A stretch of DNA of 35,843 bases from a virus. Where the stretch lies: the IMG/VR virus record IMGVR_UViG_3300047462_000049, positions 1-35,843 of that record; one strand, 5' to 3'. This document shows positions 1 through 35,843 of this stretch, piece by piece. The number at the start of each line of letters is the position of its first letter. The stretch's first letter is position 1. The translations under genes and the position numbers were made by a program. The notes beneath the pieces are model-generated. The model did not search any database. It was not told where the DNA came from and saw only the letters and a program-made list of their open reading frames with translations.

Positions 1-8
1 CGATTCAA
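1..8. repeat. 8-base terminal redundancy with 35836-35843
   Basis: The first 8 bases (CGATTCAA) are identical to the last 8. Merging them keeps one reading frame open across the join. A chance match of 8 bases is possible, and the same word also occurs near 35789, so the in-frame continuation is the stronger evidence for a circular map. Confidence 0.6.
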
Positions 9-195
9 GTGGTTTGACCAACCTTATATTACGAACGATTGGCTTCAAGAACTAAAAGAGAATCTGAAAACAGATGGGTTCTTTCCACTTTACAATTTTG
101 AATCAAAGGTTGTTGGAACTACAGCCCGTGTTGTATTCAGTGCGACCACAGACACAGCCTATCTTGTAGATTCAGTTGGTGGAGAACAACAATGA
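1..195 (+). CDS. Hypothetical protein, C-terminal part (continues from window end)
   Basis: Frame 1 is open from the first base to a TGA at 193-195 (64 residues), with no start inside the window. It begins R-F-K-W-F-D. The frame that runs off the right end of the window ends D-W-R-F, and the last 8 bases there equal the first 8 here. Overlapping them gives one uninterrupted protein of about 120 residues starting at 35671. The stop overlaps the next start (ATGA at 192-195), as in an operon. The residues are aromatic-rich with no motif I recognise. The reading frame is well supported; the function is unknown. Confidence 0.7.
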   Translation, partial: RFKWFDQPYITNDWLQELKENLKTDGFFPLYNFESKVVGTTARVVFSATTDTAYLVDSVGGEQQ

Positions 196-437
196 CACTT
201 GATGAAGCAAAGAAGATCCTAATTCAAGAAGGATACACATTAAAGAACGACAAAGAGATTGGAGAGGCGAAGAGAACATTGGCAGCGTATGGATGGACTT
301 ACGAGAAGGAGACCAAGACTACGTTCCGCCATAGAACTGGTTCACTCGGCCAATATAGTAGATACGACCAAGCTCCTGTTCAAGCAGCAGCACAAGAAGC
401 AGTCACATATCGCACCCTCGGGACACATTCCTTATAA
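192..437 (+). CDS. Small hypothetical protein, probably frameshifted near its 3' end
   Basis: An 81-residue protein whose ATG overlaps the upstream stop. GGAG lies 7 bases before the start. The N-terminal half is charged (MTLDEAKKILIQEGYTLKND) and probably helical. In this frame it ends L-G-T-H-S-L. In the +1 frame the same DNA reads SGHIPYNYVGL and stops with TAA at 451-453, which overlaps the next ATG (TAATG), the usual gene junction in this genome. The 27 bases encoding this tail recur at 35368-35394, where they are read as SGHIPYNY in frame. I infer that the natural product ends at 453, by a +1 shift near the CCC at about 415-417 or by a mutation or sequencing error. Function unknown. Confidence 0.7.
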   Translation: MTLDEAKKILIQEGYTLKNDKEIGEAKRTLAAYGWTYEKETKTTFRHRTGSLGQYSRYDQAPVQAAAQEAVTYRTLGTHSL

Positions 438-442
438 CTATG
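416..442 (+). repeat. 27-base direct repeat, copy 1 (GHIPYNY tail)
   Basis: Identical over 27 bases to 35368-35394. It begins CCTCGGGACACATT and ends AACTATG. In copy 2 it encodes the C-terminal residues SGHIPYNY. Here the same peptide appears only in the +1 frame of the gene starting at 192. On the circular map the two copies are about 0.9 kb apart in one operon. Confidence 0.85.
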
Positions 443-452
443 TGGGACTATA

Positions 453-614
453 ATGGGCGGTAATACCTTTCCTAAACCACTTCCAGATTATTGGAAATGC
501 CCTGGATGTTCTGGTGTGATTGAATCACCACCAAGAATATGGCACGCTGCGTGTTTACAAAAGCATAAAGAAGTTGTTGTTGAAGATGATGATAAAGGAG
601 GTGAGATTAGATGA
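453..614 (+). CDS. Small zinc-binding-type hypothetical protein (53 aa)
   Basis: The protein begins MGGNTFPKPLPDYWKCPGCS and runs 53 residues. It has a CPGC knuckle at residues 16-19 followed by an H-x-x-C (HAAC) at about 31-34, the spacing of a small zinc finger. The C-terminus is acidic (EDDDK). The start overlaps TAA 451-453 of the +1 frame upstream, and the stop overlaps the next gene (ATGA, 611-614). A zinc-stabilised DNA- or protein-binding miniprotein is plausible; no specific role can be given. Confidence 0.65.
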   Translation: MGGNTFPKPLPDYWKCPGCSGVIESPPRIWHAACLQKHKEVVVEDDDKGGEIR

Positions 615-787
615 TTGAATTATTACCATTATTTTTTCCAATGGAAACCATCCTCCGTAAATCCAAGGCAAAATTGGCTCAAGAGGTAGAACATCAGGAA
701 CACAAATCGTTCCAGGAGGACTGTTGTATTTGTGTTGAGGAAGCATTCAATGCCAATTTGGATAAGGACAAAGATGCCACCATTTGA
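611..787 (+). CDS. Small hypothetical protein (58 aa)
   Basis: It begins MIELLPLFFPMETILRKSKA and continues with a charged helix, E-D-C-C-I-C-V at about 36-42 and an acidic tail. An excellent ribosome site (AAAGGAGGTGAG) precedes the ATG, which overlaps the preceding stop, so expression is likely. The hydrophobic start may be a short amphipathic or membrane-touching segment. Not recognised. Confidence 0.65.
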   Translation: MIELLPLFFPMETILRKSKAKLAQEVEHQEHKSFQEDCCICVEEAFNANLDKDKDATI

Positions 788-989
788 AGAACCAAACACC
801 ACCCTCTTTCAAATGTCGAAACTGAATTTAAAAGATGATCCATTCATTGACGAGCAAGATGAGATTGAATGGGTAAACGGAAAGTTAGATTCAATGCTCT
901 ACTATATGACTAAAGAGCCAAAGGACAATTTACTTTGGTTAAAATTCCAACTAAGATTGATTTATAGAGGATTGGTCACTTTTGTTTGA
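750..989 (+). CDS. Small acidic hypothetical protein (79 aa)
   Basis: I chose ATG 750 because GAGGA lies 8 bases upstream. ATG 774 is an alternative with a weaker site. The start overlaps the 3' end of the previous gene by 38 bases. The middle is acidic (DDPFIDEQDEIEWVNGK) and the C-terminal half (LLWLKFQLRLIYRG) looks like one amphipathic helix. It lies in the same tightly packed + operon. Function unknown. Confidence 0.55.
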   Translation: MPIWIRTKMPPFEEPNTTLFQMSKLNLKDDPFIDEQDEIEWVNGKLDSMLYYMTKEPKDNLLWLKFQLRLIYRGLVTFV

Positions 990-1021
990 AGGATGGGTCC
1001 TTTCTTATGATCGAGAATTAA

Positions 1022-1417
1022 ATGAAAACACCAAAATATAAATGCAACTTGTGTGGTAAACGAAAGCCAACAACAGAGTTCTATGCATTGCACAAAACAC
1101 AATGCAAGAAGTGCTATAAGGCTAAACAACAAGCCTACTACGATAGTATGAGCGATGCTGAATACAAAGCACACCTCGATAAGAATGTCAAATCACATAC
1201 GGAACGTTATCACAACGATCCTGAATACAGGGCGAAACATTTGGAACGAACATATGCTACGTATCTAAAGAAGCGTAATACTGAAGAATACAGAAAGAAG
1301 CGTCGAGAATACGCACGGCGCCGATATCAAAATGATCCAGAACACCGTGCGAAGACTTTAGCTAACTTAAAGACTTATAGAGAAAGACTTAAGGCAAAGA
1401 AACCGTTGGCAAAATGA
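1022..1417 (+). CDS. Zinc-finger protein with basic repeat helix (endonuclease VII N-domain-like)
   Basis: 131 residues. An N-terminal zinc finger has Cys at 8, 11, 28 and 31. It is followed by about 95 very basic residues built from degenerate units of the type D-P-E-Y/H-R-A-K-x-L. The same layout, two Cys pairs 20-odd residues apart followed by a basic Y/K/R-rich helix, forms the N-terminus of the endonuclease VII homologue at 5804-6325, but the catalytic His/Asp segment is missing here. A DNA- or RNA-binding stand-alone finger is the likely role (inference). Its last 29 bases overlap the convergent gene on the other strand. The ribosome site is weak. Confidence 0.7.
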   Translation: MKTPKYKCNLCGKRKPTTEFYALHKTQCKKCYKAKQQAYYDSMSDAEYKAHLDKNVKSHTERYHNDPEYRAKHLERTYATYLKKRNTEEYRKKRREYARRRYQNDPEHRAKTLANLKTYRERLKAKKPLAK

Positions 1418-1946
1418 TCGTTGGATCACCATTTGTCAAAATCGGTGTATTGTTCACCGAATCCAACATTACTGCTGTCAAAATTCTCCAACTTGCTTTT
1501 GTAAGCTGTTGAATTAATGTGGCTTCACTTGTTGTTTCATAAACCCCGATCTGTGGACCAGTCGTTCGAAACGTACCGTTGCTGTTTATCTTTTCAACTG
1601 CAACAACATACTTAACAAGAGGGCCAGTGGATGAATTTAAGTATGAAGACCCACGGATTTTTGGATCGCGGTTTGTTTTTGTGTTATCTACTTGAACTGT
1701 GTTATGATTCACACCAGTCGTAGCAACCTTTGTTGGTTCAACAGCTGCCCAATTAGCATTTGCGTTGTTGATTTGCTGGTCAAGCATCTTCTTATCGGAA
1801 TGTGTTACATTTTCAAGTGTAGCTTCATTACGAACGTATTTTTCGGCTTGTGATAGGTTATCGTAGGCAATTTTATCACTTGGTGATAATGCTTCGTAGG
1901 CATTTCCAATTGCTCTTTTCTTTTCTGCGTCTGTTAGATATATCAT
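1389..1946 (-). CDS. Hypothetical protein, isolated on the minus strand (185 aa)
   Basis: 185 residues with a strong ribosome site (AGAGGAGACCATA before ATG). The N-terminal 60 residues are charged and helical (LTDAEKKRAIGNAYEALSPS). The rest is Thr/Asn/Val-rich and probably beta-structured. The gene is alone on this strand amid + strand genes and overlaps the end of 1022-1417 tail to tail. Its beta-rich, glycine-poor C-terminal half would suit a late structural protein, but no family is recognised. Confidence 0.7.
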   Translation of the reverse strand: MIYLTDAEKKRAIGNAYEALSPSDKIAYDNLSQAEKYVRNEATLENVTHSDKKMLDQQINNANANWAAVEPTKVATTGVNHNTVQVDNTKTNRDPKIRGSSYLNSSTGPLVKYVVAVEKINSNGTFRTTGPQIGVYETTSEATLIQQLTKASWRILTAVMLDSVNNTPILTNGDPTIILPTVSLP

Positions 1947-2057
1947 TATGGTCTCCTCTTATTATGGTATAACGAGGATATTTATCCGAAGTATAACCCT
2001 ATTAGGATAATCGTTGGTTCGTTACCGCATATAGTAGCCATTCATATATACATTCAT

Positions 2058-2273
2058 ATGAACAACACAGCCTATTGGCAATCGTATCGCAAAAAGAACA
2101 AGACGAAGCTGAATGCTTACTGGAAACAATACCAGAAGGAATACAGACGGCTTCATCGTGAACAGGTAAATGCTATTCACAAAAAATATAGAGACCGCAA
2201 AAAGGAGAGAGAAAATGGAAACACAAGCACAAACAGCATCAGCACAGCAAGCATTACAACCAACAAAGTTTAA
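2058..2273 (+). CDS. Small basic hypothetical protein (71 aa)
   Basis: The N-terminal 50 residues are Tyr/Lys/Arg-rich in a repeating pattern (YWQSYRKKNKTK, YWKQYQKEYRR), resembling the basic helical regions after the zinc fingers of the 1022 and 5804 genes but without cysteines. No Shine-Dalgarno site is visible; TATATA lies 7 bases upstream of the ATG, so a leaderless start is possible. The last 59 bases overlap the next gene, where this frame's product is low-complexity Ser/Thr/Asn. A nucleic-acid-binding peptide is plausible; confidence is moderate. Confidence 0.5.
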   Translation: MNNTAYWQSYRKKNKTKLNAYWKQYQKEYRRLHREQVNAIHKKYRDRKKERENGNTSTNSISTASITTNKV

Positions 2274-2406
2274 GTTTGAATTGGATATCGAAGAAATCAA
2301 TGCGATTCTACTTTCGTTGGCAAAGAAGCCATTTGAAGAAGTCGCTACATTGATCACAAAGATTCATACTGCTGTTAAGGAACAACACGAAGCAAGCCAG
2401 AAATGA
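2215..2406 (+). CDS. Small hypothetical protein (63 aa)
   Basis: The start at 2215 is set by AAGGAGAG 7 bases upstream; earlier in-frame starts lack a site. The N-terminus is Gln/Thr/Ala-rich, followed by F-E-L-D-I-E-E-I-N-A-I-L-L-S-L-A-K and a second amphipathic helix, the look of a compact two-helix protein. The stop overlaps the following ATG (ATGA). Not recognised. Confidence 0.65.
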   Translation: METQAQTASAQQALQPTKFKFELDIEEINAILLSLAKKPFEEVATLITKIHTAVKEQHEASQK

Positions 2407-2627
2407 TTGAATACGAGATTACCTTATTTGATCTAAAAGATACAACCACATCTGTTCGTAAAGGTAATAACAGATGGTCGTTTCGAATGACTCATAACCC
2501 CACAGGTTTATTTGTCACAAGATCAGGGGAAGGACAATACGCTCACCAAATTGGTGTTCGGTTGGAAGCACAAGAAGAACTAAAACAACAAGTTGACAAC
2601 TACTATAGGGAACAATATGGCCAGTAA
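2403..2627 (+). CDS. Small protein resembling part of a class I release-factor domain
   Basis: 74 residues. The central segment R-M-T-H-N-P-T-G-L-F-V-T-R-S-G-E-G-Q-Y resembles the release-factor segment after the GGQ loop (R-x-T-H-x-P-T-G-I-V-V followed by a basic, Gln-rich helix). The GGQ peptidyl-hydrolysis motif itself is absent, so it is not a working termination factor by this criterion. It may be a degenerate domain or a ribosome-directed small protein. Similarity is judged by eye only. The gene is coupled to its neighbours by an ATGA overlap upstream and an 11-base overlap downstream. Confidence 0.5.
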   Translation: MIEYEITLFDLKDTTTSVRKGNNRWSFRMTHNPTGLFVTRSGEGQYAHQIGVRLEAQEELKQQVDNYYREQYGQ

Positions 2628-2982
2628 AGAAGAAGTAACAGAAGCACTTAATAAAAGTGTTAAGGAAATGACAGATAAGGATATCAAGATTATCCTTGAA
2701 GTCCCAGAGACCTTTTGGCCAACCAACGCATATGAACACACACCAAAAGGTCTTCTTGAAGAGCAACAGCGTCGTATTAATGCCAAGAAACTAACATACA
2801 CAGAAGTTGTTGAGGATGTTGTCTTTCTGTCAACATTGCGCCATTTAGTCTCTATGGGTCCAAGGATCTTCAAAGAGATCGACCTATTGGGATTGGATAG
2901 TCTAACAGAAGAAATTCGTCGATTGGAACCAATCGTGGTCAAAAAGGTTAAGCAATACAAAACCGAAAATGGATTGAACTAA
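2617..2982 (+). CDS. Hypothetical helical protein (121 aa)
   Basis: The start at 2617 is chosen from TAGGGA about 6 bases upstream; a longer form from 2593 has no site. The sequence is charged and mostly helical (KEEVTEALNKSVKEMTDKDI) and includes L-S-T-L-R-H-L-V-S-M-G-P. It immediately precedes the co-chaperonin gene with a 1-base TAATG overlap, so the two are probably translationally coupled. No family recognised. Confidence 0.65.
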   Translation: MASKEEVTEALNKSVKEMTDKDIKIILEVPETFWPTNAYEHTPKGLLEEQQRRINAKKLTYTEVVEDVVFLSTLRHLVSMGPRIFKEIDLLGLDSLTEEIRRLEPIVVKKVKQYKTENGLN

Positions 2983-3398
2983 TGAGTATTAAGTCTTTCA
3001 ATAGCAATTACAAGTCGTACCTAAACGAACGAACCTTTACAGATATTTTTGAAGGCAAGACGGTCATACCTGAAAGTCCCGTTCAGCCACGGGATTGTTT
3101 TGTTGTCTGCAAAGAACTAAAAGAACAATGCAATATCGAAGGATTTGAGATCGTAACGCTAGAAGGAGTTGAGTCCAAAGACAGGGAAGTCGATTGTGTG
3201 GTACTTGCATCTGGTCCTGGCTATCGAGTTCGTAATGGCGTTTATCCATACCATTGCGACGGAATGTTAGTGCCAAATGAGGTCACAAGAGGTTCAATTG
3301 TAAGGTTCTTGGAACGTGCTGCTAACCCATTTAGATACAAAGGTGAATTGTATTATTTGATTGAAGAACACAAATTATACTTCGCAATTGAACCTTAA
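2982..3398 (+). CDS. GroES-like co-chaperonin (Cpn10 fold)
   Basis: 138 residues. The layout matches a GroES barrel: first strands V-Q-P-R-D-C-F-V-V-C-K (34-44), a loop containing G-F-E-I-V-T-L (54-60) at the place of the mobile loop that contacts GroEL, then V-V-L-A-S-G-P-G-Y (73-81), V-P-N-E-V-T-R-G-S-I-V-R-F (98-109) and a final F-R-Y-K-G-E-L-Y-Y-L-I-E-E-H-K-L-Y-F-A-I-E (117-137). GroES is about 97 residues; the extra 40 lie at the N-terminus and in the loops. Phage co-chaperonins such as T4 gp31 direct coat folding by the host chaperonin. P22-type coat proteins are known chaperonin clients, so this role is plausible here (inference). Confidence 0.7.
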   Translation: MSIKSFNSNYKSYLNERTFTDIFEGKTVIPESPVQPRDCFVVCKELKEQCNIEGFEIVTLEGVESKDREVDCVVLASGPGYRVRNGVYPYHCDGMLVPNEVTRGSIVRFLERAANPFRYKGELYYLIEEHKLYFAIEP

Positions 3399-3408
3399 GG
3401 AAATAAAA

Positions 3409-3735
3409 ATGAACGATAATTATAGTTGTTCCTGTACTTACATAATGAACACACTTTCACAAATACTGCTCGCAGCAAACAATCTGAGAGCAGCACTAGC
3501 AGAGGCAGGAATGTCAGATACATCAGCAGTAGTGATTACAATAGAACCACAAACAGCTGCACAAGTTATAAAAGTGGCATCAAGAGTATTCATTCCCGTA
3601 ACAGACCTACCTGAGCCAATACCAAAGGGATACCTTGGTCAGTTGGGAGGACTCCATTGGAGAATGTCCCCAGACCCATTACAAACAGACCAGATTGCTG
3701 TTATGGAATACAGAATGAACAAGGAATCAAAATGA
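3409..3735 (+). CDS. Small hypothetical protein (108 aa)
   Basis: The start at 3409 is set by TAAGGA 8 bases upstream; a later ATG at 3445 is possible. It has a Cys-containing N-terminus (Y-S-C-S-C-T-Y), then a helix N-T-L-S-Q-I-L-L-A-A-N-N-L-R-A-A-L-A-E-A-G and a predicted beta region (SAVVITIEPQTAAQVIKVAS). The fold suggests a small alpha/beta protein. It lies between the co-chaperonin and the next coupled gene (ATGA overlap). Function unknown. Confidence 0.65.
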   Translation: MNDNYSCSCTYIMNTLSQILLAANNLRAALAEAGMSDTSAVVITIEPQTAAQVIKVASRVFIPVTDLPEPIPKGYLGQLGGLHWRMSPDPLQTDQIAVMEYRMNKESK

Positions 3736-4007
3736 CAACAGCAAATGACAAGAAGATGAAAACGATTACATTTGAACTACAAGACAATTTTGGTGGGATT
3801 GAAATTAAAGCAGGCCCAGATATTACATCACAGGACGTATTCACAGCAATTGCGTATGGTGTTGTTGCATTAGTTGAACAGGATTATCCTGGTGATAAAG
3901 AACAGGGATTAAAGAATGTAATCGCAATGCTGATCAACGGAACAACACAAGCACTTGGGCTTGAACCAAAGACAAAGGCTGAAAAGCCAATGATTGTGTT
4001 GAATTGA
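3732..4007 (+). CDS. Small hypothetical protein (91 aa)
   Basis: The start at 3732 overlaps the previous stop (ATGA) with AAGGA 8 bases upstream. The sequence alternates beta (KTITFELQDNFGGIEIKAG) and helix (TSQDVFTAIAYGVVALVEQD, then a second helix with Ala and Leu). It is the last gene of the left + operon and converges on the hemerythrin gene. No family recognised. Confidence 0.65.
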   Translation: MTTANDKKMKTITFELQDNFGGIEIKAGPDITSQDVFTAIAYGVVALVEQDYPGDKEQGLKNVIAMLINGTTQALGLEPKTKAEKPMIVLN

Positions 4008-4074
4008 AGGCGTAGTTTCTAACAAGCAGGACGCCACCCTGGTTTCCGCCCAGAATGAGTAGAACGGTTGCATC
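4008..4074. other. Convergent junction with imperfect stem
   Basis: A 67-base gap separates the last + gene and the last - gene. CACCC (4035-4039) can pair with GGGTG (4083-4087), and CAGAATGAG (4051-4059) can pair imperfectly with CTCACTCTT (4074-4082), giving a long imperfect hairpin that reaches into the 3' end of the hemerythrin gene. There is no U-run on either side, so it is not a standard intrinsic terminator. Confidence 0.35.
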
Positions 4075-4509
4075 TCACTCTTGGGTGTTATGACCTGTAT
4101 CACACCACTTATCGTAATGAGTCATATACTCATCACCAAGTTTCATATTCTCTGGTGTCGATAATTTAGACATCAATTTTGGAAACGCTTTATGTTCCTC
4201 GTGAACCACCGCGTGCTCTAATACGGCCTTCATTAGTTTCTTTAACTTGCCTTTTATGTCTGGTTCATCGACGTGATGGGACAAGTAATGGATTTCTTCT
4301 TTTGCACCAGTTTGTTCTTTTTCTAATTGCTCGTCGTTAATGCCGTGTTTAGACAATTGTGGGTAAATGACAGCTTCTTCCGCAATACTGTGGGCATTGA
4401 TAAGGAACTTCAGTTCCTTTACATTAGATTCACTTGGATCATTAATAGCAATAATAAATGCTCGTTTAATCGCTTCGTGGTGCTTTTTAATTTCGGATAA
4501 CCAGTTCAT
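4075..4509 (-). CDS. Hemerythrin-like HHE-domain protein
   Basis: 144 residues, the size of a single hemerythrin four-helix bundle. The metal-ligand pattern is visible: H10/H11 in helix 1, H40 with E44/E45 (H-S-I-A-E-E), H74/H78/H79 in helix 3, and H99 with E104/E105 followed by F-P in helix 4. This spacing fits a di-iron carboxylate-histidine site that binds O2, NO or iron. It is the last gene of the late operon (ATGA overlap with 4506-4817). In bacteria such proteins sense or scavenge O2 and NO or repair iron centres; the phage role is unknown. Whether all ligands align needs a structural model. Confidence 0.8.
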   Translation of the reverse strand: MNWLSEIKKHHEAIKRAFIIAINDPSESNVKELKFLINAHSIAEEAVIYPQLSKHGINDEQLEKEQTGAKEEIHYLSHHVDEPDIKGKLKKLMKAVLEHAVVHEEHKAFPKLMSKLSTPENMKLGDEYMTHYDKWCDTGHNTQE

Positions 4510-4817
4510 TTCTTCTTCTTTAGTTTAGCAGCAGGGCTGTGGGCAAGTTTGCGTTCTCGAATAAACTTATTGACATCAAATGAATCATCATCTTCGGTTA
4601 GGGTGTTTGGTTTACCAACATCAACAATATCAGGAAGGGAAATACATCTATAGCCCACGCGTGGTTCGTGCACCACTTCCAAATTGTACTTTTTTGGATC
4701 ATACTTCATTCCAATTGTGCTTGCAGGAATTACATTCGTAAACAATCGTCGATCACCAGCAATTCGTGTTGGGTCGACTAAAGCGTCAAATCTTGTGGCA
4801 CCTTTAATAATTGGCAT
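4506..4817 (-). CDS. Hypothetical protein (103 aa)
   Basis: 103 residues beginning MPIIKGATRFDALVDPTRIA, with an acidic middle (T-E-D-D-D-S-F-D) and a lysine tail (K-L-K-K-K-K). It overlaps both neighbours (TAATG upstream, ATGA downstream), so it is co-translated with the late operon's 3' genes. No family recognised. The conserved-looking G-x-x-R-Y/F-D start may mark a virion-associated protein, but this is a guess. Confidence 0.65.
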   Translation of the reverse strand: MPIIKGATRFDALVDPTRIAGDRRLFTNVIPASTIGMKYDPKKYNLEVVHEPRVGYRCISLPDIVDVGKPNTLTEDDDSFDVNKFIRERKLAHSPAAKLKKKK

Positions 4818-5050
4818 TAGTCATTTGGTGGACAATTCTTGCACGCTTCGTGCATCTCTTTATCCGAACCAGTTTTGTTTGCGTGTCGCATTTCAGCGTT
4901 CTTTGCGTGTTCTTTGTGAGCTTCTTTATGACCACCGTGTGCTTTCGATTCAGCGATAGCAATCGCTTGTTTCTCTGGCTTGCCAGCGTGGCGTTCTGTA
5001 CGAATGTTCTCACCAATTACCTTTTCCGACGATCCCTTTTTAAGTGGCAT
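4817..5050 (-). CDS. Small His/Lys-rich protein of a widespread phage type (77 aa)
   Basis: ATG at 5050 has GGAG 7 bases upstream; a TTG two codons earlier is less likely. The N-terminus reads P-L-K-K-G-S-S-E-K-V-I-G-E-N-I, then A-G-K-P-E-K-Q-A-I-A-I-A-E-S-K-A, a pattern I know from many short phage proteins of unknown function (from memory). The second half is very His/Lys-rich (GGHKEAHKEHAKNAEMRHAN) and ends with C-K-N-C, so it may bind metal. It sits next to the hemerythrin-like gene. Confidence 0.7.
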   Translation of the reverse strand: MPLKKGSSEKVIGENIRTERHAGKPEKQAIAIAESKAHGGHKEAHKEHAKNAEMRHANKTGSDKEMHEACKNCPPND

Positions 5051-5062
5051 TATCAATCTCCT

Positions 5063-5308
5063 TCATTTATGTCCTGCAAACAAAACTGCTGCTGCTCCAA
5101 TAACAGCACCAACTATTGCCCAAATTGTGCCCCAGAATGTATGCTTACTTGCTCTTTCAGATGTAGCAACTGCATTGACTAATTCAAGTGCAGATGTGCG
5201 CCCGTTTGTTGCAAGAACTTGTGCTTCAACACGTTTAAGTGTTGCTTCAATTGCACCAAGTTTGGCACTTATTTCAATTCTCCATTCTACATCTTCTGGG
5301 GTTGGCAT
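5063..5308 (-). CDS. Coiled-coil plus C-terminal membrane helix protein (holin candidate, XhlA-like)
   Basis: 81 residues: an N-terminal heptad-type helix (about 5-35), a polar linker, then one hydrophobic segment FWGTIWAIVGAVIGAAAVLF (about 58-77) and a short A-G-H-K tail. This is the layout of XhlA-type small lysis proteins, which partner holins. GGAGG precedes the start. Its place after the fibre genes is where many phages keep lysis genes. No second hydrophobic holin gene or endolysin was recognised beside it, so a membrane-anchored structural role remains possible. Confidence 0.6.
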   Translation of the reverse strand: MPTPEDVEWRIEISAKLGAIEATLKRVEAQVLATNGRTSALELVNAVATSERASKHTFWGTIWAIVGAVIGAAAVLFAGHK

Positions 5309-5429
5309 AGTGGGTGCCTCCTTCTTCTAATTAGATTCAATTGCCTGTTTTACCAACCACCACCAGGCTAATGGTGTGAAACACGCGTGAGACCGTTTGT
5401 TGGATTTCCTGCTGGCCTTGTTTCTGCAA
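5309..5429 (-). other. 121-base gap with possible stop-readthrough extension
   Basis: No gene with a good start is seen. Past the TGA of the upstream 5430-5783 gene the same frame stays open for 30 codons (L-Q-K-Q-G-Q-Q-E-I-Q-Q-T-V-S-R to G-K-T-G-N). The codon after TGA is TTG, so it could be a tiny separate gene or a readthrough extension. Evidence is weak. Confidence 0.2.
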
Positions 5430-5783
5430 TCAAACTGATGTTGCACCTGCGTATTGTGGTAGCGTTAGCAAGTATGCATAAACTGATGCAACCACATTAG
5501 CACCTGATGGTAATGAAAGTGCATTTGGAATCTGCACTACTTGTGTATCAATTGCATTTGAAGGTGATGCATCAGCAAGTGCCTTATTTGCAAAAATACC
5601 AACAACTACCGTTCCAGACCAAGCAGTAGATGCTGGTGTTGGAGCGATTGGTGGCTGACCGCCAACTGCTGCTGAACCTGGCTTGCCTGGTTTTGGTGTG
5701 CCTTGCACATTTAGTCGTGTAATCTTGATGTATGCATTATTGATAACTGCACCCTTTACTGTTGTATTTGCTTGAATAGCCAC
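5430..5783 (-). CDS. Conserved small phage protein, probably virion-associated (117 aa)
   Basis: 117 residues, with a Pro/Gly-rich insert (K-P-G-K-P-G-S-A-A-V-G-G-Q-P-P-I-A-P) between two beta regions and the ending Y-A-Y-L-L-T-L-P-Q-Y-A-G-A-T. That ending resembles the A-Y-x-x-L-K-T-L-P-E-F-x-x-A of short phage proteins found near tail or lysis genes (recognised from memory, function not established). It lies between the endonuclease VII gene and the holin candidate in the late operon. Confidence 0.65.
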   Translation of the reverse strand: MAIQANTTVKGAVINNAYIKITRLNVQGTPKPGKPGSAAVGGQPPIAPTPASTAWSGTVVVGIFANKALADASPSNAIDTQVVQIPNALSLPSGANVVASVYAYLLTLPQYAGATSV

Positions 5784-5803
5784 GTTGTTTCTCCTTTGTG
5801 AAA

Positions 5804-6325
5804 TTATTTATCTGTTGCGTGAAATTTTAGATATTGTATTGCACGCTCCAATACAGTAGTATTTTCATAGAAAAGCCCAAGACCACTATTACAATTCTTA
5901 CATAAAATGGCTCTAACCTTTCCAGTTGTGTGGTCGTGGTCAGTTGCAATATTCAAATTAGTTATCTCACACAAACATAAAGGGCATTTTCCGCCTTGAC
6001 TTGACAACAAAAAATTATGTTGTTCTTCAGTCATTCCATATTGTTTTAGTAATTTTGCTGCACGCGAACGTTCTCTGTGAAGTTTTGGATTTTTCCAATA
6101 TGATTTTTGCTGGTATTGACGCCACTGTTCTGGTTTTGTAATCTTTGACTTTTGGTAGTATTCCTTTCGTTTCTGTACCAATGTTGGTTGGTTTGACTTG
6201 TAATGCTTTGCGGAATTTTTGTTCCTACAATCTTTGCACATCCAAGACAAGCCATCCTTTTGGGATGCATCCTTACTGAATTTGGTGTTGTCTTTTTCCA
6301 CCTTACATTTATTACATATTTTCAT
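5804..6325 (-). CDS. Recombination endonuclease VII family nuclease
   Basis: 173 residues. An N-terminal zinc finger has Cys 4, 7, 30 and 33, then a basic Tyr/Lys/Gln helix, then the catalytic His-Me finger: C114/C117, D129-H130-D131-H132 (T-D-H-D-H-T-T-G-K-V-R), C142/C145 and N146 (C-K-N-C-N-S-G-L-G). This is the signature of T4 gp49-type endonuclease VII, which cuts branched DNA so that it can be packaged. I chose ATG 6325, 4 bases after the fibre stop; the frame is open to 6418, but the extra residues fall inside the fibre gene. A homing-type nuclease is the alternative, since many HNH proteins share this motif. Confidence 0.85.
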   Translation of the reverse strand: MKICNKCKVEKDNTKFSKDASQKDGLSWMCKDCRNKNSAKHYKSNQPTLVQKRKEYYQKSKITKPEQWRQYQQKSYWKNPKLHRERSRAAKLLKQYGMTEEQHNFLLSSQGGKCPLCLCEITNLNIATDHDHTTGKVRAILCKNCNSGLGLFYENTTVLERAIQYLKFHATDK

Positions 6326-6329
6326 ACTA

Positions 6330-9300
6330 TTATGTGATTGGAAGTCCTGTTGTTGTATCAATCCAGTTTGTTCCATCACAGAACGCAAGTGTTCCTGTGC
6401 CGGATGTTCTTGTTGCATCGGTTACGTAAATTACCGCACCTGTGTTTAGTGCTGGTAAACTTGTCTTGCTCCATTGTGGTGGTTGAATACCAACAGAGGA
6501 ACTAACGGAAAACAAGCCAGCACAATTTACATTGACAGCTTGGTCATTTAGAAGTGAAATGCTTGAACCAGTTCCATCGGAAATGCTTGCTTCGGTACCA
6601 CTTGTTATAGTAATACCACCACTGTCTAGTGTTATGTTGTTGCTGTCAAGTTGGTCTTCCAGTTCAATGTATTGCTCTTCAATGTAAAGGAATGTATTTT
6701 CTGTTTGGTTGGCAGCAAATTCAACATATCCATTTGGTGTTGTAATAGAACCCCAACCTGTAATGCCTTGTCCGTCAGTTGCTGTTAGTTCAATACCACC
6801 ACCGGTAGCGCCAGATGTATCAACGGTTCCGTTTGGACCGACAAGTTCTTCTATGGTTGGTGTGCCCCAAATTGGTGTTGTATTGCCTTGTGAGATTAGT
6901 GCTTGTCCGGTAGTTCCATATCCAACTGATGGTAATGAAAGGGCGCCTGTTGGTGTAATTTGATACTGAATTGTTCCGTTGTTTACACCAAAGCGTAGTG
7001 AACCTGCAACACCAGTGCCAACACCAGAACCTGAAGTTAGCTGTAAATCACCACCATTTTGATTTGTTCCGTTACCAAATCCTGAACGAATGATAAGTTG
7101 ATTACCATCACTATTTGAAGTTTGAACTGGACAATCTATTACAACGGCACCAGTGTTGACTGTTGTAAATTCTATTTCTGTTTGTGTGGTTGATGCTGGT
7201 TGAACAATAAATGTATAAACTCCGAATGCTTGCACCAGAAAGTTCCCATTTGGACCAGAACCATCCCCAGCACCAAGTGAGATGAAAACACTACCACCAG
7301 CTTGATTACTTCCAGTTGCAGCATTTCCTGTAACGATATCTAAATATACACCACCAGAATCAGTTTGGGTTCCAGTGCTGATGGTTGCCGAACCAGTATC
7401 ACCAGAATAACCAAGTTGGATGTTTCCTAACCCAGTGTAAAGAAAATCACTATCACCAAGTAAGCTTCCGCTATTATTGAACTGGACAGAATTGGTTGGA
7501 CCGCCAGGTGTTCCTGAACCAGGATTCACCCACTGCATTTGTGCACCAGCACCTTGTGAGGCTAATACTTGTCCTACTGTTCCTACATTTCCGCTAATTG
7601 AAAATTCACCATTTGGCTCAAATGCGTATGGAGGTGTTGTTGCTGGGTTTAGCAAATTGCCAAGGTAATTGAAATTACCTGGTGCAAATCCAATGCGGCC
7701 ACCTGATGCATTTGAATAAACTGCTGTTACTGTAATAGTACAGACAGATGCTGGTGGAGTTGTTGGATAGTTTGGGTCCATCATTACTAATTCATATACA
7801 TCTCCAACGGATGCACCACCTCCACCAAATCCTCCGTTTGAGCCACCAATCAATACTTCTGTTACAACACCACCAGCAATAGTAATTTGCCAAGCGGCTG
7901 CTTCGTCATAAGTTGTGCTTGTATTATAGAATGTGTAATACTGCTGACTTGTAAGGTCTGTGAAGGTTCCATCTAATGGATAACCACTACCACCGGAAAT
8001 TGTGTATTCACCGATAACATTGGTAAGCAAATTACCAGCTTGGATTACGATATTGCCACTTGTAGAGGTGCCAGAACTGTCTAATCCATTACCACCAATA
8101 AGTCTTGCACCACCACCAATTCCAGCAACACCTGTTGAGTTGAAGTAATCACCACCATTTTGATATCCTGAACCACCAATTTTGGTGCCTGCGAATCCTG
8201 AATCCCAACTGGTTCCTCCTGGATATGCACTGAACGCACTTCCAGTGACCCAGCCACCAGTTTGTGGATTACCACCACCTGTAATTGAAACTGTTTGTCC
8301 TACCGTATAGAATCCAAATCCACCATCAGATGTTCCAAGTGAAATTGTGCCTTGGTTTTGTGAAGAACCAAGTGTCAACTGTCCAGGAACGGAATCTGCC
8401 ATCTGTAAATTTGGTGAGTAATTGGAACCATAATTTGAATAGACAAGATTTGAAGTTCCACCAAACACACCACTGTTGTTGAACTGGACTTGTCCATTCG
8501 TTCCACCAGGTGAACCACTACCGGCAGTTACCCACTCAACATTACCAGCACCATCACTACCCAATACTTGACCAGTTGTTCCAGCACTTCCACCAATGCT
8601 TACTTGCATTGTGTTAGTTGCAGTTAGTGAAAGGACACCAGAACCGTATGCACCAAGAACAACACTGCCTGGACTTGGTGATATAGGTCCACCAGTTGAA
8701 ATCTCTATGTAGCCGTTATAGTTATCACCAAAGCCACTATAAATGTGAACATTGCCGCCATTTGCACCAAGTGTATTCAATCCACCTTGGACGGTTACAT
8801 CACCACCATTGATGCCTGAACCTTCAGTAGCACCAGCCAGCACAAGATTTGTTCCATCCCAAGTTGATGTTGGTAGTCCGTCAAATGCACCAGCATTGTT
8901 CCATTGGATTTCACCTGGTGAGCCACCTGCTGGCAATGTTGGTAGATCAGCAGCAACCAATGCTCGAAAGGCAGGTTGTGCAGCGCCACCAGTTGCAGGT
9001 CCGGCGAATACCGTATTTGGTGCTTGTGAGGTTAGTGTTAGGTTTAGTGTTCCGTAAGTTGTAATTGGACCACCAGATACTCCGTAAATTGGAGTTGTTG
9101 ATGTGTCTGCCAACTGAACAGACGTTACGGTTCCAACTGGTCCTACTGTCCAAGTTGGTGGCAATCCACTTCCTTGTGAGATTAGTGCTTGTCCAGAAGT
9201 GCCAGAAGTTAATCCAGCGAACGTTCCTGAATTGTTATATTGTAGCTGTCCATTACTTCCACCTGGCGAACCACCACCACCGACAGCTGCCCAAATTGGA

Positions 9301-9971
9301 GGGCTGCTTGGTCCTTGGCTTGTTAGCACATATCCAGATGTTCCAGCATCACCATTTATTTGTAATGAAACTTCAGGATTCAAATTCAAATTGCCGCTTG
9401 TGGCAAGAATCAACGTTCCTGTTGCATCATTGATTTGTGAATAGTTGCTTGAAGGGAAACAAGAAAGTTGAAGCCCTGGACCTGAACCAATTTGAATCCA
9501 ACCCAAGTTAGAAGAACCACCAACGATAAGTGTTGGTATGACACCACCAGTTTTAATATACGTTAGGTCGGCTGTTCCATCAAATGCACCCGAATTATTA
9601 AACTGGATGTCAGTATTCGAACCACCTGGTGTTGAGCTTTCGTTTGCAGTGATCGTAACTGTGCCTAATCCGTCAGTTGGTGATAATGTGATATTTGCAC
9701 CAGCAATTAATTGCGTGACACCAATTTCAGCATTGATTGTAACTACACCAAGTCCATTACTTGGCGATAACGTAATTCCAGTTCCTGCGATAAGTTGCGA
9801 AACACCACCTGTTCCGGCACTTTCCCAAAGTAGAGTTCCATCGCCAACCGCAACAAGAACCTGTCCGTTTGCACCAGACGACCCATTATGGTCAAAGATA
9901 ATTGTTCCGTTAGGTGTAATACCTAAACTTGCACTTACCGTGGTCGATGTTGAATTTGGTTCATTTGACAT
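6330..9971 (-). CDS. Giant modular tail fibre (1213 aa)
   Basis: 1213 residues, Gly/Ser/Asn/Thr-rich and almost lacking charged helices. It consists of repeated modules: P-G-G-S/T-N-x-x-V-Q-F-N-N-S-G-x-F-G-G, alternating with G-T-S/T-G-Q-V/A-L-x-S-Q-G-x-x-x-P-x-W, at least six times. A G-S-G-Y-P-L-D-G-T-F domain lies near the middle, and the C-terminal tip reads L-P-A-L-N-T-G-A-V-I-Y-V-T-D-A then F-C-D-G-T-N-W. Such repeats are typical of beta-rich phage fibres that reach the host surface. The gene has AAGGA 8 bases before its ATG. Direct DNA repeats inside it (for example 6886-6908 and 9172-9194) could allow shortening or exchange. Confidence 0.85.
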   Translation of the reverse strand: MSNEPNSTSTTVSASLGITPNGTIIFDHNGSSGANGQVLVAVGDGTLLWESAGTGGVSQLIAGTGITLSPSNGLGVVTINAEIGVTQLIAGANITLSPTDGLGTVTITANESSTPGGSNTDIQFNNSGAFDGTADLTYIKTGGVIPTLIVGGSSNLGWIQIGSGPGLQLSCFPSSNYSQINDATGTLILATSGNLNLNPEVSLQINGDAGTSGYVLTSQGPSSPPIWAAVGGGGSPGGSNGQLQYNNSGTFAGLTSGTSGQALISQGSGLPPTWTVGPVGTVTSVQLADTSTTPIYGVSGGPITTYGTLNLTLTSQAPNTVFAGPATGGAAQPAFRALVAADLPTLPAGGSPGEIQWNNAGAFDGLPTSTWDGTNLVLAGATEGSGINGGDVTVQGGLNTLGANGGNVHIYSGFGDNYNGYIEISTGGPISPSPGSVVLGAYGSGVLSLTATNTMQVSIGGSAGTTGQVLGSDGAGNVEWVTAGSGSPGGTNGQVQFNNSGVFGGTSNLVYSNYGSNYSPNLQMADSVPGQLTLGSSQNQGTISLGTSDGGFGFYTVGQTVSITGGGNPQTGGWVTGSAFSAYPGGTSWDSGFAGTKIGGSGYQNGGDYFNSTGVAGIGGGARLIGGNGLDSSGTSTSGNIVIQAGNLLTNVIGEYTISGGSGYPLDGTFTDLTSQQYYTFYNTSTTYDEAAAWQITIAGGVVTEVLIGGSNGGFGGGGASVGDVYELVMMDPNYPTTPPASVCTITVTAVYSNASGGRIGFAPGNFNYLGNLLNPATTPPYAFEPNGEFSISGNVGTVGQVLASQGAGAQMQWVNPGSGTPGGPTNSVQFNNSGSLLGDSDFLYTGLGNIQLGYSGDTGSATISTGTQTDSGGVYLDIVTGNAATGSNQAGGSVFISLGAGDGSGPNGNFLVQAFGVYTFIVQPASTTQTEIEFTTVNTGAVVIDCPVQTSNSDGNQLIIRSGFGNGTNQNGGDLQLTSGSGVGTGVAGSLRFGVNNGTIQYQITPTGALSLPSVGYGTTGQALISQGNTTPIWGTPTIEELVGPNGTVDTSGATGGGIELTATDGQGITGWGSITTPNGYVEFAANQTENTFLYIEEQYIELEDQLDSNNITLDSGGITITSGTEASISDGTGSSISLLNDQAVNVNCAGLFSVSSSVGIQPPQWSKTSLPALNTGAVIYVTDATRTSGTGTLAFCDGTNWIDTTTGLPIT
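6886..6908. repeat. 23-base direct repeat in fibre gene, copy 1
   Basis: Identical to 9172-9194 (CCTTGTGAGATTAGTG followed by CTTGTCC on the + strand). It encodes G-Q-A-L-I-S-Q-G on the - strand. Near matches occur around 7553 and 10567. It is part of the fibre module repeats. Confidence 0.8.
9172..9194. repeat. 23-base direct repeat in fibre gene, copy 2
   Basis: Exact partner of 6886-6908, 2.3 kb away in the same gene and the same orientation. It encodes the same G-Q-A-L-I-S-Q-G element of the fibre module. Confidence 0.8.
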
Positions 9972-9999
9972 TTAAATTCCTTGAATCCTGTATTTATTC

Positions 10000-11694
10000 T
10001 TATGCGACAAGGATGTGGGTTCCAGCATCACGCCAAATTCCATCACCAATACAATAGCATAATGCACCGCTTCCGGAATTTGCGTCAGTTACCGTGATCA
10101 TTAATCCTGCAACTGCAGTTGGTAATGTCGATAATGTATAAGTTGGTGCTAGAGGTGCCCAAATAGGTGGAGTTCCAGAACCAGAACCAGTGCTTGTCAG
10201 AACATATCCCGAAGTTCCACCATCTCCGTTTATAATGAAAGCACCAGGTGTATTGAAAAAAGGTTCCCCATTGAAATTTAGTGGAGATGTTCCTGACGCA
10301 CCAGCTTCAAGTGTGATTTGGTCACTGTTCAAGAAGATTTTTGCAAAACTGCTTGTTGTAGGTGTTGGTGTTTCAGCATAAATTTCCGTAGCAACTAAAA
10401 CACAATTTATTAGCAAATAATTTGGGTCTGGATAAGGATTACTAAAATAATACTGAATATCAGCAGCACCACCAAACGCACCAGAGTTATTGAACTGGAC
10501 ATCCGTATTTGAACCGCCAGGAGTTCCGGTTGGTATTGTCGTCCAAGTAGGAAATGCACCAATACCTTGTGAGGTTAGTATTTGTCCAGATGTTCCGGAT
10601 GTGCCAGCAATGTTTAAATCACCACCAGCTTCCAAAATATATCCAGTTCCAGATGTTCCTGGATACAAGTAAATGTTTCCAGTTCCTGCATATGCATAAA
10701 GATTATTAGCAGCGGTGATTGCCATCCCACCACTTCCATTATCGAAGATACTATCGGTTCCTGCGAATTGGATTTTTGCACTTCCAGCAGAATTTAATGT
10801 AAGTGTTGAACTCGCATTTGTCCAAGTGAAGTTGCTTGTTCCTGTTAGGATATTACTTGCATCACCATATCCAACATATGTGGAAGTTAATGCAGGTGGT
10901 GGTATTGCTACCCATTGTGGACTTGCACTTGAACCTTCACTTGTTAATACTTGTCCAGCAGTTCCATAATTAGGTGATGTAATGTTTGGACTTAATGCGC
11001 CCGAAGTGTTTATCTGCAAACCACCATTGGTTGTTGCCAACTTTAAATTACCAGATGTATCACCTAATACATTCGCACCATCAGATCCTAATGTTAGTTG
11101 TCCAATACCAACAGTATTACCTAATTGGATTGTCGATTGTGTGCTATTGTGGGTATAGAAGAAATTAAATGAGTCGCCAACAAATCCACCACCAACGCCA
11201 GCATATTGAATACTTCCTGGTGGTCCATTCGCTGTTGAATTACTTGGACCAGAAGCAACGTTTGTTACCAATCCCTTGTCGTTTACTGTCAAAGCACTAA
11301 TGTTTGTAAACGAACCAAATGTAATTGGATTGACAACCTTTAATGTCAATTCTGTTGAGCCTACTGTGCTCGTTACATCACCAGTAAATGCTGGGATTAG
11401 TTCAGTCCATTCACCACTTACGTTAATAAAGATTTGACCGGTATCTGTTGTAAAGTAAATCTCACCATTTACACCAGCTGGTCTTTCTGCGAGTGTTCCT
11501 TCACTTAAAGTTGGCGTTACACCAGAACCACCACCAGCAGCGATATAAGGACCACCATTAATGATTGTTTGTTGGTTGTTAGATAATACTTTAAGCCAAT
11601 GGTACCACGAGTTAACAATCACCCCTTTCTTATCCGAAAAGGGAGTTGTGGCTGGAATTAAGCCTTGTTGTGTAATACCAGAAGTAATTGCCAT
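10000..11694 (-). CDS. Tail fibre, paralogue of the giant fibre (564 aa)
   Basis: 564 residues with the same module elements as the 6330 gene (G-G-S-N-T-D-V-Q-F-N-N-S-G-A-F-G-G, and G-T-S-G-Q-I-L-T-S-Q-G) and a related C-terminal tip (L-P-T-A-V-A-G-L-M-I-T-V-T-D-A, then G-D-G-I-W-R-D). The N-terminus is different (VIVNSWYHWLKVLSNNQQT), a helical segment likely to be its attachment or trimerisation part. The start overlaps the upstream gene by one base. A second, shorter fibre on the same particle, or one that caps the baseplate, is likely. Confidence 0.8.
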   Translation of the reverse strand: MAITSGITQQGLIPATTPFSDKKGVIVNSWYHWLKVLSNNQQTIINGGPYIAAGGGSGVTPTLSEGTLAERPAGVNGEIYFTTDTGQIFINVSGEWTELIPAFTGDVTSTVGSTELTLKVVNPITFGSFTNISALTVNDKGLVTNVASGPSNSTANGPPGSIQYAGVGGGFVGDSFNFFYTHNSTQSTIQLGNTVGIGQLTLGSDGANVLGDTSGNLKLATTNGGLQINTSGALSPNITSPNYGTAGQVLTSEGSSASPQWVAIPPPALTSTYVGYGDASNILTGTSNFTWTNASSTLTLNSAGSAKIQFAGTDSIFDNGSGGMAITAANNLYAYAGTGNIYLYPGTSGTGYILEAGGDLNIAGTSGTSGQILTSQGIGAFPTWTTIPTGTPGGSNTDVQFNNSGAFGGAADIQYYFSNPYPDPNYLLINCVLVATEIYAETPTPTTSSFAKIFLNSDQITLEAGASGTSPLNFNGEPFFNTPGAFIINGDGGTSGYVLTSTGSGSGTPPIWAPLAPTYTLSTLPTAVAGLMITVTDANSGSGALCYCIGDGIWRDAGTHILVA

Positions 11695-13028
11695 TAGCTT
11701 GTCTGCACTGCGTTTGCACTTGACGATGCGTATCGTGTCATTTGATTACTTCCAGCACCTGCATTACCCCAAGCAACATATAGATTGCCTGCCGAACTTG
11801 TATAGATTGAACCTACAATTCGAAACATAACTTGGGAGTCAATACCTGAAGCAAATAATGCTTGTGTGTTGATAGCATATGTGTTGTATGAGCTTTGTGC
11901 GCCACCTACATAAAACGCACCGTTTACATTTGTGCCTGAATATCCAATAGTCATAAAGACACCAGCTGATGGTGAGTACATATACCAATCGAACGTAAAC
12001 TGGTAAACAATATTTGCTTCCAAGGCAATCGTTAATGCTGGATCGGCTGTTACACCATCTGGACCTGTTCGAATTAAATCTGCAGTAGCACCATTTGTTA
12101 GGTTTGAATTGAATGGTGCTTGCCATTGAAGTCCATTCGCATTTGCACTATTTGCTGTTAATACCGTTCCGTTTGCACCAACTGGGATTCTTACTGGTAC
12201 TGTACTAAATCCAGCCAAATCACCTTTTGTTGTTTGCACCAATCCATTGCTTGCTGATGTAATACGACCCAAAGTATTAACGGTAATGTTTGCTTGTTTG
12301 TATGAACCTGGTGTTACTCCCGTTGGGGTGTTGATTGTTGTAATCTCGCTATTAATGTTGCTTAATTGACCACCAACTGTATTCGATGCAGCATATGTTA
12401 ATGCACTTGAATACGAAACAGCTCCAGCATCAACCGTAATGCCAGTTGTTGTTAATGCACTCCAATAAACAGCACTTAAGTTCGAACCAATGTTAATTGA
12501 AAGATCAGTTAGTGTAACCTCTGTATTACCAGACGTATAGCTAACAGCACTTACCGTTCCATAACCATATTGTGTTGAACCATTTAGGAATTGAACTCTA
12601 TTACCAATTGCATAATCACCAGTTACATCACCAGCGATAACGAATTGCGTTCCGGAAATATAACCTGGCGTTGCTGACTGATTCCAAACTGAAATGCCTG
12701 TGCTTCCTGAACCAGGAACAGAACTTGATTGCGAACCGATAATGTTTGTTAGCGTATCAATCGTATTACCGTTAGAATCGGTTAGCTTTAAGTTGTAGTA
12801 GAGACCTTCCTGTCCATACATTTGCACAGACGCAAGTCCGTTCATATCCAATACAATAGGATTTGGATTTGCAGCGGTCCCATCATTGGTTCCTGAATAT
12901 GTTGTCTGTTCGACGGTAAAGCTTCCGCCTTCGTATTGGTAAATCATTCCACCAGCAAGAATATTATTATTCTGATCAGTGAAGCGTATTCCATTCCAAA
13001 CTGGTAGTAAAAATGTAGGTGTTGTCAT
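11694..13028 (-). CDS. Receptor-binding tail protein with shared N-terminal adaptor domain (444 aa)
   Basis: 444 residues. Residues about 1-95 form the domain shared with the two upstream genes: W-N-G-I-R-F-T-D-Q-N-N-N-I-L-A-G-G-M-I-Y-Q-Y, then Q-T-T-Y, then N-L-K-L-T-D-S-N-G-N-T-I-D-T. The middle is beta-repeat shaft, and the C-terminal 130 residues (from L-I-R-T-G-P-D-G) look like a compact beta-sandwich tip with several Tyr and Trp residues. The shared part probably docks on the tail while the tips differ. The gene sits in a block of five late genes of this kind. Confidence 0.8.
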   Translation of the reverse strand: MTTPTFLLPVWNGIRFTDQNNNILAGGMIYQYEGGSFTVEQTTYSGTNDGTAANPNPIVLDMNGLASVQMYGQEGLYYNLKLTDSNGNTIDTLTNIIGSQSSSVPGSGSTGISVWNQSATPGYISGTQFVIAGDVTGDYAIGNRVQFLNGSTQYGYGTVSAVSYTSGNTEVTLTDLSINIGSNLSAVYWSALTTTGITVDAGAVSYSSALTYAASNTVGGQLSNINSEITTINTPTGVTPGSYKQANITVNTLGRITSASNGLVQTTKGDLAGFSTVPVRIPVGANGTVLTANSANANGLQWQAPFNSNLTNGATADLIRTGPDGVTADPALTIALEANIVYQFTFDWYMYSPSAGVFMTIGYSGTNVNGAFYVGGAQSSYNTYAINTQALFASGIDSQVMFRIVGSIYTSSAGNLYVAWGNAGAGSNQMTRYASSSANAVQTS

Positions 13029-13039
13029 AGTAATCCCAT

Positions 13040-14329
13040 TTATGAGCGTTTATAGATGAATACAGGTGCACCACCGTAAGTGCTTGTAACTGCCAACGTA
13101 TCACCACCAACATAAACGTCATTTGTGTAATCCGTTATTGATGTTGCTGTATAGTTAATTCCATCCGTTGTTTCGTAAATTCCAGATGGTCCATACAGAT
13201 ATCCTCTGGTTGGTCCTGGTGTAAATCCAAATCCATAAACTGGTAAAGCAGTTGTTGTCCACGTAATTCCATCTGGTGATGTATACAGATTAGTACCTTG
13301 AAATTGCATAAACAAATTATTAAAAGTGTAAATTGCATTTTGTTCAGGTGGCGAAGTTGGAGTTGAATCTACTTCAGTCCAAGACTTACCATCTGTTGAT
13401 GTCCATACATTTGTTGGATATGGAGGCACAAATGCTCCTGCAACCAACATCCATATTCCATTTGCATATCCTAATCCAAACCAATCATTACCTGATAAGT
13501 CAGTTGCTGATTCGGTCCAAGTAACACCACCATCTGCTGACCACCAAGCCGAATAGGTTGGATATGAACCATATGTACTTACAGTAATTCCACCGTGAGT
13601 TAGAATTGAAGTTACATATGTAGCTAAATTTGGTCCAGGTGCGTTGTTTATAATTAGTGTTACCGTATTAGAGTTTGGTGCAATACGATACAACGTTGTG
13701 TTTGGTGGTGTTCCTCCATATGGAGCGAAGTAAATTGCTTCCGTACCAGGATCTCTAAAGATTTGGTATACACCATAATTAACACCATCAGTTGTCCAAG
13801 ATACTAAATCGGTTGAGAAGTAAATCATTCCACTAATTAATGCAACGAAATACGTTCCGTTGAACATAATTCCAGAAACAAAGCCAGTTGGTAAATTAGT
13901 GTAAAGGGCGTATGTATTACCACCATTACTGGATGATGCCGTTCCATCAAATCCATACGAACCATATGCAATTGAATACACCCCAGCATCATCACTTACG
14001 ATAGCTTGGTAGGTGCCACCATTACCATTACCACCTCCGCCACCATCATATTCAAAACTTAAACCCCAAGGTTCTGGGGGTGCTGGAATACCAACTACTG
14101 GATCAACTACTCGTTGAAAATTACCATATTGGTCTGTTAGCTTTAAGTTGCAATAAACATTCGCTGGTATTTGAAAATTAACAGCAATGCCTTGTGCATT
14201 TAACTGAACTGGTTCTTGTAACTCTACTGTCCACGAATCACCAGCATAGCAGTATATGAAACCATTCGATAACGGATTACCATTTTGGTCACATAATACT
14301 ACATTGTTCCATACTGGTGATGTTGCCAT
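13040..14329 (-). CDS. Receptor-binding tail protein with beta-propeller tip (429 aa)
   Basis: 429 residues. The N-terminal adaptor (W-N-N-V-V-L-C-D-Q-N-G-N-P-L-S-N-G-F-I-Y) ends with N-L-K-L-T-D-Q-Y-G-N-F, and a short poly-Gly linker follows at about 95-105. The rest contains at least five Asp-box-type motifs (F-S-T-D-L-V-S-W, S-A-D-G-G-V-T-W, T-S-T-D-G-K-S-W, T-S-P-D-G-I-T-W, E-T-T-D-G-I-N-Y) spaced as in BNR/sialidase-type propellers. Such tips can bind or cleave surface glycans; catalytic sialidase residues are not evident, so binding is more likely than hydrolysis. Confidence 0.8.
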   Translation of the reverse strand: MATSPVWNNVVLCDQNGNPLSNGFIYCYAGDSWTVELQEPVQLNAQGIAVNFQIPANVYCNLKLTDQYGNFQRVVDPVVGIPAPPEPWGLSFEYDGGGGGNGNGGTYQAIVSDDAGVYSIAYGSYGFDGTASSSNGGNTYALYTNLPTGFVSGIMFNGTYFVALISGMIYFSTDLVSWTTDGVNYGVYQIFRDPGTEAIYFAPYGGTPPNTTLYRIAPNSNTVTLIINNAPGPNLATYVTSILTHGGITVSTYGSYPTYSAWWSADGGVTWTESATDLSGNDWFGLGYANGIWMLVAGAFVPPYPTNVWTSTDGKSWTEVDSTPTSPPEQNAIYTFNNLFMQFQGTNLYTSPDGITWTTTALPVYGFGFTPGPTRGYLYGPSGIYETTDGINYTATSITDYTNDVYVGGDTLAVTSTYGGAPVFIYKRS

Positions 14330-14637
14330 TAAATAGTCTCTATTGTATTACCTAAATGATCTTTAATAACATATGTGTAAGACGCACCAGAAATTTCCCA
14401 CACTTCTGTATTCAACAAACCAGAGATGTTTAGCGGTAGTGGGTTCGTATTATAGGATTCACCAAAGAACTGTGTTGTTCCTGATATAACTAATGGATAT
14501 GCACTGGCATATGTTGTTTGAGGAATTGTAGTGTTTTGTTGATAGGAAAATACCATACCACCAGACAACAGATTGCCTAACAAATCCTTGAATTGCGTTC
14601 CGCTTAATTCTGCATTTAAAACTACTTGTGCTGTCAT
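14329..14637 (-). CDS. Stand-alone adaptor domain of the tail fibre family (102 aa)
   Basis: 102 residues that correspond almost exactly to the N-terminal domain of the next two genes: F-K-D-L-L-G-N-L-L-S-G-G-M-V-F-S-Y near the start, Q-T-T-Y in the middle, and K-D-H-L-G-N-T-I-E-T-I at the end, where it stops. It overlaps the following gene by TAATG. It may be a free adaptor or plug for the tail attachment site, or the remnant of a fibre that lost its tip. No strong ribosome site is seen (AGGG lies 12 bases upstream), and a + strand promoter overlaps its start region. Confidence 0.75.
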   Translation of the reverse strand: MTAQVVLNAELSGTQFKDLLGNLLSGGMVFSYQQNTTIPQTTYASAYPLVISGTTQFFGESYNTNPLPLNISGLLNTEVWEISGASYTYVIKDHLGNTIETI

Positions 14638-14639
14638 TG

Positions 14640-14668
14640 TTGTCTTTATTACCCTAATGTGTTATAAT
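14640..14668 (+). promoter_or_regulatory. Sigma70-type promoter for the antisense membrane gene
   Basis: TTGTCT (14640-14645), a 17-base spacer and TATAAT (14663-14668) preceded by TGT, which makes an extended -10. It points into the 14700 gene, against the late operon, and gives a leader of roughly 25 bases. Confidence 0.75.
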
Positions 14669-14699
14669 GTCTTTGTCGTTAATCAGTTTGGAGTTTGAG

Positions 14700-14876
14700 A
14701 TGTTCACAATATTCGCAATGATTATTATTCCATTTCTAATGCCAGCTATACTGTTTGCTTTACTTGGTATTTTTCAGTTCTTCTTCAAGGTCGGGTCAAT
14801 ACTGATCACGATTCTTATTAGTCCTCTATTACTTCTCACATACATTTTAAAGTGGTGTGGTGTAAAGCTGGTTTAG
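14700..14876 (+). CDS. Small two-helix membrane protein, moron-like (58 aa)
   Basis: The start at 14700 is set by GGAG 6 bases upstream; longer in-frame starts lack a site. Nearly the whole protein is hydrophobic: two segments, about residues 1-25 (FTIFAMIIIPFLMPAILFAL) and 32-50 (VGSILITILISPLLLLTYIL), then a basic end K-W-C-G-V-K-L-V. It is the only + gene inside the 25-kb - strand operon, has its own strong promoter, and its stop touches the stop of the convergent gene (TAG then TTA, no gap). Candidate roles are superinfection exclusion, a holin or antiholin; the sequence alone cannot decide. Confidence 0.75.
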   Translation: MFTIFAMIIIPFLMPAILFALLGIFQFFFKVGSILITILISPLLLLTYILKWCGVKLV

Positions 14877-16019
14877 TTACTTTCCTAACCAGTTGCTGTT
14901 TATATAATTACCCAAGATGCCATCTAATCCAGGCAAGTTAGATTGCGTATTACCACCTATCTGACCTCCAACTAACGGTGATATTTGGCCACCAAGAAGT
15001 TGTGCAGTGTTATTACCTGCATATTTCATGGCACCTAATGTTCCTACATCTTGTGCAAATCCTCTTGCTACTGGACTCATTGCGGCATTTACTAAACCAC
15101 CAATTGTTGCACCCGTCACAGAATGACCTGATGCTAAATGTCCTGCAACACCACCTGCAACCTCACCTGGTATTAATTGTACTGCTGAATTGAAAGCTCC
15201 GGTTGCTAATTGGGAACCGGTTGGTAATGCGCCTTTAGATATACCACCAATCATTTGAGCTTTAGCAATATGATCAATTTCTGGATCTTCAAGAAACTTC
15301 TGAACACCTTTACCGGTTTTTAATAATTCACGTTCATTCAAAGCTGTTTCACCACCATCGAACAAATCGTGAAGTTTTGCAAGTCCACGCTGGGATATGC
15401 TATCATCTAAAGATTGTGAATCTTCAACCGCTCGATCTAAAATCTTTCTTACCCCTGTAGTTCCTGCTGAACGAACCAAATTTGAAATACCTGTTCCAGC
15501 TCCACCCAAGACACCGCCAATTGTTCCACCAAGAGCAACATTAGTTCCAAGTTCTCTTAAATTGGATGATTCAGCACCGCCTTCAACTGCACCCAGACCT
15601 GCACCAGTTACTGCTGCACGACCAACAGTTTGTCCAGCACCAGTTAGTGCAAGTGATGGCAACGCACCAGTTACAGCGCCAGCACCGTAAGCAAGTTTAT
15701 GTTGTTCGTACGCAGCTTGATTAGCTTCTCTTTGTTCTTTAATTGAAGCACCAACATCAGCCCAGAAACCTTCACCTGTTTTCGGTGTGGATGCTGCAAT
15801 CGAACTTGCTATTTCACCAGGATTACTATCCCATTTGTTTATAGCTGCACCAACCATTCCGTTAACAACTTTACCTAATCCAAAGGAAGCATTGTTAGCA
15901 AATCCACGACCAAATGCCTCACCTGTTCCTATTGTCTGTGTAGGCTTGTCAACAGGAATGTCACCATAATTATCGGTAGATTGTGTACCTACTGGGATGT
16001 CATCATAATTACCAGGCAT
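14877..16019 (-). CDS. Probable DNA ejection (internal virion) protein (380 aa)
   Basis: 380 residues with a polar N-terminus (repeated D-D/G-D-I-P-V), then a long Gly/Ala-rich hydrophobic stretch at about 120-200 (A-L-P-S-L-A-L-T-G-A-G-Q through L-G-G-T-I-G-G-V-L-G-G-A-G-T-G) and a Gly-rich C-terminus. This composition and its place, last of three such genes after the gp10-like gene, match P22 ejection proteins (gp7, gp20, gp16), which leave the head and cross the envelope. No lytic transglycosylase motif is seen. AGAGGA lies 9 bases before the start. Confidence 0.65.
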   Translation of the reverse strand: MPGNYDDIPVGTQSTDNYGDIPVDKPTQTIGTGEAFGRGFANNASFGLGKVVNGMVGAAINKWDSNPGEIASSIAASTPKTGEGFWADVGASIKEQREANQAAYEQHKLAYGAGAVTGALPSLALTGAGQTVGRAAVTGAGLGAVEGGAESSNLRELGTNVALGGTIGGVLGGAGTGISNLVRSAGTTGVRKILDRAVEDSQSLDDSISQRGLAKLHDLFDGGETALNERELLKTGKGVQKFLEDPEIDHIAKAQMIGGISKGALPTGSQLATGAFNSAVQLIPGEVAGGVAGHLASGHSVTGATIGGLVNAAMSPVARGFAQDVGTLGAMKYAGNNTAQLLGGQISPLVGGQIGGNTQSNLPGLDGILGNYINSNWLGK

Positions 16020-16021
16020 AA

Positions 16022-17452
16022 TTAATAATCCTCTCCAGTGATGGATTTAAACCTTTGTGCTACTTTATCCTTGTTCTTGCCTGATGCAATTGCCTTTGCA
16101 GCTTCCTGTCGTTCCATTGCAATATCATCTTTAGTCAATTTTGCACCATTTGATGTATAACCTGGTTTTGGAGTATTTGGATTTGGTGATGGTGCTGTCT
16201 TTGGTGTTGGCAGATCACTAATCTGTGGAGTTCTTGCAGCAGATTGTAGATTGTCTTTCTGTGTTTGTAATACACCAATTTTCGACTGAATTAAGCCATC
16301 GAAGCTTCTTAAATCACTTCCGCCTGTAAGACCCATCGTTGGGTCATTTAGTTCAGCAAGTAATCCCTTTGCCTTTATATAATTTGGATTGTTAGTATTC
16401 TTCAATAGCCAACTGCTTAAGAATGCATTTGGAGATGTCATATACTGCTGTTGTTCGGCAGGCGATAATGAACTACCAAATTGGTGAATACTATCAGATA
16501 CATTTTGATAACGAGTAATTGTATTACCAGCAGTCATAGCATCATTATAGTTTTGTAATCTATTAGATGCAGGATTCATATTGTTGTCTATAAAAGCACG
16601 ATTTGCAGGATTGCCATACAATTGTGCGGCTGATTGTTTTGCAATCAACTCTGCATCCTTTGGATTAGCAGCGATTAGTAATTTTTGGATGCTCTTCGTT
16701 ACATCACTATTGACATCACGACCAGCAGGTCCTGTAATGTTTTGTTGAAATTGATATAGATTTTCTCGTACTGTTGGATCAAGTGCTGTTTGACTGATAC
16801 CCTGTGCAGTTTCACGATTATAGTGGTACTTACCGTCTGTTCCTGGTGGTCCAAACAATGAATCTTGTGAAAATGGTGCACCACCAGCATCACTTGTAGC
16901 TTTTAAGGTCTTTGTAATGTAATCGTTATACTTTGCATCAAGAACATCTTGTGATGCATCTGGATTTGCGTTTTGGTAACCAAGCATAAAGTTTTCAGCT
17001 TGTGAACGAATCTTTAAACGTGAATCATTTAGTAATGTGGTATTTTCAATTGTTTTCTTGTTGTTATCAAGAGCAACACCTTTAGCGGTAGCTTCTGCAC
17101 TTGCATTAGCAATAACGTGAGCGGCAACAGATGTACCTTCGTCTGTAAACCCATAGGCATTTGCTGCTGCTGCTAACTTAGTTGGATTTACAACATTTTG
17201 AACTTGACCTGTATTAGGATCTGTTATTTTATCAATAAACAAATCGTGGTGGTCTGCTTGGAATTGCTGGAAAGCAGCAGCTCGTTGTTTCATTTGCGAA
17301 TCAGCTTGAATTCCTGGCAACGCTGCTTGCTGGTTTTTTATAGACTGAAAGGCAGCAGCAGTCTTGGCGAAATCACCAACCTGTGCAAGTGGATTTTGTG
17401 GCTGCTTTATACCTAATGGGATTGAGTTATCTGATTGATCGTAATCTGACAT
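16022..17452 (-). CDS. Probable DNA ejection (internal virion) protein (476 aa)
   Basis: 476 residues, helical, rich in Gln, Asn and Ala, with no cysteine seen. It starts with D-Q-S-D-N-S-I-P-L-G-I-K-Q-P and carries a Pro-rich linker near 420-440 (T-P-K-T-A-P-S-P-N-P-N-T-P-K-P) before a basic C-terminal helix (D-I-A-M-E-R-Q-E-A-A-K-A-I-A-S-G). Similar C-terminal pieces occur in internal virion proteins of short-tailed phages (judged from memory). It is the middle one of three genes between the hydroxylase fusion and the fibre block. AAGGA lies 7 bases upstream. Confidence 0.65.
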   Translation of the reverse strand: MSDYDQSDNSIPLGIKQPQNPLAQVGDFAKTAAAFQSIKNQQAALPGIQADSQMKQRAAAFQQFQADHHDLFIDKITDPNTGQVQNVVNPTKLAAAANAYGFTDEGTSVAAHVIANASAEATAKGVALDNNKKTIENTTLLNDSRLKIRSQAENFMLGYQNANPDASQDVLDAKYNDYITKTLKATSDAGGAPFSQDSLFGPPGTDGKYHYNRETAQGISQTALDPTVRENLYQFQQNITGPAGRDVNSDVTKSIQKLLIAANPKDAELIAKQSAAQLYGNPANRAFIDNNMNPASNRLQNYNDAMTAGNTITRYQNVSDSIHQFGSSLSPAEQQQYMTSPNAFLSSWLLKNTNNPNYIKAKGLLAELNDPTMGLTGGSDLRSFDGLIQSKIGVLQTQKDNLQSAARTPQISDLPTPKTAPSPNPNTPKPGYTSNGAKLTKDDIAMERQEAAKAIASGKNKDKVAQRFKSITGEDY

Positions 17453-17464
17453 AATTGTTCCTTA

Positions 17465-18841
17465 TTAGCCTGTTCCTGTTCCTGGTACAAAGTAATTTAA
17501 TCCATCTGGATCATCACCCGGCGAACCATAGTTTGGATTCTGTTGTACTGGAGTTGGTGTTGTTGGTGTAACTGGTGATTGTTGTCCTTGGAGAAGTTTG
17601 CTCATTAGTGCTCCAGAGGTAGCCGAACCAATTCCACCATTTACTGCATTTGCGATACCAATCGTTCCTGCTGCAGTGGAACTTGCGGCACCAGTCTGCA
17701 ATCCAGTGTATGCATTTACACCAGCCGCTGTTGTTCCAGCGATTGTGCTTCCTGCAGATGTTCCTGCTCCAACTGCCTGACCAACAGCCGTTCCATTTGC
17801 AAGACCAGATAGGTTCGAAATGTTCTGTTGCTGTTGTGTTAGATAATTTTGGAATGCCTGTTGGTAGAATCCACTTGCCGTATTTGTTAAGTATTGGGTT
17901 TGCGAGTTAACAGCATTACCACCTGAAATTCCGTGTGCAGCATCATAGTTCTGCAATCCCAACGAACCCTGTGCTGTAATAAAGCCCATATTAGGGGCAA
18001 GTTGTGAATTTAGATCCGTATTGTTGAAGTTAGCCAACAAACTACCGCTTGATTGCGAAGAAGCACCAGAATTCAACTGACCTTGTGATGCACCGGGTGT
18101 CAATAGGCTTCCAGTTCCAATTCCGTTTAGACCCGTTCCTGTTGAACTTCCACCGCCTTGTGTCGTACCAGGTGTTTGTTGTCCGTAGACTGCATTTGGT
18201 GCAGAGCCAGTTCCATCACTGCTACCACCACGACCCAACCACTGACCAGTTGCAGGACTTGTGCTTGTTCCTGTTCCCAATGGGGTTTGTGTTGGCATCA
18301 TCATATGATCATTCGATACACTAATACCTTGTGCAGTGCTCATTGCTGGTGAACCACCTGTTCCACTAACAGCTGGCGTTGTTGGTGTTCCTTGTGAGGT
18401 TGCTTGAAATGAATTTGGTGATGCATACGTGGCATAATTCATTGAACCAGGACCAACTGGTGATTGTCCACCTGAACTTGTATTTCCACCCAACCCTAAC
18501 TGATTAGCACCACTATTAGGTGTGCCTAATCCAAATCCAGAAGCCAATGCACTTTCTGCTTCTTGCTGGACCTGCATTTGTGGTGATAGGTTGGCAAGAT
18601 TGTTTTCGTAAATCTGGTAGTTTAACTGGTTTGTTTCTTGTGTTGCTTGTAGTTGTTCATTAGCAGCGTTTGTTTGAGCGTTTGCTTCTGTGCTTGCAGC
18701 AGAAGTACTTGCCATAGCACCTACGCCAGCACTTACAACACCACCGATTACGGCAGCAGCTACTTTACAGGCATCAGGGTGGGTAAGCAATAATTTTATT
18801 GCAAAAGGTAGTTTTGTATTACGACTGTCTTTAATTAGCAT
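17465..18841 (-). CDS. Probable DNA ejection (internal virion) protein (458 aa)
   Basis: 458 residues. One hydrophobic segment near residues 25-45 (CKVAAAVIGGVVSAGVGAMA) is followed by a long Gln/Asn/Ala helix and then a Gly/Ser/Thr-rich low-complexity body. The C-terminus has P-T-T-P-T-P-V-Q-Q-N-P. The first residues (M-L-I-K-D-S-R-N-T-K-L) overlap the upstream hydroxylase gene by 11 bases. The membrane-prone N-terminus and position suggest a P22 gp7-like role in forming the envelope-spanning channel (inference from order, not from a motif). Confidence 0.65.
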   Translation of the reverse strand: MLIKDSRNTKLPFAIKLLLTHPDACKVAAAVIGGVVSAGVGAMASTSAASTEANAQTNAANEQLQATQETNQLNYQIYENNLANLSPQMQVQQEAESALASGFGLGTPNSGANQLGLGGNTSSGGQSPVGPGSMNYATYASPNSFQATSQGTPTTPAVSGTGGSPAMSTAQGISVSNDHMMMPTQTPLGTGTSTSPATGQWLGRGGSSDGTGSAPNAVYGQQTPGTTQGGGSSTGTGLNGIGTGSLLTPGASQGQLNSGASSQSSGSLLANFNNTDLNSQLAPNMGFITAQGSLGLQNYDAAHGISGGNAVNSQTQYLTNTASGFYQQAFQNYLTQQQQNISNLSGLANGTAVGQAVGAGTSAGSTIAGTTAAGVNAYTGLQTGAASSTAAGTIGIANAVNGGIGSATSGALMSKLLQGQQSPVTPTTPTPVQQNPNYGSPGDDPDGLNYFVPGTGTG

Positions 18842-19979
18842 TTGATTTGCCCTTTGGAGTAATTATTTTTGTATAGATGATTTCTGTTGGCTTAAACCCC
18901 AATCCCAAAAACAGTTTATCGTGCAATAAGTGAATCTTGCTTCCATTAATTATTTTAATAACACCAAGTTCTTTAAATTTGTCTTCAGCAAACTGAAACA
19001 TCTCTACACCAATTTTGCTTTTGCGGTATTCCTGTTTCAAGTAGTATAAATCCACGATTGCGTGCAAAGTGTTAGCATAATGTAACATATTGCGAATCAA
19101 ACTAATGTGGTAGCCAATCAACTTACCATTGTCTCTCACCGTAACTACGTGCAAATGCCCATCATTATCTAATTTCTCATATGATGGATAATCAAGTGCA
19201 ACAGGAACATCAATGTGATCCAACCCGAGTTCCTTCCAGTGCGGTTCGATGAATGGATCGAACTCACGAACGATCGAATTCCATCGTTCAACCTGGTAGG
19301 TTATACCCTCACCATATGTTGGCTTTGGTGTTTGTGCCTTAATGCCAGCCATATAGTTATCCCAAATAGCTTTTAGTTCTTCTTTTTCTTCTGGTTGTGG
19401 GAACTTACCTGGTTTTATTTCTTCAATGCGAAGATCCACAACCATATGAATTCGATCATAACCTGAATTGTTTACAACTGCGTGTGGGTATTCATTTCGA
19501 AAGAAGTAAACATCACCGGTTGTCATTTCTACGGTTTCGTCGCCGCACTCAAATTTAACGCCTGGAAAAGCACCAACCACAACGTGAATTCTACACCAAT
19601 AGTTTGCGTGTTCAGGCGTGTCAGGATGTTTCCAAATTTGTCCACCATTACGAATTCTATTAATCATAACACGACCTATTCGTGTTGCACCATATTGATT
19701 TGCTAATTGATATACGACCTTTTTGTGTTCAGGAAGTATGTTTGCTACATCTTGCCATACACATTCGTGCTGGTCGATTTCCTTTAGGTTGCATCGTTCA
19801 AGTTCTTCAACCGTTCTTGTTGTAAAGCGAAGGATGATGCTATGAGTGTCGTTAAATGGACCTTGCGCGTAGTTTCGTAAGTATGTGTCAGCTTTCCAAA
19901 TGCTTGGATCTGTTCCTTGTAATTCTTTTAGCAGTGCAGGAATATCGACAGTGGTGTTTAACTTTACGAACTTATTCAT
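18831..19979 (-). CDS. Fusion of Asp/Asn beta-hydroxylase-like domain and GNAT acetyltransferase
   Basis: 382 residues. Domain 1 (about 1-190) has the iron-binding layout of the aspartyl/asparaginyl hydroxylase (cupin) family: H118-x-D120 (K-H-P-D-T-P), G-D-V-Y-F-F at 155-160, H166 (E-Y-P-H-A-V) and R176 (D-R-I-H) for 2-oxoglutarate. Domain 2 (about 230-375) is a GNAT fold, with the acetyl-CoA loop at about 318-328 (Y-R-K-S-K-I-G-V-E-M-F) and a C-terminal G-L-G-F-K-P-T-E. The gene lies in the tail cassette between the gp10-like protein and the ejection proteins. Modification of virion or host surface proteins or of a fibre is plausible; the substrate is unknown. Confidence 0.85.
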   Translation of the reverse strand: MNKFVKLNTTVDIPALLKELQGTDPSIWKADTYLRNYAQGPFNDTHSIILRFTTRTVEELERCNLKEIDQHECVWQDVANILPEHKKVVYQLANQYGATRIGRVMINRIRNGGQIWKHPDTPEHANYWCRIHVVVGAFPGVKFECGDETVEMTTGDVYFFRNEYPHAVVNNSGYDRIHMVVDLRIEEIKPGKFPQPEEKEELKAIWDNYMAGIKAQTPKPTYGEGITYQVERWNSIVREFDPFIEPHWKELGLDHIDVPVALDYPSYEKLDNDGHLHVVTVRDNGKLIGYHISLIRNMLHYANTLHAIVDLYYLKQEYRKSKIGVEMFQFAEDKFKELGVIKIINGSKIHLLHDKLFLGLGFKPTEIIYTKIITPKGKSNAN

Positions 19980-20029
19980 TCATTTCCTTTATAACCCTTT
20001 GTTTTACAATAACTTTTTTAAGTTATGTT

Positions 20030-21571
20030 TTACTTTCCTTCTTCAAAATCGCCAGCAACAACAACCAAATGGGCAATAACATTATCGGTTACCGATATCT
20101 CGAATACACGATCATAAGCCCATCCTAATTGCGACCATCTTGCTCTTGCTTTATAAGCACCAATTGCACCTAATGTGGTATAGATTGGTGTTCCATATGT
20201 CTGTCCACCATCATCACTGCATCGTAATATTGCTTGTGGGTTTACATTATTACTGGTATTTGTGCCATTATTTACTAATCCTTGTCCCATAAGGAAGTCA
20301 GCCTGTAAAAGACCATAAAAGATTGGATTTAAATTATTGCTAATATGCGGAGAGCGTCTACGACGCAACATTGTCATTCCGTTGTCGGTTGCATTCGTAG
20401 CATCAAACGAATAAATGTTACCACTTGTATCACCAAACAAATGAACATTGTTTAGCACAGCGTGTGCTACTGGCAACCACTGGCCTTGTGTATTATTTGT
20501 TTGTTGTGTTTGCCATTCGACCCATATTCCATTTTGTGGACTTAACTCTGTTACGGCTTGAAGGTCAAATACCCAAGTTGTATTCAGTCCAGGTGCTTGA
20601 AGAATGTAGAAGTAATGTCCTTCATACAACATTCCCATTCCAATCGTATCTGTTAAATCACCAGATTGTGCTAATGATAGTTCAACAGCGTGGGTTGAAA
20701 TGCGTTGTGGTGTGTATCCATTCATCGAATAAACAACAGGACCACCTTGTGGGTTCGAACCCAACCAGAACATTGTTCCTGCTAATTGAACCAAACTTGC
20801 TGGTGATAAGCAACCAACTTGTGAGTTCTTACCATCTTCACGAGCGAATGTGAATACAGACGATTCTAATGAGTCGTCCCATACTTCACCAGTTTGCGTT
20901 CCCCAAATAAACAATTCTCTTCCATTACTGATTAGTGCTGTTACCAAGTCAGCATAACCTTGCTTAACTGCTATGTTGCTACCTAAACCAGGACTTGGCC
21001 AAGCGATTGGTCCGCCACCAGCACCGCCACCTTCTGGTGCAGTGTTTGCAGTAGAGAATATGTTTGGGGAGTTTGGTTGGCATCCAAGAAAGAATCCATC
21101 TTGGTATGTGATTTGTGTTCCACCAGGATATCCAGCATTGGTTAATGATTGTAATGTCGTATCACCAATTGCAAATGTATAATACGTTGTTGTTCCGTCT
21201 GCAATAAAGACATAACCACCATTGTCTGAAATAGAAACATATCCAGCAGAAGTTCCTAACGAACCCGCAATGTTTATAGGTGTAGCCATTCCACCAGTAA
21301 GGAAATAAACCTGATTACCAGATACTACGATAACACCAGCGTTGGTTGATAGCAAATACATTCCACCTGGACGAATTGGACCTGGTGCAATGTTCTGCAA
21401 CAAAGTTAGACCTGGTCGCTGTAAGAGTTCAGTTACCTGCTTCTCTTTACCACTACCAACTTCATCGGCTTGAAGGTAATAGTTAATTGTCTGTTCGCAG
21501 GAATACCGTGGGTTGTTGTCACGATACGATCCGCCGATGAAACCAGGGATAACTCTTTTGTTTTCTGTCAT
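20030..21571 (-). CDS. P22 gp10-like tail closure (packaged DNA stabilisation) protein
   Basis: 513 residues; P22 gp10 has about 470. The start is family-like: R-V-I-P-G-F-I-G-G-S-Y, then C-E-Q-T-I-N-Y-Y and L-L-Q-R-P-G-L-T-L-L. Repeated beta elements follow, and W-S-Q-L-G-W-A-Y-D-R-V-F-E-I-S-V-T-D near the end is also family-like. In P22 gp10 closes the channel below gp4 after packaging and anchors the tail. It lies directly after the gp4-like gene as in P22. The ribosome site is weak. No gp26 needle gene follows. Confidence 0.85.
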   Translation of the reverse strand: MTENKRVIPGFIGGSYRDNNPRYSCEQTINYYLQADEVGSGKEKQVTELLQRPGLTLLQNIAPGPIRPGGMYLLSTNAGVIVVSGNQVYFLTGGMATPINIAGSLGTSAGYVSISDNGGYVFIADGTTTYYTFAIGDTTLQSLTNAGYPGGTQITYQDGFFLGCQPNSPNIFSTANTAPEGGGAGGGPIAWPSPGLGSNIAVKQGYADLVTALISNGRELFIWGTQTGEVWDDSLESSVFTFAREDGKNSQVGCLSPASLVQLAGTMFWLGSNPQGGPVVYSMNGYTPQRISTHAVELSLAQSGDLTDTIGMGMLYEGHYFYILQAPGLNTTWVFDLQAVTELSPQNGIWVEWQTQQTNNTQGQWLPVAHAVLNNVHLFGDTSGNIYSFDATNATDNGMTMLRRRRSPHISNNLNPIFYGLLQADFLMGQGLVNNGTNTSNNVNPQAILRCSDDGGQTYGTPIYTTLGAIGAYKARARWSQLGWAYDRVFEISVTDNVIAHLVVVAGDFEEGK

Positions 21572-21603
21572 TGTTTAATGCCTACTTGGTTGGAACTGGA
21601 TGA

Positions 21604-22656
21604 TTAAATCCAAGGTCCCCAGCCGTATGACCCGGTGACCCAGTTCCAGCGTCCATTGCCTCTATTGCCAACCAATTGTCCATCTCCCATTTTATAACGT
21701 GGTGCTTGGTTTAGTCTCTTCAAATCCAACTTTGAACTGTTTGCTGTTTGCATAACAATTTCAGGAATTGTCTTCATATATTCTGGTGCAAGTTCGCAAG
21801 CCAAACCATATGTAAATGCACGTTCGTAGCCTGGTGGGAAATCGACTGGTTGATCCAAACTTTCAATGGTTGCGTTGATTAGTGGTTCTCTTAACCAGAA
21901 ACGTAATCCAGTTGATACTTGTGGGACTGGAAAGACGGTTATGTTTCTTGTTGGCCAATTATTGTCATCATACAATCCAAATGGGAAGGTAGATGTTGTT
22001 TGCTTTACACCAATAGAAGCATACTGTTCCATCGTTAGTAATTGAATAGGGATATCAACTGCTTGTGCCTGACCAGGATATTGCCAGATTGTATATGCCT
22101 TTTCGATTTTCATTGGACGTGGAACAATCCAATTCGTTTGTGATGTAACTTGACTTGGCGTTACGATAAACCCGCTGCCAGTTCCACCCAAGTTTGTGTT
22201 AGCAGTTGTTAGTTGGTCTCCATAAGAATAGTTGATACCGCAATATCCACCAGTTCCGTAATTGACCACTTCGCAGTTGATAATTTGTCCTAAATTAACT
22301 GTGATATTCGCAATCGCACCAGTTCCAACTCCACTTGTTACATATGAAAGGGGAACATTTGGATAATAACCATCAACATAACCACTTCCAGCATTTACTA
22401 ATGGAAGTTGGTATTCTAATATGGTTCCTGGATTATCTGTTGCTGGACCCATTGTATAAACTTGTTGGTTTACTTGGGTATAGAAAATGTATGGCTTAAT
22501 TGAATACACCATCAACCTTTCGTTTGACCAGCTATCTACCATTGCATCTTCTGCTTGAAGTGCATTTGATAAGGCATTTGCGTCAGCAGGAGCATTTTGT
22601 CCCAATACGTTGATAAGTCGTAGTGCTCTTGTAATTACATCTCGATTCGTACTCAT
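21604..22656 (-). CDS. P22 gp4-like head-tail adaptor with inserted beta domain
   Basis: 350 residues, about twice P22 gp4. The N-terminal 60 residues (R-D-V-I-T-R-A-L-R-L-I-N-V-L-G, then A-E-D-A-M-V-D-S-W-S-N-E-R-L) and the C-terminal portion (E-R-A-F-T-Y-G-L-A-C-E-L-A-P-E-Y) fit the family. Between about 85 and 170 is an extra Gly/Tyr-rich segment (G-S-G-Y-V-D-G-Y-Y-P-N-V-P-L, G-T-G-G-Y-C, Y-G-D-Q-L) of the kind seen in adhesive fibre modules. gp4-type proteins form a ring under the portal. AGGAG lies 5 bases before the start. Confidence 0.8.
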   Translation of the reverse strand: MSTNRDVITRALRLINVLGQNAPADANALSNALQAEDAMVDSWSNERLMVYSIKPYIFYTQVNQQVYTMGPATDNPGTILEYQLPLVNAGSGYVDGYYPNVPLSYVTSGVGTGAIANITVNLGQIINCEVVNYGTGGYCGINYSYGDQLTTANTNLGGTGSGFIVTPSQVTSQTNWIVPRPMKIEKAYTIWQYPGQAQAVDIPIQLLTMEQYASIGVKQTTSTFPFGLYDDNNWPTRNITVFPVPQVSTGLRFWLREPLINATIESLDQPVDFPPGYERAFTYGLACELAPEYMKTIPEIVMQTANSSKLDLKRLNQAPRYKMGDGQLVGNRGNGRWNWVTGSYGWGPWI

Positions 22657-22664
22657 TGTGCTCC

Positions 22665-22706
22665 TGATAAAAAGAAGGGGATAAAGATTTCACAATCCTT
22701 ATCCCC
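22665..22706 (-). terminator. Intrinsic terminator after the capsid genes
   Basis: Bases 22677-22689 pair with 22694-22706 in a 13-bp stem (one G-U) with a 4-base loop. On the - strand the stem is followed by TTCTTTTTATCA (22676-22665). It lies between the decoration-type gene and the gp4-like gene and would lower expression of the tail genes relative to the coat. Confidence 0.85.
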
Positions 22707-22733
22707 TATTTACTTCTTCTCTTGGTTTAACTA

Positions 22734-22964
22734 TTAAGTACCAAGTAGTCCTACTGCCTGAAGTGCTGCTACCAACTCAGCGACGGTTGTAATTCCCGTT
22801 CCGCTCTGTTGGCTTACGCCTGGCTGTCCATAGAAACCTACTGGTTCCGCCGTTGATGCACCAACGATACAACCGAAATCTGGTCCACCTGTTAGGATGT
22901 CACGATTTGTTGAAGTTGTTAGAGATGGTGCTCCGCTTACTGTTGTTGTTGAGTCTAATGCCAT
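22734..22964 (-). CDS. Small decoration/head-fibre-type protein (76 aa)
   Basis: 76 residues, Thr/Ser/Gly-rich, with the central motif V-G-F-Y-G-Q-P-G-V-S-Q-Q-S-G-T-G and a C-terminal helix V-A-E-L-V-A-A-L-Q-A-V-G-L-L. I recognise this G-F-Y-G-x-x-x-V-x-Q-x-S/T-G pattern from small genes next to phage coat genes (from memory). It stands directly after the coat gene and just before a strong terminator, so it should be made in coat-like amounts, as a decoration protein would be. TAGGAG lies 9 bases upstream. Confidence 0.65.
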   Translation of the reverse strand: MALDSTTTVSGAPSLTTSTNRDILTGGPDFGCIVGASTAEPVGFYGQPGVSQQSGTGITTVAELVAALQAVGLLGT

Positions 22965-22982
22965 TTTATGTTACTCCTAAAA

Positions 22983-24269
22983 TTACGTTGTAGCAATACG
23001 GCAAGCCAACTGCTCGTATAGTGTGCCGAAGGCAACCATTGTATCGAAACGGTCGATGATCTGGTTGACACGAATGTCAAACATACGAACATAACGAATA
23101 CCTGTCTTGGTGTCTGGATCCTTGATGTAATCTGCGAAGTCTACACCCTTTGGTAGGTCCAAATCCTTGTTAGCCATCATAAATGCATTTCGGTGAATAA
23201 CAAGTGCGTTCTGGGTTGTAACACCTGAACCTCCTACAAACGACAATACCGTAGCATTTGTTGCTTGTGCTGTAACGTTCTGGTATGGACCAGATGATGT
23301 CAAAGCTGGAGTGTAAGTGAACGTAATTGTTCCAGAACCATTGTTGGTTGCTGACTGAACAGTGAACTGCTGCTGAATGCCAGTGTCCTGCTTACTCTGT
23401 GGGTTGACCGTATCAATTGGAACACCACCAGTTTCAAGAACGAAGATGTCGCCAACATTTGGCTGGTCAGCATTACCGAAACCAGAAACAACCAATGTGC
23501 CAACACGTGGGAAAACATTTGCTGTTGAAGGTGGGTTTGTTGTTGCTGTCGTTACCGTATACGTACCTGTCGTCCAAGTACCATTGGTGTGTGGAAGAAC
23601 CAACTGTGCAATGTAATGCATTGCATCAGCAAATTCACCCTGCAAACCCTTATGATAAATGTCCCCAATTTCCTTGGTTGGATTAAACAATGTACGGTTG
23701 TTGCTTGCCAACTTTGCGTTGAAGCTTGGTGAGTTATATTCACTCAACATTCCGTCTGCAACTGGAGCATCATTATCGTATAGCAATGCTACTGCCTGCA
23801 ATACGGTATCAAGTGCGGTGCCTGTTGGGCCGCCTGTTAGGGCTGTACCTGGTGTACCTACCATATTGTAAACCTGAAGGATCAAGTTCTGTGCCTGTTG
23901 TTCAACGTAGTTTGCAATACGTGTGATAACTGGAGCAACAAGGTTCTTGGATACATCACCATAGTCAAATGTAAGTTCGACTGATGTGAATGCTGTATCG
24001 ATACCCCAAGGGTCGGTAAATGTTAGTGATGAGTAAGTCTGGGTAACTGCCTGAATCTGGGCGACGTTACCAACACGTACTGGATTGAACAGCGATGGAC
24101 GACGAACGTTGATTGTTTGACCAATCTGTGCCGCCTTAACGCCAAAGTCATCATCCCAATCGTGGGCGATGTTCTTACAAATCTGCAAGTTGTTTGACAA
24201 AATTGCTGCTGCATCAGGTGTGATGTAGCTTAGTGTTAGCAATTGGTTAGCTGTATATGGTGCTGCCAT
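22983..24269 (-). CDS. Major capsid protein, P22 gp5-like coat
   Basis: 428 residues, close to P22 coat (430). N-terminal, backbone and P-domain segments (I-G-Q-T-I-N-V-R-R-P, then V-E-L-T-F-D-Y-G-D-V-S) are followed by a beta-rich insertion at about 225-350 in the place of the P22 telokin-like I-domain (V-G-D-I-F-V-L-E-T-G-G-V, F-T-V-Q-S-A-T). After it come H-R-N-A-F-M-M-A and R-Y-V-R-M-F-D-I-R-V-N-Q. Two cysteines are near the ends. AGAGGA lies upstream. Gene order after scaffold is as in P22. Confidence 0.85.
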   Translation of the reverse strand: MAAPYTANQLLTLSYITPDAAAILSNNLQICKNIAHDWDDDFGVKAAQIGQTINVRRPSLFNPVRVGNVAQIQAVTQTYSSLTFTDPWGIDTAFTSVELTFDYGDVSKNLVAPVITRIANYVEQQAQNLILQVYNMVGTPGTALTGGPTGTALDTVLQAVALLYDNDAPVADGMLSEYNSPSFNAKLASNNRTLFNPTKEIGDIYHKGLQGEFADAMHYIAQLVLPHTNGTWTTGTYTVTTATTNPPSTANVFPRVGTLVVSGFGNADQPNVGDIFVLETGGVPIDTVNPQSKQDTGIQQQFTVQSATNNGSGTITFTYTPALTSSGPYQNVTAQATNATVLSFVGGSGVTTQNALVIHRNAFMMANKDLDLPKGVDFADYIKDPDTKTGIRYVRMFDIRVNQIIDRFDTMVAFGTLYEQLACRIATT

Positions 24270-24299
24270 TTTTATAATTCCTCTTTAAAGTTAAAAGCC

Positions 24300-25160
24300 T
24301 TATCCTCTACGTATTGCGTTCTGTGCGTGGACCTTCTTTCGTTCTTTTAAGAACTTAAGTGGGTCATTTTTGACCATATGCTCCATCTTTTCACTTGCTG
24401 GAGCACTTCCACTAACAGTCGCCGTTGGTTTAGGAACGACTTTTGTTTTTGTTACTGGACCATCTTCTTTAAGTTGGCCAGTCAGCTTGAGTTCTAATTT
24501 TGCAATCTCTCTCGCTACCGAAATAGGAGACATCTTGTTGATGCGATCGAACTCTTTTAAATTCTTCGATAGGTAATATGCCAAAGCAGGACCGTGTTCA
24601 GATTCCAGAATAGAAGAATTAAGTGCAGGTTCTACTGTAACTGAATTAAAGAACTGAACCGATTTCGTAAAATCTGGTTTATCCTTTGCGAATTCATTTG
24701 AACGAGCTTGATAAGCACGGACAATATTAGCAGTATAATCATCAGCCTTCGCTTTAATAACTGACCAAGCTTCCAAGTCCTTCTCGTATTGAGTTGGGTT
24801 AGATGCGTAATCAATCATCTTTGGTTTTGGTGGAACTAAAACATTCGCAGTTTCTTGTCGTTGTGCGGATGCTCGTTGTCGCCAAAACTCAATCTCTTCG
24901 TCGGCTTTCTTCTGTACTTCTTCTCTGGTCTTAACACGAACTTTTTCTACTCGACGTTTTACGATCTCGTTGACTTTATTCGCGTCAAACTTACCATCTT
25001 CAGATTCAGGCTTTACATCACCTTCATCATCACCATCAGTTGGCTCTGTGGTAGCAGGTTGGATTTCACCTACTGTTTCCCCATTAGCTGATAAGGGAAT
25101 TGTTTCTGTCACTTCCTCTGTTGGAACTTCGGACGACGCAGCATTGCCATTTTCTATCAT
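24300..25160 (-). CDS. Scaffolding protein
   Basis: 286 residues. The start at ATG 25160 is chosen from GAGG 7 bases upstream; a GTG two codons earlier is too close to it. It has a highly acidic N-terminus (T-D-G-D-D-E-G-D-V-K-P-E-S-E-D-G), then charged helices and a basic C-terminal helix-turn-helix-sized end (D-P-L-K-F-L-K-E-R-K-K-V-H-A-Q-N-A-I-R-R-G). P22 gp8 likewise binds coat through a basic C-terminal hairpin. Position between portal and coat confirms the role. Confidence 0.85.
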   Translation of the reverse strand: MIENGNAASSEVPTEEVTETIPLSANGETVGEIQPATTEPTDGDDEGDVKPESEDGKFDANKVNEIVKRRVEKVRVKTREEVQKKADEEIEFWRQRASAQRQETANVLVPPKPKMIDYASNPTQYEKDLEAWSVIKAKADDYTANIVRAYQARSNEFAKDKPDFTKSVQFFNSVTVEPALNSSILESEHGPALAYYLSKNLKEFDRINKMSPISVAREIAKLELKLTGQLKEDGPVTKTKVVPKPTATVSGSAPASEKMEHMVKNDPLKFLKERKKVHAQNAIRRG

Positions 25161-25250
25161 ATACACGCCTCATTTAGAGTAATTGCCAAGTTTAAAGTTC
25201 TTGTAAACTATGAGCCTATTTAGTAATAATCTTGTAAAGGTTGACTATTT

Positions 25251-27512
25251 TTATTTTTCCATCGACAAATCGTTCATATCACCATCAGCACCTGATTTAG
25301 ATTCCTGTGATGTATTGTCTACATCAGAACCTTTTATATCGATCATAGTCCCTTGAACTTTGTGGTGATGTTCCATCATATCGCTTGCAATATTACTTGC
25401 AGCAACCGTGGTCTTTAGTTTGAATTCTGCTTCTTTGATTGCTATTTCACGAGCTTCAAGTTCAAGTTCTTTTCGCTTGATTTCTGCTTCCAATATGATC
25501 TTTTGTTCTTCAATACGAAGCTTTTCCTTTTCAAATTTAACCTTATCCTGTTCACGAGTGTGTTCCAATTTGGTCTTTTCCAAATCGTAAGTATTATCGT
25601 TCTTTTCCATAATAAGCTTCATTTGAAGTTCTTGAATCTTTTCTTTATCAGGCATTGTTTCGGCTGTTAGCTTCTGAACCTGTTGTGTTAGTGAGGCAAC
25701 CTGACCCTTTAGGTTAGCAACCATTTGTGGTGCTTCTTGTTGGTCCATATCCTCTGTTGCAGCTAATATTTGTGGTGGAACCGCAGCACGCAATCTTGCC
25801 GCAACAAGCTTCCAGAACTGTCCTTGTCCCTTACCAGCAATCAAATCCATTACCAAAGGTGCAACTTGTGGGTCTGTTCGCATTAGTTCGAAACCACGAT
25901 CCATATCCTCTTGTGCCTTGGTGGCATAAGCAGGACCAGTTTCAACACGAACCTTGAATTTAGCTGATTCCAACATATTGCGATCACTTGTATTGAATTC
26001 AGCAATATATTGTTCACCATTTGCCTTTGTTGCCATTATTTGTCTGCCATTCTCACCGTAAAAGGTTGGGAATGCATCAACAATAATTTGTCCAATGTGT
26101 GCAATAAAATGCCTAATATGGTCTTGAAAGTGGAATGTTGAATCGTGTGATTGTCTTATTCTTGTCTGTAATGCAATACCTGATTCAGTAGTTGGTGGTG
26201 CTTCACCCAATGTTGTATTAACCAAAGGTGCTTGCATACCAGTTACGGCTTTAAGTCCTTCAACTGCATTTACATAAAACTGCTGGGAACTATTAAGTTG
26301 TACATCAGCGATATCACGTTCTGGCTTTACATTAGGTGCCATTGGGTCTGGCTTATATGTAATGTAAGCAATGTTGGATAGATTGATATTTGCCCAATCA
26401 TCTTGGTTGTCTTCAAACATTGTTGCAGTGCCAACATATGGTGCTTTTGGTGCAAGCATCATCATATCAGCCTGCCAGTTAATAATGAAGTCGAGTCTGC
26501 GTTGTGGGTCTCGCATATCGTCAATCATTCCCTTCAAATGGCGTTTGCCCATATTCCAGAACTCAATGCCTTTGCAGGCAACAATAGGAATATACTTTCC
26601 TGGCCAGAAGTTCTCTTCAAGGATTTCAAGGTCATTTAACACATAATGTTTGATAACACAATACTTTACTTCGCGGGAATCTCTTTCGTCTGCACCTTCT
26701 GGTAGTTCATCAACAACCTTTAATGCACCAATAGAACTATCCCATACTTGGTAAATCTTCTTCTTGAACCATTCCTTTACATAATATTCTGCAATACGAA
26801 CGGATTTCTCTTGAATCCATCCATTGCTTCTCTTCATTGTTTCTATATCAAATCCGTGAATCTGTCCCTGTTGGATTAATGTTCCTAACTGGGTGTTTGT
26901 TCCATACTTACGCAAGTAGTCGTTATATGGGATATCAGCAACAATCAAAAAGAAGTTGGCATCACTGCCAACTAAACATTTGCTGTTTGGGTCCATATAG
27001 ACGGTAGATGGATCTTCGATTGGTCTAATAACCATCTTCTGTTCCATACTATCATCATTAACATATTCGTTCATTACACGGGCATAACCAAGACCAGTTC
27101 CAACTGCATACCAAGCGGCTTCGCTATATGCCAAACTTGCATTACTATCTTGTTCGATAGTTCTAATGCTATCACCAAGTTGTTCTGCGAATTGTGGGTC
27201 TGTTTGTTGGGATGCAGAATCAATCTGGATTGCTGGCATATTCTGTCTTAATTGGGAAACAATAGTTTCGTGAAACGCTGGGATCCTATTTTCAGTTAAC
27301 GCTGGCATACCAGACGCTTCTCGGTTTGCCATATAATCAGAACGCAAATAATCAGATTCCAAATAGTTTAGGCAGTCTGATGACTTCTCACGAAACATAT
27401 TCCAATGATTATTAGCAGATTCAAAATCATCCTTTGCACGTTGGATTGTTAATCTTTCTTTGTCAAATGAAGGATTTTCTAATTCGGTCGTTGTCTTAAT
27501 TTTTGTTGGCAT
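25251..27512 (-). CDS. Portal protein, P22 gp1-like
   Basis: 753 residues; P22 portal has 725. The N-terminal crown/wing signature includes L-R-S-D-Y-M-A-N-R and P-A-L-T-E-N-R-I-P-A-F, then V-G-T-G-L-G-Y-A-R-V and F-I-I-N-W-Q-A-D-M-M. Residues 597-700 form a continuous charged coiled coil, corresponding to the barrel helix, before a disordered acidic tail. It forms the dodecameric DNA channel. It begins 5 bases after the large terminase stop, with no clear ribosome site, so translation is probably coupled. Confidence 0.9.
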   Translation of the reverse strand: MPTKIKTTTELENPSFDKERLTIQRAKDDFESANNHWNMFREKSSDCLNYLESDYLRSDYMANREASGMPALTENRIPAFHETIVSQLRQNMPAIQIDSASQQTDPQFAEQLGDSIRTIEQDSNASLAYSEAAWYAVGTGLGYARVMNEYVNDDSMEQKMVIRPIEDPSTVYMDPNSKCLVGSDANFFLIVADIPYNDYLRKYGTNTQLGTLIQQGQIHGFDIETMKRSNGWIQEKSVRIAEYYVKEWFKKKIYQVWDSSIGALKVVDELPEGADERDSREVKYCVIKHYVLNDLEILEENFWPGKYIPIVACKGIEFWNMGKRHLKGMIDDMRDPQRRLDFIINWQADMMMLAPKAPYVGTATMFEDNQDDWANINLSNIAYITYKPDPMAPNVKPERDIADVQLNSSQQFYVNAVEGLKAVTGMQAPLVNTTLGEAPPTTESGIALQTRIRQSHDSTFHFQDHIRHFIAHIGQIIVDAFPTFYGENGRQIMATKANGEQYIAEFNTSDRNMLESAKFKVRVETGPAYATKAQEDMDRGFELMRTDPQVAPLVMDLIAGKGQGQFWKLVAARLRAAVPPQILAATEDMDQQEAPQMVANLKGQVASLTQQVQKLTAETMPDKEKIQELQMKLIMEKNDNTYDLEKTKLEHTREQDKVKFEKEKLRIEEQKIILEAEIKRKELELEAREIAIKEAEFKLKTTVAASNIASDMMEHHHKVQGTMIDIKGSDVDNTSQESKSGADGDMNDLSMEK

Positions 27513-27517
27513 AAAGG

Positions 27518-28993
27518 TTATTTATTCTTAAATTGGTTTACATACCGTGGATCTATACGCGCTGGATTTGCGTTCGGTGGTAATTGTGTTTTTGCAAGTT
27601 CGCGTGTCATTACAGCGTATCGTAATGCGTCGCATAGGTGGTCGTTAAACTTAACAATCTTGCCTTTCTCGTCTCTGTGATATGATTCAAGTTCTAATAT
27701 TGTTTTCTGGCAGGATGCGAACACCTTTAGCTGGCCTAACTTTAATGCACTCCAAACTGCATAGATGCCAGCTTCAACTGATTTGTTTGCATTTGTTACA
27801 TTTAATCCAAGAGTGCGGTATTGATTAATAAGGCTTTCTCCACCATCTTGCCCACGACCATTACTTGCAGAATCGATCGCTCCTGGTATCCATAACCCTC
27901 TTGTTCTAATTACTTCTGCGTGGCCAACTGGGTCTGTTTCGGACATTTTATGTTCGCTATAAACATACATCACACCATCATCAGGATTAATTGCAAGCCA
28001 CACGCAAGCTGTCCAATTGTATCCAACGTCAAGTCCAAATAGCTTTTTGTAATGCGGTGGAATAGTAACATCATTTATTACCCAATCAGTTCTTGGTATT
28101 GGATATATCGCACCACTACCTAATGATGGTATACCTTTTAATCTTGCTTCACGAACGTGTGGATGGTAGTTCTCGAACATTTCCTCTTTCTTTTCTTTGG
28201 AGATATGAGGAACATCATCAACTGTTTGGATTACCAAATACTTACTTGAATTCTTTCCACCAACATATATTGGTCCAGACGTTCCTGGCCATCCTTCTGG
28301 GAACCAATTAGCAAGCAATCTTGACCATCCCTGTAATGGAGTAAAGGTAAGGATAAGCATTAAATCATCATTACTTGTCGTTCGTGCGAAACATTCCGAT
28401 AGGATTTCCAATGGTGGTTCTTCGTCAAGAAATATATTACGTGGTAAGCCTTGAAAAGACTTTCTGCCAGCTTCGTATGACTTAAATGTCATTGTAGACA
28501 TACCATCAAATTCGCCATTTTCATTAAAATGCTGAACACGAACCGTTTGAACAAAAGTATCTGCCTTGTCTGTTTCTGTCATTGAATCTAAATCAAGACA
28601 CATATGCGGAATCAATCCGGTTCCTCGTTCGCCAACAGGACCAATGAACCTGTCTTGCATAATCTCTTTAACATCACGATTTGTTTCACCAGCGATCCAC
28701 CAGTTGTTTGGACCTTTTACTTTCTTTCCGTTCCAATCCTTTGGATAAATGCCAGTTACGTGGCAAGCAACTTCGTAGCTTGCAGTAGATGTTTTGGATG
28801 TCTGGTTTCCACCACATAACATTCTGTATTTGTATTTCTTACCAGCTTCCCAAAACTCTAATGATTTAGGATAAAGCTTTCGTGCATAATATTTGAATCC
28901 ATTAATGACCTTCGTGTCATCTGGATACCAATTCTTTAATGTGAACTGTTTCTCACGCCTTGCAATTTCTGCATTTATAGTAAACAAATCCAT
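27518..28993 (-). CDS. terL: Terminase large subunit
   Basis: 491 residues. The ATPase domain has Walker A G-G-N-Q-T-S-K-T (61-68) and Walker B N-I-F-L-D-E-E (D190, E191). The RuvC-type nuclease has D322 (G-L-D-V-G-Y-N), D374 (A-I-D-S-A-S) and D455 (L-C-D-A-L-R-Y). Family features match P22 gp2-type headful terminases that pump DNA through the portal and cut it. It overlaps the small subunit by TAATG. Confidence 0.93.
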   Translation of the reverse strand: MDLFTINAEIARREKQFTLKNWYPDDTKVINGFKYYARKLYPKSLEFWEAGKKYKYRMLCGGNQTSKTSTASYEVACHVTGIYPKDWNGKKVKGPNNWWIAGETNRDVKEIMQDRFIGPVGERGTGLIPHMCLDLDSMTETDKADTFVQTVRVQHFNENGEFDGMSTMTFKSYEAGRKSFQGLPRNIFLDEEPPLEILSECFARTTSNDDLMLILTFTPLQGWSRLLANWFPEGWPGTSGPIYVGGKNSSKYLVIQTVDDVPHISKEKKEEMFENYHPHVREARLKGIPSLGSGAIYPIPRTDWVINDVTIPPHYKKLFGLDVGYNWTACVWLAINPDDGVMYVYSEHKMSETDPVGHAEVIRTRGLWIPGAIDSASNGRGQDGGESLINQYRTLGLNVTNANKSVEAGIYAVWSALKLGQLKVFASCQKTILELESYHRDEKGKIVKFNDHLCDALRYAVMTRELAKTQLPPNANPARIDPRYVNQFKNK

Positions 28994-29436
28994 TAGGTTG
29001 TCTCTTCAACAGAATCAACAGAAGGAATGCCATATTGTTTAATATACGCAACAACAGCTTCTTTCTGTTTTGCCAATAGCTCTTCATCTGTTAGTTCGGA
29101 TATTTCCGAATCAGTGTCTTCTGGCATATTGCGTGCCTGTTCGACAATTTTGTTTGCTACTTGCATTAATATTTTTGGGTAGTTGCCAAACTGATCTTCA
29201 CCATCAATATATTTTTGTCGTTCCATAAAAAGCATATCGGCGATTGCTTCTTGAAAGGAGCAGCCTAATGTTTCCTGGATGGTTTCGATAATCGAAGAGA
29301 TTGTGACATATCTGCCACGTTTGTTTTTACTACCTTTTGGACGGCCTTTTCCTGGAACATATCTTCCGGAACGAACGGGGCCGTGGATAATTGGTCTGTC
29401 ATTGGGAATAACAGAAATGTTTTCATCGTCTATCAT
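28993..29436 (-). CDS. terS: Terminase small subunit
   Basis: 147 residues. An N-terminal AT-hook-like basic stretch (P-G-K-G-R-P-K-G-S-K-N-K-R-G-R at about 28-42) suits DNA recognition; then come helices and an acidic, Glu-rich C-terminal part for contact with the large subunit. Placement directly before the large subunit and its size (P22 gp3 is 162) support the call. GAGG lies 7 bases before the ATG. Confidence 0.8.
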   Translation of the reverse strand: MIDDENISVIPNDRPIIHGPVRSGRYVPGKGRPKGSKNKRGRYVTISSIIETIQETLGCSFQEAIADMLFMERQKYIDGEDQFGNYPKILMQVANKIVEQARNMPEDTDSEISELTDEELLAKQKEAVVAYIKQYGIPSVDSVEETT

Positions 29437-29540
29437 AATGCGCCTCTAATGAGTAAATGCCAAGTATTATATGGAACTTGTGAACCAAATACCTTTTTGT
29501 TAAGGTTTATGGGTCTTATTAGGACCTCTATACCTATTTA
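29437..29540 (-). promoter_or_regulatory. Leader of the late operon; candidate -10 element
   Basis: A 104-base gap. TATAAT lies on the - strand at 29471-29466, 30 bases before the small terminase start, with no good -35 at 16-18 bases, as expected for an activator-dependent late promoter. A short dyad (GGTC and GACC) at about 29512-29526 lies upstream. Evidence is weak. Confidence 0.3.
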
Positions 29541-29798
29541 TTATAATTGCAGATAGAACTGGATTTCGTGTGGGAGTGCTTTAATCTCTTGAACTTCATA
29601 TTGGTGATCACGTTTCCATCTTGACAGTTGTGGATAGATTGCATTCGTTAAGTTAGCCATTTGTTCTCTTTCTAATCGAAGTGCGTTCTGTATACGTGAT
29701 GTCCAGAAGAACATTCCTTCTCCATTTGATAGAACTTCAACGTGATGAAGATAGAATACACCCTTGTCAGGTCTTGTTAGTCGCATAGTGAATGGCAT
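29541..29798 (-). CDS. Hypothetical protein (85 aa)
   Basis: The frame is open from a TTG at 29879, but the first 27 codons run through a stem-loop that looks like a terminator, so I place the start at ATG 29798. It reads M-P-F-T-M-R-L-T-R-P-D-K-G-V-F-Y, then L-H-H-V-E-V-L-S-N-G-E-G-M-F-F-W-T-S and a basic helix. It has no clear ribosome site. It could be a late-operon leader gene or a regulator. Not recognised. Confidence 0.5.
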   Translation of the reverse strand: MPFTMRLTRPDKGVFYLHHVEVLSNGEGMFFWTSRIQNALRLEREQMANLTNAIYPQLSRWKRDHQYEVQEIKALPHEIQFYLQL

Positions 29799-29809
29799 AG
29801 TAATATTTA

Positions 29810-29842
29810 GACAAAAAGAACCCCACTTGTTTAAGGTGGGGT
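29810..29842 (-). terminator. Intrinsic terminator-like hairpin at the head of the late operon
   Basis: ACCCCAC (29820-29826) pairs with GTGGGGT (29836-29842). On the - strand the stem is followed by TTCTTTTTGTC. It lies about 100 bases into the - strand from the divergent control region. It may stop leader transcripts unless antitermination occurs. Confidence 0.7.
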
Positions 29843-29872
29843 ATTCATTGCCCTTTCTTTTTGTCTGGGTAT

Positions 29873-29906
29873 TGGACAAATGAATGTTGTCTTTTAGATT
29901 TGTCCA
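29873..29906. promoter_or_regulatory. Inverted repeat, possible operator
   Basis: TGGACAAAT (29873-29881) and ATTTGTCCA (29898-29906) are perfect 9-base arms 16 bases apart, in the divergent control region and overlapping the + promoter (29887-29915). Confidence 0.55.
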
Positions 29907-29915
29907 GTTGATACT
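29887..29915 (+). promoter_or_regulatory. Promoter for the ParB-like operon
   Basis: TTGTCT (29887-29892), a 17-base spacer and GATACT (29910-29915). The -35 is the same hexamer as at 14640. The expected start of transcription is about 29922, right before a palindrome. Confidence 0.5.
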
Positions 29916-29924
29916 TTCTCCAGT

Positions 29925-29940
29925 TCAAGAAAATTCTTGA
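29925..29940. promoter_or_regulatory. Palindrome at transcription start, possible operator
   Basis: TCAAGAA-AA-TTCTTGA, 7-base perfect arms, lies at or just after the predicted start of the 29887 promoter and before the ribosome site (TAGGAG, about 29956). Confidence 0.5.
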
Positions 29941-29968
29941 CAAATAATATATCATATAGGAGAAATTT

Positions 29969-30892
29969 ATGTCCGCAGTAGCACTTCACACAACAGATGA
30001 CTTACTGGAAGAGTGTTTAAACCAGAATACAACAAACCAAGCACCAACTTTACCAACATTAACTCGCAGGGTAAAGGTATTAGTTAAGCCAGATATGGCA
30101 AAACAATGGTTGGGTCCAAACCGAAAGGTGAACCGAAAGTGGGTTGAGCAGATTAAATCAGATTTGCAAACTGGTAAGTTTTATTACAACCCCTTCAACC
30201 AAATTGTAATTCACAAAAATGGATTGGCAATTGACGCACAGCACCGATTAATTGGCATTATTGAAACAGGCATTCCAGCTGAATTTGATATTGTTGAAGG
30301 TGTTGAATTACCACAACACATCAACATGATTGATGCGCAAAAAGAACGTTCTGGGTTTGACCGCGTAACGATTGCTGGTGGTGATAGAGCACCAACAGCA
30401 AAAGACTACAATGCTGCCCGAACGATGGAAACAGGTGATGTCAATAATCCAAAAGCGAATGACCTCGTCAAGGCACAAATTCAATGGGCAAAATACAAGG
30501 ATGCAATTAATTTTGCAAGCAAAAATCTACCAACTAATGGTTTCAAGTTCTGTCGGTATGAAATTTGGGCTGCTGTTGGTCGTGCTTTTGAAAAGGTTAA
30601 AGACGAGAAAGATAAGGACGGCAATTTAGCCAAGTTAAAGAGACTTGAACAATATTGTGATGTTCTCAAAAATGGTGGTACAAATGGATATGCTTACACT
30701 CAAGCAGCCTCAAGTTGGCATTCAACCCTTATCAATGGTGAAAAGGTAATTTTGAATCGTCAAAATAATCGTAACAAAATTTTCCGCATTACCATGATGT
30801 CCATAAAAGACTTCTTGGATAATATCGATACGGAATATAATATTGATTGGATTCTTGACAATCGCTTGCCTGATTTGAAAGAGGTGTACTAA
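29969..30892 (+). CDS. ParB/sulfiredoxin-fold domain protein
   Basis: 307 residues. Residues about 35-125 contain R-K-V-N-R-K-W-V-E-Q-I-K-S-D-L-Q-T-G-K, then the signature A-I-D-A-Q-H-R-L-I-G-I-I-E-T-G (87-101), the D-x-Q-H-R loop of phage ParB-like proteins. The rest is mostly helical. Such proteins are common in phages and are thought to bind DNA or nucleotides; nuclease or NTPase activity is known for some ParB relatives, but not established for this type. A good site (TAGGAG) precedes it, and it heads a three-gene operon whose promoter region carries two inverted repeats, so it may be autoregulated (inference). Confidence 0.7.
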   Translation: MSAVALHTTDDLLEECLNQNTTNQAPTLPTLTRRVKVLVKPDMAKQWLGPNRKVNRKWVEQIKSDLQTGKFYYNPFNQIVIHKNGLAIDAQHRLIGIIETGIPAEFDIVEGVELPQHINMIDAQKERSGFDRVTIAGGDRAPTAKDYNAARTMETGDVNNPKANDLVKAQIQWAKYKDAINFASKNLPTNGFKFCRYEIWAAVGRAFEKVKDEKDKDGNLAKLKRLEQYCDVLKNGGTNGYAYTQAASSWHSTLINGEKVILNRQNNRNKIFRITMMSIKDFLDNIDTEYNIDWILDNRLPDLKEVY

Positions 30893-30893
30893 C

Positions 30894-30995
30894 ATGAGTA
30901 AGACATTAAAATTGACCGAAGCTGAATATTGGGACATTATGGATAATCGTACCAAGGAGAAACGAGTATGGCACACGTTTGGTATTCAAGATTAA
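30894..30995 (+). CDS. Very small protein (33 aa)
   Basis: The protein is MSKTLKLTEAEYWDIMDNRT followed by 13 residues. GAGGTG lies about 8 bases upstream. It begins one base after the ParB-like stop and overlaps the next gene by 28 bases. It is charged and probably helical. The good ribosome site supports it; the role is unknown. Confidence 0.5.
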   Translation: MSKTLKLTEAEYWDIMDNRTKEKRVWHTFGIQD

Positions 30996-31216
30996 GTGGA
31001 GATGAATTTACAAATCGTGAATACATCAACCATTTGGAAGAACAGTTGGAAAAGCTTGCAAGAGAATATGTGAACTTCTATTACGACGTTTGTGCAGAAA
31101 AGGTAGATCCATCCAAACTTGGGTTCATATCCGAAGAAGATTTGCTGATGGACGTGATTTGTGAAGAAATACCATTTGGAGAATTCAATGACGCTGAAAA
31201 GGTATTGGAAGACTAA
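30968..31216 (+). CDS. Small acidic hypothetical protein (82 aa)
   Basis: 82 residues, acidic, with an N-terminal H-V-W-Y-S-R-L-S-G-D-E-F and two helices (NHLEEQLEKLAREYVNFYYD; ISEEDLLMDVICEEI). AAGGAG lies 9 bases before the ATG. It is the last gene of the ParB-like operon. The pattern resembles small phage proteins of unknown function; no family assigned. Confidence 0.65.
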   Translation: MAHVWYSRLSGDEFTNREYINHLEEQLEKLAREYVNFYYDVCAEKVDPSKLGFISEEDLLMDVICEEIPFGEFNDAEKVLED

Positions 31217-31243
31217 TGATTCGGAAATTATATTGGAACACTT

Positions 31244-31280
31244 GAAAAGAAAAAGGAAGGCCTATTCTGGTGAATAGGCC
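31244..31280 (-). terminator. Intrinsic terminator of the right-hand minus operon
   Basis: GGCCTATTC (31259-31267), loop TGGT, GAATAGGCC (31272-31280): a perfect 9-bp stem, followed on the - strand by TTCCTTTTTCTTTTC (31258-31244). It ends - strand transcription coming from 31578. Confidence 0.85.
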
Positions 31281-31286
31281 CTTGTA

Positions 31287-31386
31287 GCCTAGTGGAGTTC
31301 CTTAGTCGGACACCAGGCACCGCTCTTGTAAAGCCCACCACAAATCATTTATGCTGACCTGATAGCCGCCTGACGGCGGTGGTCAG
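31287..31386. other. Two further stem-loops at the convergent junction
   Basis: GCCTAGTG (31287-31294) pairs with CACCAGGC (31311-31318) with one mismatch. CTGACC (31354-31359) pairs with GGTCAG (31381-31386) and encloses CCGCC/GGCGG (31366-31370 with 31375-31379). The second lies in the 3' end of the 31345 gene. Together with the terminator they form a structured 130-base stretch. Confidence 0.5.
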
Positions 31387-31578
31387 TCGCTTTATTGCCC
31401 CATTAAAGATTACTGGTTCTACCAAAATCTTTCCGAGTTCATATTCCATTATGAATTCATCTGGTACATCCAAGAAATGGAATGTCCCTCTGCTACCTTC
31501 GACCGTTATGTTTGTATTCCTACATCCGTGAACAATCAATGTTGCCGCTAATATAAGATCTGTTGTGTTTAGATTCAT
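31345..31578 (-). CDS. Small protein resembling DUF5659 (77 aa)
   Basis: 77 residues: T-T-D-L-I-L-A-A-T-L-I-V-H-G-C, then G-T-F-H-F-L-D-V-P, Y-E-L-G-K-I-L-V-E-P-V-I-F-N-G-A-I-K-R-L. This order (D-L-x-L-A-A-x-L, a strand F-x-F, then G-x-x-L-V-x-P-x-x-F-x-x-x-K-x-L) resembles the small phage/bacterial DUF5659 domain as I remember it; unverified. It has no ribosome site. A promoter with its -10 6 bases before the ATG suggests leaderless translation. Confidence 0.65.
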   Translation of the reverse strand: MNLNTTDLILAATLIVHGCRNTNITVEGSRGTFHFLDVPDEFIMEYELGKILVEPVIFNGAIKRLTTAVRRLSGQHK

Positions 31579-31584
31579 ATTGCG

Positions 31585-31613
31585 TATTTATTTATATGAA
31601 TGGGTGGATTCAA
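31585..31613 (-). promoter_or_regulatory. Leaderless-type promoter for the 31345-31578 gene
   Basis: On the - strand: TTGAAT (31613-31608), a 17-base spacer, TAAATA (31590-31585), then CGCAAT and the ATG. Transcription would start at or within a base or two of the ATG. Confidence 0.55.
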
Positions 31614-31668
31614 ATTAGGCCAGTTGAACCTGCCTTGTGAAGCATTACTGGTTTCACTTACCACCACA

Positions 31669-31875
31669 TTAATAACGTCTTTTGGGTTGATCTACAACAT
31701 TAGCATTTTTAAATGCTTCCCGTTCACCTCGATCCTTATAGATTGCACAAACGTGGTGAGTTCCATCAAATTCAACCGGAACCCAAACAGCACCGGTTTG
31801 TTGGAATGTTATTGGCTTCTTGCATTGATAGCATCTTCTTGTATTAGATGCTTTCCGATGGGTGTTCTTATTCAT
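31669..31875 (-). CDS. Small zinc-binding protein (68 aa)
   Basis: 68 residues. R-R-C-Y-Q-C-K-K-P-I (Cys 15 and 18) and T-H-H-V-C-A-I-Y later give a likely four-ligand zinc site around a short beta sheet (V-W-V-P-V-E-F-D-G). It has a basic N-terminus and C-terminus. There is no ribosome site; a promoter with its -10 6 bases before the ATG points to a leaderless mRNA. The start region is part of a 19-base direct repeat. Function unknown. Confidence 0.6.
   Translation of the reverse strand: MNKNTHRKASNTRRCYQCKKPITFQQTGAVWVPVEFDGTHHVCAIYKDRGEREAFKNANVVDQPKRRY
31848..31866. repeat. 19-base direct repeat, copy 1
   Basis: ATGCTTTCCGATGGGTGTT, identical at 31910-31928. Copy 1 covers early codons of the 31669-31875 gene. 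Confidence 0.85.
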
Positions 31876-31881
31876 TCGGAA

Positions 31882-31910
31882 ATTCTACCACTTATCGGTG
31901 TTCATCACAA
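31882..31910 (-). promoter_or_regulatory. Leaderless-type promoter for the 31669-31875 gene
   Basis: On the - strand: TTGTGA (31910-31905), a 17-base spacer, TAGAAT (31887-31882), then TTCCGA and the ATG. Geometry is identical to the 31585-31613 promoter. Confidence 0.6.
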
Positions 31911-31928
31911 TGCTTTCCGATGGGTGTT
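31910..31928. repeat. 19-base direct repeat, copy 2
   Basis: Exact copy of 31848-31866, 62 bases away, beginning at the -35 element of the 31882-31910 promoter. Confidence 0.85.
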
Positions 31929-32199
31929 TCTATAAAATTTCAAGAGGAAGAAGAACAAGAAAAGAAAAAAGGAAAAACTCTAAATTCTTCATACTGTTGG
32001 TAGGTGGCGCGACCAAGGGAGTTGAACCCTATTGCACCACCCACTCAACTTACTCTGTCTAAAAGACATCTGTTGGTGAGGAGTATGCGACCACCCGACG
32101 TTCAGGTAGGAAACGAGCACCACGTACACCTGACTCCGCAATGCGGTTAGGGTTGTATACGCTCCTTGGATGGCGCCGGCACGCGCTGCACGTGCGTGT
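31929..32199 (-). ncRNA. GC-rich, structured non-coding stretch (possible small RNA)
   Basis: No convincing gene lies between 31876 and 32199. From 31990 the sequence becomes GC-rich. Two degenerate copies of a roughly 27-base unit (CAT-CTGTTGGT-AGG then GCGACCA) lie at 31990-32015 and 32067-32093, 77 bases apart, with a possible third at 32139-32165. Stems are visible: GGTGG/CCACC around a T-loop-like TTCAACT (- strand, about 32003-32042), CCGC/GCGG (about 32136-32146), and CAGGT/ACCTG. On the - strand a long U-rich tract follows (about 31977-31940). The spacing and T-arm-like loop recall tRNA, but no full cloverleaf closes. Confidence 0.45.
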
Positions 32200-32379
32200 T
32201 CACTTCTCGGTTAATTCACGTCTAACTATTTCTTGCACTTCTATTAGTTCTTCGGCACTAATCATCTTGCCAATTTTTGTCTGATGTATTTCTTGTGATG
32301 TTCGCTTCTTTGGATCGTGGACGAAGAAACAACTTCGTTCGATCACTTTACTTATCAATAATAATTCGCTTCTTGTCAT
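32200..32379 (-). CDS. Small hypothetical protein (59 aa)
   Basis: It begins MTRSELLLISKVIERSCFFV. The middle is K-K-R-T-S-Q-E-I-H-Q-T-K-I-G-K and the end is helical (S-A-E-E-L-I-E-V-Q-E-I-V-R-R-E-L). It starts 2 bases after the stop of the upstream gene, so it belongs to the same - strand operon. There is no ribosome site; coupling is likely. Not recognised. Confidence 0.6.
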   Translation of the reverse strand: MTRSELLLISKVIERSCFFVHDPKKRTSQEIHQTKIGKMISAEELIEVQEIVRRELTEK

Positions 32380-32381
32380 AT

Positions 32382-32549
32382 TTAGTTAGATGATTGTCTG
32401 TTATCTAATTTGGGAATGTCAACAAGAGGTTGCGACCGAATTCGGTTCAATCTTTCTTCGTGTTCTTTCTGTTCCCAAAAGAGAATGTATTCCCAAATTT
32501 TGGGGCACGCTTGCCTGATCATCATTCCTGGAATGTCTAACTCTTTCAT
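32382..32549 (-). CDS. Small hypothetical protein (55 aa)
   Basis: It begins MKELDIPGMMIRQACPKIWE, then a helix F-W-E-Q-K-E-H-E-E-R-L-N-R-I. GGGAAG lies 5 bases before the ATG, and the ATG overlaps the upstream stop (ATGA). Context and site support a real gene; the role is unknown. Confidence 0.6.
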   Translation of the reverse strand: MKELDIPGMMIRQACPKIWEYILFWEQKEHEERLNRIRSQPLVDIPKLDNRQSSN

Positions 32550-32881
32550 TCTAACTTCCCACTCAAACCCGGAAAGCGTAAATGCTTCAATCGTTCTTTC
32601 AAAGAAGGTTCGTGATAAGGCAAAACAACAACGTTGATTGGTGGTTGATAGAACTCACCCTCTTGTTCCACTAATTTTTTTCGTTTATTTGGGTTCTTGC
32701 TTGCACGATGTCGATCACTTCGTTCACTTGTGCATTCACAACAAATGTTGTTGTGTGTATATCTTAACCTATGTGTGCTGTCCTTAACACAAGGATACAT
32801 TTTTGTTTCGTATCGCTTGGCGCCAGCCTTTACAGCGAGAAGGTATTCAGGTGAATTGCGTTTAGTGTTGTTTGCAGGCAT
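32546..32881 (-). CDS. Zinc-finger-like basic protein (111 aa)
   Basis: 111 residues. Y-P-C-V-K-D-S-T-H-R-L (C30) and N-N-I-C-C-E-C-T-S-E-R (C47, C48, C50) make a small zinc-finger-like site inside a basic segment (S-D-R-H-R-A-S-K-N-P-N-K-R-K-K). The C-terminus includes P-P-I-N-V-V-V-L-P-Y-H-E-P-S. It resembles the N-terminal fingers of phage HNH proteins without a catalytic motif. It starts one base after the upstream stop; no ribosome site. Confidence 0.6.
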   Translation of the reverse strand: MPANNTKRNSPEYLLAVKAGAKRYETKMYPCVKDSTHRLRYTHNNICCECTSERSDRHRASKNPNKRKKLVEQEGEFYQPPINVVVLPYHEPSLKERLKHLRFPGLSGKLE

Positions 32882-32882
32882 T

Positions 32883-33062
32883 TTATTTTATACTTAATTC
32901 GTTGAATGCGAACCCTTGGATGATCCCGTAATTCCGTAATTGGATTCGAAGCAATCGTGCTAATGCAGTTTTGCTGCAATCTTGTTGGTATTTTATTGCT
33001 AATCGTTTTTCTTTTATAAAGTTGCTAATATCCGTGCACGGATCATCTTTTAGTTGCATCAT
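32883..33062 (-). CDS. Small hypothetical basic protein (59 aa)
   Basis: It begins MMQLKDDPCTDISNFIKEKR, followed by a Lys/Arg/Gln helix and A-L-A-R-L-L-R-I-Q-L-R-N-Y-G. Two in-frame ATGs (33062 and 33059) overlap the 3' end of the upstream gene by about 20 bases. Length and basic helix content suggest a nucleic-acid-binding peptide (inference). Confidence 0.55.
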   Translation of the reverse strand: MMQLKDDPCTDISNFIKEKRLAIKYQQDCSKTALARLLRIQLRNYGIIQGFAFNELSIK

Positions 33063-33399
33063 AATTATTATTTAGGGCATTATAATCACAAATCTTGAAT
33101 AGGTCTACAAGCAGGTGAAATGCCAGGGGCTTGTCCAAGTCTATTAGAGTGTCAATCAATCGTATTATGTTTGGATACTGCTCTAACCTGTTGAGCGAAT
33201 GTTCTAATGGTATTTGAACATTAACTTGTGTTGCTGGTTTAGTCTTCATAACAGCAGTTTCGATTGCATTAGGTTTCTTTAAACAAATATGCTTCTCCAT
33301 TGATGGAATGTCAACCCAAACCTTTGCATCAGGGTTTGTGATATCCATTATCCAAACACCTGGCTTTCCGCACAATTTACAAGTCTTTCGGCGTTCCAT
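33043..33399 (-). CDS. Zinc-knuckle protein (118 aa)
   Basis: 118 residues. C-K-L-C-G-K-P-G-V-W at 7-16 and K-H-I-C at about 36-39 form a likely zinc site. Then comes a linker and a helical C-terminal half (H-S-L-N-R-L-E-Q-Y-P-N-I-I-R-L-I-D-T-L-I-D). AGGA lies 7 bases before the ATG. It heads the - strand operon that diverges from the HNH gene across a palindrome. A regulator role would fit but is unproven. Confidence 0.65.
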   Translation of the reverse strand: MERRKTCKLCGKPGVWIMDITNPDAKVWVDIPSMEKHICLKKPNAIETAVMKTKPATQVNVQIPLEHSLNRLEQYPNIIRLIDTLIDLDKPLAFHLLVDLFKICDYNALNNNYDATKR

Positions 33400-33410
33400 T
33401 TAATTTCCTA

Positions 33411-33432
33411 TGGGGAACACTTATGTTCCCCA
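33411..33432. promoter_or_regulatory. Perfect palindrome between divergent operons (operator candidate)
   Basis: TGGGGAACA, 4-base centre CTTA, TGTTCCCCA: 9-base perfect arms. It lies between the starts of 33043-33399 (-) and 33467 (+) and just upstream of the + promoter's -35. No U-run follows, so a binding site is more likely than a terminator. Confidence 0.65.
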
Positions 33433-33433
33433 G

Positions 33434-33461
33434 TTGCTTCGTTATATATTTACTATATATA
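33434..33461 (+). promoter_or_regulatory. Promoter for the HNH/glycosyltransferase operon, leaderless-type
   Basis: TTGCTT (33434-33439), a 16-base spacer and TATATA (33456-33461), 5 bases before ATG 33467, which has no ribosome site. This resembles the two - strand leaderless promoters nearby. Confidence 0.5.
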
Positions 33462-33466
33462 CTCCT

Positions 33467-34066
33467 ATGAAGAAGAAAAATAAAAAGGCAACAAAGGCTG
33501 ACGCCATCGACTGGTTCCTTTCCAAAACAAAAGTAAATGAGAAGACAGGTTGTTTGTTATGGACTGGTCCAATTGGCAAGAATCCAGCTCCAAGAGCCAA
33601 AATAGGTGAATGGTATCGTCAACGATACAATTTTGTATCTAACCAGGCATCACGTGCTGCGTTTGCATTATTTCGTTCAAGGGAATTTGATCCAGATTTA
33701 TTGGTTCTTCACAAGAGAGAATGTCCATCAAAAACTTCTTATAAGTGTGTGAATCCAGAGCATTTATATCAGGGAACATCAAGAGATAATGGTCGAGATG
33801 CATTTGAATTTGGAAATGCAGAAAAGGGCGAAGATCATTGGCATAATGTGTTAACAAAACAACAAGTAATACAAATTCGTAAGTTGTGGAATGCAGGTGC
33901 GGGCGGTCCAATCACCATCGCAAGAATGATGGGTTGGAAAGTTCCGCATTACAGATCACCAAAATATGGTTCGATACAATCTCTTATAAGAAGTGCATTG
34001 CAGAATTGGAAGCATATTAAATATCCAATAACAAGATCAGCCCGCAAATATGTAAGGAGAAGGTAA
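33467..34066 (+). CDS. HNH endonuclease with C-terminal helix-turn-helix
   Basis: 199 residues. The core L-H-K-R-E-C (H82, C86), C-V-N-P-E-H-L-Y-Q-G-T (C94, N96, H99) and S-R-D-N-G-R-D (N108) is the HNH motif of homing-type nucleases. After residue 125, L-T-K-Q-Q-V-I-Q-I-R-K-L-W-N-A-G and I-A-R-M-M-G-W form a DNA-reading helix-turn-helix of the type seen in phage homing enzymes. The start at ATG 33467 is chosen because the earlier in-frame start overlaps the palindrome. It overlaps the next gene by TAATG. Confidence 0.8.
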   Translation: MKKKNKKATKADAIDWFLSKTKVNEKTGCLLWTGPIGKNPAPRAKIGEWYRQRYNFVSNQASRAAFALFRSREFDPDLLVLHKRECPSKTSYKCVNPEHLYQGTSRDNGRDAFEFGNAEKGEDHWHNVLTKQQVIQIRKLWNAGAGGPITIARMMGWKVPHYRSPKYGSIQSLIRSALQNWKHIKYPITRSARKYVRRR

Positions 34067-34701
34067 TGAAACAAATGAAACTTTGGTGCTCAACTCCATC
34101 ACATTATGGGGATGTTCGTTATGAGTTTATGAACTCCGTAATGAGATTGCAGTCTTATTGCATTAGGAACAACATCCCATTCACCCATCATTTGGTTTGT
34201 GGTGAGTCCCTTATCACAAGATGCCGTAATGAACTTGTTGATGTGTTTCTGAAATCTGATTACACCCACTTTCTTTCAATTGATGATGATATAATTTTTC
34301 AAGTAGAAGATGTAATGAAGTTATTGAAGGCAGATAAGGAAGTTATTGGGGCAACATACCGCTTAAAGAAAGAGCCAGTTGAATACGTAGTGAATGCATT
34401 ACCTGGCATTACATCAACAACAGAAGTAAGTGAAGTTGCAGTTATTGGGACTGGATTGCTAATGATTAAACGTAAGGTATTTGATGCCTTAAAAGAAGCA
34501 TATCCGGAATACAATTATGTAAGTGATACTGGCAACAATAAAGGTCAGCCAATGTTCAGTTATTTTAATGTTGGCATTAGGGAAGGCAGGACTTTTAGTG
34601 AAGATTGGTGTATATGTGATGATTATAGGAAGATAGGTGGTAAAGTATTCATTGAACCAACAATACGGTTGGGACACGTTGGATTTAAAGTTTATAATTA
34701 A
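34066..34701 (+). CDS. GT-A-type glycosyltransferase-like protein
   Basis: 211 residues. E-S-L-I-T-R-C-R-N-E-L-V-D-V-F-L precedes F-L-S-I-D-D-D-I-I (D73-D75, the metal-binding DxD), then A-T-Y-R-L-K-K and a G-T-G-L-L-M-I-K segment and a late S-E-D-W-C-I-C-D-D (acceptor/catalytic side). This layout occurs in small phage glycosyltransferase-like proteins that may modify DNA bases or surface sugars. Donor and acceptor are unknown. GGAG lies 8 bases before the start. Confidence 0.75.
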   Translation: MKQMKLWCSTPSHYGDVRYEFMNSVMRLQSYCIRNNIPFTHHLVCGESLITRCRNELVDVFLKSDYTHFLSIDDDIIFQVEDVMKLLKADKEVIGATYRLKKEPVEYVVNALPGITSTTEVSEVAVIGTGLLMIKRKVFDALKEAYPEYNYVSDTGNNKGQPMFSYFNVGIREGRTFSEDWCICDDYRKIGGKVFIEPTIRLGHVGFKVYN

Positions 34702-34712
34702 AAGGAAACAAA

Positions 34713-34874
34713 ATGATTGGATGGATAAAGTTTTATATTGGTTGCAAAATGCTTCAATGGGGAATGATAGGAAATCGTGAACAATTGTTAGTATCTATTG
34801 AAAGAAAACAAAAAGAAATTGCAAAACACTCCTTTGTAATGCGCGAGTACCTAAAAAGGAAACAAAATGAATGA
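34713..34874 (+). CDS. Small hypothetical protein (53 aa)
   Basis: It begins MIGWIKFYIGCKMLQWGMIG, a possibly membrane-associated start, then a basic helix (R-K-Q-K-E-I-A-K-H-S) to the end. AAAAGGAAACAAA precedes ATGA exactly as before the next gene. It overlaps that gene by 8 bases. Function unknown. Confidence 0.6.
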   Translation: MIGWIKFYIGCKMLQWGMIGNREQLLVSIERKQKEIAKHSFVMREYLKRKQNE

Positions 34875-35154
34875 ACGTTCCTATGTGAATAAAGATGATT
34901 ACCAATTAGTGCAAATTACTGAAGCAATCCAATGTCTTGAAACATTAGAGATTTGGGGCAAGAGACCAGTTATTACTTCCATAAAGCAACAACTTCAAGA
35001 ATTATATCCTGTGATTGAACAAGAAATTATTGATGGTAGGAAATGGATTGAAGCAGAAGTTCATAAAGTCCATCCTAATTTTAGGTATCCTAACCAATCT
35101 TCCACTATCAAAACAGATTCAGATTCAAATTCTGGTTCAGGAGAAGAAGAATGA
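34867..35154 (+). CDS. Hypothetical protein with acidic Ser-rich tail (95 aa)
   Basis: 95 residues: a helical body (Y-Q-L-V-Q-I-T-E-A-I-Q-C-L-E-T-L-E-I-W-G) and a flexible tail D-S-D-S-N-S-G-S-G-E-E-E. It has the same ribosome context as the gene before it and an ATGA overlap with the next. Small helical phage proteins of this kind are common; the role is unknown. Confidence 0.65.
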   Translation: MNERSYVNKDDYQLVQITEAIQCLETLEIWGKRPVITSIKQQLQELYPVIEQEIIDGRKWIEAEVHKVHPNFRYPNQSSTIKTDSDSNSGSGEEE

Positions 35155-35423
35155 GTATTCAAGCAACAATTGATTTTTATCAGGGTGGAATAGTGATTTT
35201 GAGTATGCAAGGAACACCAGTCCTTGATACCAAGGAAGTACTTGACTTGATAATGGCGATGCAAAACGCGAACCAATGGCTTGGCCAGCAGTCCGCCCTT
35301 CAAGCTCAGAGTGCCAATAGTATGCAGACTGCAACACAATCCACCGCTGCAACAAATCCTGCATCGTCCTCGGGACACATTCCTTATAACTATGCGATGC
35401 GTGGAGTAGGAGGAAAGCCATAA
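35151..35423 (+). CDS. Hypothetical protein carrying the GHIPYNY C-terminal tail (90 aa)
   Basis: 90 residues. The first 50 are a mixed alpha/beta body (Q-G-G-I-V-I-L-S-M-Q-G-T-P-V-L-D-T-K-E-V), then a Gln/Ala/Ser/Thr linker and the tail S-S-S-G-H-I-P-Y-N-Y-A-M-R-G-V-G-G-K-P. The tail's DNA is the 27-base repeat also found at 416-442. A flexible linker ending in a short conserved peptide is the layout of a docking tag (inference). It overlaps the next gene by TAATG. Confidence 0.7.
   Translation: MSIQATIDFYQGGIVILSMQGTPVLDTKEVLDLIMAMQNANQWLGQQSALQAQSANSMQTATQSTAATNPASSSGHIPYNYAMRGVGGKP
35368..35394 (+). repeat. 27-base direct repeat, copy 2 (GHIPYNY tail)
   Basis: Identical to 416-442; read here in frame as S-G-H-I-P-Y-N-Y. 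Flanking DNA differs, so this is not an assembly overlap. Confidence 0.85.
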
Positions 35424-35614
35424 TGACTAAATGTTATCCAATTGTTCAACATCTTGTTAGCGCAGATGGCAAGCCATACGTCAAAACAATCATTTGGGAA
35501 ACAGAAACGCACGTGGATTACATTTTGGAATACGAGAATGAAACTCCAATAGGCTACTGTGGTCCAAAGCTAATCAAAGTCATTTTAATGACTGAGGCAG
35601 ATGCAGATGAGTAA
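35423..35614 (+). CDS. Small hypothetical protein (63 aa)
   Basis: 63 residues, beta-rich (Y-V-K-T-I-I-W-E-T-E-T-H-V-D-Y-I-L-E-Y-E), with C-G-P-K near the end and an acidic tail. The start overlaps the previous stop (TAATG). Function not recognised. Confidence 0.65.
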   Translation: MTKCYPIVQHLVSADGKPYVKTIIWETETHVDYILEYENETPIGYCGPKLIKVILMTEADADE

Positions 35615-35666
35615 TTGTCCAGGTACATCAGAATGCCCGCAATCCTCGATAAGTTGGTGGGAGTAG
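35607..35666 (+). CDS. Possible 19-residue peptide
   Basis: MSNCPGTSECPQSSISWWE with GAGG 10 bases upstream, overlapping the previous gene's end and finishing 4 bases before the next start. It has two cysteines and two Trp residues. It could be a real micropeptide or a spacer. Confidence 0.25.
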   Translation: MSNCPGTSECPQSSISWWE

Positions 35667-35670
35667 AGAA

Positions 35671-35843
35671 ATGAGTTTGATGAGTTTGAAGAATATTTTA
35701 GACGCTGTGCAGGTTAAGTGTTCATCCATACCTAAAGAAGTCAAGTACTGGGATAAAGACAAGCCAGTTGGCAAGTGGCAAATCGCATATCGATTCAAAA
35801 CGAATCCTGGATGGAGCTCTCTTACGTTCGATTGGCGATTCAA
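35671..35843 (+). CDS. Hypothetical protein, N-terminal part (continues at window start)
   Basis: GGGAG lies about 6 bases before ATG 35671. It reads MSLMSLKNILDAVQVKCSSI and on to L-T-F-D-W-R-F, where the window ends in frame. With the terminal 8 bases merged it continues R-F-K-W-F-D-Q-P-Y at position 1 and ends at 195, about 120 residues in all. Small alpha/beta look; not recognised. Confidence 0.7.
   Translation, partial: MSLMSLKNILDAVQVKCSSIPKEVKYWDKDKPVGKWQIAYRFKTNPGWSSLTFDWRF

Follow-up and report, generated by a model that had tools for sequence, protein, structure and literature searches.

Ejection proteins form the DNA-delivery channel of short-tailed phages, and little is understood about how those of the gp7/gp14 type are made ready to enter the membrane. 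P22 gp7 has been grouped with T7 gp14 as the ejection machine's outer-membrane component (PMC8954989); host OpdA cleaves a 20-residue N-terminal leader from P22 gp7 to leave Lys-Gly-Gly-Lys-Gly (PMC8402733). In both phages one small gene lies directly before the gene for this type of ejection protein, encoding gp13 (PF11090) in T7 and gp14 (DUF2824, PF11039) in P22. The P22 gene order is 10-26-14-7-20-16, in which gene 14, not gene 26, directly precedes gene 7. Both enzyme domains described below, an Fe(II)/2-oxoglutarate (2OG) hydroxylase of the PF05118 family and a GNAT, are already known, and so is the location of a GNAT next to internal virion proteins. Pseudomonas phage PfAn1 and Limnohabitans phage DC33 each carry a hydroxylase gene and then an adjacent GNAT gene before a small ejection-type gene; unlike the fused frame described here, these are two separate genes, and their records annotate them piecemeal, not as a system. 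The DC33 record (L003, PQ492659.1) says Inoviridae, yet those of its proteins that were read resemble the terminase and portal of a tailed phage. Neither the hydroxylase-GNAT pair nor its tie to the N-terminus of an ejection protein was found described in the literature searched, where coverage was thin for subscription journals.

The stretch of DNA analysed here, 35,843 nucleotides of a virus contig (the window), carries P22-type late genes for terminase, portal, scaffold, coat and Hc3, a gp10-like protein. Hc3 is followed by a single open reading frame that joins hydroxylase to GNAT, and then by an ejection cassette, ej1-ej3. The features are as follows.

20030-21571, minus strand: Hc3, head-closure protein (P22 gp10-like), the upstream neighbour (phrog_578, 6e-69)
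18831-19979, minus strand: fused hydroxylase-GNAT ORF, 382 aa, ATG start, single open frame
19410-19979, minus strand: Fe(II)/2OG hydroxylase domain (PF05118), residues 1-190; metal residues H118, D120 and H166, 2OG residue R176
19314-19409, minus strand: helical linker, residues 191-222, modelled at low confidence (pLDDT ~46-64)
18840-19313, minus strand: GNAT domain (PF00583, phrog_1249), residues 223-380; R319 and G324 in a variant CoA pyrophosphate loop
18831-18841, minus strand: 11-base overlap between the enzyme stop and the ej1 start
17465-18841, minus strand: ej1, gp7-like DNA-ejection protein, 458 aa, the proposed substrate (iterated HMM family)
18764-18841, minus strand: basic N-terminal leader of ej1, 26 aa, MLIKDSRNTKLPFAIKLLLTHPDACK
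18752-18763, minus strand: VAAA motif after the leader, the conserved ej1 start in phages with hydroxylase and GNAT
16022-17452, minus strand: ej2, second protein of the ejection cassette (by position; homologous neighbour in L007, L008 and L088)
14877-16019, minus strand: ej3, third protein of the ejection cassette (by position; homologous neighbour in L007, L008 and L088; phrog_5880)

The window ej1 has no direct match in Pfam or PHROG, including PF25688 (P22_gp7). It is joined to the gp7 type through its relative in L007, which matches phrog_598 (DNA ejection), and through an iterated HMM. Other ej1 relatives match phrog_598 as well, and that of PfAn1 scores 29.7 bits against PF25688, for which the cut-off is 28. 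The sequence-only reading had placed the enzyme where P22 keeps its gp26 needle and had coupled it to an ejection protein gene by an 11-base overlap. The overlap is real (18831-18841, with the ORF at 17465-18841), but the needle slot is not borne out. The enzyme lies between the gp10-like Hc3 and a gp7-like gene and its relatives are fixed to the latter, which makes gene 14 of P22, rather than gene 26, the better counterpart of this slot. That the protein is itself a gp26 tail needle, a coiled coil encoded between genes 10 and 14, is ruled out by its two globular enzyme domains and by the tie of the module to the gp7-like gene instead of Hc3. As for T7 gp13 and P22 gp14, neither of which has a hydroxylase or detected sequence similarity to the window enzymes, we claim only positional equivalence, because hhalign, Pfam and PDB searches gave no sequence link. 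The window ORF has no Pfam match to PF11090 or to DUF2824, the hhalign probabilities are 0.2% for gp13 and 0.3% for gp14, and the PDB searches were also negative for both.

Judged from conserved residues and structure models, both catalytic domains of the window ORF are intact. Pfam places Asp_Arg_Hydrox on residues 79-183 (E 1.3e-11, 45 bits, curated cut-off 22.6) and Acetyltransf_1 on residues 265-342 (E 1.7e-6, 28.7 bits, curated cut-off 20.7). In AlphaFold models, one from alignment A3 used for the GNAT half and one from alignment A5 used for the hydroxylase half, residues ~1-190 adopt a DSBH fold and residues ~224-380 a GNAT fold; the linker of the fused relative in L007 is shorter than that of the window. 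The solved structures closest to the hydroxylase model are proline 3-hydroxylase (1E5R), AspH and L-proline cis-4-hydroxylase (4P7W), with a VIA Z of about 15. H118, D120, H166 and R176, together with N170, are present in 101 of 101 aligned relatives. The DSBH fold and the metal and 2OG residues are common to AspH, 4P7W and the window hydroxylase, whose profile matches 4P7W at E 1.4e-12 with these residues aligned. The window protein retains the metal aspartate, as the cis-4-hydroxylase does, whereas AspH lacks it in the alignment (HxG in 5APA). It is without the C-terminal part of 4P7W (the alignment stops at 184 of 292) and, unlike either enzyme, its family is encoded by a phage late gene fused to or beside a GNAT.

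The GNAT half shows the common fold, passes the Pfam cut-off and has protein N-terminal acetyltransferases (Naa30, RimI-type) among its matches, N-alpha-acetyltransferase 30 (7L1K, 8e-6) being the best PDB match of its profile. Its model also compares with CoA-bound GNATs at a VIA Z of about 15. Several of its residues are 99-100% conserved. Compared with known GNATs it forms a phage subfamily of its own, with invariant H247, E250 and Y267 and a variant CoA loop: RKSKIG in the window versus the usual R/Q-x-x-G-x-G/A, and R-x-G-x-x-G in the family, where R319 is conserved at 99% and G324 at 86%. With both Pfam cut-offs passed and both folds modelled, the earlier description of a hydroxylase core (H118/D120/H166/R176) and a GNAT domain in one ORF holds. 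A check for a missing iron or CoA site likewise came out in its favour, with the CoA loop a variant one.

Relatives of the hydroxylase occur in at least 537 viral stretches and relatives of the GNAT in at least 575. Among 160 distinct hydroxylase ORFs read, the GNAT is the next gene in 140, often with a 4-base overlap; three are fused (the window, L007 and L010), 9 run into a contig end, and the other 8 have no adjacent GNAT. Four of these last 8 have an inserted gene and then GNAT and ej1, two immediately precede an ejection-type gene, and the remaining two are at apparently unrelated bacterial loci. HNH-type homing endonuclease-like genes are inserted between hydroxylase and GNAT in L122, L186 and L078. 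The order hydroxylase-GNAT-ej1 is unbroken where Hc3 lies downstream (L120, L121, L128, L129, L136, L137, L164) and where Hc3 is on the opposite strand (L002, L091, L154). A GNAT without a hydroxylase is common in the same place. Bacterial carriers amounted to 17 loci in a genome scan with a narrow alignment and are mostly Burkholderiales prophages.

The conserved feature is thus the order hydroxylase-GNAT-ej1, which is kept when the head-closure gene moves; the fusion is incidental, a rare convenience and not the essence. Nearly all relatives encode two adjacent genes, so fusion is not what matters, and we rejected it as a functional need (3 fused versus 140 adjacent). Of the original proposal of one fused enzyme within the tail cassette, what survives is a conserved link to the tail and ejection genes, and what falls away is the fusion itself (3/160). 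A search for the domain pair and its neighbours in other phages found the pair tied to this cassette, not scattered.

The N-terminus of ej1 tracks the enzymes encoded upstream. In the window, the leader MLIKDSRNTKLPFAIKLLLTHPDACK is followed by VAAAVIGG. Where hydroxylase and GNAT are both present, 128 of 131 distinct ej1 proteins either start with Met-Val (112) or have VAAA after a basic leader of 11-26 aa (16), the exceptions being L082, L112 and L163. Of the 72 ej1 proteins with other genes upstream, none has the VAAA motif and one starts with Met-Val (L019, MVSGPV, GNAT only), two cupin-class starts (L410 and L411) having been corrected by hand. In the Met-Val group Val is invariant at position 2. 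Residues 2-5 are about 92% identical, against a median of 32% for the alignable bodies, and beyond residue 5 conservation declines. The motif is encoded by 47 different 12-mers in 109 copies, indicating that the constraint acts on the protein; a DNA-level cause is rejected by this codon variety. The same split of N-termini appeared in a control sample picked by the ej1 C-terminal region alone, blind to the N-terminus. In mixed-class clusters of related ej1 bodies the N-terminus goes with the upstream gene, kinship among the ej1 sequences being handled by clustering only. One pair of loci, L245 and L371, is 93% identical in DNA over 4.4 kb upstream and 89-92% identical downstream; between these flanks, where one locus carries the two enzyme genes and its own first ~23 residues of ej1, the other has a cupin-like gene and a different N-terminus. 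That VAAA stays constant although the bodies diverge and the leaders are unrelated speaks for a function of the motif. Among isolates outside the sample, PfAn1 fits, with an ej1 that starts MVAAAV, but DC33 has both enzymes and an ej1 that starts MGVTAA. The leader ahead of VAAA often has Cys or Cys-x at its end (L007, L008, L012, L084, L088, L130, L161, L249 and the window), a possible mark of a processing site.

We therefore favour, at a probability of roughly 0.55, a late bifunctional protein-modifying enzyme that is dedicated to the downstream gp7-like ej1 and acts on its mature VAAA N-terminus. In the mechanism that we infer, ej1 would be made with Met or a short basic leader ahead of Val-Ala-Ala-Ala, and removal of the Met or leader would expose this sequence. 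Such leader cleavage in the ej1 family would have a precedent in the cleavage of P22 gp7 by host OpdA. Acetylation of the exposed N-terminus would then fall to the GNAT domain, and hydroxylation of a side chain within or beside it to the Fe(II)/2OG hydroxylase. The modifications might cap the hydrophobic N-terminal helix of ej1 before entry into the procapsid, or prepare it to insert into the membrane on ejection. Counting against this reading are the variant GNAT loop, the three exceptions in 131, the DC33 start and the fact that neither valine nor alanine is a known target of PF05118 hydroxylases. The enzyme kind fits the earlier idea that a virion or host envelope protein is modified; the generic target does not, as the data point to the ej1 N-terminus as the likely substrate.

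The enzymes could instead be active during virion assembly on another late protein, such as ej2, the transglycosylase or a head protein, with VAAA merely hitchhiking in recombination. The adjacency of the genes makes co-exchange likely anyway, and the L245/L371 pair taken alone could be such a case, since the N-terminus is flanked by the swapped genes on one side and by the homologous body of ej1 on the other. Hitchhiking is harder to reconcile with a VAAA motif that is kept over bodies of 32% median identity, after unrelated leaders and in varied codons, however, and it is precisely the order hydroxylase-GNAT-ej1 that forms the constant part; we consider this reading unlikely. The gene position lends itself also to a reading in which both domains serve the ejection protein mainly as a chaperone or scaffold in its assembly, like T7 gp13 or P22 gp14, with catalysis secondary and VAAA a binding motif. 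Those two proteins precede gp14 and gp7, respectively, and a GNAT in the same position has been equated with T7 gp13 before (PMC6775973). Yet the iron/2OG site is invariant in the 101 relatives, several GNAT residues are nearly so, and the sequence link to gp13 or gp14 is missing from our searches, which makes a mainly structural role quite unlikely.

Modification of the host, by action on lipid A or another envelope molecule (LpxO-like) or on small molecules as an auxiliary metabolic gene, appears very improbable. Its attractions are a discussion of the DC33 homologue as metabolic potential (PMC12195039) and a weak similarity of the PfAn1 relative to the LpxO lipid A hydroxylase (NF033391). 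That similarity amounts to 21.3 bits, far under the equivalog cut-off of 500 bits, and the window protein has no match to this family. Nor would host modification explain why the genes keep their place ahead of ej1, or why they are associated with its N-terminus.

Beyond the hydroxylase-GNAT pair, other genes occupy the same slot. Most members of the sample picked by the ej1 C-terminal region have a cupin-like gene there instead, and their ej1 usually starts Met-x-Phe/Trp; a second GNAT subfamily accompanies Met-Ala starts. An aromatic N-terminus for the cupin class was seen in 49 of 49 members of the sample, after the ej1 starts of L410 and L411 had been corrected by hand to MSGWVAGAMV, but as a rule it is broken outside the sample by VvAW1, P26218 and ctfPj964 and is a tendency only. 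The cupin-like protein has 113-160 aa and conserved His residues and fills the slot without hydroxylase or GNAT at L371:4403-4879 and about 49 further loci; Cupin_2 scores above its cut-off in L413 and L448. PHROG names this protein 'short tail fiber protein', which may be wrong. A fusion of cupin-like and SET domains (PF00856, 5.9e-13 and 7.6e-12) lies directly before the gp7-like gene at L391:4093-4902 and L410:4060-4914, a further kind of protein-modifying gene in this slot.

We tentatively entertain, as a possibility somewhat short of even odds, a swappable slot for protein-modifying enzymes before gp7-type ejection proteins, each modifying a co-evolved N-terminus: hydroxylase and GNAT with VAAA, the cupin mostly with Met-x-Phe/Trp, and the second GNAT with Met-Ala. 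Its occupants would be hydroxylase plus GNAT, two GNAT subfamilies, the metal-cupin-like protein and the cupin-SET fusion. If ej1 is indeed the substrate of the hydroxylase-GNAT pair, phages encode dedicated enzymes for the N-terminal modification of an ejection protein, among them a protein hydroxylase for which a short recognition motif is predicted. Proteins at present classed as auxiliary metabolic genes or acetyltransferases would thereby gain a testable substrate, and a role would be suggested for long-obscure genes at the same position, T7 13 and P22 14.

Elsewhere in the window, an Endonuclease VII/HNH-type ORF (5804-6418; phrog_2633, 3e-33) overlaps by 89 bases, on the same strand, the 3' end of the ORF at 6330-9971, which encodes a fibre-like protein of 1213 aa. 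Between 11694 and 14637, three consecutive ORFs have related tail-fibre-like N-terminal segments; the copy at 14329-14637 has just 102 aa, as if it were a spare or truncated fibre-like start.
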